Position numbers and translations under genes: made by a program. This document shows positions 1 through 49,000 of a DNA stretch of 49,000 bases, piece by piece. Source of the DNA: Bacteroidota bacterium (GTDB lineage Bacteria; Bacteroidota; Bacteroidia; Bacteroidales; VadinHA17); assembly GCA_011374625.1 (NCBI GenBank), contig DRPN01000031.1, positions 1-49,000 of the forward strand, written 5' to 3'. The notes under the pieces are model-generated. The model was not told the origin of the DNA. It ran no database searches and worked only from the letters and a program-made list of their open reading frames with translations. Positions within the stretch are counted from its first letter, which is position 1. Every line of letters starts with the position of its first letter.

Positions 1-15
1 CCTGGGTGTCAGGAG

Positions 16-1467
16 TCATCTCTCGTCAGGGTTAAACCGTCTGATCTTGTAATTGATCGCAGCAATAAAAATGCTCATAAACGGACTGATGAGGTTGAAA
101 AAGGCATAAGGAAGGTAAGTTAAAGTCGGGACACCCAGAACAGTAGCCTGGGTAGCGCCTCCTGTATTCCATGGAATCAGGACAGAAGTTACTGTTCCGG
201 CATCTTCCAGAGTACGGCTGAGCAACTCCGGCTTGTAGCCTTTTTTACGGTATGTCTTGGCAAACATCCTGCCCGGAACAACGATAGAGATATACTGGTC
301 GGAAGCCGTAATATTAAAAAAGATACAGGTGACTACGGTTGAGGTTACCAGTGAAGTAGTGTTATTTACAAAGCTGAGGATGCTTTTTGTTATGCGGATC
401 AGGAAGTTGCCGGATTCCATCATGCCACCGAAGATCATGGCTGAGAGAATCAGCCAGATGGTATTCAGCATGCCGGCCATGCCCCGGGTGGCTAGTAGCT
501 TGGTAACGATAGGGCTGGGTGTGGGTATATCTACCGGACCAAACATGGATTTCATACTGGCAATCCAAGCTATCCTGGCATAATTTCCGCTTGTATCTGC
601 TACCTGACGCACAACATGCGGCTGGAAGATCAGGGCAAAGATCACTCCCAACAAAACCCCTGACAAAAGAGCTGGTACAGCCGGAACTTTACGTACAATG
701 ATATAGATCAGTATAACAGGTACGATCAACAATACAGGAGAGATACAGAATGTATCTTTCAGGGCAGCCATAACATCGGAAACTTCTGTATGATTAACCG
801 GATAATGCAAGGTAAACCCGATAATAAGAAAAGCAATCATGGCCAGGGTGATCGAAGGCCAGGTGGTGATGATCATATATCGTATGTGAGTAAACAGATC
901 AGTGCCGGCCATGGCGGGTGCCAGATTGGTTGTGTCGGAGAGCGGAGACATCTTGTCTCCGAAATATGCGCCTGAGATGATCGATCCGGCCACCAAACCG
1001 TCAGGAATACCAAGTGTCCTTCCTATTCCGATTAGCGCGATGCCGATTGTAGCGATAGTAGACCATGAACTTCCCGTGGCCAGGGAGACAAGGGCAGCAA
1101 CAGTAATTGAGGCAAAAAGGAAGATCTTGGGATTCAAGATCTCCAGTCCGTAATAAATCAGCGTAGGTACCACGCCACTAAGCATCCAGGTGCCTGCCAG
1201 GGCTCCGATCAGAAACAGTATCAGGATAGCGGGCATTGCCGAACTGATGCTTCGAACAATACTGGTCTCCATTTCTTTCCACCTCACCCCTGTACTGTAA
1301 GCGACAAGTCCGGCAATAGCAGCTGCCAGCATCAAAGCCATCTGGTTGGATCCGGATAATGTGTCTTTAAAGAACCTGACATTCAGATAGAGAAAAATAA
1401 TAAGGAAAAGCAAAGGAAGCGATGCCTGAAAGAGAGTGGGTTCTTTTTTACTTGCTGGTTGGCTCAT
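16..1467 (-). CDS. nhaC: NhaC-type Na+/H+ antiporter
   Basis: A 483-residue, very hydrophobic inner-membrane protein with about eleven or twelve predicted membrane segments. The order of the segments and motifs such as SLATGSSWSTIATIG and GAYFGDKMSPLSDTTNLAP are typical of NhaC antiporters, which exchange cytoplasmic Na+ for external protons. The length is normal for the family. The ATG start has a good GGAG ribosome site about 8 bases upstream on the minus strand. It follows the wzc-like gene by 9 bases and is therefore probably the last gene of the wza-wzc operon. That pairing is unusual, because the antiporter has no known part in polysaccharide export; it may simply share the promoter. 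The substrate (Na+ alone or also Li+) cannot be told from sequence. Confidence 0.9.
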   Translation of the reverse strand: MSQPASKKEPTLFQASLPLLFLIIFLYLNVRFFKDTLSGSNQMALMLAAAIAGLVAYSTGVRWKEMETSIVRSISSAMPAILILFLIGALAGTWMLSGVVPTLIYYGLEILNPKIFLFASITVAALVSLATGSSWSTIATIGIALIGIGRTLGIPDGLVAGSIISGAYFGDKMSPLSDTTNLAPAMAGTDLFTHIRYMIITTWPSITLAMIAFLIIGFTLHYPVNHTEVSDVMAALKDTFCISPVLLIVPVILIYIIVRKVPAVPALLSGVLLGVIFALIFQPHVVRQVADTSGNYARIAWIASMKSMFGPVDIPTPSPIVTKLLATRGMAGMLNTIWLILSAMIFGGMMESGNFLIRITKSILSFVNNTTSLVTSTVVTCIFFNITASDQYISIVVPGRMFAKTYRKKGYKPELLSRTLEDAGTVTSVLIPWNTGGATQATVLGVPTLTYLPYAFFNLISPFMSIFIAAINYKIRRFNPDER

Positions 1468-1476
1468 GCTCCTGCG

Positions 1477-3930
1477 TTATTTATGAAAAAGGAAATGAAA
1501 GACCTTCCGTAACAATGACTTTTGAATATCTTCCTCTTCATAATAGCCCTGGCCATATCCGTAACTGTATCCATAACCGAAGTGATAACCGTACCCATAG
1601 CCATAACCATAACCGTAGCTGTATCCGTAGTAACTGGATAGTTTGATATCGTTAACCAATATACCCAGTTTTTTCAGTTTCTGTTTTTCATACAGGTCGT
1701 CGAGATAGGGAATAACATCCTTGCTGGAATAGTTTTGTCTGACCAGAAATAGGATCGTATCGGAATATGGAATCAATAGCAGCGTATCGGTGACGATAGC
1801 CAAAGGAGGTGTATCAACAATGATATAATCAAAATCTTTTTTAGCCTGTAAGAAAAAATCTTTTGTTCGCGGATTTTCCAACAATTCAGCGGGATTCGGA
1901 GGTATTATGCCGGAAGTAGCTATAAACAGGTTTTCAATATCCGTTTCACGGATTATTTCTTCATAGCTGTGTTGGTTAGCCAGGTAGGAGCTTATGCCGA
2001 TTTCATTGTTAAGCTGAAAATCACGATGTATCTTGGGTTTTCTTAGGTCGAAACTGGCGAGAAGGGTTTTCTTGCCAGACATGGCAATGATAACACCTAG
2101 GTTTTCGGCTGCAAAAGTTTTTCCTTCCCCACTGATTGTGGATGTAACCATAATGATCTTTTGGTTTTTTTCGTTCAGCTTGTACTGCAGATTGGTCCGT
2201 AAAGCCCGGAATGATTCTGCCATCGCTGACTTGGGGTGGGTAAGAACAGGGATATTATCTTCCGTTGTATTATGCCCGATGGTTCCAAGGATCGGTACCT
2301 GGGTTTTGGATTCTATGTCTTTTTTGTCAATAATCTTGTTGTTGAAATACTCAAGTAGTAACAGGATGGTCAAAGGGACGATAAAACCTAACACCAAAGC
2401 GATCATATAATTCAGTGAGGTTTTGGGTTTTACTTTGGTGGCATTTTCCGGTTGTGCAATATCCAGTATCTTGTTGTCAGACACATTGGAAGCTTTGGCA
2501 ATACCGGCTTCGGCCCTTTTCTCCAACAGGTAGGTGTATATCTGATTGGCTATGTTGTAAACCCGTTCAATGCCCAGCAATTGTCGTTCTTTTATGGGAA
2601 GCTTCTTGATCTGAACCGTCAGGACATCTATATTCTTATTAATATCATTTAAACTCAACTCGGTAGAATGGATCAGGCTTTTGACATTATCCACCAAAAG
2701 TTTACGTGTTTCATATATTTTTTGATTGATCAATCTCAGTCCTGGTGAATTGGGTTGGGTCGTTAATTGTAAATTGGTTTTCTGACTGTACAGTTCAATC
2801 AACTGCTGAATCAGAGAGATCAGTACCGGATCGGTGATGCCTGCCACACTCGGTGCTACCATATCACTGACATTGACCGATTTTTCAAGGAATTTCAAGA
2901 CGTATTGATAATAATTCTTCTGGATCTCCAAAACGGCTTTTTGTGATTGGAATTCACTGATTTTATCATAAATGGCCATACCTTCCTTGCTGATGTCAAT
3001 GATATCGTTTTTTATCCGGAAGTTTTCCAGATTTATTTCCGCTTTTCTGAGAGAATCAACGATATTCTTCAATTGCTCATCAATAAATTTGATGGTATTG
3101 GTGGCTATCCTGTTCTTTTCTTCCAACCCCGAACGAATATAAACCTCGCCCAGTTTATTTAGGTAATCACATTCCTGCTGGGCAACCTGTCCTTGCGTAG
3201 TCAGAATCAGAATAGATCCCTTTTTATCATTCACCGTGATGTTAAGCTTTCCCTTATATTGGTTGGTTAGGGCTTTGAGGTCATTGATGACAAAATAATA
3301 TTTGTTTGATAATTGTTCTTCGGGATCGAATGTTTCCGGGTTTCTGAGAAAGAGCCTAAAAGAAAAACTTTCATTAATGAATGGGTCCCCGTAATGCAAA
3401 ATAGTATCAATGTTCATCCCTTCGTCAATGGTCAGTCTATACTTATCTTTGGACATCAGGAAGACATTTACACGATGTCCTCTCATTTGTACATGGGAAG
3501 TATCAATCTCAACAACGAAAGGAGAGCGGTTGTAAAGGGGTGATTCTTTTATTCCTCTTCGTCCCACCAGCACATAAGTGATTTCGAAATCCTTAAGTTC
3601 GGAAAGAGTATTATAGGTAAGGGAGAAAGACTGCAGAATTCCCATTTCATTGTAAATATTTTTTTTGCTTCGGAAGATATCCATTCCTTCGATGAGATTT
3701 TCGTATCCGGACAATTGTCCTTTTCCTGCCTTTGTATCGTCCCGGACAATAATGGTGGAAGTGACACTGTATATCGGGTCGGCATACCGGTTTACAAGGT
3801 ATGCAATGGTCAGGGCAAAAAACATTGCAATTGCGAACCAATACCAGTTGTATAATATCTTAAAGAGGAATTTTTTAAGATCGATATTTTCTTCTTGTAT
3901 AAAAGGATATTCTGGAGGTGTCGTTTCCAT
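1477..3930 (-). CDS. Wzc-like polysaccharide co-polymerase with BY-kinase domain
   Basis: An 817-residue inner-membrane protein that in this family controls chain length and export of capsule or exopolysaccharide. An N-terminal Wzz domain follows membrane segment 1 (about residues 30-48). A long periplasmic coiled-coil region leads to membrane segment 2 (about 505-525). The cytoplasmic bacterial tyrosine kinase domain has Walker A SGEGKT near residue 600, Walker A' LLASFDLRKPKIH, and Walker B DYIIVDTPP. The C-terminus carries an extreme Tyr/Gly tail with 15 tyrosines, the expected autophosphorylation cluster. It starts 3 bases after wza stops, so the two are co-transcribed and probably form one trans-envelope complex. 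No matching low-molecular-weight tyrosine phosphatase or glycosyltransferase is present in the window. Confidence 0.92.
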   Translation of the reverse strand: METTPPEYPFIQEENIDLKKFLFKILYNWYWFAIAMFFALTIAYLVNRYADPIYSVTSTIIVRDDTKAGKGQLSGYENLIEGMDIFRSKKNIYNEMGILQSFSLTYNTLSELKDFEITYVLVGRRGIKESPLYNRSPFVVEIDTSHVQMRGHRVNVFLMSKDKYRLTIDEGMNIDTILHYGDPFINESFSFRLFLRNPETFDPEEQLSNKYYFVINDLKALTNQYKGKLNITVNDKKGSILILTTQGQVAQQECDYLNKLGEVYIRSGLEEKNRIATNTIKFIDEQLKNIVDSLRKAEINLENFRIKNDIIDISKEGMAIYDKISEFQSQKAVLEIQKNYYQYVLKFLEKSVNVSDMVAPSVAGITDPVLISLIQQLIELYSQKTNLQLTTQPNSPGLRLINQKIYETRKLLVDNVKSLIHSTELSLNDINKNIDVLTVQIKKLPIKERQLLGIERVYNIANQIYTYLLEKRAEAGIAKASNVSDNKILDIAQPENATKVKPKTSLNYMIALVLGFIVPLTILLLLEYFNNKIIDKKDIESKTQVPILGTIGHNTTEDNIPVLTHPKSAMAESFRALRTNLQYKLNEKNQKIIMVTSTISGEGKTFAAENLGVIIAMSGKKTLLASFDLRKPKIHRDFQLNNEIGISSYLANQHSYEEIIRETDIENLFIATSGIIPPNPAELLENPRTKDFFLQAKKDFDYIIVDTPPLAIVTDTLLLIPYSDTILFLVRQNYSSKDVIPYLDDLYEKQKLKKLGILVNDIKLSSYYGYSYGYGYGYGYGYHFGYGYSYGYGQGYYEEEDIQKSLLRKVFHFLFHK
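1549..1640 (-). repeat. Hexanucleotide coding repeat for Tyr-Gly tail
   Basis: Inside the 3' end of the wzc-like gene the DNA is a degenerate 6-bp repeat (plus-strand units such as ccataa, ccgtag, ccatag) that encodes alternating Tyr and Gly. Changes in unit number would stay in frame and alter the number of phosphorylatable tyrosines. Confidence 0.8.
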
Positions 3931-3933
3931 AAA

Positions 3934-4704
3934 TTATTTAATAAAAGATAATACAAGAATCAGTGTAGAGACACTGGAGAGGAGCAGACTGAAAATAGGG
4001 ATATTGATTCGGAATGGTTTACTTTTGATCGGTTCAACATAAACGATATCATTGGGTAAAAGAAAGAATGCATCGGAGGTGAGAAATTTGGAATTGGTCA
4101 GATCTATGCGGTAAACTGTAGATTTTGTCTCTCCCGGCCGTAATACCAACACCCGCTTCCTGTTTCCGTAATCGGTAATGTCGCCTGCACGGGATATGGC
4201 CTCCAATACCGTCAGTTGATTGTTGAAATTGGCATAAGTGCCGGGTTTATTTACTTCGCCCAGCACTGAGTATTTGAAACTGACCAGTTTTACATCTACA
4301 GTAGCATGTTTCAATACTTTATTGGTTTGTACCTGAATGGCATTCCTGGCCTCTTCCACAGTCAGACCGGCCACTTTTACATCCCCTATAAATGGCACGG
4401 TTACATATCCGGAGTCATTTACCGAATAACCATAAATGTAAAAACTCTGATCGTTATTAAAAAGATTCTGCTGGTTCTGACTCATATTGGGATTATAGAC
4501 CTGATTAATATCAGGGTCTATGCTCATGATCCGGATATACAAAATATCGCTCTTCTGGATCTTATAGTCGGGCGTACGTTGTTTAGAGACCTCCGGAGCT
4601 TTTAAAGTATCAACATCCTGAAGATAAATAAGCTGTTTTTGCGAAGTACAGGAAGAAAAAAATATAAAGATGATTACTACTCCTCCCCAAAAATACCTGG
4701 TCAT
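3934..4704 (-). CDS. Wza-like polysaccharide export lipoprotein
   Basis: A 256-residue outer-membrane lipoprotein. The signal peptide ends in a lipobox FSSC with the lipidated cysteine at residue 19. A Poly_export domain follows (PDYKIQKSDILYIRI, about residues 45-60), then an SLBB domain (SVLGEVNKPGTYANF, about 145-200). A hydrophobic C-terminal segment (IFSLLLSSVSTLILVL) is where Wza proteins insert their amphipathic outer-membrane helix. It is shorter than E. coli Wza, as is usual for Bacteroidota versions. In this family the protein forms the octameric exit channel for capsule or exopolysaccharide and docks onto a Wzc partner, here the next gene, 3 bases downstream. A complete Bacteroidota-type promoter lies just upstream. 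Confidence 0.92.
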   Translation of the reverse strand: MTRYFWGGVVIIFIFFSSCTSQKQLIYLQDVDTLKAPEVSKQRTPDYKIQKSDILYIRIMSIDPDINQVYNPNMSQNQQNLFNNDQSFYIYGYSVNDSGYVTVPFIGDVKVAGLTVEEARNAIQVQTNKVLKHATVDVKLVSFKYSVLGEVNKPGTYANFNNQLTVLEAISRAGDITDYGNRKRVLVLRPGETKSTVYRIDLTNSKFLTSDAFFLLPNDIVYVEPIKSKPFRINIPIFSLLLSSVSTLILVLSFIK

Positions 4705-4723
4705 GTTATAGCTTGTTTAGGTG

Positions 4724-4755
4724 CAAACTTAATGATTATTTCAGATTTCTACAAA
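4724..4755 (-). promoter_or_regulatory. Promoter of wza-wzc-nhaC (TTTG-N20-TAAGTTTG)
   Basis: On the minus strand a -33 TTTG (4755-4752) is separated by 20 bases from a perfect -7 box TAAGTTTG (4731-4724). This equals the Bacteroidota consensus. Transcription would start near 4717, giving a leader of about 12 bases before the wza ATG at 4704. Confidence 0.75.
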
Positions 4756-4830
4756 GTAAAATGCATGAAAGACGGTATAAAAATATGTTTTTGGCATGAT
4801 ATTGGTGACATCATGTTGGAAGGTTTTGAT

Positions 4831-4838
4831 TAACTTTG
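4831..4838 (+). promoter_or_regulatory. -7 box upstream of yqgE (TAACTTTG)
   Basis: Perfect TAnnTTTG box; no TTTG at the expected -33 distance. The predicted start site near 4845 lies downstream of the ATG at 4796, which supports choosing the ATG at 4859 as the yqgE start. Confidence 0.5.
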
Positions 4839-4858
4839 TTATTAAAGTGAAAAAAGGT

Positions 4859-5449
4859 ATGATTGTGCCATTTGATTTTTTTTCGGTTGAAAAAAAAGAT
4901 ACGATCCCGGGAAAAGGTAAGGTATTGATATCAGAACCTTTTCTGAGAGATGAGTATTTTAAAAGGTCGATCGTATTGTTGGCTGAATATGGCAACGAGG
5001 GGGCATTGGGATTTGTTTTGAACAAACCTGTAAATATGGCAGTCAGTAAGCTGGTAAAGGATTTTCCTGAAGCGGACATCCCTGTGTATTTGGGTGGTCC
5101 GGTATCCACCAATACACTTCATTACATTCATACGCTTGGGGATCTTCTTCCGGACAGTAAATCTATTTTTAGCGAAATATATTGGGGAGGGGATTTTGAA
5201 AGACTGAAGAAGCTTATCGAACAGGGAGTGGCAACCCGGAACAATTTGAGATTCTTTATCGGTTATTCCGGATGGGATGCCGGCCAGCTTGAGAGGGAAT
5301 TATCTGAGAATTCCTGGGTGATCGCCAAATTGAGGGTGAATCAGATTATGATGGGGAACGATCAGGAGATATGGAAAAAAGTCTTGCGTGACCTGGGAAA
5401 GAAATATAAGCTGTGGGCTGATTTTCCGGAAAACCCCGGATTAAATTAA
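4859..5449 (+). CDS. yqgE: YqgE/AlgH family protein
   Basis: A 196-residue cytoplasmic protein of the YqgE/AlgH (DUF179) family, whose biochemical role is not settled. Family hallmarks are present: GKVLISEPFL near the N-terminus, RSIVLLAEYGNEGALGFVLN, the VYLGGPV motif, and FFIGYSGWDAGQLERE. The ORF track starts at 4796, but that adds 21 residues without family resemblance and lies upstream of the likely transcription start. The ATG at 4859 is preceded by an AAAAAGG ribosome site and gives the normal family length. It is divergent from wza and overlaps the 3' end of the rhomboid gene by 9 bases in convergent orientation. Confidence 0.9.
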   Translation: MIVPFDFFSVEKKDTIPGKGKVLISEPFLRDEYFKRSIVLLAEYGNEGALGFVLNKPVNMAVSKLVKDFPEADIPVYLGGPVSTNTLHYIHTLGDLLPDSKSIFSEIYWGGDFERLKKLIEQGVATRNNLRFFIGYSGWDAGQLERELSENSWVIAKLRVNQIMMGNDQEIWKKVLRDLGKKYKLWADFPENPGLN

Positions 5450-6055
5450 GCCCATCTGTGCAAAAAATAACCGGATTAGGGCGGGATTCATCAGTACAGG
5501 ATAAAAGAAACCGAAAAGCGCGCCGGCAAAGTGTGCTTCGTGGTTGATGTTCTGATCGCTTTTTTTCGCCATGAACTGTGAATAGAGCAGGTACAGTATC
5601 CCGAAAACAATTGCAGGCATGGGGATGAAATAAAAATAGATCAGGCTTTTCGGTTGAAAGAAGATGCTGGTGAAAACAACTGCAGAAACTGCTCCAGATG
5701 CCCCGACCGAATTATACGAAACATTGTTTCTGTGTCTGAAAAGTGTAGGAATTGCGGAAAAAAGTATACCTCCGGCATATAAAATAAGAAAGTTGAGCAA
5801 CGGATATCGGATATAACCGTGTGTGCTAAGCTCTTTTAAGTATTTTTCATTGAAAATACCGAAAGAAAACAAAACAAACATGTTTACCCCGAGATGAACC
5901 CAGTCTGCATGAATGAATCCATGCGTAAATATTCGCCAATATTCCTTGTTTCTGAAAATAAAATAAGGATTCAGGGTAAGCTTGTAAAAAAGATCAGATT
6001 TGTTGAAAGCATATACCGAAACAATGGTCGTCAAAATAATTATAGCAATGGTCAT
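5441..6055 (-). CDS. Rhomboid family intramembrane serine protease
   Basis: A 204-residue polytopic protein with about six membrane segments. The rhomboid signature is complete: WRIFTHGFIHADWVHLGVN in loop 1/helix 2, the catalytic serine in GASGA (Ser120) and the helix-6 histidine in HEAHFAGALFG (His175). It should cleave transmembrane substrates within the inner membrane; its substrates are unknown. The ORF track extends to a GTG at 6106, overlapping holA by 41 bases. The ATG at 6055, which is 10 bases past the holA stop and directly before the first membrane helix, is the better start. It is the last gene of an amn-holA-rhomboid cluster. Confidence 0.9.
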   Translation of the reverse strand: MTIAIIILTTIVSVYAFNKSDLFYKLTLNPYFIFRNKEYWRIFTHGFIHADWVHLGVNMFVLFSFGIFNEKYLKELSTHGYIRYPLLNFLILYAGGILFSAIPTLFRHRNNVSYNSVGASGAVSAVVFTSIFFQPKSLIYFYFIPMPAIVFGILYLLYSQFMAKKSDQNINHEAHFAGALFGFFYPVLMNPALIRLFFAQMGLI

Positions 6056-6065
6056 GGAATCAGTG

Positions 6066-7076
6066 TTAGTGCAAAATTTTAAATACCAGTTCTTTGAGGA
6101 GATCACAGCTTGTAGCCGTGATATTTCCTATCCCTTTCGACCGTGCATCTGTTTCACGTAATAAGGAAATGATCTCTATTATTTTGTAATAAGTAAAACT
6201 TTGTGCTGCTTTTTCATAATCTTTCAGAAAGAACTCCTTGGTTTTCAGGATTTCGGCAATTTTGGTACGGGGAAGTTTTTTTACACTGAGATACGCCAGC
6301 AACTTGGAAAAGAAAAAGTATAAATAGGATACCGTTAGTTGGATGGGATGGTCTTTGCTGTTTTTGCAAAAGTAAAAAACGATCCGATTGGCTTTTAGAA
6401 CATCCCTGTTGATGATGGCTTTTTGCAGTTCAATATTGTTATAATCCTTGCTGAAACCTATATACTTTTCAATATGTTCGGGAGTGATCCGTTTTGTTCC
6501 TTCCGGTAGTGTAATGGCCAGCTTGTCCAACTCATTGACAATGTTGGACAACTCGTTACCAATATGTTCTGTAATAAGCAAAGCAGAATTATAATCCATG
6601 GAAAGGTTTTTCCGGGATGCATATGTTATGATCCAGTCCGGTATCTGATTATCGTATAATTTCTTTGATTCAAAATACAGGCATGTTTGGGTCTTGGAGA
6701 TAGCTTGATAAAACCTGGTCCTTTTATCCAGCTTTTTATATTTGTAATTCAGTACCAGGATAGTGGTAGGAGAAGGTTGTTTTATATAATCCGTAAGAGG
6801 GTCTGTTTTGTTGATTTCCTGGGCTTCCTTAACAATGACAACCTGACAGCTGGCCATCATGGGAAATCTTCTGGCTGTCTCTATGATCGTTAAAGGGTTG
6901 CTGTCTTTCCCGTAAAATATTTGCAGGTTAAAAGCTTTCTCATCCTCTGAGAGAACGTTCTTTTCAATATAATCGGAGATTATATCAATATAATAAGGTT
7001 CCTCTCCGCAAAGAAAATAAACGGGATAGAGTTTTCCTTTTTTAATATCTTCTATGATCTGAGTGGCTGATGACAT
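6066..7076 (-). CDS. holA: DNA polymerase III subunit delta
   Basis: A 336-residue protein matching HolA, the clamp-loader wrench that opens the beta sliding clamp during chromosome replication. The N-terminal region has the typical YPVYFLCGEEPYYIDIISDYI and a degenerate P-loop fold without a true Walker motif. FPMMASCQVVIVKEAQ lies near residue 85, and the helical C-terminal collar domain covers about residues 215-330. The length is normal (E. coli 343). It lies 18 bases downstream of amn and probably shares its transcript. Low sequence conservation is usual for this subunit. Confidence 0.88.
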   Translation of the reverse strand: MSSATQIIEDIKKGKLYPVYFLCGEEPYYIDIISDYIEKNVLSEDEKAFNLQIFYGKDSNPLTIIETARRFPMMASCQVVIVKEAQEINKTDPLTDYIKQPSPTTILVLNYKYKKLDKRTRFYQAISKTQTCLYFESKKLYDNQIPDWIITYASRKNLSMDYNSALLITEHIGNELSNIVNELDKLAITLPEGTKRITPEHIEKYIGFSKDYNNIELQKAIINRDVLKANRIVFYFCKNSKDHPIQLTVSYLYFFFSKLLAYLSVKKLPRTKIAEILKTKEFFLKDYEKAAQSFTYYKIIEIISLLRETDARSKGIGNITATSCDLLKELVFKILH

Positions 7077-7094
7077 AATAGGGAAATTAATTGC

Positions 7095-7868
7095 TTAGAA
7101 CCGCAGGTGCTTGACGGATATTCCGTTGTTTTTCAGGTCAATCAAAGCATTGTAACCTATTTTCAGATGATCGTCCAGAAACTTATCGTCAACGTATTTG
7201 TCTGTTTCTCTTGTTTTTATTCCTTCTGAGATCATCGGCTGATCGGAAACCAGCAAAAGGGCACCTGTCGGTATTTCATTAGCAAATCCTACGGTAAAGA
7301 TTGTGGCAGTTTCCATGTCAATGGCCATGGCACGCGTCCTGACAAGATATTTCTTGAAATTTTCGTCATATTCCCATACCCTGCGATTGGTTGTATAGAC
7401 GGTTCCTGTCCAGTAGTCCCTGCCATGCTCCAGAATAGAGCTGGAAACGGCTCTTTGGAGATTAAAAGCAGGCAGTGCCGGTATTTCCGGAAGGAGATAA
7501 TCGTCAGAAGTTCCTTCACTGCGAATAGCAGCTATGGGAAGGATCAAATCACCCAGTTTATTTTTCTTTTTAAGACCGCCACATTTTCCCAGAAACAAAA
7601 CCGCTTTGGGCATGATCGCCGTTAGTAAGTCCATAATAGTGGCAGCATTGGGGCTACCCATACCGAAATCAATGATAGTGACTCCGTTATGGGTGGCATT
7701 AGGCATGTTGGATGTTTGTCCGGTAACAGGTACCTGATGCCATTGCGAGAACAAATCAATATATGAATAAAAATTGGTAAGCAGGATGTATTCTCCAAAG
7801 GCTTCCAACGTGTTATCCGTATATCTTGGTAACCAGTCTTGTACTATCTCGTCTTTCGTTTTCATCAT
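7095..7868 (-). CDS. amn: AMP nucleosidase
   Basis: A 257-residue cytoplasmic protein of the PNP/UDP phosphorylase superfamily. It resembles the short AMP nucleosidases of Bacteroidota, which hydrolyse AMP to adenine and ribose 5-phosphate. Visible features are the phosphate/ribose loop region GVTIIDFGMGSPNAATIMDL, the glycine-rich VLFLGKCGGLKKK, and the nucleoside-binding AIDMETATIF, followed by LLLVSDQPM. The N-terminal extra domain of the E. coli enzyme is absent, as usual in this group. Two adjacent ATG codons (7868 and 7865) could both serve. A purine phosphorylase of another specificity is the main alternative. First gene of the amn-holA-rhomboid cluster; no clear -7 box was found upstream. 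Confidence 0.82.
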   Translation of the reverse strand: MMKTKDEIVQDWLPRYTDNTLEAFGEYILLTNFYSYIDLFSQWHQVPVTGQTSNMPNATHNGVTIIDFGMGSPNAATIMDLLTAIMPKAVLFLGKCGGLKKKNKLGDLILPIAAIRSEGTSDDYLLPEIPALPAFNLQRAVSSSILEHGRDYWTGTVYTTNRRVWEYDENFKKYLVRTRAMAIDMETATIFTVGFANEIPTGALLLVSDQPMISEGIKTRETDKYVDDKFLDDHLKIGYNALIDLKNNGISVKHLRF

Positions 7869-7936
7869 TATATGTATTAAATACCTACCATCATTTTATT
7901 TTATCATACCCCATGTTCATGGATATTAAACACTAG

Positions 7937-7971
7937 CTCAGAACCACTAACTCAGAACTACTAACTTTTTT
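7937..7971. repeat. Heptamer-based tandem repeat
   Basis: Two 14-bp units, ctcagaaccactaa and ctcagaactactaa, differ at one base and are themselves pairs of related 7-mers. They end immediately before the -7 box of the HSDR_N gene. Confidence 0.7.
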
Positions 7972-7979
7972 TAACTTTG
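7972..7979 (+). promoter_or_regulatory. -7 box of HSDR_N gene (TAACTTTG)
   Basis: Perfect TAnnTTTG box. Transcription would start near 7986, about 16 bases before the predicted TTG start codon. The -33 region is occupied by the heptamer repeat and lacks TTTG. Confidence 0.5.
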
Positions 7980-8001
7980 CTAAGATACAAAATTTCAATC
8001 G

Positions 8002-8475
8002 TTGATAACGAATCTTAATCTTCCGGAGTTTAGAATCCCTGTAAGATCACAGGAAGGAAAACTTTTTGTTTTTGATCCGGTGAGAAAAAAGTATGTGAGA
8101 CTTACATCTGAGGAGTGGGTAAGGCAGAATTTCCTGATTTTTCTGAATAGGGTGAAAGAGTATCCTTTATCTCTGATGCAGGTGGAAAAGGAATTTGTCT
8201 GGAACAAACTTTCCATGCGGAGTGATATTCTGGTGTTTTCTAATGATGGGAAGCCCCGGATGATTGTGGAATGCAAAGCCCCTGAGGTGCCTGTGACAGA
8301 TAAAGTGTTTGAGCAGGTTGCCCGATATAACCTTCGTTATCGGGTGCCTTTTCTGGTAGTTACCAACGGTCTGGTCCATTATTGCTGTGAAATGGATTAT
8401 GATTTGGGCACTTACCGTTTTCTGGAGGATATCCCGGATTATAAGACCATCTCAGAAGGAGACTTTATAAGTTGA
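8002..8475 (+). CDS. Stand-alone HSDR_N (type I restriction R N-terminal) domain protein
   Basis: A 157-residue protein made of a single domain like the N-terminal nuclease region of HsdR type I restriction subunits. A PD-(D/E)xK-like core is visible: Asp75 in RSDILVF, then Glu90 and Lys92 in MIVECKA, followed by a TNG motif near residue 122. The helicase and specificity parts of a restriction system are absent, and no hsdM or hsdS lies nearby. Small proteins of this kind are common in Bacteroidota; their role is not known to me. The frame has no ATG near the expected start, and TTG at 8002 fits the family N-terminus NLNLPEF. The 3' end overlaps the convergent GNAT gene by 37 bases. Confidence 0.78.
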   Translation: MITNLNLPEFRIPVRSQEGKLFVFDPVRKKYVRLTSEEWVRQNFLIFLNRVKEYPLSLMQVEKEFVWNKLSMRSDILVFSNDGKPRMIVECKAPEVPVTDKVFEQVARYNLRYRVPFLVVTNGLVHYCCEMDYDLGTYRFLEDIPDYKTISEGDFIS

Positions 8476-9014
8476 AAGATCAGCTCATCCTCCCATGTTT
8501 GTGCTTTTCTCAGCCAGTCTATCTTGCGGCCGGTTTCGATAAAACCTTTCGATTGGAATAAACGGATGCTTTGAATATTTCCGGCCGGAATATTGCAATA
8601 AACCTGGTGCAACAGTAATACGGAGAAACAGTATTCGATAATAACATCCAGGGACTGGCCTGCATAACCTTTCTTTCTTTCTTCTTCTTCTTTGATCAGA
8701 ATCCCGACGCCAACCCTCATGTTCTGTGGGTCAAAATCGAAAAGATCTATGGTTCCGATGGTTTTGACAGTCGGATCGGGGGCAACAGGTTTTCGGTCTA
8801 TCATAAAGCGGACCTGACCCAATTGGAATATATCGAGATGGGAATTTTCAATATATTGTTTCAGTACGAAACGGGAGATAGGGGTCAGGGTATTGCTGAC
8901 CGTCCATATCTCAGGGTCATTTTCCCATTTGTAAAGCAACTCGAGATCTTCCGGTTCCAAAGCACGGAGAAGGATCTGATCGTTTTCCAATCGAAAGTTG
9001 TTTTCGTGTTTCAT
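8439..9014 (-). CDS. GNAT family N-acetyltransferase (RimJ/SpeG-like)
   Basis: A 191-residue cytoplasmic acetyltransferase. The N-terminus ILLRALEPEDLELLYKWEND is typical of the RimJ/RimL/SpeG branch. The acetyl-CoA-binding motif A is RKKGYAGQSLDVIIEYCF (about residues 114-131), followed by NIQSIRLFQSKGF (motif B). The acceptor could be a protein N-terminus, a polyamine or a small amine and cannot be told from sequence. Its ATG overlaps the stop of the upstream PD40/SPOR gene in an ATGA arrangement, so translation is probably coupled to that gene. It therefore belongs to the PD40 gene block. Confidence 0.85.
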   Translation of the reverse strand: MKHENNFRLENDQILLRALEPEDLELLYKWENDPEIWTVSNTLTPISRFVLKQYIENSHLDIFQLGQVRFMIDRKPVAPDPTVKTIGTIDLFDFDPQNMRVGVGILIKEEEERKKGYAGQSLDVIIEYCFSVLLLHQVYCNIPAGNIQSIRLFQSKGFIETGRKIDWLRKAQTWEDELIFQLIKSPSEMVL

Positions 9015-10963
9015 CCTGCAGGTTTATCTTCGGAATCATTATATACTTTCTTTACGAAAACGTCCAGGTATCCTTTTTTCAATATTCTTTTCTTGACCTT
9101 TTCCGCTTCTTTCAGGGTTTTAAACTGACCAACCGTGTACCGGTAGAAAGCGTCTTTTCCATGGAGGATAACCACTCCCTGGAGATTTTTGAAATAGGAA
9201 ACATCAACAGGGTTCAGGAGAGCCATCACCTGAACGGTATAATACAAGACTTTTCGTCCTTGTTTATCAACGTAATCCGGATTCTTAATCATTACATTGG
9301 TTACAACCTTAAAGGTATCTGAGGTAGTAGTATCAGATCTTTGTACCCGTTGCTTTTCAGGTGTCCAGGAGGTGTCTTTGGCCAGATTGATGTTGCGGAC
9401 TATTTTCAGAGAAGGAGCTTCTTTCGTAATTACCAAAGTATCCTGAAAAGAAAGAATGCCTTTTCCGTTACAGTCAATCCGGTAAGTACCGGCCGGAATA
9501 TGGAAATAATACCAGCCGCTGTTGTAAGCAGGCACTCCGATATCTGTAGTATCCAGTGAGTTAATGTCAATGATTCGAATCCTGACATTGGAGTTAAGCA
9601 AAGGGTTGATAGAGTCATTGACACGTACGATTCCCATGACATCGAAAAGAGGACTTTCTTCAGCTTTCCCCAAAAAATCCAGACGGAAAATATTCATTTT
9701 CTTATAACCGTTCAGCAGGGAGATATAACCGGATTTTCCATTTCTGTATGGTTGGAAAAAGAAATCTTCGTCAGTGGTGCTGACGGGATAACCGATATTG
9801 TCCGGTTTTTTCCATCTGTCACCTTTGCGTTTCGAAACAAAAATATCATAGCCTCCCATATTGAAATGACCTTCGGACGAAAAGAACAACAGGGAATCAT
9901 TCATGGAAATAAAAGGGCTGTTTTCGTTATATTTTGTATTTATCACCGGACCGAGGTTTTTTGCCGAACCCCAATCACCTCCTTTTTCGCGATGGGATAC
10001 GTAAATGTCTAATTTCCCAAAGCCTCCTTCACGGTTGCTCGTAAAATACAATGTTGTCCCGTCTTTGCTGATAGAAGCATGGGATTCATAAAATTTCGTA
10101 TTGATATTCTTATTCAGTTTTTTGATCTTTGACCACTGGTTTCCATCAAAAGTGGATATGTAAATGTTTCCGACAAAGTTGTCTATTTTGTAAAGGTAGA
10201 GTTCAGTTCCGTCGTAATTCAGGCAGGAGGTGGAACAATCTTTCTCTGAACCTATTTCTGTAGTAATATCCACAGGGACCATCCATTGCCCATGTATTCT
10301 CTTTGTATAATAGACAACCATATCTTCCCCGAAATGGGCAGTGAAAGCCAGTGTGTTTCCATCTCCTGAGATCACAGGGTTCAGGTTGACAGAAGAAATA
10401 TTGATAGTATCTCCCAGATTGGTTTTCCTAATTTTCAGAGGATTTCCCATTAGTTTTTCTGCATTTTTGCAGGCAAGGATCTGCTGGTCCACAAAGTCTT
10501 CATTGACCATTTTGTTTTCAGAGGATAACTGTTTTTTGAAATATTTATATTTTTCGATGGCTTTATCCAGTTGATTGTTAATACGGTAGGCATTGCCCAG
10601 TTGAAAGAACACATCCAGTGGGGCCCTGGATTCTGAAAATTGATCTTCTTTGGCGTCATAACTGGCATTCCGGGAGGCTTTTTCGAGGTAAGGGATGGCT
10701 TTGTCTTTCTCATACGGGGTATTCAGGTAACAAACCCCGATCTTATACGCAATATTGGCATTGTCCGGCATGCTTTCATAAAGGATCAGGTATAAAGGAG
10801 TTGCCAGTTCATATTCTCCATAAAGAAAATGAGACTCTGCCTGAACAAAGAAATCTTTTAACTCCGATTTACTCTGTGCTCCAAGGGGACTTGAGGTCTC
10901 ATTCATAATAAGAAGCAACATTGCAAAGAAGAAAACTCTGGATAACACATAATAATGTTTCAT
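9011..10963 (-). CDS. TPR-PD40 periplasmic protein with SPOR-like C-terminus
   Basis: A 650-residue exported protein, fifth in the order of transcription of the tandem PD40 family. A signal peptide (about 30 residues, ending near PLGAQ) is followed by TPR helices (about 35-160; AYKIGVCYLNTPYEKDKAI and LGNAYRINNQLDKAIEKY). A PD40 beta-propeller (about 185-415) has blades such as TLYFTSNREGGFGKLDIY and NMGGYDIFVSKRKGDRW. A carboxypeptidase-regulatory-like beta domain lies at about 440-520 (AGTYRIDCNGKG). Residues from about 570 to 640 resemble a SPOR domain (YYTVQVMALL, YRYTVGQFKTLKEAEKVK), a fold that binds denuded peptidoglycan. The gene is translationally coupled to a GNAT gene. Function is unknown; a wall-associated scaffold or sensor is my inference. 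Confidence 0.85.
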   Translation of the reverse strand: MKHYYVLSRVFFFAMLLLIMNETSSPLGAQSKSELKDFFVQAESHFLYGEYELATPLYLILYESMPDNANIAYKIGVCYLNTPYEKDKAIPYLEKASRNASYDAKEDQFSESRAPLDVFFQLGNAYRINNQLDKAIEKYKYFKKQLSSENKMVNEDFVDQQILACKNAEKLMGNPLKIRKTNLGDTINISSVNLNPVISGDGNTLAFTAHFGEDMVVYYTKRIHGQWMVPVDITTEIGSEKDCSTSCLNYDGTELYLYKIDNFVGNIYISTFDGNQWSKIKKLNKNINTKFYESHASISKDGTTLYFTSNREGGFGKLDIYVSHREKGGDWGSAKNLGPVINTKYNENSPFISMNDSLLFFSSEGHFNMGGYDIFVSKRKGDRWKKPDNIGYPVSTTDEDFFFQPYRNGKSGYISLLNGYKKMNIFRLDFLGKAEESPLFDVMGIVRVNDSINPLLNSNVRIRIIDINSLDTTDIGVPAYNSGWYYFHIPAGTYRIDCNGKGILSFQDTLVITKEAPSLKIVRNINLAKDTSWTPEKQRVQRSDTTTSDTFKVVTNVMIKNPDYVDKQGRKVLYYTVQVMALLNPVDVSYFKNLQGVVILHGKDAFYRYTVGQFKTLKEAEKVKKRILKKGYLDVFVKKVYNDSEDKPAG

Positions 10964-11015
10964 AAGCTTGAGATTTTAACCGGATGATATATACAAACCG
11001 TCTCCCACCATCATT

Positions 11016-12506
11016 TTACTTGGAATCATCGTCGGGTTTATATTCGTATAAGTAATTACCAGAATAAGAATAGTATCTGAATGTTTTTGTTCTGGGATCA
11101 TATATCACTCTGATTGCAATATCTCCCGTTCCTTTATCTTTGATAAGAATCTCAAAACCTTTGTCCCAGTCGACATTCAAGCCATGCATATCTATCTTGC
11201 CTTCGAATATACTAAATTGATTTTTTTTAGACGGCAGGATTTCGATTCTGTAAATATCTTTTTTCCCATATCCTTCAGGGGTTATTCTGGAAAGATAACC
11301 AGCCAAACCGTTCCTGACGGGGAAAAAGTAATTATTGTCGCGGGTTGTATTTATAGGAAATCCTATATTGGCGGGAGTGTTCCAGCCGTTGTTCTTCTTT
11401 TCGGAATAAAATATGTCATATCCGCCCATGTTGTAATGTCCTTCCGAGACAAAATAAATTCGTTTCTTGTCATCGGAAAGATAAGGCGCATCCTCATTAA
11501 AAGGGGTATTTATGGTTTTTCCCATGTTCTCGGGAGGACCCCATTCTCCGGAAGAAGAAAGACGGGACAGGTAGATGTCGAGTTTCCCATATCCTCCCCG
11601 CCGGTTGCTGGAGAAAAACAATGTTTTGTTATCGGGAGAGAGACTGGCATGGGCTTCCGCCCTACCTGAATTTATCTGATCGCTGAGTCTGATCATTTTG
11701 GTCCACATGCCATCTTTCCATTTGCTAATGTAAATATCCCTGTCATTACCTCTCCCTTTGATCAGGTATAGTGTCTTTTTATCAGCAGAGATATCTGAAG
11801 GATAAGCATCTCCATCGGATTCTACCTGGGGTGTGATGTTGATGGGTACTGTCCATTTTCCTCCTTCACGGCGTGACATGAAAATAGCATTGTAGAATTT
11901 TAGTTCGGTCATAAAGAAAATCGTGCTTTCGTCTCTCGATAATACAGGATAATAGTTATTGGTTCCTGTGTTGATGGGCTGGCCTAGATTATGTTCCTCA
12001 ATTTGTACGGGTATGTCCTGAATGATCTTGGCCTTTTCACAGGCCTTGATCTCATTATCCACAATATTTCGATTGTATTTATCATCAAAATCAGGCAGGG
12101 ACTTGAATTTTTGATAGGTTTCAAGGGCTTTGTCCAGTTCGTTGTTCATCCGATAAGCATTTCCAAGATAAAACAATGCATGCTCGGGAGCTTTTGTTTC
12201 TTTTGGGGATCTTTTTTTATACTTGGGGTTTATATCTTTTATGGCCTTCTCGAGGTACGGAATTGCCTTGGTTTCCTCTCCGAGGGTGTGGATGTAACAG
12301 TATCCGATCTTGTAATACAAATTTGCATTTTCGTATTTGGTACCAATGAGTTTCAAATAATCAAACAAGGCTTCCTGGTAATCTTCTCTAAAAAAGAAAT
12401 AATTTCCGTCATTGTAAAGAGTTTCCGGATCGATTTTCTCCTGAGCTTTGACAACAGAAAAAAAACCAGCAATAATAATGAATAGTAAACCTGACAGAAA
12501 TTTCAT
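11016..12506 (-). CDS. TPR-PD40 periplasmic protein without C-terminal anchor
   Basis: A 496-residue paralogue in the tandem PD40 family and the shortest member. It has a signal peptide (MKFLSGLLFIIIAGFFSVVKA, about 21 residues), TPR helices (YYKIGYCYIHT, LGNAYRMNNELDKALETY), and PD40 blades (TLFFSSNRRGGYGKLDIY, NMGGYDIFYSEKKNNGW). After the propeller there is only a short beta-rich tail ending in DDDSK, with no OmpA, SPOR or membrane segment. It should therefore be a soluble periplasmic protein. I see no frameshift: the frame runs cleanly to its stop 52 bases before the next gene. It may act as a soluble partner of its anchored paralogues (inference). Confidence 0.83.
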   Translation of the reverse strand: MKFLSGLLFIIIAGFFSVVKAQEKIDPETLYNDGNYFFFREDYQEALFDYLKLIGTKYENANLYYKIGYCYIHTLGEETKAIPYLEKAIKDINPKYKKRSPKETKAPEHALFYLGNAYRMNNELDKALETYQKFKSLPDFDDKYNRNIVDNEIKACEKAKIIQDIPVQIEEHNLGQPINTGTNNYYPVLSRDESTIFFMTELKFYNAIFMSRREGGKWTVPINITPQVESDGDAYPSDISADKKTLYLIKGRGNDRDIYISKWKDGMWTKMIRLSDQINSGRAEAHASLSPDNKTLFFSSNRRGGYGKLDIYLSRLSSSGEWGPPENMGKTINTPFNEDAPYLSDDKKRIYFVSEGHYNMGGYDIFYSEKKNNGWNTPANIGFPINTTRDNNYFFPVRNGLAGYLSRITPEGYGKKDIYRIEILPSKKNQFSIFEGKIDMHGLNVDWDKGFEILIKDKGTGDIAIRVIYDPRTKTFRYYSYSGNYLYEYKPDDDSK

Positions 12507-12584
12507 GGATGGTTTATTTAGTCGAATTTAAAAAATTAATGTAAAAATACTAATAATATCTGATAAAATATTTTTCTTCCCGCG

Positions 12585-12609
12585 AAACAATTGGTCAAGC
12601 AAATTGTTT
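12585..12609 (-). terminator. Hairpin immediately after a PD40-OmpA stop codon
   Basis: An 8-bp perfect inverted repeat, AAACAATT and AATTGTTT with a 9-base loop, begins directly after the stop codon at 12610. No clean T-run follows on the minus strand. It may be an attenuator or an mRNA-end stabiliser rather than a full terminator. Confidence 0.35.
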
Positions 12610-14598
12610 TTATTTTTTAATGAGCAACTCGGGAGGAATATTATATTTTACCTGAATCTGGTCTGCCGTGTTTCCTTTCATGCTAAATTCTACACGCCTG
12701 TTAAAGTGTCTGCCTGTAGGGTTGTCTGTACCGTCGGGGTTTTTATTGATGGTAACAGGCCTGCTCTCACCGTATCCGATGACAACAAGACGCGATGATG
12801 ATACCCCTCTCGAAACAAGGTGATTCTTAACGGAATTGGCCCTTTTCAGCGATAGTTTCCGGTTGTATGAGCAAGAACCGATGGCATCTGTATGACCTTC
12901 AATAGAAACCTGAACATTTGGGAGTACTTTGAGAATGTCAGCCATCTTATCCAACTTTAACCTGGCTGAAGAGGTAAGTGTGAATTTATTAAAATCAAAG
13001 TATACAGGAGAAATAATATACATCTCCTTATTTACTCTTTGTTCCGGAGCTGTATATGTCAATGGGATTTCCAGATTCTTTACCCGGTCTTCTTTTTGCA
13101 GGACTATCATCCTGGAATAAGGAGTGATTCCTTTTCCGTTCACGGTGATCCGGTAGGTACCGGCAGGGAGTTTTGTGTAAAATGTTCCGTCCTTGGAAAT
13201 ATAAGGTGTCAAAGTAGTAACTTTCCCGGTGATATCTTTAATATTTATTTTAATATCAGCGGGAAGAATCTGGTTGGGAGGCAGAATGAGGTTGCCGGAG
13301 AGAGCAACCGGCCGGGGGTGTTCAGGTGAGAAAAATTCGACAGAAGCTATGTAGGATTTTATTTCTTTTTCAATGAACCGGCGAGTAATATATCCTTTGA
13401 ATCCATGGTCCAGCGGACTAAAATAAAGATCGTCATCTGTAGTATTGAGAGGATAACCAAGGTTGACAGGTTCCTGCCAGGCTCCGTTTTCATATTTGCT
13501 GACAAAAACGTCAAAACCACCCATGCCGGGGTGGCCGTTAGAGCTGAAAAACAATTTTTTTCCGTCGGGAGTAAGAATCGCTGATTGTTCATCATAAGGC
13601 GTATTAATGGGACCGGGCAAAGGTTCGATGTTGTCCCATTTCCTTTCGGAAGATAGGGTAGCCGTGAAGATATCCAGAGATCCCGGACCACCACTGCGAT
13701 CGCTGACAAAATAAAGGATGTGACCATCAGGAGACAAGGATGCAAAAACCTCATTATGCAAAGAATTGACTTTTCCTTCAAGGGGTACGGCTTTTCCCCA
13801 TCTGTTACCTTCATGCCTGCTGATGAAAATATCCTTTTGACTTTTTCGGGGGACTGTCAGAAAAAGAATTGTCCCGTCATAATTCAGTGAAGATACCTCA
13901 TAGAAACCATCAGATTCAATGTCCATGGTGATATTTTTCGGATTGGTCCATGCTCCGTTTTCATATTTTGTAAAATAAACGGCATGGTAATATTTGGTAT
14001 CCACCATGAATACCATTTTCCCTCCGTTACCTGATATGGCCGGGTGATATACCATACGTCCCATTTTAAAAAGTTCGGGAAAAACAAACTCGACATCTCC
14101 CGGGTTATTCATCATTTTCCTGGCCGTTTCACAGCTCCTGATCCATCGTTCTACCAGGTTCTTGCTTTGTTTTTTTCGAAGCATCTTTTTATAACTGGTA
14201 TAAGCTGCCAATGCCTTATTCAATTCGTTGTTTATCTGGTAAGCCCTGCCAAGAAACAATATGGCTTCCAAAGGAGCACGGGTTTCCTGGAATAATTCTT
14301 TCTTGTATTTTCTGGATACATTCTGTGATGCTTTCTCCAGATATGGGATGGCTTTTATCTTTTCTCCCGGAATGTGAAGATAGGATATTCCCGTCAGATA
14401 TTGAATATTACTGTTATCCGGATACTTTTCTGCCAGCTTGAGGTATAAGGACAATGCTTTTTCATGCTTGTGATAAAGGCTCAGCAGATTGGCATTGTAA
14501 AAAATCTTTTCATCATCAATGATTTCCTGTGCATAAAGCGAGTTTCCTATTAATAATAAACTCCATATGATCTTGGTGAAAACCCCATTTTTTACCAT
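12610..14598 (-). CDS. TPR-PD40-OmpA periplasmic protein (PorE-like architecture)
   Basis: A 662-residue exported protein. A signal peptide (about 25 residues, ending LYAQ) is followed by TPR helices (about 30-150), a PD40 propeller (about 185-400; ILYFVSDRSGGPGSLDIF, GMGGFDVFVSKYENGAW), a regulatory-like beta domain (about 425-500) and an OmpA C-terminal domain (about 535-645). The OmpA domain has YFDFNKFTL, IEGHTDAIGS and NRKLSLKRANSVKNHL, the usual peptidoglycan-binding features. The order TPR, propeller, CRD, OmpA equals that of PorE of the type IX secretion system, but the signal peptide has no lipobox cysteine and no other secretion genes are near. The ORF track begins at a TTG; the in-frame ATG three codons later (14598) is the better start. 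Confidence 0.87.
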   Translation of the reverse strand: MVKNGVFTKIIWSLLLIGNSLYAQEIIDDEKIFYNANLLSLYHKHEKALSLYLKLAEKYPDNSNIQYLTGISYLHIPGEKIKAIPYLEKASQNVSRKYKKELFQETRAPLEAILFLGRAYQINNELNKALAAYTSYKKMLRKKQSKNLVERWIRSCETARKMMNNPGDVEFVFPELFKMGRMVYHPAISGNGGKMVFMVDTKYYHAVYFTKYENGAWTNPKNITMDIESDGFYEVSSLNYDGTILFLTVPRKSQKDIFISRHEGNRWGKAVPLEGKVNSLHNEVFASLSPDGHILYFVSDRSGGPGSLDIFTATLSSERKWDNIEPLPGPINTPYDEQSAILTPDGKKLFFSSNGHPGMGGFDVFVSKYENGAWQEPVNLGYPLNTTDDDLYFSPLDHGFKGYITRRFIEKEIKSYIASVEFFSPEHPRPVALSGNLILPPNQILPADIKINIKDITGKVTTLTPYISKDGTFYTKLPAGTYRITVNGKGITPYSRMIVLQKEDRVKNLEIPLTYTAPEQRVNKEMYIISPVYFDFNKFTLTSSARLKLDKMADILKVLPNVQVSIEGHTDAIGSCSYNRKLSLKRANSVKNHLVSRGVSSSRLVVIGYGESRPVTINKNPDGTDNPTGRHFNRRVEFSMKGNTADQIQVKYNIPPELLIKK

Positions 14599-14647
14599 GA
14601 CACACAATTAAAATCCCGGATTCGTTTCGTAAGTGAAAGAATTACTT

Positions 14648-16642
14648 TTATTTAATCTTCAATTGATCCGGAACATTAATAGGTGCAGGTTTTATGGTAT
14701 TTACCGGAGACTTGACAACAGTTATTTCAACCCTCCTGTTAAGGGCACGTCCTTCGGGACAATCCCTGCCGTCCGGATAATGGTTGATAGCAATAAAATT
14801 TGTTTCTCCGGCACCTTTCAGGTTGTATCTGGCAGATGAAATCCCCGCTTTTTTCAGAACATTTGCCACAGCACGTGCCCTTCTCATGGACAGTCTGCGG
14901 TTGTAACCTGCAGTTCCTTTAGAATCAGCGTAACCGGTAATATTAATCACAAGTTCCGGATAATCTTTCATAATATTAGCGAGCCGGTTGACTTTACCCC
15001 TTTCCTTGTCAGAAAGACTGGCTTTGTCAAAATTAAAAAATATTACCGGGAGGTATTCGGCTTTTACAATTGGCACTGGTTCAAGCGTTACATCTTCACT
15101 GATACAGGAGACTGAATAATCTTCAGGTATAGAAATTTCCTTTCGGTTTTGTTGATAACTATTGGCTTGCAATGTTAAAACATAATTTCCTTTCGGAAGC
15201 CTTGCCGAAATATTATATTTTTCTGAAGGCGCAATGGAAGTTTCTTTTATAATCTCACCTGTTTTTTTGTTCCTGAGTACAATAAGAATAGGATTATTAT
15301 AGGTTTCGGGTTTGTTTTTCAGATGAACGGTTCCTGTGAGTTGTATGGGCCTGGGGTTAATATCAGAGTAAAATTCAACACGGAAAATATCTTTGTTTCC
15401 AATGCTTTTAACCGGGTCAAACATCGAGTAATACCCATAAACTTCGGCAATTATGGGTACAAAGAAGAGATCATCGTCAGTTGAATTAATCGGATAACCA
15501 ACATTTCGGGGTTTGGACCATGTTCCGTTCTTTTGCAACTCAGAGTAGAAAATATCAAAGTTCCCCATGCTGTTATGCCCCTGCGAGCTGAAATAAAGAG
15601 TTTTTCCGTCTTTTGACAAAAACGGAGTTTCTTCATTGAACTCTGTATTTATGGTAGATCCCAGATTGTTGGCAGGTCCCCATTCTCCGACTTTCTCATC
15701 AAAATGTGAGGTGTAAATGTCCAGTCCCCCATAACCTCCTTTACGGTTACTTGTGAAATAGAGAGTCTTGCCGTCAGGAGATAGAGTAGCACTCGATTCC
15801 CAGTATTTGGTATTAATATTTTTTCCGAGTTTCTCGGCTTTGGTCCATTGACCGTCTTTCAAATGGCTCACCCAGATATCACTGTTGAAACGGTCATTTC
15901 TGGACATGAAAAGGGTTTTCCCATCAAAAGAGATACCGGCAGGATACAGATCTCCGTCCGATTGAATTTCAGGGGTTATATTTCTGGGAGTGCTCCATCC
16001 AGTATTGGACTTTCGTGTATAAAATACGGCATCATAGAATTTAAGCCTGGTAACATATACCAACGTTGATTCATCTCCTGAAACGACAGGGTCAAAATTG
16101 GCACCGGTGTTATTGATATTCTTTCCGACATTTTCCAAACTGACAGCTACAGGATGAGCCATAAAATTACGAGCCCTTTCAATGGCAGCAATCTCTTGTT
16201 TAACAAAATCATAGTCCAGAGTATCTGTAGGATCCACATATTTCAAATATTTTTCAAAATAAGTTTTGGCATCTTCAAAGCGGTATTGAAGTAAATATGC
16301 TGTACCCAGAAAGAAGAAAGCGTCCTGGGGAGCTTTGTTTTCTTTTACATTTCCTTCTTTATACTTATCCGTCGTTTTCTTAACCGCTTTTTCCAGATAT
16401 GGGATTGCCTTTTCTTTCTGTCCTGGGATATTCAGGTAACAGATACCCATTCGGTAGTTAATATTGGCGTTTTCAGGGTCAACCTTGTAAACTTTTTTGT
16501 ATCCCTCCAGGGCATCCGGATAGGATTCCAGAGCCAGGAAATATTCCCCATCCATGAAAGCTCTCTTAACCTCCTTGGAATATTGGGAATATGCCGAAAG
16601 CAATGAAAACAGAAAAAGGGTAAGTACGATAACTCTTTTCAT
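14648..16642 (-). CDS. TPR-PD40-OmpA periplasmic protein, second copy
   Basis: A 664-residue paralogue of the next gene downstream with the same domain order. A signal peptide (about 19 residues, ending AYSQ) precedes TPR helices (NYRMGICYLNIPGQKEKAI), PD40 blades (TLYFTSNRKGGYGGLDIY and SMGNFDIFYSELQKNGTW), a regulatory-like beta domain (LPKGNYVLTLQANSYQQN) and an OmpA domain with FFNFDKASLSD, ITGYADSKGTAGYNRRLSM and a NRRVEITVV end. It should bind peptidoglycan in the periplasm. A PorE-like role in type IX secretion is possible, but two near-identical architectures side by side point rather to a diversified family. It is 49 bases upstream of its paralogue, and a -7 box lies just before it. 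Confidence 0.87.
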   Translation of the reverse strand: MKRVIVLTLFLFSLLSAYSQYSKEVKRAFMDGEYFLALESYPDALEGYKKVYKVDPENANINYRMGICYLNIPGQKEKAIPYLEKAVKKTTDKYKEGNVKENKAPQDAFFFLGTAYLLQYRFEDAKTYFEKYLKYVDPTDTLDYDFVKQEIAAIERARNFMAHPVAVSLENVGKNINNTGANFDPVVSGDESTLVYVTRLKFYDAVFYTRKSNTGWSTPRNITPEIQSDGDLYPAGISFDGKTLFMSRNDRFNSDIWVSHLKDGQWTKAEKLGKNINTKYWESSATLSPDGKTLYFTSNRKGGYGGLDIYTSHFDEKVGEWGPANNLGSTINTEFNEETPFLSKDGKTLYFSSQGHNSMGNFDIFYSELQKNGTWSKPRNVGYPINSTDDDLFFVPIIAEVYGYYSMFDPVKSIGNKDIFRVEFYSDINPRPIQLTGTVHLKNKPETYNNPILIVLRNKKTGEIIKETSIAPSEKYNISARLPKGNYVLTLQANSYQQNRKEISIPEDYSVSCISEDVTLEPVPIVKAEYLPVIFFNFDKASLSDKERGKVNRLANIMKDYPELVINITGYADSKGTAGYNRRLSMRRARAVANVLKKAGISSARYNLKGAGETNFIAINHYPDGRDCPEGRALNRRVEITVVKSPVNTIKPAPINVPDQLKIK

Positions 16643-16667
16643 TGTATATGAAATTTTCTCATTTTAA

Positions 16668-16675
16668 CAAATTTA
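16668..16675 (-). promoter_or_regulatory. -7 box before a PD40-OmpA gene (TAAATTTG)
   Basis: Perfect TAnnTTTG on the minus strand in the 108-base gap between the first and second PD40 genes; no TTTG at -33. The gene start at 16642 would be about 18 bases downstream of transcription start. It suggests that the array has at least one internal promoter. Confidence 0.4.
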
Positions 16676-16750
16676 GAAATAAAATTGTAAAAAAGATATA
16701 AATGATTAAAAATCTTTTGAAAAATCCTGTATCAGTCTCAACTTTTCTTT

Positions 16751-19636
16751 TTACATTTTCTTTTTCTTCACGAGCAGGTATCCTGTAACAACTCCTGCCA
16801 ATACCAGAGGTATGATCCAGTAAAGATAATTGGGTTTTCCCCCCGTGAGTATATCTCCGTGGCTCATTAATTCTCTTACTTTGTCTTCGTCAATATTGGA
16901 AGAAATAATAATACGGGTAAGCGTTTTCAAAATATCGTTTTCCGTGTAATGGTATTGTGAGGCATGATTTATCAAATAATCCAAAAGATCTTTGATCTTA
17001 TTGATCTTGTTGAATTTTAAATCTATGTTGATTAAAAGATCATGCAAGGTTCCGGTAGATTTATCAATGAGTTTCCTGAGGAAATTATTTACATCAGGAT
17101 CTCCGTTGGAGGCAATCCGGGCAAACAGATAGATAAGATTTATCGTGGAATAGCCCAGTAATTCGGATTTGTCAATCAGAAAGTTGGTCAGTTCCCAGGC
17201 AGAGTATATCTCATTTTTTTCAGGATTTGCCTGATTTACGGCCTTCTTAATGTTTCCACTTGAGAGATCAAGTAAATGCTGATACATATACCAGAGGTTC
17301 TTGTCTTTTTCTGTAGCCATAGACACGACCAAATGTTTGAGTTCAGTACTATCAATAATGCCCGAATCAGCTGTTTCCTTGAGGTATTTCATAAGTTGTT
17401 CCGGAGTATAAATATTGGATTTGGCCAGGTCAAGGCCTGTAAGGAATGCTTTTAGTGAACCGGCGGCGTTTGTGACAAGACTGTGGTAAATGTCTTCAAG
17501 TTTTTCCGGATTGCGTGTGGCTGCGATTAAGAGTAATTGATCCACATCCTCAGGAGTGTAACTTGAAACGATTGCTTTTTTCTTCAAATAATCAATGATC
17601 TCGAACTGATCTATAAAATTCATGGCTTCCGGATCTATCCCCTGTATCTCGACCAGTAAACTCCCTGTGGCATAATGTTTCAGGATGTCCAGAAAGTTAT
17701 TCATTTCCTGAAGCCGGGCAGGCGTTATATTAAGCTTGGGTAACTCATGTACAGGTTTCTTTTCTGCCGTAGTAACTTCCGGTGGTGTGGGAACAGGAAC
17801 ATTCAGATAAATCTCTTTTTGTGCAGTATTTCCAAAATGGTCGGTTAGGTTTAATACCACGGTGCTTCTTCCGGCAGGAGGAAGAATAGGAAATATGAGG
17901 GAATCGTTCATAACAAAGTATCCTATGGAGTCAACCAGCACGGAATCCTGATAGAGTCGCATGGTTAACCAGGATCCCTTTTCCGTGCTTAGAATAAGGT
18001 TCAGTGTGTCCCCGGCATTTATAGTAAAAGAAGGGTTTAGAATATCAAGGTTGGCTGTCTGATCTTCAAGTTGAAGAATGGCCGGTGGCATGCATACCAC
18101 TTCCTTGTTAAGACTTATCGGCATGGAGAGCTGAGAGACCTGCGTCTTTATTCCTTCTCCGCTGATGGCCAAGTTATATTTCCCTGCAACGGTCTCAAAT
18201 TGGTAATGTAAAGTTGTATCCGGATTGATACTCTTAAGTGTATCCATCATATTCTCACTTAACAGCCTGACAAATAGTTTATTATTATCCGGTTTAATGG
18301 GGATGTTTTTTGTACTTATTGTTCCTTGAATCAAGAACTTACGTGGGTGCTCCGCCGAAAAGATTTCAATCTTGAATATATCCATGTTTCCCATCCCTTT
18401 GGTTGAGAATTTTGAAATGTATGCATAATATCCTTTTCCTACAGGGTGATAAAACAGATCGTCATCGGTGGTATTGATGGGGTAACCCATGTTTAGCGGG
18501 ACCGACCATTCTCCGTTGTCAAGAAGATTGGAATAAAAGATATCGTATCCTCCCATATTGTAATGCCCGTATGAACTGAAGAATAAAGTTTTTCCATCAG
18601 CAGTAATGAAGGGTGTTTCCTCGTTGTATTTAGTGTTGATAATTGGTCCGAGATTAACTGCAGAACCCCACTCTCCCGTACTGTCGAGCTTGGAAATATA
18701 TATATCCAGCCCGCCGTAACCGCCTTTCCTGTTACTGGTAAAATACAAAGTCTTGCCATCTTTGGTTACGCAGGCATGTGATTCCCAGTATTTGGTATTG
18801 ATGTGATCGTTCAGCCGTATTACGCGCGACCATTGTCCTTCTTTATATTTGCTGATGTATATATTCCCGTCATATTGGTCGTTTTTGTAGAGATAGAGTG
18901 TCTTTCCGTCAAATGAAAGGGAAGAAGAATAAAAATCCTGATCAATGCCAAGCTCCGGAGTCAGATTGATGGGGGGTGACCAGGTGCCGTTTTCCTTATG
19001 TGTGTAAAAAACCGCATCATAAAAAGGAAGTTTCCGGGTGAAAACCAGCGTTTTCTGATCTCCTGAAATAACAGGCCTGTAATCCGAAAAACGACTGTTA
19101 ATCGGTTTCCCAATATCCTTTTCAGAAAGGTACAATGGGGTGCTTTCAAGTTTCTTGGCAACATTGCATGTTTTGATCTGGTCATCTACAAGTTGTACGT
19201 CATAAATTTTGGGATTCAAATGATCTTTAAAATACTGATACATCTCCAGTGCCTTATCCAGTTTGTTATTTACCCGGTAAGCATTGCCAAGATAAAAATA
19301 GGCATCCAATGGAGCATGCGTTTCACGTATTGAGTTCTCTCTGTATTTGGGAGTTATGTCGGTTATAGCTTTCTCAAGGTAGTTAATGGCCTTGTCCTTT
19401 TGGCCAGGAATGTTCAGGTAGCAGATCCCTATGCGATAATTCAGGTTATTGTTGTCAGGAAATAAATCATGTAATTCCAAATAATAAGGTAGCGCATCAC
19501 TGTATTCTTCAAAAAGGAAAAAAGAGTTTCCTTCGATAAATTTCTTTTTGATATCCGCTTTGCTAAGTTTTTGCGAATAGCCTGGAAAAACCAAGAAAAA
19601 ATATAATAATAGCACTAAAACCTGATTCCTTCGCAT
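16751..19636 (-). CDS. TPR-PD40 protein with four 68-residue repeats and a C-terminal membrane anchor
   Basis: A 961-residue protein, first and largest of the tandem PD40 family. A signal peptide (ends near PGYSQ) is followed by TPR helices (about 25-150) and a PD40 propeller (about 180-410; TLYFTSNRKGGYGGLDIY, NMGGYDIFYSNLLDNGEW). Two beta-rich segments follow (about 425-625). Residues 642-913 consist of four gapless 68-residue helical repeats that I do not recognise. A membrane segment (YLYWIIPLVLAGVVTGYLL, about 935-953) and a KKKKM tail end the protein. This gives a type I topology with nearly all the mass in the periplasm, anchored in the inner membrane. A minus-strand box TACTTTCG (19660-19653), one base from consensus, could be its -7 element. 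Function is unknown. Confidence 0.85.
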   Translation of the reverse strand: MRRNQVLVLLLYFFLVFPGYSQKLSKADIKKKFIEGNSFFLFEEYSDALPYYLELHDLFPDNNNLNYRIGICYLNIPGQKDKAINYLEKAITDITPKYRENSIRETHAPLDAYFYLGNAYRVNNKLDKALEMYQYFKDHLNPKIYDVQLVDDQIKTCNVAKKLESTPLYLSEKDIGKPINSRFSDYRPVISGDQKTLVFTRKLPFYDAVFYTHKENGTWSPPINLTPELGIDQDFYSSSLSFDGKTLYLYKNDQYDGNIYISKYKEGQWSRVIRLNDHINTKYWESHACVTKDGKTLYFTSNRKGGYGGLDIYISKLDSTGEWGSAVNLGPIINTKYNEETPFITADGKTLFFSSYGHYNMGGYDIFYSNLLDNGEWSVPLNMGYPINTTDDDLFYHPVGKGYYAYISKFSTKGMGNMDIFKIEIFSAEHPRKFLIQGTISTKNIPIKPDNNKLFVRLLSENMMDTLKSINPDTTLHYQFETVAGKYNLAISGEGIKTQVSQLSMPISLNKEVVCMPPAILQLEDQTANLDILNPSFTINAGDTLNLILSTEKGSWLTMRLYQDSVLVDSIGYFVMNDSLIFPILPPAGRSTVVLNLTDHFGNTAQKEIYLNVPVPTPPEVTTAEKKPVHELPKLNITPARLQEMNNFLDILKHYATGSLLVEIQGIDPEAMNFIDQFEIIDYLKKKAIVSSYTPEDVDQLLLIAATRNPEKLEDIYHSLVTNAAGSLKAFLTGLDLAKSNIYTPEQLMKYLKETADSGIIDSTELKHLVVSMATEKDKNLWYMYQHLLDLSSGNIKKAVNQANPEKNEIYSAWELTNFLIDKSELLGYSTINLIYLFARIASNGDPDVNNFLRKLIDKSTGTLHDLLINIDLKFNKINKIKDLLDYLINHASQYHYTENDILKTLTRIIISSNIDEDKVRELMSHGDILTGGKPNYLYWIIPLVLAGVVTGYLLVKKKKM
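16898..17713 (-). repeat. Four tandem 68-codon repeats
   Basis: Residues 642-913 of the 961-residue PD40 protein align as four consecutive 68-residue units without any gap. Invariant positions are Leu11, Gly17 and Leu43, and position 27 is Asp, Asp, Asn, Asp. Each unit appears to form about four short helices. DNA identity between units is low, so the duplication is old. Confidence 0.8.
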
Positions 19637-19717
19637 CTTAAGGAGTTTATGACGAAAGTAGTATATAAAATTTAAATTTTTTGTAATTATATAAAAAAAA
19701 TCTTATTTTTTTTAAAA

Positions 19718-19753
19718 AAAAAAGGGAGTTATTTATTATGAACCCCCTTTTTT
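19718..19753 (-). terminator. Intrinsic terminator after zinc-ribbon gene
   Basis: On the minus strand, AAAAAAGGGGGTT pairs over 13 bp with AACTCCCTTTTTT (one G-U pair, 10-base loop) and ends in a T-run. It lies 20 bases past the stop of the zinc-ribbon gene. On the plus strand the same position is an A-C mismatch, so the site acts on the minus strand and separates this operon from the PD40 array. Confidence 0.8.
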
Positions 19754-19772
19754 GAAATCATTGAAAACGGTT

Positions 19773-20549
19773 TTATTCGCTTTCTACCTCATGGGACAAA
19801 TCCTCATCAATAAGTATTCTGCCACAATATTCACAGACAATGATTTTTTTTCGTGTTTTGATATCTAATTGTCTCTGGGGTGGAATTTTATTGAAGCATC
19901 CGCCACATGCATCACGTTGTATCGTTACGATAGCCAGACCGTTGCGTGCATTGGCACGGATTCTCTTATAAGCGGTTAGCAAACGGGGATCGATTTTTTT
20001 CTGAAGCTCTTTTGATTTTTCAGCCAGAAGCTCTTCTTCTTTTTGTGTGTCGGCAATAATGGCATTTAGTTCCTCTTTTTTACCTGCCAAATCTTTTTCC
20101 CGTTCCTGTAATTGTTTCCTGGATTTTTCGATGGTTTCTTTTTTTTCTTCGATCTGTTGGGTGAATTCGCCGATGTGTTTTTTACATAACTCAATTTCCA
20201 GATTTTGGTATTCAATTTCCTTGGAAAGAGAATCAAACTCTCTGTTGTTACGAACATTCATTTGCTGAGCCTCGTATTTTTTGATCAGGGCTTCAGCATC
20301 CTTAATTTCATTATTCTTACCGGAAATATTGTTTTCCAGCTCTTTGATTTCTTTTTCATAGTTTTGAATACGTGTATTCAAACCGGCAATTTCATCTTCC
20401 AGATCCTGAACTTCCAAAGGTAATTCTCCCCGAAGAGTTTTGATCTTGTCAATCTTTGAGTCGGTTATCTGAAGAGAATACAAAAGTTTCAGCTTTTCTT
20501 CTATCGTCATTTCCTTTGGCTCAGTGGTTGTTTTACTTTTGGTAACCAT
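19773..20549 (-). CDS. Coiled-coil protein with C4 zinc ribbon
   Basis: A 258-residue cytoplasmic protein. Residues from about 15 to 190 form a long antiparallel coiled coil rich in Glu and Lys. The C-terminus carries a four-cysteine zinc ribbon: CGGC near residue 213 and CEYC near residue 238, with IPPQRQLDI between them. This matches the C4-type zinc-ribbon family (zf-RING_7), often annotated as nucleic-acid binding; its cellular role is not established. It starts 2 bases after the Nif3-like gene stops, a linkage I recall as common across bacteria, and it ends at a strong intrinsic terminator. It is thus the last gene of the MerR-nif3-zinc-ribbon transcript. Confidence 0.88.
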   Translation of the reverse strand: MVTKSKTTTEPKEMTIEEKLKLLYSLQITDSKIDKIKTLRGELPLEVQDLEDEIAGLNTRIQNYEKEIKELENNISGKNNEIKDAEALIKKYEAQQMNVRNNREFDSLSKEIEYQNLEIELCKKHIGEFTQQIEEKKETIEKSRKQLQEREKDLAGKKEELNAIIADTQKEEELLAEKSKELQKKIDPRLLTAYKRIRANARNGLAIVTIQRDACGGCFNKIPPQRQLDIKTRKKIIVCEYCGRILIDEDLSHEVESE

Positions 20550-20551
20550 TG

Positions 20552-21649
20552 TTAATAGTAATTTATTGGATTTGTTTTTACTTTTGAAAAATGAAGTGCA
20601 AAGTTAGGGAATTTTTTCAAAAGTAAGTCATAAAATAATTCTGTTGTAAATTGCTCACTTTCAAAATGCCCGATGTCGGCAATTACAATGTTTCTGTTCG
20701 CATTAAAAAATTCGTGATATTTAAAGTCAGCACTGACATAAAAATCTGCCCCGCTGCGGATGGCCGTCTCGAGAAGAAAACTTCCGGTGCCTCCGCACAA
20801 TGCCACTTTATTAACAGGTTTATTTAACAGTGGTGTATGCCTGATGCAAGAGGTGTTAAACACTTTTTTCAGTTTGTCCAAAAACTCTTTTTCATTGAGT
20901 GGTGCGGGAAGATTTCCGATTACGCCCAGGCCGGCCAAGGGAAATTCATTTTCCAAAGGATAGATGTCATAAGCTTGTTCCTCGTATGGATGTGCTTCTG
21001 TCAAAGCCCGGAGTATCTGTGATTGCAAATGAGCGGGAAAAATGGTTTCTGTCCTCACTTCCTTTTCCGAATGAGGCACACCGGGTTCCCCGACGAAAGG
21101 ATGAGTATTTTCTGATCCCCGGAAGGTGCCTTCGCCGACAACATTAAAACTGCATTCGTTATAGTTGCCTATTGTTCCGGCGCCGGCTTCAAAAATGGCT
21201 CTTCTGACTTCTTCGACATATTCAACAGGAATAAAAGTGACAAGCTTTTTTAAAGCTCCCTTTTTGGGGGATAATATGTTGATGTTTTCCAGTCCCAGTT
21301 TTTCTGCCATTCGTGTGCTTACTCCTCCGGCTATCGAGTCAAAATTGGTATGCCCGGCAAAAATGGCAATATTGTTCAGAATGGCTGTGATTACAGTACG
21401 TTCTACAGGATTGTCACCGGTTAGTTTTTTTAATCCCTTGAAAATAATAGGATGGTGGGCAATGATGAGGTTTAACCCCAACAGGACAGCTTCTTCTACT
21501 ACCTCTTCTGTAACATCTATTGTCAACAACGCGCCGTTAACATCCATTTCAACATCCCCCGTCAATAAACCGGAATTGTCATACGATTCTTGATAAGATA
21601 GCGGAGCGATTCCGTTCAGATAAGTCACTATATCTTTCAGCTTTGTCAT
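20552..21649 (-). CDS. Nif3-like dinuclear metal centre protein (YqfO/YbgI type)
   Basis: A 365-residue cytoplasmic protein of the Nif3/DUF34 family, often annotated as GTP cyclohydrolase 1 type 2, though no agreed function exists. The metal-binding histidines lie in IIAHHPIIFKGLK (about residues 64-76) and AGHTNFDS (about 97-104), with a second cluster in ADIGHFESEQF near the C-terminus. The middle insert (about 125-235, with AHPYEEQAYDIYPL) is the CutA/PII-like domain of the long YqfO form. It is followed after 2 bases by the zinc-ribbon gene. Assignment to the family is firm. Confidence 0.9.
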   Translation of the reverse strand: MTKLKDIVTYLNGIAPLSYQESYDNSGLLTGDVEMDVNGALLTIDVTEEVVEEAVLLGLNLIIAHHPIIFKGLKKLTGDNPVERTVITAILNNIAIFAGHTNFDSIAGGVSTRMAEKLGLENINILSPKKGALKKLVTFIPVEYVEEVRRAIFEAGAGTIGNYNECSFNVVGEGTFRGSENTHPFVGEPGVPHSEKEVRTETIFPAHLQSQILRALTEAHPYEEQAYDIYPLENEFPLAGLGVIGNLPAPLNEKEFLDKLKKVFNTSCIRHTPLLNKPVNKVALCGGTGSFLLETAIRSGADFYVSADFKYHEFFNANRNIVIADIGHFESEQFTTELFYDLLLKKFPNFALHFSKVKTNPINYY

Positions 21650-21746
21650 ATTGATTTTAATGATTTTGAAAAAGATTACTTCATCGCATCCTGGTCTGTG
21701 GGATATATTTTTTTTGCATCGCCTCTTCGTATTTCAATTTCTCCTT

Positions 21747-22082
21747 TCACAAATTATCCCTGATTTCCAGTAACATTTTGCGGATTTCCTGGAGGGTTTT
21801 AACAATCTCAAAGTTTTCAACCGTTTCTTCCTTGTTTTCACGCAGTTTCTTTTTAGCTCCTTTCAGTGTCATACCTCTTTCCTTGACAAGATGGTAGATA
21901 ATGTGAAAATTATCTATATCTTTTTGAGTAAAAAGGCGGTTTCCTTTCTTGTTTTTTTTTGGCTTGATAATATCAAATTCTCTTTCCCAGTAACGGATCA
22001 GAGAGGTGTTTACATGGAACATCTCCGCCACCTCTCCGATGGAGTAATACAAACGTTCGACTTTTTTTTCTTTGTAGGGCAC
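21747..22082 (-). CDS. MerR family transcriptional regulator
   Basis: A 111-residue DNA-binding protein. The winged helix-turn-helix begins at YYSIGEVAEMFHVNTSLIRYWEREF (about residues 12-36), with a wing at KGNRLFTQKDIDN. A short helical C-terminus follows, with no cysteines or effector domain. The start is GTG at 22082, since no ATG precedes the conserved domain. MerR genes of this short form next to an M23 peptidase are, as far as I recall, a conserved Bacteroidota arrangement; the targets are unknown. About 97 bases separate it from the Nif3-like gene. Confidence 0.85.
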   Translation of the reverse strand: MPYKEKKVERLYYSIGEVAEMFHVNTSLIRYWEREFDIIKPKKNKKGNRLFTQKDIDNFHIIYHLVKERGMTLKGAKKKLRENKEETVENFEIVKTLQEIRKMLLEIRDNL

Positions 22083-22159
22083 GTTTTAATAATTGAAAAT
22101 GGAAGACTAAATTAAAAAAAATACTTTATATAACAATAAGTTTTTCATTGTTTCCCAAA

Positions 22160-22681
22160 TCAGTATAAAAAACCGTTTCTTGAAACAGGGTACAATCTCC
22201 TGTTCCAAATGATCGGTGTTGCTTTGAAAGGAGAAATGGAATGATCAAGGAATTTTAGATTTATTTTGTTTTGATTGTTTTCAATAAGATAAAGTCCGGA
22301 GGTGATAAATATCGATTTATTCAGGTGGCTTTTCTGAAAAATGATATATTTTTCTTTGCTGTTGGGGATATTCGGGTTGTACCAGATCGCGTCGGCACCT
22401 TTGACTATATCATATAAAGTGTATAGCAGCTAGGCAATTTTTCTGTTCAGCGAATCAATTTTTTTTAGGTTATAATCATAAGATTCTCGGATCAGGTATA
22501 ACCGGCCGTTTTTCCCGAGGAGAAGCGGTTGTCCTGTCCATCGGGCCACCACCCAGATCCGTTTCCCAAGATTTTTCAAGATCACGAAATCCGAAATAGA
22601 AGTTGTTGCAGGATGACCGGTACTACTGCTTTCTCCTTCCGGAAAAAGCAGGATTAGAAATACAAAGGCATATGTTTTCAT
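22160..22681 (-). pseudogene. Exported hypothetical protein interrupted by an in-frame amber codon
   Basis: The ORF track shows only the first 83 residues (22430-22681): a hydrophobic, signal-like N-terminus, then WVVARWTGQPLLLGKNGRLY. I translated past the TAG at 22432-22430. The same frame stays open for another 89 codons to a TGA at 22162-22160, with protein-like composition (ADAIWYNPNIPNSKEKYIIF, and IIWNRRLYPVSRNGFLY at the end). The whole therefore reads as a gene of about 173 codons broken by a single TAG, which one base change could produce from a sense codon. It may be a recent pseudogene, a sequencing error or, less likely, a readthrough site. TAG is used as a normal stop in neighbouring alaS. 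I do not recognise the family. Confidence 0.65.
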
Positions 22682-22686
22682 TGTTT

Positions 22687-22716
22687 TTCAAAAAAACTGT
22701 TCGCAGTGAACAGTTT
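22687..22716 (-). terminator. Intrinsic terminator after M23 peptidase gene
   Basis: On the minus strand AAACTGTTC pairs with GAACAGTTT (9 bp, 5-base loop) and runs on into a T7 tract. It lies between the M23 stop (22745) and the broken gene (22681), so the broken gene may receive little transcription from upstream. Confidence 0.65.
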
Positions 22717-22744
22717 GTCATGCCTGGAAAATAATTATTATCAA

Positions 22745-23716
22745 TCAATCGAGAGATTGTTTGACATTGTTAGTCAATTCGATTATTTTTTCATATTCTT
22801 CGGCGGTCAGGTCATTGAAAAAATAGTTGATAGGGTTCACATATTTTCCTCTTAACATTACGCCGTAATGCAGGTGTGGACCGGTGGACAGCCCTGTATT
22901 CCCCACATAGCCGATCACATCGCCACGTTTAACATGCTGGCCTCTTTTTACTCTGAAACCGCTCAGGTGGGCATACAGTGATACGTACCCGAAACCATGA
23001 TCAATAAGTATTTCGTTCCCATATCCCCTGCGGGAACGGACAATTTTTTTGACGACTCCGTCACCGGTGGCATATACAGGTGTTCCCTTTGGTGCTGTGA
23101 AGTCAATGCCATAATGGAATTTCCGGATTTTGTAGATCGGGTGGATCCTCCAGCCCCAACCGGCAGCAATACGACGTAGGTTTTTGTTAGAAATAGGTTG
23201 GATAGCAGGGACGCAGGAAAGCATTTTTTCCTTATTTCTGGCCAGTTTGATCAGCTCATCGTAAGACTTGCTTTGAACATAGGCTTCCCGCGTTATAATA
23301 TCTAACTTTTTAGCGGTTTCAATTATTATATCCGAGTTATCATAACCTTCCAGATCGGAGTATTTGTTGATACCACCATAACCGGCTTTCCTGACCGAGG
23401 AGGGAATAGGTTCTGCTTCAAAAATGGTACGGTACAGATTGTCATCCCGCTGTTGCAGATCAGCAAGGACAGCACTTACCTGTTCCAGCCGCTTGTTCAT
23501 GATCTCATATTGCGTCCTAATAGCGACGATTTCCCGTTTTAGTTTCTTTTCCTTGGGAGAATCAATAAAATAGGAAAGAATCCCAAAGTAAATACCTGCC
23601 AGCAGAATACTTGCAAAGAAATATATAAGAAACCGAAAGATTTTTTGCTTAAAAGTATGTTCTATCCGGTCATATTGCAGAGTATCCGGATTAAAACGAT
23701 ATTTTGCTTTGGCCAT
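22745..23716 (-). CDS. M23 family metallopeptidase (LytM domain)
   Basis: A 323-residue envelope protein. One membrane segment (about residues 28-50, IYFFASILLAGIYFGIL) anchors it in the inner membrane. A coiled coil (about 57-90) leads to a LytM endopeptidase domain (about 185-300). The zinc ligands are visible in HYGIDFTAPKGTPVYA (His and Asp) and in GPHLHYGV (HxH), so the active site appears complete. Such enzymes cut peptide cross-links in peptidoglycan. The gene is divergent from alaS with a full consensus promoter between them, and is followed by a hairpin terminator. Confidence 0.93.
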   Translation of the reverse strand: MAKAKYRFNPDTLQYDRIEHTFKQKIFRFLIYFFASILLAGIYFGILSYFIDSPKEKKLKREIVAIRTQYEIMNKRLEQVSAVLADLQQRDDNLYRTIFEAEPIPSSVRKAGYGGINKYSDLEGYDNSDIIIETAKKLDIITREAYVQSKSYDELIKLARNKEKMLSCVPAIQPISNKNLRRIAAGWGWRIHPIYKIRKFHYGIDFTAPKGTPVYATGDGVVKKIVRSRRGYGNEILIDHGFGYVSLYAHLSGFRVKRGQHVKRGDVIGYVGNTGLSTGPHLHYGVMLRGKYVNPINYFFNDLTAEEYEKIIELTNNVKQSLD

Positions 23717-23746
23717 TCAGCAAATATTTTTGACAGAATTTGAGTG

Positions 23747-23777
23747 CAAAACTAAAGAATTAAACTAATTTTACAAA
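23747..23777 (-). promoter_or_regulatory. Promoter of M23 peptidase gene (TTTG-N19-TAGTTTTG)
   Basis: Minus-strand TTTG (23777-23774), 19 bases, then a perfect -7 box TAGTTTTG (23754-23747). Transcription would begin near 23739, about 23 bases before the ATG. Confidence 0.75.
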
Positions 23778-23844
23778 CTTTTGAACGATAAATTTAATAA
23801 AAAGGTTACATAATTTGTCTGAAGTAATTGTAATTTAGAAATAT

Positions 23845-26490
23845 ATGACAAGCAAAGAGGTTAGGAAACAATTTTTGGATTATTTCCGTTCAAATGGACA
23901 TGAGATTGTGCCGTCAGCTCCGATAGTGGTTAAAAATGATCCGACTCTGATGTTTACTAACGCCGGGATGAATCAATTTAAGGATATTTTCCTGGGAAAC
24001 CGGAGACCTGAATATGCCCGTGTTGCCAATACCCAAAAATGTTTGCGTGTTTCGGGGAAACACAATGATCTGGAAGAGGTGGGTTATGATACCTATCATC
24101 ATACCATGTTCGAAATGTTGGGAAACTGGTCTTTTGGCGATTATTTCAAGAAAGAGGCTATTCAGATGGCCTGGGAATTTCTGACAAAGAGGATGGAAAT
24201 CGACCCCGGAAGATTGTATGCAACGGTATTTGGCGGGGATACTTCAGAAGGATTGCACCGGGATGATGAATCTGCGACTTTTTGGGCAGAAAAACTTCCT
24301 GTAAGTCATATACTGGATGGGACAAAAAGGGATAATTTCTGGGAAATGGGCAATACCGGACCGTGTGGTCCTTGTACTGAGATACATATTGATATCCGGG
24401 ACGACCGGGAGAGGGATAATGTACCCGGGGAAGAACTGGTAAACAAAGATCATCCCGAGGTTATTGAAATTTGGAATCTGGTATTTATTCAGTATAACCG
24501 GAAGGAGAACGGCGAACTTGTGCCTTTGCCGGTGAATCATGTGGATACGGGTATGGGTTTTGAACGACTCTGCATGATCAAGCAGGGAAAAAAATCCAAT
24601 TATGATACTGATATCTTTATGCCGATAATCCGGGAGATTGGTGCTGTCTCAGGTCTGAATTACGGAGAAAATGAACATTTGGATATTGCCATGCGTGTTG
24701 TGGCCGACCATTTGCGGGCGGTGGCTTTTTCTATTGCCGACGGCCAGTTACCCTCCAATAATAAGGCAGGCTATGTGATCCGCCGGATCCTGCGGCGGGC
24801 AGTGCGTTATGGTTATACGTACCTGAAACAAAACGAACCTTTCATCTATCGCCTGGTCCCTGTGCTGGGACAGGTGATGGGTCATGCCTATCCCGAGATA
24901 ATGCAGCAGGAAGAGCTGATCACCCGTGTGATCCGCGAAGAGGAACGTACTTTTCTGCGTACCCTGGAAACAGGAATAAACAGATTGGAAACGGTAATAT
25001 CCCGAAGTAAGGAGAAAAAAGAACGAACACTGGACGGAAAAATCGCTTTTGAATTGTACGATACTTTTGGCTTTCCCCTCGACCTGACGGCCCTGATCGC
25101 CAGGGAAAACAACATGGACGTGGATACGGCAGGCTTCGATAGGGAGATGCAGAAACAAAAAAACCGTTCGCGTAATGCAGCTGCCCAGGATGCCTCCGAT
25201 TGGGTGGAGCTGCGGCAGGATAACGAAGTGACATTTATCGGATATGACCAGCTGGAAACAGAAGTGCGGATCGTTAAGTACCGGAAAGTTAATCAGAAAA
25301 AAAAGGAATATTATCATCTGGTGTTTGATATAACCCCTTTCTATGCCGAATCGGGGGGCCAGGTGGGAGATACCGGCTTCCTGGAGAATGGTGGTGAAAA
25401 GATACGTATCCTGAATACAATCAGGGAAAATGAGCTGATCATTCACATTGCCGTCAGGCTGCCGGAAAATCCGGAGGCTGTTTTTACGGCGGTCGTAGAC
25501 CGGGAGAAGCGGCAATCCACAGCCAATAATCATACTGCTACCCACTTGTTGCACTGGGCTTTGCGAAAGGTGTTAGGGACACATGTCGAACAGAAAGGAT
25601 CACTGGTACACCCGGATTATCTCCGGTTTGATTTTTCTCATTTCCGGAAAGTGACTGAGGAAGAACAGGTGAAGGTTGCTTCTCTGGTCAATGAAAAAAT
25701 ACGGGAAAATATCCCGCTGAAGGAGTTGCGAGACATCCCCCTGGAGGAAGCACGTGCTATGGGAGCCATGTCGTTGTTTGGAGAAAAATATGGCGAAAAA
25801 GTACGGGTGATCCGTTTCGGAGAGTCGGTAGAATTGTGCGGAGGTACACATGTGGAATCCACCGGCCGGATCGGGTTATTCCTGATTGTATCGGAGAGTG
25901 CGGTGGCCGCTGGCATACGAAGGATTGAAGCAGTGACCGGCAGAAAAGCCGAAGAACTGGTTTATGAAAGAAGCCGCCTGCTGGAAGAGCTGAAAAGTTT
26001 ACTGAAAGTAAATAAGGATATCCCGGCAAGGGTGAAAGAGTTGCTGGAAGAGAACAAAAAGGCGGCGGCCGACCTGGAAGAATGTAACCGGGAACGACTG
26101 GTTCAGGTAAAGAATAAATTGCTGGCTGCCGGTGAAACAATGGGTGATGTTCACCTGGTGCATGGGATCGTGGAACTCCCTTCTTCAAAAATGATGAGAG
26201 ATTTGGCTTTCCGCATGAAAAATGAGGTGCCCGGATTGGTGATGGTGGCCGGTGCTGTCTTTGACGGGAAACCAATACTGGCAGTAATGATTGCCGATGA
26301 GATCGTCCGGGAAAAAGAACTTGACGCCCGCGAGATCATACAGATCGTCGCAAGCGAGATCCATGGCGGCGGCGGAGGCCAGCCGTTTTATGCTACCGCT
26401 GGCGGAAAAAATCCGCAGGGCCTGGAAAAAGCAATAAACACTGCAATAAACCTGATAAAAGTTAAACTGGGGAAAGAAACAACACCATAG
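23845..26490 (+). CDS. alaS: Alanine-tRNA ligase
   Basis: An 881-residue class II aminoacyl-tRNA synthetase that charges tRNA-Ala in the cytoplasm. The N-terminal catalytic core shows PTLMFTNAGMNQFKDIFLG and HHTMFEMLGNWSFGDYFKK (motif 2). The editing domain has the zinc-binding NNHTATHLLHWAL (about residues 565-577) and CGGTHVESTG (about 670). The C-terminal DHHA1/C-Ala domain ends in HGGGGGQPFYATAGG. The length is normal and all key motifs are present. It is transcribed alone, divergent from the M23 gene and convergent with fadD (31 bases between the stops). Several long antisense frames within it are shadows of its codon use. Confidence 0.98.
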   Translation: MTSKEVRKQFLDYFRSNGHEIVPSAPIVVKNDPTLMFTNAGMNQFKDIFLGNRRPEYARVANTQKCLRVSGKHNDLEEVGYDTYHHTMFEMLGNWSFGDYFKKEAIQMAWEFLTKRMEIDPGRLYATVFGGDTSEGLHRDDESATFWAEKLPVSHILDGTKRDNFWEMGNTGPCGPCTEIHIDIRDDRERDNVPGEELVNKDHPEVIEIWNLVFIQYNRKENGELVPLPVNHVDTGMGFERLCMIKQGKKSNYDTDIFMPIIREIGAVSGLNYGENEHLDIAMRVVADHLRAVAFSIADGQLPSNNKAGYVIRRILRRAVRYGYTYLKQNEPFIYRLVPVLGQVMGHAYPEIMQQEELITRVIREEERTFLRTLETGINRLETVISRSKEKKERTLDGKIAFELYDTFGFPLDLTALIARENNMDVDTAGFDREMQKQKNRSRNAAAQDASDWVELRQDNEVTFIGYDQLETEVRIVKYRKVNQKKKEYYHLVFDITPFYAESGGQVGDTGFLENGGEKIRILNTIRENELIIHIAVRLPENPEAVFTAVVDREKRQSTANNHTATHLLHWALRKVLGTHVEQKGSLVHPDYLRFDFSHFRKVTEEEQVKVASLVNEKIRENIPLKELRDIPLEEARAMGAMSLFGEKYGEKVRVIRFGESVELCGGTHVESTGRIGLFLIVSESAVAAGIRRIEAVTGRKAEELVYERSRLLEELKSLLKVNKDIPARVKELLEENKKAAADLEECNRERLVQVKNKLLAAGETMGDVHLVHGIVELPSSKMMRDLAFRMKNEVPGLVMVAGAVFDGKPILAVMIADEIVREKELDAREIIQIVASEIHGGGGGQPFYATAGGKNPQGLEKAINTAINLIKVKLGKETTP

Positions 26491-26521
26491 CCGTGCTTCG
26501 TCACTTATGGATCATCGTTCC

Positions 26522-28333
26522 TTATCTTTTATGCTCAAAGCCTTTCATATCGTCTTCTGTCCCATATTGGTAAATATCCCGGATGAGATGTTCGTATTTT
26601 TTGTATAGATTACGGCGTTTGAGTTTCAGGGTGGGAGAGAGCTCGCCACTGGCGGGGCTCCACTCATCGCATACCAGCCGGAAACGCTTGATTTGCTCAT
26701 GAAATGCCAGATTTTTGTTGATCTCATTCACTTCCCGCTGGTACCGGGCTGTCACTTCGGGGATATTTATCAGCTCTTTGTTGTCATGGAACTTTATCCC
26801 ATGGAGGTGGCACCAACTGTGCAGATATTCAAAGTTCGGGGAAATCAGGGCACTGGCAAATTTTTTACTTTCTCCGACAACCATGATCTGTTCAATAAAC
26901 AGTGATTCCTTGAATTTATTCTCGATCACCTGGGGAGCTATATACTTCCCGCTGGACAACTTGAAAATTTCCTTTTTACGGTCCGTGATCTTCAGGTAGA
27001 TCTTGTCTACCATCACACCGATGTCTCCCGTGGCAAACCAGCCGTTTTCGTCAATGACCTCGCGGGTGATTTCAGGTTTTTTATAGTAGCCCATCATGAC
27101 ATTCGGGCCTTTCACCAGAATCTCACCGTCGTCAGCGATCTCCACTTCTACCCCTTCAATCACCGGACCGACAGTGCCTATCATTACCTGGTCGGTGATC
27201 ATGTTGTTTACGGCAATGACGGGAGAGGTCTCCGTCAGGCCGTACCCTTCCAATACTTTAATGTTGGCTGCCCAGAAAACCGTAGCGATACGGGGTTGTA
27301 ACGCGGCTCCCCCCGAGACAATCACCTTGGTATTGCCTCCCAGAGCTTCACGCCACTTCGAGTAGACCAGCTTATCGGCAATACCGTGTTTCATGTTGTA
27401 AAACCAGGAGTTTTTGTTATGCAGTTTATATTTCAATGCAAGATTGACAGCCCAGAAAAAGATTTGTTTCTTGGCCCCCTTCAAATCTTTTCCTTTGGCC
27501 AGGATCCCGTCATATACCCGTTCAAGCAAACGCGGTACCGTGGTGAAAAGATCCGGCTTAACCTCTTTGATGTCATTAATAATAGTTCCCATGCTCTGGG
27601 CATAATAGATGCTGATGCCTTTATATTGATAATGATAATTGAGCATCCTTTCATAGATATGACTGATGGGCAGAAAGCTCAGAGCTTTTGCCTCAATGCC
27701 GAAAGGATGAACCTTGACTGTGGATTTTACATTGGATATCAGATTGTTGTGGCTAAGCATAACCCCTTTGGGAAAACCTGTTGTTCCCGATGTGTAGATC
27801 ATTGTCAGCCAGTCTTCAGGTGTGATACCTTGTTTAATGTTCTGCAGCTTAGCTTTCATTTCATCGGCATGTGCTTTTCCTGTTTCCAGCAACTCTTTCC
27901 AGTTTTTTTCCCCTTCGATCTCATTAAAAGTATAGAGTTGTTCTATGCTTTTGATTTTTTTGACCAGCGGTTTGATCTTCTTTACCAAACCCCGGTCGGC
28001 CAGGAAAATAAGGCGGGGCTCGGCATCTTTCAGGATGTATTCATATTCATCCGCGCCGATGGTGGGATAAATGGGTACGGTTACGATCCCGGCCTGGCTG
28101 GCGCCCATGTCTATAAAATTCCATTCGGGCCGATTGTTGGTGACGACAGCAATGCGGTCTCCTTTTTTTAGCCCGTGATGCATCAATGCATAACTAACCA
28201 TGGTGGCCTTGTCACGGTATTCTACCGAGTTGATTTTTATCCATTTTTCATCTCTTTTAGCAGCCAAGGCATCATCCTTTTTGTGTTGTTTTACTTGCAA
28301 CTCAAGGATGTCAAATGTCCGGGTGATATTCAT
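26522..28333 (-). CDS. fadD: Long-chain fatty acid-CoA ligase (AMP-forming)
   Basis: A 603-residue adenylate-forming enzyme that activates fatty acids to acyl-CoA through an acyl-AMP intermediate. The ATP/AMP signature is MIYTSGTTGFPKGVMLSHNN (about residues 178-197). LEGYGLTETSPVIAVNN and YYKKPEITREVIDENGWFATGDIG (A8 region) follow, as does KITDRKKEIFKLSSGKYIAP with the hinge and catalytic lysine zone. The long form without a signal peptide fits bacterial acyl-CoA synthetases; chain-length preference is not visible. A full consensus promoter lies 50 bases upstream. Confidence 0.92.
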   Translation of the reverse strand: MNITRTFDILELQVKQHKKDDALAAKRDEKWIKINSVEYRDKATMVSYALMHHGLKKGDRIAVVTNNRPEWNFIDMGASQAGIVTVPIYPTIGADEYEYILKDAEPRLIFLADRGLVKKIKPLVKKIKSIEQLYTFNEIEGEKNWKELLETGKAHADEMKAKLQNIKQGITPEDWLTMIYTSGTTGFPKGVMLSHNNLISNVKSTVKVHPFGIEAKALSFLPISHIYERMLNYHYQYKGISIYYAQSMGTIINDIKEVKPDLFTTVPRLLERVYDGILAKGKDLKGAKKQIFFWAVNLALKYKLHNKNSWFYNMKHGIADKLVYSKWREALGGNTKVIVSGGAALQPRIATVFWAANIKVLEGYGLTETSPVIAVNNMITDQVMIGTVGPVIEGVEVEIADDGEILVKGPNVMMGYYKKPEITREVIDENGWFATGDIGVMVDKIYLKITDRKKEIFKLSSGKYIAPQVIENKFKESLFIEQIMVVGESKKFASALISPNFEYLHSWCHLHGIKFHDNKELINIPEVTARYQREVNEINKNLAFHEQIKRFRLVCDEWSPASGELSPTLKLKRRNLYKKYEHLIRDIYQYGTEDDMKGFEHKR

Positions 28334-28382
28334 GGTAGATTGAGGTTTTTGCTGAGTAATGGTTGTAAAAAGGTTTATAAGG

Positions 28383-28414
28383 CAAACGTATGGAATTATT
28401 TTATATCAGCCAAA
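28383..28414 (-). promoter_or_regulatory. Promoter of fadD (TTTG-N20-TACGTTTG)
   Basis: Minus-strand TTTG (28414-28411), 20 bases, then the perfect -7 box TACGTTTG (28390-28383). It predicts a leader of about 43 bases before the ATG at 28333. Confidence 0.75.
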
Positions 28415-28549
28415 CCCTTTTAGTTCCTCCCTGCAGATAAAGACTATTTCCGTGGTTTCACAAAAGGATACGGAAACCTTCGAACCGGAGAACAAAGGAC
28501 TGGCAGATTATATCATTGTTGTGCCGGAGAATATGACGAAGGCCTATTA

Positions 28550-28584
28550 GTTCCGGGTTCATGGTTCTTGGTTTTGAGTTATGC
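28550..28584. repeat. Degenerate heptamer tandem repeat (GTTNNNN x5)
   Basis: Five consecutive 7-mers each begin with GTT (GTTCCGG, GTTCATG, GTTCTTG and two more diverged copies). They are diverged enough to look like an old array. Confidence 0.55.
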
Positions 28585-28698
28585 TAATTATTATTTGAAG
28601 GTTGTGCTAATTGCTGCTAAACTGTTTGTTGTTTGTTGCTCAAGGTCTTATATATGACGGTAATTGCGGGATTCACAGGTGGCGAAATAATTCCTGTC

Positions 28699-28712
28699 GT
28701 TCTTGCAAGAAC
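28699..28712. promoter_or_regulatory. Perfect 14-bp palindrome
   Basis: GTTCTTGCAAGAAC is its own reverse complement. It lies 45 bases downstream of the M14 stop (minus-strand sense). It could be an operator or the stem of a small hairpin; no dependent gene is obvious. Confidence 0.3.
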
Positions 28713-28756
28713 CTAAATAAAAGAAAAACCAGTTTTATTTTACCCATCGAACTTCC

Positions 28757-30493
28757 TTATTTTTCCTTTGTCACTTTAAAAACCGGTACTCTCATATAGC
28801 TTTTTTCCAGCCATGGCGAGTGGTTGTAGATAAAACCCAGTTGCTGATAACGGTTCCTGGCAAAGGCCGGGTCTGATTTTTTCTTTTCTTCAAACCTTTT
28901 TTTCAGGTCGGGGTTTTTCTCCAGCACATCCAGCGCCTTTTCTTCGAAGGTGGAGGGTGAAAAATATTCCCGGCGGTCAAGAACCGGATCAAAAAAATTC
29001 CAGCTAAAGTAGGAGTCGGGTGCATCAGGCTCTAACACCTGGATGATATAACGGTTGCCGGGCTGGTCTGTGGGGATAATATAATCCCCCCTGTAAAACT
29101 TCACCATCTGTTTTTCTTCCCGGTATCGGATATTCCGGTGTTGGAAGTGTCCGTTATAGGGGCGTTGTGTATATTTTACTGAAGTAATGTACATGGAGGT
29201 AACCTGAATCAGGGTGTCTCTCTCCAGACGAACCATCCGGATGCCGTTGATACGCAACCTTTCAACGGCTTCTTCCCAAGCCTGTGGAATGATATAATAA
29301 TCCGGTTTTTCAACGGTCTTCACCGGATTGAAGTTTTCATAAAAAGGAATTTTCTTTACAAAGGGTCTGGTATGATCATACCAGCGATAAGGCAGACCGG
29401 TAACCTCGCCGGTACGTTTGGAAAGGGAATATCCTCTGAACGGGATCATTTTTCTTACGGTAGTATCTAGTTCCCACGACAATACAAATTTTTCCTGATG
29501 GGCGACAGAAAGATCGGCATTCTTCTTCAATGTCATCATCTCGGAGGCATGTTCATGTGTGAATCCGATTAACCCTTTCATGAAAAAATATACGGATTTA
29601 ACCCGGTCCCGGAACAATTTGTACACATGATTTTCGGTCATGAAAGCAAAGGTGTTGAACAACGAAGCATAGCCTGTGGAATATCTTGGCAGGTCATTGT
29701 ATGCGGAAATTCCTTTGTCCGGTGACCCGTGAATGAGGTTAACATAGGGGATCATCTCATAGGGAGTTTTTTTCATAGTTTCAAACAAAGCCGGCACCAT
29801 AGTGTTATGAAAATACTTGCCCATGGCCGGTTCCATGTTCTGGCAGAGGGTAGAAATCAAAGTGATAGTGTACTGATGATCCGATCCGTCGGTGGTGTGG
29901 GTATCCAGAAAAACAAGGGGATTTGTCTCCCGGAAAATCTTCTCAAGAGAGCGGGTATTCTTTGAGTCTGCTTTGACAAAATCGCGATTCAGATCAAGGT
30001 GTTTTCCGTTACCCCGGAAGCCGCTCTCGGGGGGAGTGTCCTGATTGGCCCGGTGATAATGACTGCGGTTGAGCATGCCTCCCACATTGTAAACAGGAAT
30101 GATACAGATAATGACTTTGTCCAGGTATTTTCCCATGTGGTCTTTATCTGTAAGAATGTCTTTGGCCAGTTGCAAACTTGCTTCGATGCCTGCTGGTTCT
30201 CCGGGATGAATGCCGTTGTTGATGAAAACAACCGGCCTGCCGCTTTGGCCGATCTTCACCGGATCGAAAATTTTGTCTCCGGAAAGAATAAAAAGATGCA
30301 GAGGCTTGCCGATATCCGTCTCTCCTGCTTCAAGAAGCGATGCTTCGGGATACTCCTGCGCCAGATGCCTGTATGCGCTGATCAGTTGTTCGTAACTTTG
30401 CGTTTTGTTATCTTCATAGAGCGGCTTTTTACTGGCCGGCAGTGAAAGAGTTCCTGTCATCAACAGAAAAATAAAAAATGTTATCTGTTTCAT
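28757..30493 (-). CDS. M14 family zinc carboxypeptidase, exported
   Basis: A 578-residue exported protein with a signal peptide (MKQITFFIFLLMTGTLSLPA). The M14 carboxypeptidase domain has the zinc ligands in NNGIHPGEPAGIEAS (His and Glu) and in FLDTHTTDGSDHQ (third ligand). A probable catalytic glutamate region is FMTENHVYKLF. The C-terminal part (about residues 370-578) is beta-rich and ends without a sorting domain. It should trim C-terminal amino acids from peptides or act on cell-wall peptides in the periplasm; the specificity is not visible. It lies alone between structured non-coding stretches, with no clear -7 box upstream. Confidence 0.88.
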   Translation of the reverse strand: MKQITFFIFLLMTGTLSLPASKKPLYEDNKTQSYEQLISAYRHLAQEYPEASLLEAGETDIGKPLHLFILSGDKIFDPVKIGQSGRPVVFINNGIHPGEPAGIEASLQLAKDILTDKDHMGKYLDKVIICIIPVYNVGGMLNRSHYHRANQDTPPESGFRGNGKHLDLNRDFVKADSKNTRSLEKIFRETNPLVFLDTHTTDGSDHQYTITLISTLCQNMEPAMGKYFHNTMVPALFETMKKTPYEMIPYVNLIHGSPDKGISAYNDLPRYSTGYASLFNTFAFMTENHVYKLFRDRVKSVYFFMKGLIGFTHEHASEMMTLKKNADLSVAHQEKFVLSWELDTTVRKMIPFRGYSLSKRTGEVTGLPYRWYDHTRPFVKKIPFYENFNPVKTVEKPDYYIIPQAWEEAVERLRINGIRMVRLERDTLIQVTSMYITSVKYTQRPYNGHFQHRNIRYREEKQMVKFYRGDYIIPTDQPGNRYIIQVLEPDAPDSYFSWNFFDPVLDRREYFSPSTFEEKALDVLEKNPDLKKRFEEKKKSDPAFARNRYQQLGFIYNHSPWLEKSYMRVPVFKVTKEK

Positions 30494-30599
30494 TTCCTGT
30501 AATTATTTAATAAACTAATAAACTACACTCGATATCATAAGGATTTATTTGTTTCCGATCCAACGGGGAATTAAACCATTTCTTTTAGTATGTACGCTG

Positions 30600-30681
30600 T
30601 CGATGCGGCCTAAGCCAAAGGCTGCGGCCGGCGGTGGAAGCTTTAGTACCTTGCTTCGCCGAAGAGACTTCGCGAAGGCGG
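30600..30681. other. GC-rich intergenic block with nested inverted repeats
   Basis: In the 235-base gap between the M14 and HD genes, an otherwise AT-rich spacer contains a compact GC-rich block. It has a hairpin GGCC-ta-AGCC-aaa-GGCT-gc-GGCC (30607-30629). It then has alternating pentamers CTTCG and CGAAG (30654-30677) that can pair in more than one way, enclosed by CGCC/GGCG. No coding frame or T-run is associated. It resembles a dispersed palindromic repeat, but copies elsewhere cannot be checked here. Confidence 0.45.
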
Positions 30682-30728
30682 ATTAAAAAATTAGGTATAA
30701 CCATTTTCTTTCTTTTCCTGTGTTTTTT

Positions 30729-31580
30729 CTATCTCAATATCACCTTATCTATATGCCCGGTGTCTTTCTCCAACGAAGACAATTCTTTTTGCATGCCTGT
30801 AAAAAAATTTGAAACATAGGTTGTTTTTTTGTGTTTCAGAATCTCGGGGATGATCCGTTCCGGGTTTTCCCGGGGGATACGGATGTGTTGTTCAAAGACT
30901 TCGATGACTTCCTTGGCGCCGGGGTCTTTCTCCTGCAGATTCACAAAAAAGTTATGGGTGATCAGGTATCTCTTTTTCTGCTTACGGAGGATGTCAGGCC
31001 AGGGGGCCAGACGTGTTTCCATAGTCCGGAATCTGTGATCTAGGTTGGGAAGTACCCGCTCAGGCAGTTGGCTGGCAGTTATATTTCGTAAGATATATAT
31101 CTCGTAGTATCTGAAAACCCCGATGAATCCGAAAGCATCCATATCATCAGCCAGGGAAAGAAGGGAGAGTATTATTCCTTCATCTGATGCCAATGAGGGT
31201 GGGGAAGAATAGTTTTTGTCATCATGCTTTTCTATAGCTTTCAGGATAGTATGGGTTAGTGCTGGAGGGTAAGAGGTCCGGCTGAAAAACATTTCAGCCA
31301 GCCGTCGGCTGGCATGGCCATGTGTAAAATCAATCGTCTCTGACATGCCTGTGTCGTGTAGCATGACAGCCAGCAGGATGCCCTCAACCTGGTCACGGCT
31401 GAGCGGTTGGATAATCTTGTGGTAACCGGGAATCAGCCCTCTCGCAAAATGCCAGGCACGCAAATGATGGGTCTCATCATGTGACGGCAAATAAACAGTT
31501 GAAAAACATTTACGGCAAAAACCAAAAACCTCCCCGAGCCGCTTGTGTTCAGCTGCATCAATGGTTTTCCGGATATTCAT
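30729..31580 (-). CDS. HD domain phosphohydrolase-like protein
   Basis: A 283-residue cytoplasmic protein with an HD-type metal-dependent hydrolase domain. The metal ligands are visible as His38/His39 in THHLRAWHFARG, His75-Asp76 in MLHDTG, and a further Asp in LADDMDAFG (about residues 160-168). HD domains hydrolyse phosphate esters of nucleotides or cyclic nucleotides; no GYP signature or second domain narrows the substrate. A 10-bp hairpin lies 11 bases before its ATG. Confidence 0.8.
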   Translation of the reverse strand: MNIRKTIDAAEHKRLGEVFGFCRKCFSTVYLPSHDETHHLRAWHFARGLIPGYHKIIQPLSRDQVEGILLAVMLHDTGMSETIDFTHGHASRRLAEMFFSRTSYPPALTHTILKAIEKHDDKNYSSPPSLASDEGIILSLLSLADDMDAFGFIGVFRYYEIYILRNITASQLPERVLPNLDHRFRTMETRLAPWPDILRKQKKRYLITHNFFVNLQEKDPGAKEVIEVFEQHIRIPRENPERIIPEILKHKKTTYVSNFFTGMQKELSSLEKDTGHIDKVILR

Positions 31581-31590
31581 AATGTTGGTT

Positions 31591-31613
31591 GCAAAAAAAC
31601 CAGGTTTTTTTGC
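31591..31613. terminator. 10-bp hairpin between two minus-strand genes
   Basis: GCAAAAAAAC and GTTTTTTTGC form a perfect 10-bp stem with a CAG loop. It lies 20 bases after the stop of the small DNA-binding-like gene and 11 bases before the HD gene start. It could end the first transcript or fold in the leader of the second. Confidence 0.45.
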
Positions 31614-31632
31614 AGATAGGTATATGAACAGA

Positions 31633-31878
31633 TTAAATACTGGCTATCTCCCTGGCTATTTCCAGTATGGTGGTGTCATCCAGAGTTACAAGTCCTCCGT
31701 CCGGACCTGGTTCCGTATGTATTCCAATACTTTCTCCGTCGTTGTAATTGGTGCCGCCAAAATAATTGCGTACTGTTTCAACATTCAGGTCCAGTCTTTC
31801 TGCAATCATGCGCATAGCTCCATCCGGAAGACTATCCTTTATTCTTCGTAACTCATTGAATGTGATTATAGTAGACAT
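31633..31878 (-). CDS. Small putative DNA-binding protein
   Basis: An 81-residue protein with a helix-turn-helix-like N-terminal half: LPDGAMRMIAERLDLNVETV reads as two helices around a turn, then RNYFGG. The C-terminal half, IHTEPGPDGGLVTLDDTTIL, is glycine- and aspartate-rich and ends in a helix. I recall similar small proteins annotated as DNA-binding proteins in Bacteroidota genomes, but no function is established. It has its own ATG; a dyad and two 19-bp direct repeats lie in the upstream spacer, which may serve its own control (inference). Confidence 0.7.
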   Translation of the reverse strand: MSTIITFNELRRIKDSLPDGAMRMIAERLDLNVETVRNYFGGTNYNDGESIGIHTEPGPDGGLVTLDDTTILEIAREIASI

Positions 31879-31900
31879 AGTGAATAAAAGTTTATATGTG

Positions 31901-31919
31901 TTAAAGGTTCAACCCTTAA
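31901..31919. promoter_or_regulatory. Dyad upstream of the small DNA-binding-like gene
   Basis: TTAAAGG and CCCTTAA flank a 5-base loop 22 bases upstream of the ATG at 31878. On the minus strand the one imperfect pair becomes G-U. It is placed where an operator or a leader hairpin would be. Confidence 0.35.
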
Positions 31920-31962
31920 AGATAAGAAAGATATTTTTTTCAGACAAATTTCGGATTATATT

Positions 31963-32000
31963 TAAGGATAACATGCACATCTAAGGATAACATACACATC
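31963..32000. repeat. Two adjacent 19-bp direct repeats
   Basis: TAAGGATAACATGCACATC is followed directly by the same 19 bases with one G-to-A change. They lie between the small DNA-binding-like gene and nfeD, about 85 bases upstream of the former. Confidence 0.8.
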
Positions 32001-32089
32001 ATAATTCCCCAAATATTTAAATCCCCGGCGGTATTCCCGGCAAATGATATCTTTATCTGTCATATCTCAACAAGAGTCTTATGAAAAAT

Positions 32090-33568
32090 TCATGATTTTT
32101 CTTCTTCCGGCAGCACATAAATCTGTCCGGTGATGTGTCTGGTGACTTTTACGGAGGTTCCTTTTTCAATAAAACCTATCTCGGAAATGGCATCGTAGAT
32201 CTCTCCGTCTATCTCTACCTTGCCGGCAGGACGCAGTACCGTGTGTGTAACCCCTGTCTTCCCGGTAAGTAGTTGCTGCTGTTTTTGATTCACTCCCACA
32301 AATCCCTCGCCGCTTTCCAGGGTGGTGTGCAGGGCAAACTTGAATTTGCGGGATTCTGTTGCTTTCTTGGTGAGGAAAATAGAAAGAATCACAGCCGTAA
32401 GAGCGGAGACAAGAACGATGAATAGGGATTTTATCAACATACGCATAGCCAGCGCGGTGTCGAATTTAAAAACAAAATTATCTATAAGGCTGAGCGTGAG
32501 TCCGGTGACGATCAGCGTGATACCGGAGATACCGGCCACCCCGAATCCGGGGATGGCAAAAATTTCCACCGCAACGAGGATCAGGCCTACGATGAAAAGA
32601 AGGATTTCCCAGTGAGCTGCCAGTCCTTCCAGGTATAAGGGGGCAAAATAAAGAATGGCTGCCAGGATGGCTGCTGCCAACGGGAAGCCCACCCCCGGGG
32701 TGCGTAGCTCAAAATAGATACCGCCGACAATGATCATAATCAGAAAACCGGATACGCCCGGACTGGCCAGGAAACCAATGATTTTTTCGACAGGCGTTAA
32801 GATAAATTCATGTATTTCGTAGTCTTTTATGCCTGCTTGTTGCATGACCTCTTCAATATTTTCGGCTTTTCCTTCACAGTAACCCAGCCGGATGGCTTCT
32901 TCCGTGGTCAGGGTAAGCACTTTCCCCGAATCACAGATCCCGGGGACGACCACCCGGGGATCAACCATAGCTTCCGCAATGCGCGGATCCCGGTGCCACC
33001 GGATGATCGTGTCTCCGTTTTGCAGGATCGTGTCTTTTCCGTGGGCTTCGGCGGTGGCCCTCATCATTCCCCGCATGTATGACTGGTATTTGTCCGGTAC
33101 CTGCTGTCCCGTCTGATTAACCACGGTGGCTGCTCCGATGGTGCTGCCCGAGTGCATATATATGCTGTCGCAGGCAATGGAAATCAAGGCCCCGGCCGAG
33201 GCTGCATTGTTGTTAATGTAAACCATGGTGGGGATGGTGCATTTTAATAAAGTAGTACGGATACTGTCGGCATCGTTCAACAAACCACCATATGTATTCA
33301 TCCTGATCAGAATATAATCGGCATGCAAAGCACGGGCTTCTTCCAGACTTTTTTGGGTGATTCTCCATACCGGTTTGGCAATCTCCTTCTGAATGGGAAA
33401 AATATAGATTATGGTTTTCTTACGAATCGTGTCCGGCACCGGGACAATTGCTGTTTTACTATTGTGCAGATCACTATTAATAAGTGTATCTATAGCCGGA
33501 TTCGTCGCTCCCGTGAAAAAAAAGGCCAGCAGTATTAACAATCCGGGAAACGTTATCTGTCTTTTCAT
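32090..33568 (-). CDS. NfeD family membrane-bound ClpP-class serine protease
   Basis: A 492-residue membrane protein of the long NfeD type. A signal peptide (MKRQITFPGLLILLAFFFTG) leads into a ClpP-like protease domain, with the catalytic serine region NNNAASAGALISIACD followed by YMHSGSTIGAATVV. A block of four to five membrane helices follows (about residues 270-410), then a C-terminal NfeD OB-fold (GKTGVTHTVLRPAGKVEIDG). Such proteins take part in membrane quality control, usually with an SPFH/stomatin partner, which is not seen here. The ORF track starts at 33664, but its first 32 residues derive from the heptamer repeat and spacer. The ATG at 33568 begins a proper signal peptide and is preceded by a -7 box. 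Confidence 0.9.
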   Translation of the reverse strand: MKRQITFPGLLILLAFFFTGATNPAIDTLINSDLHNSKTAIVPVPDTIRKKTIIYIFPIQKEIAKPVWRITQKSLEEARALHADYILIRMNTYGGLLNDADSIRTTLLKCTIPTMVYINNNAASAGALISIACDSIYMHSGSTIGAATVVNQTGQQVPDKYQSYMRGMMRATAEAHGKDTILQNGDTIIRWHRDPRIAEAMVDPRVVVPGICDSGKVLTLTTEEAIRLGYCEGKAENIEEVMQQAGIKDYEIHEFILTPVEKIIGFLASPGVSGFLIMIIVGGIYFELRTPGVGFPLAAAILAAILYFAPLYLEGLAAHWEILLFIVGLILVAVEIFAIPGFGVAGISGITLIVTGLTLSLIDNFVFKFDTALAMRMLIKSLFIVLVSALTAVILSIFLTKKATESRKFKFALHTTLESGEGFVGVNQKQQQLLTGKTGVTHTVLRPAGKVEIDGEIYDAISEIGFIEKGTSVKVTRHITGQIYVLPEEEKS

Positions 33569-33594
33569 AATCTTTATGATAAACGAGTTCCCTA

Positions 33595-33602
33595 CAAATA
33601 TA
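33595..33602 (-). promoter_or_regulatory. -7 box of nfeD-type gene (TATATTTG)
   Basis: Perfect TAnnTTTG on the minus strand, predicting a leader of about 20 bases before the ATG at 33568. The -33 position falls inside a heptamer repeat and has no TTTG. Confidence 0.5.
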
Positions 33603-33604
33603 TC

Positions 33605-33639
33605 AATAACTCTTAACTTATAACTTATAACTTTTAACT
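33605..33639. repeat. Heptamer tandem repeat (5 copies, minus strand AGTTAWR)
   Basis: Five perfect-register 7-mers; two are identical (plus strand TATAACT) and three differ by one or two bases. The array starts 2 bases upstream of the -7 box of the nfeD-type gene and covers its -33 region. Confidence 0.8.
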
Positions 33640-33658
33640 TTTGATCTTTTCTCCAGCA

Positions 33659-33701
33659 TTCCACTATTCTATTATTATTCTATTATTCCATTATTCCACT
33701 A
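33659..33701. repeat. Octamer tandem repeat (TTCYAYTA x5)
   Basis: Five 8-mers of the form TTCCACTA, TTCTATTA or TTCCATTA, with one TTA insertion. The array ends 8 bases before the purB -7 box and covers its -33 region. Confidence 0.75.
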
Positions 33702-33709
33702 TTATTTCC

Positions 33710-33717
33710 TATTTTTG
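33710..33717 (+). promoter_or_regulatory. -7 box of purB (TATTTTTG)
   Basis: Perfect TAnnTTTG; start of transcription expected near 33724, 17 bases before the ATG. No TTTG at -33, where the octamer repeat lies. Confidence 0.5.
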
Positions 33718-33740
33718 CCGAAGAACTGAAAGAAAATATT

Positions 33741-35084
33741 ATGAAAGATTTTTCCATCCTTGCCATCTCTCCTGTTGACGGAAGGTATCGTGATAAAATT
33801 AAGGGACTTGAGAATTATTTTTCCGAGTTTGCACTTATTCGGTACAGGCTGAAAGTGGAAATTGAATATTTCATAGCTTTGTGTAATATCCCTCTTCCTC
33901 CCCTGGAGTCTTTTCCGGAAGAAAAATATTCCGTTCTACGGGGGTGGGCAGAGTCTTTCAGTCCCGAAGAGGCACAAAGAGTGAAGGAGATAGAAGCAAA
34001 AACCAATCATGACGTCAAGTCGGTGGAATATTATTTAAAGGAAAAGTTTAATCAGGAGGAACTGGGAGATTACGGAGAGTTTATACATTTCGGGCTTACC
34101 TCGCAGGATATCAACAATACGGCTTTTCCGATGATGATCAGGGATGCTTTCAAGGAAATTTATGAGCCATTTCTTATTTCCCTGATGGCAAAGTTGTCGG
34201 ATATGGCGGACGACTGGGCAGATATCCCCATGCTGGCGCACACACACGGACAGGCGGCGTCCCCAACACGCGTGGGGAAAGAAGTGTTGGTGTTTGTCCG
34301 GCGTCTGGAAGATCAGTATGGCTCGCTGGTTAAGATTCCCTGGGCTGCCAAATTTGGAGGGGCTACGGGCAATCTGAATGCTCATGTGGTAGCTTTCCCT
34401 GAGATTGACTGGACGGCTTTTGCCAATCATTTTGTGGAGCAGACCCTGGGCCTGCACCGGACACGCGTAACAACCCAGATCGAACCGTATGACCACCTGG
34501 CAGCCTTACTGGATAACCTGAAAAGGATCAATACCATCTTTCTCGATCTGGCACGGGATTTCTGGATGTATATCTCCATGGAATATTTCCGCCAGGAAAT
34601 CAAAGCCGATGAGGTGGGATCTTCTACCATGCCACACAAAGTGAATCCGATAGACTTTGAAAATGCGGAAGGAAATCTGGGGATGGCCAATGCCATGTAT
34701 GAACATATATCGGGGAAACTCCCCGTGTCCCGGCTGCAACGGGATCTTACCGACAGTACGGTATTGAGAAACATCGGTATGCCGGTGGCTTATACCCTGA
34801 TTGCATTCCGTTCACTGAAACGAGGTCTGAATAAACTGATCCTTAACGAAGATAAGATCCGTGACGACCTGGAGAATAACTGGAGTGTTGTGGCAGAGGC
34901 CATCCAGACCATCCTGCGCAGGGAAGGCTATCCCAAACCTTACGAAAAACTTAAGGAACTTACCCGTACCCATAAACGGATCAAAAAAGAGGTATTGCAT
35001 AATTTTATTGATACTTTAGACGTTTCCAATGAGGTAAAAGAGGAAATGAAGAAGATAACCCCTTTTAATTATACCGGCATTTGA
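33741..35084 (+). CDS. purB: Adenylosuccinate lyase
   Basis: A 447-residue cytoplasmic enzyme of the fumarase/aspartase superfamily. It releases fumarate from SAICAR and from adenylosuccinate in purine synthesis. The N-terminus ILAISPVDGRYRDKIKGLENYFSE is diagnostic of the E. coli-like long PurB type. The TSQDINNTA and HTHGQAASPTRVGKE motifs carry active-site residues, and the family signature with the mobile catalytic serine is GSSTMPHKVNPIDFENAEGN. The length is close to E. coli PurB (456). The stop is separated by one base from the start of the ABC exporter gene, so both are co-transcribed. Confidence 0.97.
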   Translation: MKDFSILAISPVDGRYRDKIKGLENYFSEFALIRYRLKVEIEYFIALCNIPLPPLESFPEEKYSVLRGWAESFSPEEAQRVKEIEAKTNHDVKSVEYYLKEKFNQEELGDYGEFIHFGLTSQDINNTAFPMMIRDAFKEIYEPFLISLMAKLSDMADDWADIPMLAHTHGQAASPTRVGKEVLVFVRRLEDQYGSLVKIPWAAKFGGATGNLNAHVVAFPEIDWTAFANHFVEQTLGLHRTRVTTQIEPYDHLAALLDNLKRINTIFLDLARDFWMYISMEYFRQEIKADEVGSSTMPHKVNPIDFENAEGNLGMANAMYEHISGKLPVSRLQRDLTDSTVLRNIGMPVAYTLIAFRSLKRGLNKLILNEDKIRDDLENNWSVVAEAIQTILRREGYPKPYEKLKELTRTHKRIKKEVLHNFIDTLDVSNEVKEEMKKITPFNYTGI

Positions 35085-35085
35085 G

Positions 35086-36903
35086 ATGAAGCAGTTTTTT
35101 CAGATTTTTGCACTGATAAAACCTTATTGGGTACGGGCAACCTGGAATGTGGTATTTAACATTTTATCGGCTTTTGCCGCTCTGTTTTCCTATACGTTGG
35201 TGGCTCCGTTTCTCGGGATACTTTTCGGAACCCAGCCTGAGGTAACCGAACCGGCACCTTTGCGGTTCAGTGCCAGTGCCATAATCCATAATGTGAATTT
35301 TTTTCTCAGCAGGGTGGTCACCGAACATGGCAGGGTGGAAGCCCTGCTGGCGGTGGCCATACTGGTGGTGATCATGGCCTTACTGAAAAACGGTTTTGCG
35401 TTCCTGTCTAACTGGCATATGGCTCCCATACGTGCCGGAATAGAAACCGACCTGAGAAAAAAACTCTACAGAAAATTGTTGCGTTTACCGCTTTCCTATT
35501 ATTCAGAGGCCCGTAAAGGTGATGTGATGTCGCGGATATCCGCGGATGTGAAAGAGATAGAAAATTCCATTGTCAGCTCGCTGGAGATGCTGTTCCGCTC
35601 TCCGATTGTGGTGATCATCTACTTGGTCACCCTGTTTATTATGAGTTACAAACTGACCCTGTTTGTGTTGGTGCTCCTGCCTGTCAGCGGCTGGGCCATA
35701 GGCAAGGTGGCCAGGAACCTTCGGGGGATATCTTTCGGAGGACAAAGACGACTGGGATCGATCATGTCTATCATTGAGGAAACCCTCTCCGGATTCAGGA
35801 TCATCAAAGCTTTTAATGCCGAAGAGAATTTTACAGAAAAGTTCGATCAGGTAAATGCCAGGTATTTCTCTACCATGAAAAAAGTTCATCGTCGCCGGTA
35901 TCTATCCAGCCCATTGAGCGAATTTCTTGCTACCGTGGTAATGATGATCCTGATGTATTACGGGGGTAGAATGGTGTTGAACCATTCCTCCAACCTCTCT
36001 TCCCAGGATTTTATCGCTTACATTGTTATTTTTTCACAGGTGATACCTCCTGCCAAAACTTTCTCACTGGCTTATTTCAATATTCAAAAAGGCTTGGCCT
36101 CTTTTGACCGTATCAATACAATCCTGAACGAAGATGAGCCGATCAAGGACAAACCCGGAGCCCTCCCCATCCGGGAATTTAAAGACGCTATTGAATACAG
36201 GAAGGTGTATTTCAAATATGAACATGATTATGTGCTAAGAAATATTAACCTTAAGATTAACAAAGGGAGTACGATAGCGCTGGTAGGTGAATCCGGCGGT
36301 GGAAAATCCACTATGGCTGATCTGTTGCCCCGGTTTATTGAAGCGACAAAAGGCCAGGTATTGTTGGACGGTCGTTTGGTGCAGGATTATAAGATCAGTA
36401 ACCTTCGTAACCTGATGGGCATTGTAAACCAGCAACCTATTCTTTTCAATGATACCTTTTATAATAATATTACCATGGGCGTGGATGTCAGCAGGGAAGA
36501 AGTGATTAAAGCAGCTAAAATTGCCAATGCCCACGATTTTATCATGGCTACACCGGATGGTTACGATACCTCTATCGGTGAAGGAGGAAGCAAGCTTTCA
36601 GGCGGACAGAAACAACGAATCAGTATTGCTCGGGCCCTATTGAAAAACCCTCCCATTCTGATTCTGGATGAAGCCACATCTTCACTGGATACCGAGTCGG
36701 AAAAACTGGTGCAGGATGCTATTCTCCACCTGATGAAAAACCGTACCTCTCTGGTTATTGCCCATCGTCTGTCCACCATCAAAAATGCAGACGAAATTTG
36801 TGTCCTGCACCAGGGTGAGATTGTTGAACGGGGCACACATACTCATCTTATGCGGAAGAAAGGATACTACCATAAGCTGCAGCAAATGCAGTCGGTAGAG
36901 TGA
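35086..36903 (+). CDS. MsbA-like ABC exporter (fused membrane and ATPase domains)
   Basis: A 605-residue half-transporter. The membrane domain (about residues 1-330) has six predicted helices and the type I exporter features YYSEARKGDVMSRISADVKE and FRIIKAFNAEE. The nucleotide-binding domain has Walker A GESGGGKST (about 396-404), the Q-loop VNQQP, the signature LSGGQKQRISIARAL, Walker B ILILDEATSSLD, and the switch histidine in VIAHRLSTIK. It should act as a homodimer; a lipid or lipid A flippase like MsbA is the usual annotation, but a drug exporter cannot be excluded. It is translationally close to purB, with a one-base gap. Confidence 0.92.
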   Translation: MKQFFQIFALIKPYWVRATWNVVFNILSAFAALFSYTLVAPFLGILFGTQPEVTEPAPLRFSASAIIHNVNFFLSRVVTEHGRVEALLAVAILVVIMALLKNGFAFLSNWHMAPIRAGIETDLRKKLYRKLLRLPLSYYSEARKGDVMSRISADVKEIENSIVSSLEMLFRSPIVVIIYLVTLFIMSYKLTLFVLVLLPVSGWAIGKVARNLRGISFGGQRRLGSIMSIIEETLSGFRIIKAFNAEENFTEKFDQVNARYFSTMKKVHRRRYLSSPLSEFLATVVMMILMYYGGRMVLNHSSNLSSQDFIAYIVIFSQVIPPAKTFSLAYFNIQKGLASFDRINTILNEDEPIKDKPGALPIREFKDAIEYRKVYFKYEHDYVLRNINLKINKGSTIALVGESGGGKSTMADLLPRFIEATKGQVLLDGRLVQDYKISNLRNLMGIVNQQPILFNDTFYNNITMGVDVSREEVIKAAKIANAHDFIMATPDGYDTSIGEGGSKLSGGQKQRISIARALLKNPPILILDEATSSLDTESEKLVQDAILHLMKNRTSLVIAHRLSTIKNADEICVLHQGEIVERGTHTHLMRKKGYYHKLQQMQSVE

Positions 36904-37175
36904 GAAGAAGAATGATTGACGAGAATAATGATCCTTGTAGTGGTTTACTCGGCCCGATAGAGGATGCAGGATTCCCCGTTTTGGTATTGTTCCACAGATG
37001 GGTAGTGATGTTCAATCCGGTACACCAGAAAATGAGATATCCGGGAGCAATCCTTCTGTCCCGGAGAACAGAAAAGGCATTCTCTGCCGTAATGTCAGCC
37101 TCTTTATTCTGGCATACGATTTGATTCTCCCCCGGCGTAAATTATGAGAATAAGTTAAACTAAAAATAAAAAGAT
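36904..37175. other. Spacer between ABC exporter and htpG
   Basis: No gene I can support. A 74-codon plus-strand frame (36900-37124) begins with a GTG inside the exporter stop region. On the minus strand another frame, without an ATG, stays open for more than 80 codons through the same bases (including AENAFSVLRDRRIAPGYLIF). The last 50 bases are AT-rich and should hold the htpG promoter, but I see no perfect TAnnTTTG box. Two long open frames on opposite strands may reflect a decayed gene. Confidence 0.4.
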
Positions 37176-39221
37176 ATGCATAAATCTCAGATCAATGTTA
37201 CTACGGAGAACATTTTCCCGATCATCAAAAAATTCCTTTATTCGGATCATGAGATCTTTTTACGGGAACTGATTTCCAATGCAGTGGATGCCACACTGAA
37301 GCTGAAGACCCTGGCAGCCGTGGGGGATTTCAAGGAGGAGCTCGGTGACCTGACCATCCGGGTGAAACTGGACAAAAAGAAAAAGACCCTGACGGTCTCT
37401 GACAATGGTGTGGGTATGACCGCTGAAGAGATTGATAAATTTATCAACCAGATCGCTTTGTCAGGCGCCGAAGAGTTCCTGGAAAAATATAAAAAGGATG
37501 CCAATGCCATTATCGGACATTTCGGGCTTGGGTTTTACTCTACGTTTATGGTATCCAAAAAGGTTGAGATCATTACAAAATCGTGGCAGCCGGATACCAC
37601 AGCCGTAAAATGGTCGTGTGAAGGAAATCCTGAAGTGACTATTGATGAAGTGGATAAAAAAGACCGGGGTACGGATGTGGTCTTATATATTGATAATGAG
37701 TCAAAAGAGTTTCTGGAAGAAAGCCGGATTGAAGAGATCCTGAAAAAATATTGCCGTTATCTGCCTGTGGAAATTGCCTTTGGCAAGGAAAAGGAATGGA
37801 AAGACGGCAAGATGGTGGAAACCGGAAAAGACAAGATCATCAACAATACACGACCGATATGGATCAGAAAACCATCGGAACTGAAGCATGAGGATTATAT
37901 CAATTTTTATAAAGAGCTTTATCCCATGCAGGAAGATCCGCTTTTTTACATACATCTAAATGTGGATTATCCGTTTACGCTCACGGGAATACTTTATTTT
38001 CCAAAGATCAAGAGCCAGTTCGAGATCCAAAAAAATAAAATACAGCTTTATTGCAATCAGGTCTTTGTGACCGACTCGGTAGAAGGGATCGTTCCTGAAT
38101 TTCTGACATTGTTGCACGGGGTACTGGATTCGCCTGACATTCCATTAAACGTTTCCCGGAGTTATCTGCAGAGCGATTCGAATGTGAAGAAAATATCCGG
38201 TCACATCACTAAGAAAGTGGCTGACCGCCTACAAGAGATCTTTAAAAATGACCGAAAAGAGTTTGAAAAGAAATGGGACGATCTCAAGCTGTTCATCGAA
38301 TATGGGATGATGACAGAGGATAAATTCTATGAAAGGGCAGAGAAGTTTGCGTTGTTGAAGAATACGGAAGGTAAATATTTTACTTTTGAAGAGTACAAAA
38401 ACCTGATCAGGGAAAACCAGACGGATAAGCACAAGAATCTGATCTATTTGTATGCTACGGATAAGGAAGAGCAATATACGTTCATTGATGCTGCCCGCTC
38501 GAAAGGGTATGATGTGCTGCTGATGGACGGCCAGTTGGATGTACATTTCCTGAACCATCTGGAGACCAAGTTTAAGGACAGCCGGTTTGTCAGGGTGGAC
38601 TCGGATGTGATAGATAAGTTGATCGAGAAGGAAGATCTGGGCGAATCGAAACTAACTGAAGAAGAGAAAGAAGATCTCCGTGAAGTATTCCTGAGCGCAA
38701 TCCCCGAGAGGGATAAGTTTATGGTGATTTTCGAGAACCTGAGCGAAACGGACAGTCCCGTGATGATTACACAATCAGAGTTTATGCGGAGGATGAAGGA
38801 TATGTCGGCCCTGGGTGGAGAAGCCGGTATATACGGGAATTTCCCGGATAGCTTCAACCTGGTGATCAATGCCAACCATCCGCTGGTGAAAAAAGTAATA
38901 GAGGAGAAAGAAAAGAAAACGGGAGCCCGCATCTCTAAGATCAAAGAGAAGATAGAGCCTTTGAAGAAAACCAAAGAGAAACTGGAGAAAGCCAACAAGG
39001 ATAAGAAACAAGAGGAGATTCCGCAGGCAGATAAGGACAGGATCAGCGAACTGGAGAAGAAGATCGGTGAGTACGATGAAAAGCGCAAGGAGATCCTGCG
39101 CAACTATGCTACCAAAAGCAAACGGGTACGTCAGATGATCGATCTGGCCCTGCTGGCCAATAACATGTTGCGTGGAGAAAAACTCAATGCGTTTGTGAAA
39201 CGCAGTATTGAGTTACTGTAG
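37176..39221 (+). CDS. htpG: Chaperone protein HtpG (Hsp90)
   Basis: A 681-residue cytoplasmic Hsp90. The GHKL ATPase domain shows the catalytic glutamate in FLRELISNAVDATLKL, then SDNGVGMTAEEI and GHFGLGFYSTFMV. The middle domain has the client/ATP arginine region NVSRSYLQSD. The C-terminal dimerisation part contains a charged insertion of about 60 residues rich in Lys and Glu (about 575-640), which makes it longer than E. coli HtpG (624). It ends in AKR-like NAFVKRSIELL rather than the eukaryotic MEEVD. It is transcribed alone and ends at a near-perfect terminator. Confidence 0.97.
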   Translation: MHKSQINVTTENIFPIIKKFLYSDHEIFLRELISNAVDATLKLKTLAAVGDFKEELGDLTIRVKLDKKKKTLTVSDNGVGMTAEEIDKFINQIALSGAEEFLEKYKKDANAIIGHFGLGFYSTFMVSKKVEIITKSWQPDTTAVKWSCEGNPEVTIDEVDKKDRGTDVVLYIDNESKEFLEESRIEEILKKYCRYLPVEIAFGKEKEWKDGKMVETGKDKIINNTRPIWIRKPSELKHEDYINFYKELYPMQEDPLFYIHLNVDYPFTLTGILYFPKIKSQFEIQKNKIQLYCNQVFVTDSVEGIVPEFLTLLHGVLDSPDIPLNVSRSYLQSDSNVKKISGHITKKVADRLQEIFKNDRKEFEKKWDDLKLFIEYGMMTEDKFYERAEKFALLKNTEGKYFTFEEYKNLIRENQTDKHKNLIYLYATDKEEQYTFIDAARSKGYDVLLMDGQLDVHFLNHLETKFKDSRFVRVDSDVIDKLIEKEDLGESKLTEEEKEDLREVFLSAIPERDKFMVIFENLSETDSPVMITQSEFMRRMKDMSALGGEAGIYGNFPDSFNLVINANHPLVKKVIEEKEKKTGARISKIKEKIEPLKKTKEKLEKANKDKKQEEIPQADKDRISELEKKIGEYDEKRKEILRNYATKSKRVRQMIDLALLANNMLRGEKLNAFVKRSIELL

Positions 39222-39242
39222 TTAAGGATATTCCGGAATCAA

Positions 39243-39271
39243 CCGGTGACGAAAGTCACCGGCTTTTTTTT
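39243..39271 (+). terminator. Intrinsic terminator of htpG
   Basis: CCGGTGAC and GTCACCGG form an 8-bp stem closed by a GAAA tetraloop and followed by C and eight T. The T-run overlaps the stop codon of the convergent gene at 39270. Confidence 0.93.
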
Positions 39272-39791
39272 AAAAGATCCGGTTCACTTCTGCTTTCAGA
39301 AATTCGATGGCTGCCTGGGTAGGCTGTTTCTCCATCTCCATCAACTCTTCCATCAGGCTTTTGCTGTACTCCAGAGCCGGAGCATCCGGCTTGAATTTCT
39401 CATACATGGTGTTAATGATCTTTAGCATATTGGCACGTGCATTCTTGATCACTTCCCAGGCATTGGGAGAGATATACAACTGCTGTGACAGGTTGTGTTC
39501 ATATTCCGAGCGGATGGCCTGAAGCATCTCCCGGTGCAGTTGTTGGGTGGTCATGCCCGGCCGGTTGACCCGCATGATCAGAGACTCGAGAGAGATACGC
39601 TCCAGAAAGAGGATCAGGCGTTCATAAGCCTGGAGTTTTACCGGGGTGATGAGACGTTGGTTTTCCAATATGATCTCCATTTTATGTTCTTTATCCTGCG
39701 ACCTGACCATTTCCCTTAAAACAAAATAAACCGCAAGAAAGACGATCAGGGCAGGAAGTGTATACTTCAATATTTCCAGTAAGGTATCCAT
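39270..39791 (-). CDS. Conserved Bacteroidota membrane-anchored hypothetical protein
   Basis: A 173-residue protein with one N-terminal membrane helix (LPALIVFLAVYFVLREM, about residues 13-30) and a helical cytoplasmic part. The stretches KLQAYERLILFLERISLESLI and LSQQLYISPNAWEVIKNARANM are the kind of well-kept pattern seen in a conserved family. I recall comparable proteins as uncharacterised in many Bacteroidota genomes, but know no function. It is transcribed towards htpG and ends inside the htpG terminator. It is followed upstream by a 266-base AT-rich spacer, so it is probably monocistronic. Confidence 0.75.
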   Translation of the reverse strand: MDTLLEILKYTLPALIVFLAVYFVLREMVRSQDKEHKMEIILENQRLITPVKLQAYERLILFLERISLESLIMRVNRPGMTTQQLHREMLQAIRSEYEHNLSQQLYISPNAWEVIKNARANMLKIINTMYEKFKPDAPALEYSKSLMEELMEMEKQPTQAAIEFLKAEVNRIF

Positions 39792-39826
39792 GGTATAAAT
39801 TTTATGCTAAGATAATAAGATTTCAT

Positions 39827-39854
39827 GCAGATTTCGCAGATTTCCGCAGATATA
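39827..39854. repeat. Short GCAGATTTC tandem repeat (3 copies)
   Basis: Three units of GCAGATTTC or GCAGATTTCC (the last diverged) in the 266-base spacer between the membrane hypothetical and mltG. The rest of that spacer is AT-rich with no gene. A near-consensus box TAATTTTA (40031-40038) may be the -7 element of mltG. Confidence 0.5.
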
Positions 39855-40057
39855 TTAACCGAATATAGGGAATACGAACACGCATAGAGTAGGTGTTCCC
39901 TTAAAACAATCATGGCGGATAGATCAATTAACAGAGAAGTGTGATATTTTGTGTCCCGGTGAATATTGTATCCCTAATAATGGTATTATCAAAAAAAAGA
40001 TTAATAAAAAGCAATGATAAAAAATTATTATAATTTTACCGCTTCTATATAAAATCA

Positions 40058-41089
40058 GTGTGTATATTGAAAAAGTATCTGTATATCATTGGAACTGCCC
40101 TTTTTTTTCTGGCTTTTGCATTATTTTATGTAATTACATGGATGCCCAATGCCAACATCCCGAAGGGAGAAGATAAGGTTGTAGTACTTCCTTCCGGCGT
40201 TGATTATGAAAGGGTCTTTGATATTCTGAAGAAGGATACGATCCTGAGATACCCGTTCACCTTTGATTTTCTGGCCCGTCGGAAACATTATCCCAAATTT
40301 ATCCATCCAGGCAGATATCTTTTCCGAGGCGGAATGAGCAACAACGAGATGGTGAATATGTTACGGGGTGGGTTTCAGCAACCGGTGAGGGTTACTATTC
40401 ACAATATCCGGACAAGAGAACAACTGGCAGGGGTGGTGGCTCATAAACTGGAGCTGGACTCGGCCGACCTGGTTCGGTTATTGTCCGATTCTGCTTTTGT
40501 GGCCGCTTTGGGCATGGATACTTCCGCGGTGATCAGTCTTTTTATACCGGATACCTATGAGTTTTACTGGAACATCTCTGCCGAACGGTTTGTGAAGAAA
40601 ATGTATCGGGAATATAAAAAGTTCTGGAATAAGAAACGACTGGAGAAAGCGGAACAACTCGGCTTGACGCCGGTGGAGGTAATTACGCTGGCTTCCATTG
40701 TGCAGGAAGAAGCGCTCCATAAAGACGAAATGTCCAGAATCGCAGGGGTGTATCTGAACCGCCTGAAAAAGGGAATTCATCTGCAGGCTGACCCTACGAT
40801 CAAGTATGCCCTGCGAGATTTTGACAGACGGAGAATTATTACCAAAGACCTGCAGTATGATTCTCCTTATAATACATACAAATATGCCGGACTTCCTCCC
40901 GGGCCAATCAGGATTCCCTCGAAGGAAGCCATAGATGCTGTCCTCCATGCAGAGAAACATCCGTATCTATACTTCTGTGCAAAGGATGACTTTTCAGGAT
41001 ATCATTATTTTTCCAGAACATTGTCGGAGCACAACCGTTATGCCTGGAAATATCGCAGGGCGTTGAATAAGAAACGGATATACAGGTGA
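40058..41089 (+). CDS. mltG: Endolytic murein transglycosylase MltG
   Basis: A 343-residue inner-membrane enzyme of the YceG/MltG family that cuts nascent glycan strands and so sets their length during peptidoglycan synthesis. One membrane helix (about residues 8-28) precedes a LysM-like region and the catalytic domain. The active glutamate lies in VITLASIVQEEA (about 208-219), followed by IAGVYLNRLKKGIHLQADPT and SPYNTYKYAGLPPGPI. It starts with GTG at 40058; the TTG three codons on (MKKYLYIIG) is a plausible alternative and would look more natural at the N-terminus. A degenerate heptamer array follows its stop. Confidence 0.93.
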   Translation: MCILKKYLYIIGTALFFLAFALFYVITWMPNANIPKGEDKVVVLPSGVDYERVFDILKKDTILRYPFTFDFLARRKHYPKFIHPGRYLFRGGMSNNEMVNMLRGGFQQPVRVTIHNIRTREQLAGVVAHKLELDSADLVRLLSDSAFVAALGMDTSAVISLFIPDTYEFYWNISAERFVKKMYREYKKFWNKKRLEKAEQLGLTPVEVITLASIVQEEALHKDEMSRIAGVYLNRLKKGIHLQADPTIKYALRDFDRRRIITKDLQYDSPYNTYKYAGLPPGPIRIPSKEAIDAVLHAEKHPYLYFCAKDDFSGYHYFSRTLSEHNRYAWKYRRALNKKRIYR

Positions 41090-41129
41090 GGAATGAGGAA
41101 TGAGAGATGAGAGATGAGGAATGAGAGAC
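41088..41129. repeat. Heptamer tandem repeat (GAGRRAT x6)
   Basis: Six 7-mers (GAGGAAT, GAGAGAT and a final GAGAGAC) begin within the mltG stop codon, and purine-rich, less regular sequence continues to about 41151. The spacer to the phosphomutase gene otherwise holds only a near-consensus box TATATTTA (41236-41243). Confidence 0.85.
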
Positions 41130-41265
41130 TGAGAGAAGGAGAGGAGGAATGTTTACGAAAAAGTGGTGAAGAGAGTGGCAGGGGTGTAGTGATTTGCGCT
41201 CGGGTGAAACATTAATTAAAATAAAAAACTGTATGTATATTTAAATCGGATTCAATAAAAAAAAA

Positions 41266-42693
41266 ATGGCAGATATAAAATTTGGCACGGATGGTTGGAG
41301 AGCGGTTATCGCCGAGAGTTTTACCGTGGATAATGTGGCCCGGGTAGCTTGGGCGGTAGCCCGCTGGGTGTGCAGCAAAGATGGTGAAGCCAGTGTGGTG
41401 GTGGGATATGACACCCGGTTTGGGGGAAAAATGTTTGCCGAGACCGTAGCTAAAGTGCTGACGCTAAAAGGAATCAGGGTGTATCTGTCTCCCGATTTTG
41501 TGACGGTTCCCATGGTTTCCTATGGTGTTGTGGCCCTTAAAGCCCGGGCGGGCATCGTGATTACTGCCAGTCATAATCCTTCACAGTATAATGGGATCAA
41601 ACTGAAAGGACCTCACGGAGGCCCCTTGGATAATCAGGAAACCAGAATTATTGAGAGCCTTATCCCGGATGAAAACGAGCTTAGCCTTGAAACCATACGA
41701 TGGGACAGCAGCCTGCAGAAAGATAAGATCATTTACACCGACCTTGAACAGATCTATCTGGAAAATATCCAAACAAATTTTGATTTGGAGACACTCCGGA
41801 AAAACGGACTGAAGCTGGCTTTTGATGCTATGTATGGCGCATCTCAAAATATTATTCAGCGTTTGTTTCCGGATGCCCGTTTTTTTCATTGCGTGGTGAA
41901 CCCGACTTTTTTCAATATTCCTCCGGAACCCGACCGGTCTTATTTGATGGAGTTCAGCGAAGCAATAAATAAGAGCGGAAAGATTGACCTGGGTATTGCC
42001 ATAGACGGTGACGGCGACAGGATTGCCCTGATCGACCCTGAAGGTAATTACATTGACTCGCATCATATTATACTGTTGCTGATCCTGTATCTGGCCGGAT
42101 ATAAGAAATTGAAAGGGAAGGTGGTGACCGGTTTTTCTTCCACCATTAAAGTGGAGAAACTGGCCGGACGCTACGGCTTGGAAACGGTACGTGTTCCTAT
42201 CGGTTTTAAGGAAGTCTCGGCGATCATGCGTAAAGAAACAGTGCTGGTTGGTGGAGAGGAGTCTGGAGGCTTCTCGGTGGTTTCACATATCCCCGAAAGG
42301 GATGGCGTCTGGGTGGCTCTGACCATCATGCAGTTTATGGAAGAGACGGGAAAAGGGATCGGAGAGTTGTTGAAAGAGGTAGAGGCATTCACCGGCCCGT
42401 TTGTTTTCGGACGGGCCGATTTCAAGATGGCCCAGGACCAGATCCAGCGTATCCTGAAAAGATGCAGGACGGGAAGCTTTGACAGATTTGGTGACTTTCG
42501 GGTATCTCATGAGGTGGCTTTTGACGGCTTCAAATATTTTTTCAATGATCATGAATGGCTGATGATCCGGTCTTCCGGCACCGAGCATATGCTGCGCTTG
42601 TATGCTGAGGCGGATACGCAGGAACGAATGGAGACTATCCTCAAAGCAGGCTACAATACGCTAATGGCGGATTCTGAAAGCGAGAAATCCTGA
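41266..42693 (+). CDS. Phosphoglucomutase/phosphomannomutase family protein
   Basis: A 475-residue cytoplasmic alpha-D-phosphohexomutase. All four active-site elements are visible: the phosphoserine loop VITASHNPSQYNG (about residues 101-113), the metal loop AIDGDGDRIAL (about 245-255), the sugar-binding GGEESGG (about 325-331) and the phosphate-binding RSSGTEHMLRLYAEA near the C-terminus. It interconverts 1- and 6-phosphates of glucose or mannose, or possibly glucosamine; the substrate is not certain. It could feed sugar nucleotides for peptidoglycan or the exported polysaccharide (inference). It is convergent with murB, with 16 bases between the stops. Confidence 0.92.
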   Translation: MADIKFGTDGWRAVIAESFTVDNVARVAWAVARWVCSKDGEASVVVGYDTRFGGKMFAETVAKVLTLKGIRVYLSPDFVTVPMVSYGVVALKARAGIVITASHNPSQYNGIKLKGPHGGPLDNQETRIIESLIPDENELSLETIRWDSSLQKDKIIYTDLEQIYLENIQTNFDLETLRKNGLKLAFDAMYGASQNIIQRLFPDARFFHCVVNPTFFNIPPEPDRSYLMEFSEAINKSGKIDLGIAIDGDGDRIALIDPEGNYIDSHHIILLLILYLAGYKKLKGKVVTGFSSTIKVEKLAGRYGLETVRVPIGFKEVSAIMRKETVLVGGEESGGFSVVSHIPERDGVWVALTIMQFMEETGKGIGELLKEVEAFTGPFVFGRADFKMAQDQIQRILKRCRTGSFDRFGDFRVSHEVAFDGFKYFFNDHEWLMIRSSGTEHMLRLYAEADTQERMETILKAGYNTLMADSESEKS

Positions 42694-42709
42694 CTTACTC
42701 CAAACAGGT

Positions 42710-43729
42710 TCAAAGAATCAGGACTTCCGGCTCCAAAAATACGGCAAACCGTTCATACACACTTTTTTGTATGGCTCGTGAGAAGTCTAGTATCTCTTTG
42801 CCGGTAGCATGTCCAAGGTTGACGATCACCAAAGGCTGGCGATGCCATGTGGCACAAGGGCCGGTTTGTTTTCCTTTCCAGCCGCATTGTTCTATCAGCC
42901 AGGCTGCCGGAATTTTGAAACGATCACCGGGAAGTGCATGCCATGGCATGTCAGGATAATCTGCCAGTAGGGTTTCCCACTTTTCTTTGCTGACCAAGGG
43001 GTTCTTGAAAAAACTGCCGGCATTACCTGTCTGTTCGGGATCGGGTAATTTGCTCCGGCGGACCCGCATCACGGCCTCACGGACATCAAGGATGTCAGGG
43101 TGGGAGACATGTTCTGTTTCCCGGACCAGTTGCGGATAGGAGAGATTCAGCCGGGGTTGCAGTGATAAACGGAAACGAACGGAAGTGATAAAAAAAGACC
43201 GTAAAGCAGGGGTCTTGAAGAGGCTGTGCCGGTATCCAAACCGGCAGGCCTTGTTGGTAAATGATTTCTTTTCGCCCGTGTGTAGATCAATGCCCGTTAC
43301 GGACAGAATAATATCTGCCGCTTCGACGCCATAAGCACCGATATTTTGCACGGCTGCCGCGCCGGCTGTCCCCGGGATCAGGGAGAGGTTTTCGGTGCCG
43401 TAATATCGATGTTCCACGCAATAACCGACAAAACTGTCCCATTCCACCCCTGAACCAGTTTCCAGGATCACTTCATCCCCGGTTTTTTCTATCATGCGGA
43501 TTCCTTCGATACGGTTATGCAATACCAGCCCATGGAAGTCTTCGGTAAAGAGGATGTTGCTGCCTTTTCCGATGATCAGTAAAGCGTGTTCAGCAGTTGC
43601 TCCAGTCTCTTTAAGTGCATACAGGTCATCGGATGTATGTATGGTAGCAAAATATTCTGCTGTCACAACTACCCCAAAGGTATTGTACCGCAGCAAAGAG
43701 ATATTTTTCCGGATAAGAGGTTGTTCCAA
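42710..43729 (-). CDS. murB: UDP-N-acetylenolpyruvoylglucosamine reductase
   Basis: A 339-residue flavoenzyme that reduces UDP-GlcNAc-enolpyruvate to UDP-MurNAc in peptidoglycan synthesis. The FAD-binding domain has YNTFGV, IIGKGSNILF and LIPGTAGAAAVQNIGAYGVE. The catalytic serine proton donor is in NAGSFFKNP (about residue 229), and the length and the Tyr-loop insertion match the E. coli-like type I enzyme. No ATG is available near the conserved N-terminus; TTG at 43729 is the only reasonable start, 30 bases after the ggt stop in the same frame. It ends the exbB-exbD-tonB-ggt-murB series. Confidence 0.95.
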   Translation of the reverse strand: MEQPLIRKNISLLRYNTFGVVVTAEYFATIHTSDDLYALKETGATAEHALLIIGKGSNILFTEDFHGLVLHNRIEGIRMIEKTGDEVILETGSGVEWDSFVGYCVEHRYYGTENLSLIPGTAGAAAVQNIGAYGVEAADIILSVTGIDLHTGEKKSFTNKACRFGYRHSLFKTPALRSFFITSVRFRLSLQPRLNLSYPQLVRETEHVSHPDILDVREAVMRVRRSKLPDPEQTGNAGSFFKNPLVSKEKWETLLADYPDMPWHALPGDRFKIPAAWLIEQCGWKGKQTGPCATWHRQPLVIVNLGHATGKEILDFSRAIQKSVYERFAVFLEPEVLIL

Positions 43730-43759
43730 AACAGATATTAATGGGTGATGAACAAAAAA

Positions 43760-45451
43760 TTAGTAACCAGCTGCCTGTCCGTCTTTTCGTGATTCCGATG
43801 CACCGTAATAAACATGGTTTTTTGCATCCCACATGATCGCCTGGTATCCTCCGTATCCTCCGATGGTCCATTGGATACGGTGACCCCGGCGCATAAGATC
43901 ACGGATGGTCTCATAAGAAAATCCGCTTTCAAGGTAAACGGTCCCTCCGTCATGCATGAATTCCCCGGTGGGTTGAGAAGATCCTCCATGACGGATACGG
44001 GGTGCGTCGCCTGCTTCCTGCAGGTTCATGCCGAAATCGATCAGGTTGATAACGATCTGTACATGTCCCTGAGGTTGCATGGAACCGCCCATTACACCGA
44101 AGCTGACCCATGGTTGCCCGTTTTTGGTGATGAACGCCGGTATGATGGTGTGAAAAGGCCTTTTTCCGGGAGCATAGGTATTCATTTCCCCTTTTTTCAG
44201 ATTGAATAGTTCGCCACGGTCCTGCAGGACAAAGCCCAGACTGTCAGGGGTCATACCTGATCCCATGCCGCGGTAATTGCTCTGGATAAGGGATACCATA
44301 TTTCCCCACTGATCGGCCACGGTCATATAGACTGTTTCGCCATGTTCCAGCTCACCTGCATCCACACTGCGGGCAGCACGCTGCGGGTTGATCAGTTGCC
44401 TGCGCCGGGCTGCATATTCTTTGGAGATGAGCTCCTGTACGGGAATCCTGTTAAAAGCAGGATCAGCATAGAATTTGGCCCTGTCGGCAAAAGCCAGTTT
44501 CTTGGCTTCGACAAAATAGTGAATATAGTCGGCGCTGCCAAAACCCATGGCACCTATATCATAGCCTTCCAATATATTGAGCATCTGCAGGGCGGCGATC
44601 CCCTGGCCGTTGGGAGGGAGTTCCCATACATCATATCCCCGGTAACTGGTGGATACGGGCTCCACCCATTCGGAATGGTGGGAAGCCAGATCTTCATAGG
44701 ATAAGAAACCTCCGTTTCTTTTCATATAAGCAGCAATGGTGCGTGCAATATCTCCTTTGTAAAAAGCATCCCTGCCTCCTAAAGCAACTTTTTCAAGGGT
44801 ATTGGCCAGGTATGGGTTCTTGAAGATCTCTCCTTTGCGGGGGGCGTGGCCTCCGGGCATGAAGATCTCTTTAAAATTTTCGTATTTCTGCAGTATGCGT
44901 GCATTGCCCTGCCAGTAGTAAGCGATGAGTTCGGTCACCGGAAACCCTTCCCGGGCATAGTTGATGGCCGGTTGCAGGATCTCTTTCATAGGCAGATTGC
45001 CGAACTTATCGTGAAGGGCAAACCATCCGTCCACACATCCGGGTACCGTCACCGGCAAGGGCCCGTGAGCAGGGATATGGGTGTATCCATGTTGTATGAA
45101 ATAATCCAGGGTGAGTGATTTTGGGGAGCGTCCACTGCCGTTGAGACCGTAGAGTTTTTTTGTTTTGGTGTCCCATACAATGGCAAAAAGATCCCCGCCT
45201 ATGCCGCTGCCGGTAGGTTCGACCAGGCCCAGCAGGGCATCGGCAGCAATAGCCGCATCTACTGCTGTGCCTCCTTTTTTTAAGATGTCGAGGGCTGTCT
45301 GGGTGACCAGCGGGTGACTGGTGCAAGCCATCCCGTGACGGGCAATTACTTCAGAGCGGGTGGCGAAGACCCGCCCTGTGATCCGGTCCTGAGCAGGCGA
45401 TACTCCCTGCAGGAGTGCTACCCCTGCCGCAATGAGAAAAACCTTTTTCAT
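43760..45451 (-). CDS. ggt: Gamma-glutamyltransferase family protein
   Basis: A 563-residue exported N-terminal nucleophile hydrolase. The signal peptide is MKKVFLIAAGVALLQGVSPA. The large-subunit part carries GGTAVDAAIAADALLGLVEP and GSGIGGDLFAIVWD. The self-cleavage site and nucleophilic threonine lie in HGETVYMTVAD, followed by NYRGMGSGMTPDS and MGGSMQPQGHVQ. It resembles the YwrD-like branch more than classical E. coli Ggt, so a substrate other than glutathione is possible. The ORF track starts at 45577, but the first 42 residues are not signal-like and overlap tonB; the ATG at 45451 is better. It follows tonB by 58 bases. Confidence 0.9.
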   Translation of the reverse strand: MKKVFLIAAGVALLQGVSPAQDRITGRVFATRSEVIARHGMACTSHPLVTQTALDILKKGGTAVDAAIAADALLGLVEPTGSGIGGDLFAIVWDTKTKKLYGLNGSGRSPKSLTLDYFIQHGYTHIPAHGPLPVTVPGCVDGWFALHDKFGNLPMKEILQPAINYAREGFPVTELIAYYWQGNARILQKYENFKEIFMPGGHAPRKGEIFKNPYLANTLEKVALGGRDAFYKGDIARTIAAYMKRNGGFLSYEDLASHHSEWVEPVSTSYRGYDVWELPPNGQGIAALQMLNILEGYDIGAMGFGSADYIHYFVEAKKLAFADRAKFYADPAFNRIPVQELISKEYAARRRQLINPQRAARSVDAGELEHGETVYMTVADQWGNMVSLIQSNYRGMGSGMTPDSLGFVLQDRGELFNLKKGEMNTYAPGKRPFHTIIPAFITKNGQPWVSFGVMGGSMQPQGHVQIVINLIDFGMNLQEAGDAPRIRHGGSSQPTGEFMHDGGTVYLESGFSYETIRDLMRRGHRIQWTIGGYGGYQAIMWDAKNHVYYGASESRKDGQAAGY

Positions 45452-45509
45452 TTTTTTTGTTCTTTGGTTAGCATTGTTAACGGCCAATGGCAAAGGAAAC
45501 CGCTTCGGG

Positions 45510-46409
45510 TTATTGCAGGATGAACTTGTAGGTGATGGTTCCTTTCTGGAACGCCGGAGCGTCGGGTTTACGATCAAATTTGGAGGCCAGGGCCGCTTTT
45601 TTTGCTGCGTTCAGGAGATCCTGGTTGAGGGTGGTGGACCCTTTCACTCCGGGGGTTGCCTTGGTGACATTGCCGTTGCGGTCAACCGTCACTTCCACCA
45701 CCACGATTCCGGCAACCTGATAATTGTATTGGGGCAGAGGCAGTTTCTGAGGGGTCCTGCCGCCCAGACTGTAAGACACCCCGCCGTTACCGGTACCGGG
45801 GGTGCCTGAGTGCGTGCCCGCCTGCACCGAGCCCTCAGGGTTTCCCTGGTTGCCTTTCCCTCCTGTTTCTCCCTCAGAGGCCGTATTGGCGGTACCCTGG
45901 GCATTGGCGAAAGCGTTCTTTGTGCGTCGCAGAATCTCTTGTTTTTTCCGTTCTTCTGCCTCACGGCGTTTACGCTCCTCTTCTTCCTTGCGTTTTCTTT
46001 CCAGTTCTTCCTGCCTTTTCTTTTGGAGTGCTTCTTCCTGTTTTCTCCGGGCTTCTTCAGCCTGTTTTTTTTTACGCAATTCTTCCGCTGTGGGTTTTTT
46101 GGGTTTTGTTTCTTTTCCCGATTCCACCGCGGCAGCTTCTTCAATATCCTGAGTCAGGATCTTTTCTTTTGAAGTCTCCGTAGTTTTTGGGGGTGTTTTT
46201 GATGGTGGAGGAAGGCTGGCAGGAAGGGCAGGTGCTGGTTCGAGAAGACCCCCTCCGGTATTATCCGTGCCGAAGTTGATCAGTAAAGCTTCTTCCTGAG
46301 GAGGAGGAAAAGGAGCATGCAACCCGAAAAAAACCAGCAAAAGAATAAGTGTGCCATGAAAAATAATCGTGGCTACTATTCCTCTTGTATGTTTATTGCT
46401 GCCGGGCAT
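45510..46409 (-). CDS. tonB: TonB/TolA-like energy transducer
   Basis: A 299-residue inner-membrane protein. One N-terminal helix (IVATIIFHGTLILLLVFFGL, about residues 11-30) is followed by a proline-rich stretch. A long charged coiled coil comes next (about 110-165, mainly Lys, Arg, Glu and Gln). A Gly/Thr/Asn-rich linker (about 170-215) leads to a C-terminal TonB-like domain (GIVVVEVTVDRNGNVTKATP, about 232-299). It should pass energy from ExbB-ExbD to outer-membrane transporters. The length of the charged region is reminiscent of TolA, but the C-terminal domain is TonB-like. It lies 2 bases after exbD. Confidence 0.88.
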   Translation of the reverse strand: MPGSNKHTRGIVATIIFHGTLILLLVFFGLHAPFPPPQEEALLINFGTDNTGGGLLEPAPALPASLPPPSKTPPKTTETSKEKILTQDIEEAAAVESGKETKPKKPTAEELRKKKQAEEARRKQEEALQKKRQEELERKRKEEEERKRREAEERKKQEILRRTKNAFANAQGTANTASEGETGGKGNQGNPEGSVQAGTHSGTPGTGNGGVSYSLGGRTPQKLPLPQYNYQVAGIVVVEVTVDRNGNVTKATPGVKGSTTLNQDLLNAAKKAALASKFDRKPDAPAFQKGTITYKFILQ

Positions 46410-46411
46410 AA

Positions 46412-46804
46412 TTATCGCGCTGTGGTAGCCAGCACCAGTTTGTAACCGTTCCGTTTGGCAATGTTCATTACATCTACCACATACTGCACGGGGATGGTCC
46501 TGTCAACATGCAGGGAGATATAAATGTCCTTGTTGTTGCCTATTTTTTGTTGCAGAGCCCTCTCCAGGTCATTGATGGCTACCGGTTTGTCTTCAATGTA
46601 ATATTTCAGATCCTTGGTGATAGAGACGGTGGTGAACGGCTTTGCGGAGGTCTGGTTGGCACTTCTCGGCAACAGCAGTTTCAGGGCGGTAGGACTGATT
46701 AGGGTGGAAGAGATCATGAAAAAGATCAGCAACAGGAAGATGATATCGGTCATCCCTGACATGCTGAACGAAGGGCTTATTTTATTTCTTGATTGTATGG
46801 CCAT
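46412..46804 (-). CDS. exbD: Biopolymer transport protein ExbD
   Basis: A 130-residue inner-membrane protein with a single N-terminal helix containing the proton-conducting aspartate (MSGMTDIIFLLLIFFMISST, about residues 17-36). A periplasmic domain of ExbD/TolR type follows, ending VVDVMNIAKRNGYKLVLAT. It forms the proton channel with ExbB to energise TonB. It lies 32 bases after exbB and 2 bases before tonB. Confidence 0.93.
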   Translation of the reverse strand: MAIQSRNKISPSFSMSGMTDIIFLLLIFFMISSTLISPTALKLLLPRSANQTSAKPFTTVSITKDLKYYIEDKPVAINDLERALQQKIGNNKDIYISLHVDRTIPVQYVVDVMNIAKRNGYKLVLATTAR

Positions 46805-46836
46805 ATTAGATAGGTAAAATGCTGAATTTACTATAC

Positions 46837-47526
46837 TTACTCAACCGGTTCATTCAGGATATCCATAAATTCCGAGGTACGGGCTTCCAGCTGGAACACC
46901 ACTTTTTCGACACGTGCTACTAAAATGTTATAGGCAAAATACGCAATAATACCAACGATCAATCCTGCCACGGTGGTGACCAGTGCGGTATAGATGCCGT
47001 TAGACAGTGTGGTAATATCTACGTTGTTACCGGCATTTGCCATATCATAGAAAGCCATGATCATGCCAATAACGGTGCCCAGGAATCCCAGCATGGGAGC
47101 ACCGCCGGCAACGGTAGCCAGGGCGGGAAGGCCTTTTTCCAGATTGTATATTTCCAGGCGTCCTGCATTTTCAATGGCTGCATGCACATCCTGAATAGGG
47201 CGGCCGATGAGGCGTATCCCTTTTTCCAACATGCGGGCTACCGGATGATCCTGGGATTGACACAATGCCATGGCTGATTCGATTTTCCCTTCATGGATAT
47301 AGTCCTTGATACGGTTCATCAGGTTGTTGTCTTCCATGGAAGCTTTCCTGATCACAAAATAACGGTCGAAGAAAATATAAATCGCAATCAGCGAGAGCAG
47401 GAAGATAACAAGATTTACCCAACCTCCTTTCATGGCCAGATCCCAGTAAGACATGGTTACTTGTCCGGCACCTTGTGCCGCCGTGTCAGCCACGGAAATT
47501 TGTGCAAAGATCATTGTCAGGTTCAT
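46837..47526 (-). CDS. exbB: MotA/TolQ/ExbB proton channel family protein
   Basis: A 229-residue inner-membrane protein with three membrane helices (about 34-54, 130-155 and 170-200). The conserved channel region reads ALATVAGGAPMLGFLGTVIGM and ALVTTVAGLIVGIIAYFAYN. It forms the pentameric channel around the ExbD helices. First gene of the exbB-exbD-tonB-ggt-murB series. A near-consensus -7 box TAATTTCG (47551-47544, minus strand) directly abuts the T-run of the nhaD terminator and predicts a leader of about 10 bases. Confidence 0.93.
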   Translation of the reverse strand: MNLTMIFAQISVADTAAQGAGQVTMSYWDLAMKGGWVNLVIFLLSLIAIYIFFDRYFVIRKASMEDNNLMNRIKDYIHEGKIESAMALCQSQDHPVARMLEKGIRLIGRPIQDVHAAIENAGRLEIYNLEKGLPALATVAGGAPMLGFLGTVIGMIMAFYDMANAGNNVDITTLSNGIYTALVTTVAGLIVGIIAYFAYNILVARVEKVVFQLEARTSEFMDILNEPVE

Positions 47527-47551
47527 AGGTTTTACATTTTTTACGAAATTA

Positions 47552-47590
47552 TAAAAAAAACGAGATATAACAGGAAATATTATATCTCGT
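47552..47590 (-). terminator. Intrinsic terminator of nhaD
   Basis: On the minus strand ACGAGATATAA pairs over 11 bp with TTATATCTCGT (9-base loop) and is followed by an eight-T run. It lies 25 bases past the nhaD stop and insulates exbB. Confidence 0.9.
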
Positions 47591-47614
47591 AATGATTCAT
47601 ACTTTTAGTCTTAT

Positions 47615-49000
47615 TTATTTAATCAGATAATATATCAGTGATCCACCCAAAAAACCTGAAAGGGCAAGCAGGCTCATACGCTTAAGATACCAGATAAAGT
47701 CTATCTTTTCCAGTCCCATAGCAGCCACACCGGCAGCCGATCCGATGATCAGGATGCTTCCACCCGTCCCGGCGGTATAGGCCAGAAACTCCCAAAACAA
47801 TCCGTCCTGTACAAAATTCTGAGCCCAGGCCAGGGTGGTCGGGTCGGTTATGGTCTGAAGCATATGCGGTTCCTGAATAGGATACATGCCCATTCCCCCG
47901 GCGGTCAGGGGCACATTGTCAACGATGGCGGAGAGCAGTCCTATGGCCATATCAATGAAATAAATATTATGTAGTTTTTCATCCAGATACGTGGAAAGCA
48001 AATGCAGATGTCCGGCTGACTGAAGGGCTGCCACTGCACTCAATATACCCAGGAAAAAGAAGATAGTAGGAGCATCGATCTTTTTCAGCACGGAAGTGAT
48101 CATGCACTGTTTTTTCTTATCGGGATTGGCTTTCCGGTGAATCAGGTCGGTGATGATCCAGAGGATAGACAGCCCCCCCAACATGCCCATGTATGGCGGC
48201 AGGTGCGTGACGGTTTTGAATACCGGCACGGACAGCAAGGCTCCTACGCCCAGAAAGAAGATAAGGTTTCGTTCGCCTTTGTGTGATGCAGTGTTGGGAT
48301 CATCCTCCGGGACTTTCGGAGGTTCATAATGCCCTTTCTCAAAGAAAGAAACGATAATCAACGGAATCAGCATGTTTACCAGACTGACCAGGAATATTCC
48401 TTTGATAATACCCCAGGCCGTGATCTGCCCGCCGATCCAAAGCATAATGGTGGTCACATCACCAATAGGTGACCAGGCCCCCCCGGCATTGGCAGCAATA
48501 ACGATCATACTGGCAAAAAACCAACGGTCTTTCTTTTCTTTGATCAGCTTATTCAGGAGTGTCACCATCACAATGGTAGAAGTCAGGTTGTCAAGGGCGG
48601 CAGACATAAAGAACGTGAGGAAGGAAAGTATCCATAAAAGCTTGACCTTATTGGTGGTACTGATCTTGTCCGTAATGATCTTGAAGCCGTTATGGGAATC
48701 AACGGTTTCCACAATAGTCATGGCACCCCACAGAAAAAACAGAATCTCTGAAATCTCTCCCAGATGATGTATGATCTCGTGGTCTACAATGAACTTTAGA
48801 AATTGTTTGTGTTCGGGTAGACGGGCCAGGTCGGGATTCTTGCCCAAAAATTCCTGGAAAAAGGTCTTTCCTGGTCCGGTTAGAATCTCATGAGATCCGA
48901 TCATAAACAAGACCCAGAGCACAACGCTGGTGATAAGTGCAGAAGCTGCTTTATCAACTTTTATGGGATGTTCCAGGGCTATTGCGGTATAACCCAGTAC
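47615..49000 (-). CDS. nhaD: NhaD-type Na+/H+ antiporter, N-terminus beyond the window
   Basis: A polytopic inner-membrane protein with about ten visible helices. NhaD-type motifs are TSTIVMVTLLNKLI, AANAGGAWSPIGDVTTIMLW and FFLGILSAVAALQSAGHL, with DNVPLTAGGMGMYP in the C-terminal half. It exports Na+ (or Li+) in exchange for protons. The ORF track begins at a GTG (48922), but I read the frame further upstream: it stays open to the window edge and continues with family-like sequence (TAIALEHPIKVDKAASAL), so the gene is truncated by the window and not by mutation. It is the second sodium antiporter here, unrelated in sequence to NhaC. It ends at a strong terminator. Confidence 0.93.
   Translation of the reverse strand, partial: VLGYTAIALEHPIKVDKAASALITSVVLWVLFMIGSHEILTGPGKTFFQEFLGKNPDLARLPEHKQFLKFIVDHEIIHHLGEISEILFFLWGAMTIVETVDSHNGFKIITDKISTTNKVKLLWILSFLTFFMSAALDNLTSTIVMVTLLNKLIKEKKDRWFFASMIVIAANAGGAWSPIGDVTTIMLWIGGQITAWGIIKGIFLVSLVNMLIPLIIVSFFEKGHYEPPKVPEDDPNTASHKGERNLIFFLGVGALLSVPVFKTVTHLPPYMGMLGGLSILWIITDLIHRKANPDKKKQCMITSVLKKIDAPTIFFFLGILSAVAALQSAGHLHLLSTYLDEKLHNIYFIDMAIGLLSAIVDNVPLTAGGMGMYPIQEPHMLQTITDPTTLAWAQNFVQDGLFWEFLAYTAGTGGSILIIGSAAGVAAMGLEKIDFIWYLKRMSLLALSGFLGGSLIYYLIK

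Follow-up and report, generated by a model that had tools for sequence, protein, structure and literature searches.

Our analysis of the window (the whole 49,000-nucleotide stretch of Bacteroidota DNA under study) brings to light a helical repeat unit of 68 residues, present in four copies in a predicted 961-residue protein and absent from the families and solved structures that we searched (Pfam, NCBIfam, PHROGs and the PDB). The reading that we favour, with a probability of about 0.55, is that this uncatalogued and lineage-restricted repeat forms a periplasmic stalk that is anchored in the inner membrane and adjustable in length, and that would present a head resembling that of the type IX secretion protein PorE. 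The features of the gene and of its neighbourhood are collected in Table 1; the limits of the propeller were inferred from the PD40 matches together with the match to the PorE model.

Table 1. Features of the repeat gene and of the adjoining cluster in the window
Feature	Residues	Position	Strand	Content or support
Whole gene	961 aa	16751..19636	-	signal peptide, TPR, PD40 propeller, beta region, four 68-residue units, C-terminal membrane helix
TPR region	about 42-134	19235..19513	-	Pfam TPR_2, TPR_6
PD40 beta-propeller	about 165-430	18347..19144	-	Pfam PD40 4.1e-19; partial NF052230 and NF053607 matches
Probable beta domains	about 431-628	17753..18346	-	contains family signature EHPRKF
Repeat unit 1	642-709	17510..17713	-	self-alignment, AlphaFold
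Repeat unit 2	710-777	17306..17509	-	self-alignment, AlphaFold
Repeat unit 3	778-845	17102..17305	-	self-alignment, AlphaFold (array and two-unit job)
Repeat unit 4	846-913	16898..17101	-	self-alignment, AlphaFold (array and two-unit job)
Capping helix past unit 4	917-925	16862..16888	-	AlphaFold
C-terminal hydrophobic helix and basic tail	938-961	16754..16825	-	AlphaFold; tail survey of homologues
TPR-PD40-OmpA paralogue, candidate partner		14648..16642	-	Pfam OmpA 1.2e-18; adjoins gene in most relatives
Second PD40-OmpA paralogue, candidate partner		12610..14607	-	Pfam; neighbourhood comparison
TPR-PD40 paralogue	496 aa	11016..12506	-	Pfam; neighbourhood comparison
PD40 paralogue, SPOR-like C-terminus		9011..10963	-	SPOR 20.0 bits, cut-off 21

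The preliminary description had divided residues 642-913 (17713-16898 on the minus strand) into four gapless units of 68 residues, and both the placement and the division hold. In an ungapped self-scan over lengths 40 to 73, the best unit length was 68, about 17 SD above shuffles: the four-unit sum-of-pairs score was +235, as against -125 +/- 21 (maximum -39) in 2000 shuffles of residues 642-913, and every other length among those listed (60-75) scored below -280. Leu11, Gly17 and Leu43 are indeed invariant in all four units, while position 27 reads D/D/N/D and position 33 F/I/I/I from unit 1 to unit 4, again as first described. Iterated collection from relatives gave 231 distinct units that fall into one profile, the strongest columns of which are L11 (77%), G17 (63%), L19 (79%), L23 (66%), D/N27 (80%), I/L/F33 (92%), L39 (74%), Y42 (67%) and L/I43 (95%). 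The conserved hydrophobic columns of this profile are 11, 19, 23, 33, 39, 43, 57 and 61, those at 27, 35, 38, 53 and 56 resemble helix caps, and the remaining positions are highly variable.

The predicted structure agrees with this picture. Residues 630-961, for which a prediction had been proposed as a check, were modelled by AlphaFold with 30 homologues (mean pLDDT 87.5, pTM 0.75), and a regular array of four units was obtained. Each of the four units is predicted to hold four helices, where about four had been supposed from the letters, at positions about 2/4-14, 17-25, 36-49 and 54-66; no strands were assigned by DSSP in the repeat models. When units 3-4 were modelled alone in a separate job, the helices were unchanged (pLDDT 91.7, pTM 0.86). 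Beyond unit 4, the model has an extra capping helix and then the C-terminal helix (938-960), so that the array follows the head and precedes a membrane anchor at the C-terminus, where it was first placed; the survey of homologous tails agrees.

The repeat has a narrow distribution. The region was found in 37 of 99 related genomes, mostly from the window's own family, and the signature of the beta region retrieved 39 loci in public genomes, all of them metagenome assemblies, with titles naming Bacteroidota, Bacteroidetes, Bacteroidia or Bacteroidales and, in one case, Chlorobiota. The single-unit profile matches 25 of 295 genomes of the order (17 of 184 genera) and a single genome of 396 from the phylum, which is the window's own, never in more than one open frame of a genome; a four-unit profile returned identical counts (25/295 and 1/396). 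A search for the unit outside this gene, covering the rest of the window genome and the order and phylum samples, gave nothing beyond chance-level scores (E >= 0.196). Because the profile matches in both samples fall only in this gene, the unit is, at this sensitivity, confined to a single gene family, which occurs in part of one order (according to the record titles, Bacteroidales). With about 230 distinct recognisable copies and no counterpart in the families and folds searched, it merits cataloguing.

Within this gene family the number of units varies widely. Most orthologues carry four, and the others form a series of none (L097, L101), one (L060, L061), two (L053, L063, L095, L133), three (L135-L137), five (L044, L127, L130), six (L126, L132) and about 12 units (L059, L124, L128, L129), every array lying between a constant TPR-propeller-beta head and the C-terminal hydrophobic helix. 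The longest proteins (L059:1851-6275, L124, L128, L129) have about 1475-1494 residues and come from at least three separate genera; their length leaves room for about 12 units, some inner ones of which have diverged beyond what the profile recognises. In many proteins of four-unit length the profile likewise misses a strongly diverged third unit, and the spacing is preserved. The distance from the first unit to the membrane helix, divided by 68, clusters near an integer plus about 0.3 (R=0.59, p about 3e-5 for 30 representatives, from rounded values and with a statistic that ignores phylogeny). The clustering is also seen without the four-unit class (R=0.46, p about 0.014, again from rounded values and ignoring phylogeny), and some proteins lie off the main phase, at 2.6-2.7, 5.9 and 11.9-12.0 units. 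The length between head and membrane thus tends to step by whole units.

Comparison of the units themselves gives some insight into the history of the array. Units at the same position in different proteins share 33% identity, as against 22% for units at different positions and 22% for pairs within one protein, which argues that the four-unit array is older than these lineages. Some longer arrays also show later internal duplication, with best pairs at 47% in L044 and 50% in L059. Among close relatives, 33 positions are invariant in unit 1 and 30 in unit 3, as compared to 15 in unit 2, so that some units are more conserved than a pure spacer would require. This conservation hints at the main rival of the stalk reading, namely that the repeats are a scaffold for binding partners or ligands, like TPR or armadillo arrays, and that copy number follows changing partners rather than reach. 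The 33% versus 22% identity is on the same side, since it implies that the positions have kept their own character. Nevertheless, we regard a partner-binding array as unlikely, as the conserved columns of the 231-unit profile are hydrophobic or cap-like and the others highly variable, and as head and anchor are the same whether a protein has no unit or about 12.

The preliminary description knew no family with this unit, and our searches of Pfam, NCBIfam, PHROGs, PDB sequences and PDB folds likewise gave no strong match to a known domain. The window array had no match in Pfam or PHROGs and chance-level matches only in NCBIfam; against PDB sequences, the single-unit and four-unit profiles gave weak and mutually inconsistent matches only. 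With Foldseek, the best PDB match was at E=0.88 for the four-unit model and at E=2.8 for the two-unit model (probability <= 0.08 for both, threshold E < 0.001), and a viral structure library yielded nothing. The window array matched no Pfam profile of TPR or other helical repeats, and a set of 109 units gave scattered, non-significant matches; literature searches did not find a description of this repeat. Among the individual matches, those to kinesin (profile against PDB sequences), to EAD8 (among the 109 units) and to the designed helical repeat protein THR6, which reached E=0.00078 by summing per-domain scores of 1-7 bits, were rejected as chance or composition.

Alternatively, the unit could belong to a known helical family (an EF-hand pair, an annexin, a clamp-loader lid or other) and have diverged so far that the present profiles miss it. 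A calmodulin lobe and an annexin repeat have the same length as the unit. Calmodulins recur weakly among the PDB sequences (E=0.046 and 0.07) and EF-hand_7 in 2 of the 109 units (best E=0.024), while the clamp-loader lids AAA_assoc_2 and Rep_fac_C recur at E 0.007-0.013, with a clamp loader in the Foldseek list at E 4.2. The unit length, and two entries for annexin A2 among the Foldseek matches (E 5.5-6.3, TM <= 0.15), led us to consider annexin, which we rejected. However, none of these matches is significant; we set aside those to calmodulin and to the lids as chance or composition, the acidic ligand pattern of the EF-hand loop is absent from the 231-unit profile, and the fold searches against the PDB came no closer than reported above. 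We therefore consider such an origin improbable.

As for the topology, a C-terminal hydrophobic helix is present in 65 of 65 homologues, and the tail that follows it is basic (median net charge +4). A lipobox is missing from all homologues but one, and a simple pattern found none in the first 40 residues of the 961-residue protein. The hydrophobicity and charge of this end suggest, by the positive-inside rule, anchoring in the inner membrane with the bulk of the protein in the periplasm. That the helix is instead a sorting signal which a protease cleaves off, the protein working at the outer membrane or on the cell surface, seems very improbable. The tails do weakly resemble LPXTG, Loki-CTERM and GG_III-CTERM signals, the window tail has a GG, and close to the conserved cluster there is a rhomboid protease (5441-6106) that weakly matches rhombosortase. 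However, the resemblance to sorting signals is generic as well as weak, relatives do not conserve the GG in their tails, and the rhombosortase match, at 39.7 bits, is well short of the cut-off of 84.

The N-terminal part of the protein has TPR_2, TPR_6 and PD40 matches above the Pfam cut-offs. Judged by its model scores, the head is closest to the CHU_0125 family (NF053607, 157 bits over residues 32-443, cut-off 620) and to PorE (NF052230, 138.1 bits over residues 28-397 only, cut-off 600), far below the cut-offs of both. The protein has no Pfam match for an OmpA domain, and its neighbours at 14648 and 12610 have one. A bona fide PorE is encoded at another locus of the genome (C60, 757 bits). 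Further PorE-like paralogues are found on other contigs.

The gene is the first of five consecutive PD40 genes on the same strand (9011-19636), and this cluster is kept in relatives. In the window and in most of them, the order is the repeat gene, one or two TPR-PD40-OmpA genes, TPR-PD40, PD40-SPOR and a GNAT acetyltransferase, followed by AMP nucleosidase, holA and a rhomboid gene; in L135-L137 and L139, another PD40 paralogue stands before the repeat gene. The paralogues ending in OmpA or SPOR are natural candidate partners of the repeat protein. The repeat gene also draws attention to this group of PorE-like paralogues, which is uncharacterised and exists besides the PorE of the known secretion system. 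Elsewhere in the window, a Wzc-like tyrosine autokinase adjoins a Poly_export/SLBB polysaccharide export protein (1477-4704), and a 283-aa open reading frame without a Pfam match at E 1e-8 lies between M14 carboxypeptidase and NfeD genes (30729-31580, minus strand).

Under the stalk reading, the course of events would be that Sec exports the protein, that the C-terminal helix holds it in the inner membrane with the tail in the cytoplasm, and that the array extends as a rigid or semi-rigid periplasmic stalk, the length of which would be set by gain and loss of whole units. On this stalk, the PorE-like head would reach partners located at the outer membrane or the peptidoglycan, and the likeliest of these are the PD40 paralogues with OmpA or SPOR ends that are encoded alongside. 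A bolder proposal, which we advance tentatively and hold to be possible rather than probable, is that a previously undescribed alpha-helical repeat fold arose in Bacteroidales and serves as a molecular ruler, the number of units setting the periplasmic reach of the scaffold and lineages tuning the spacing of their envelope in this way. With 0-12 copies set between an unchanging head and an unchanging anchor, the ruler idea can be tested directly for periplasmic proteins.

The TPR, armadillo/HEAT, pentatricopeptide and annexin arrays are likewise built of tandem all-helical units of near-constant length, and in TPR-like arrays copy number also varies; unlike these, the 68-residue array has four short helices per unit, a profile of its own and no significant match to them in sequence or fold. 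PorE of Porphyromonas gingivalis (PG1058) is a periplasmic scaffold of the type IX secretion system, for which it is essential, and an outer-membrane lipoprotein made up of TPR, propeller, CRD and OmpA domains, the OmpA-like domain having been crystallised with a peptidoglycan fragment (PMC5053529, PMC7192894). The protein described here shares with it the order of TPR, PD40 propeller and further domains; the key distinction is that it has neither OmpA domain nor lipobox and instead carries the 68-residue repeats, followed by a hydrophobic helix at the C-terminus. TPR and PD40 are equally combined in the CHU_0125 family of OmpA-like outer membrane integrity proteins (PMC5891637), the OmpA end of which is lacking in our protein. 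What is apparently new is thus a helical repeat with a natural series of copy numbers, probably serving as a spacer on a known type of scaffold in uncultured organisms.
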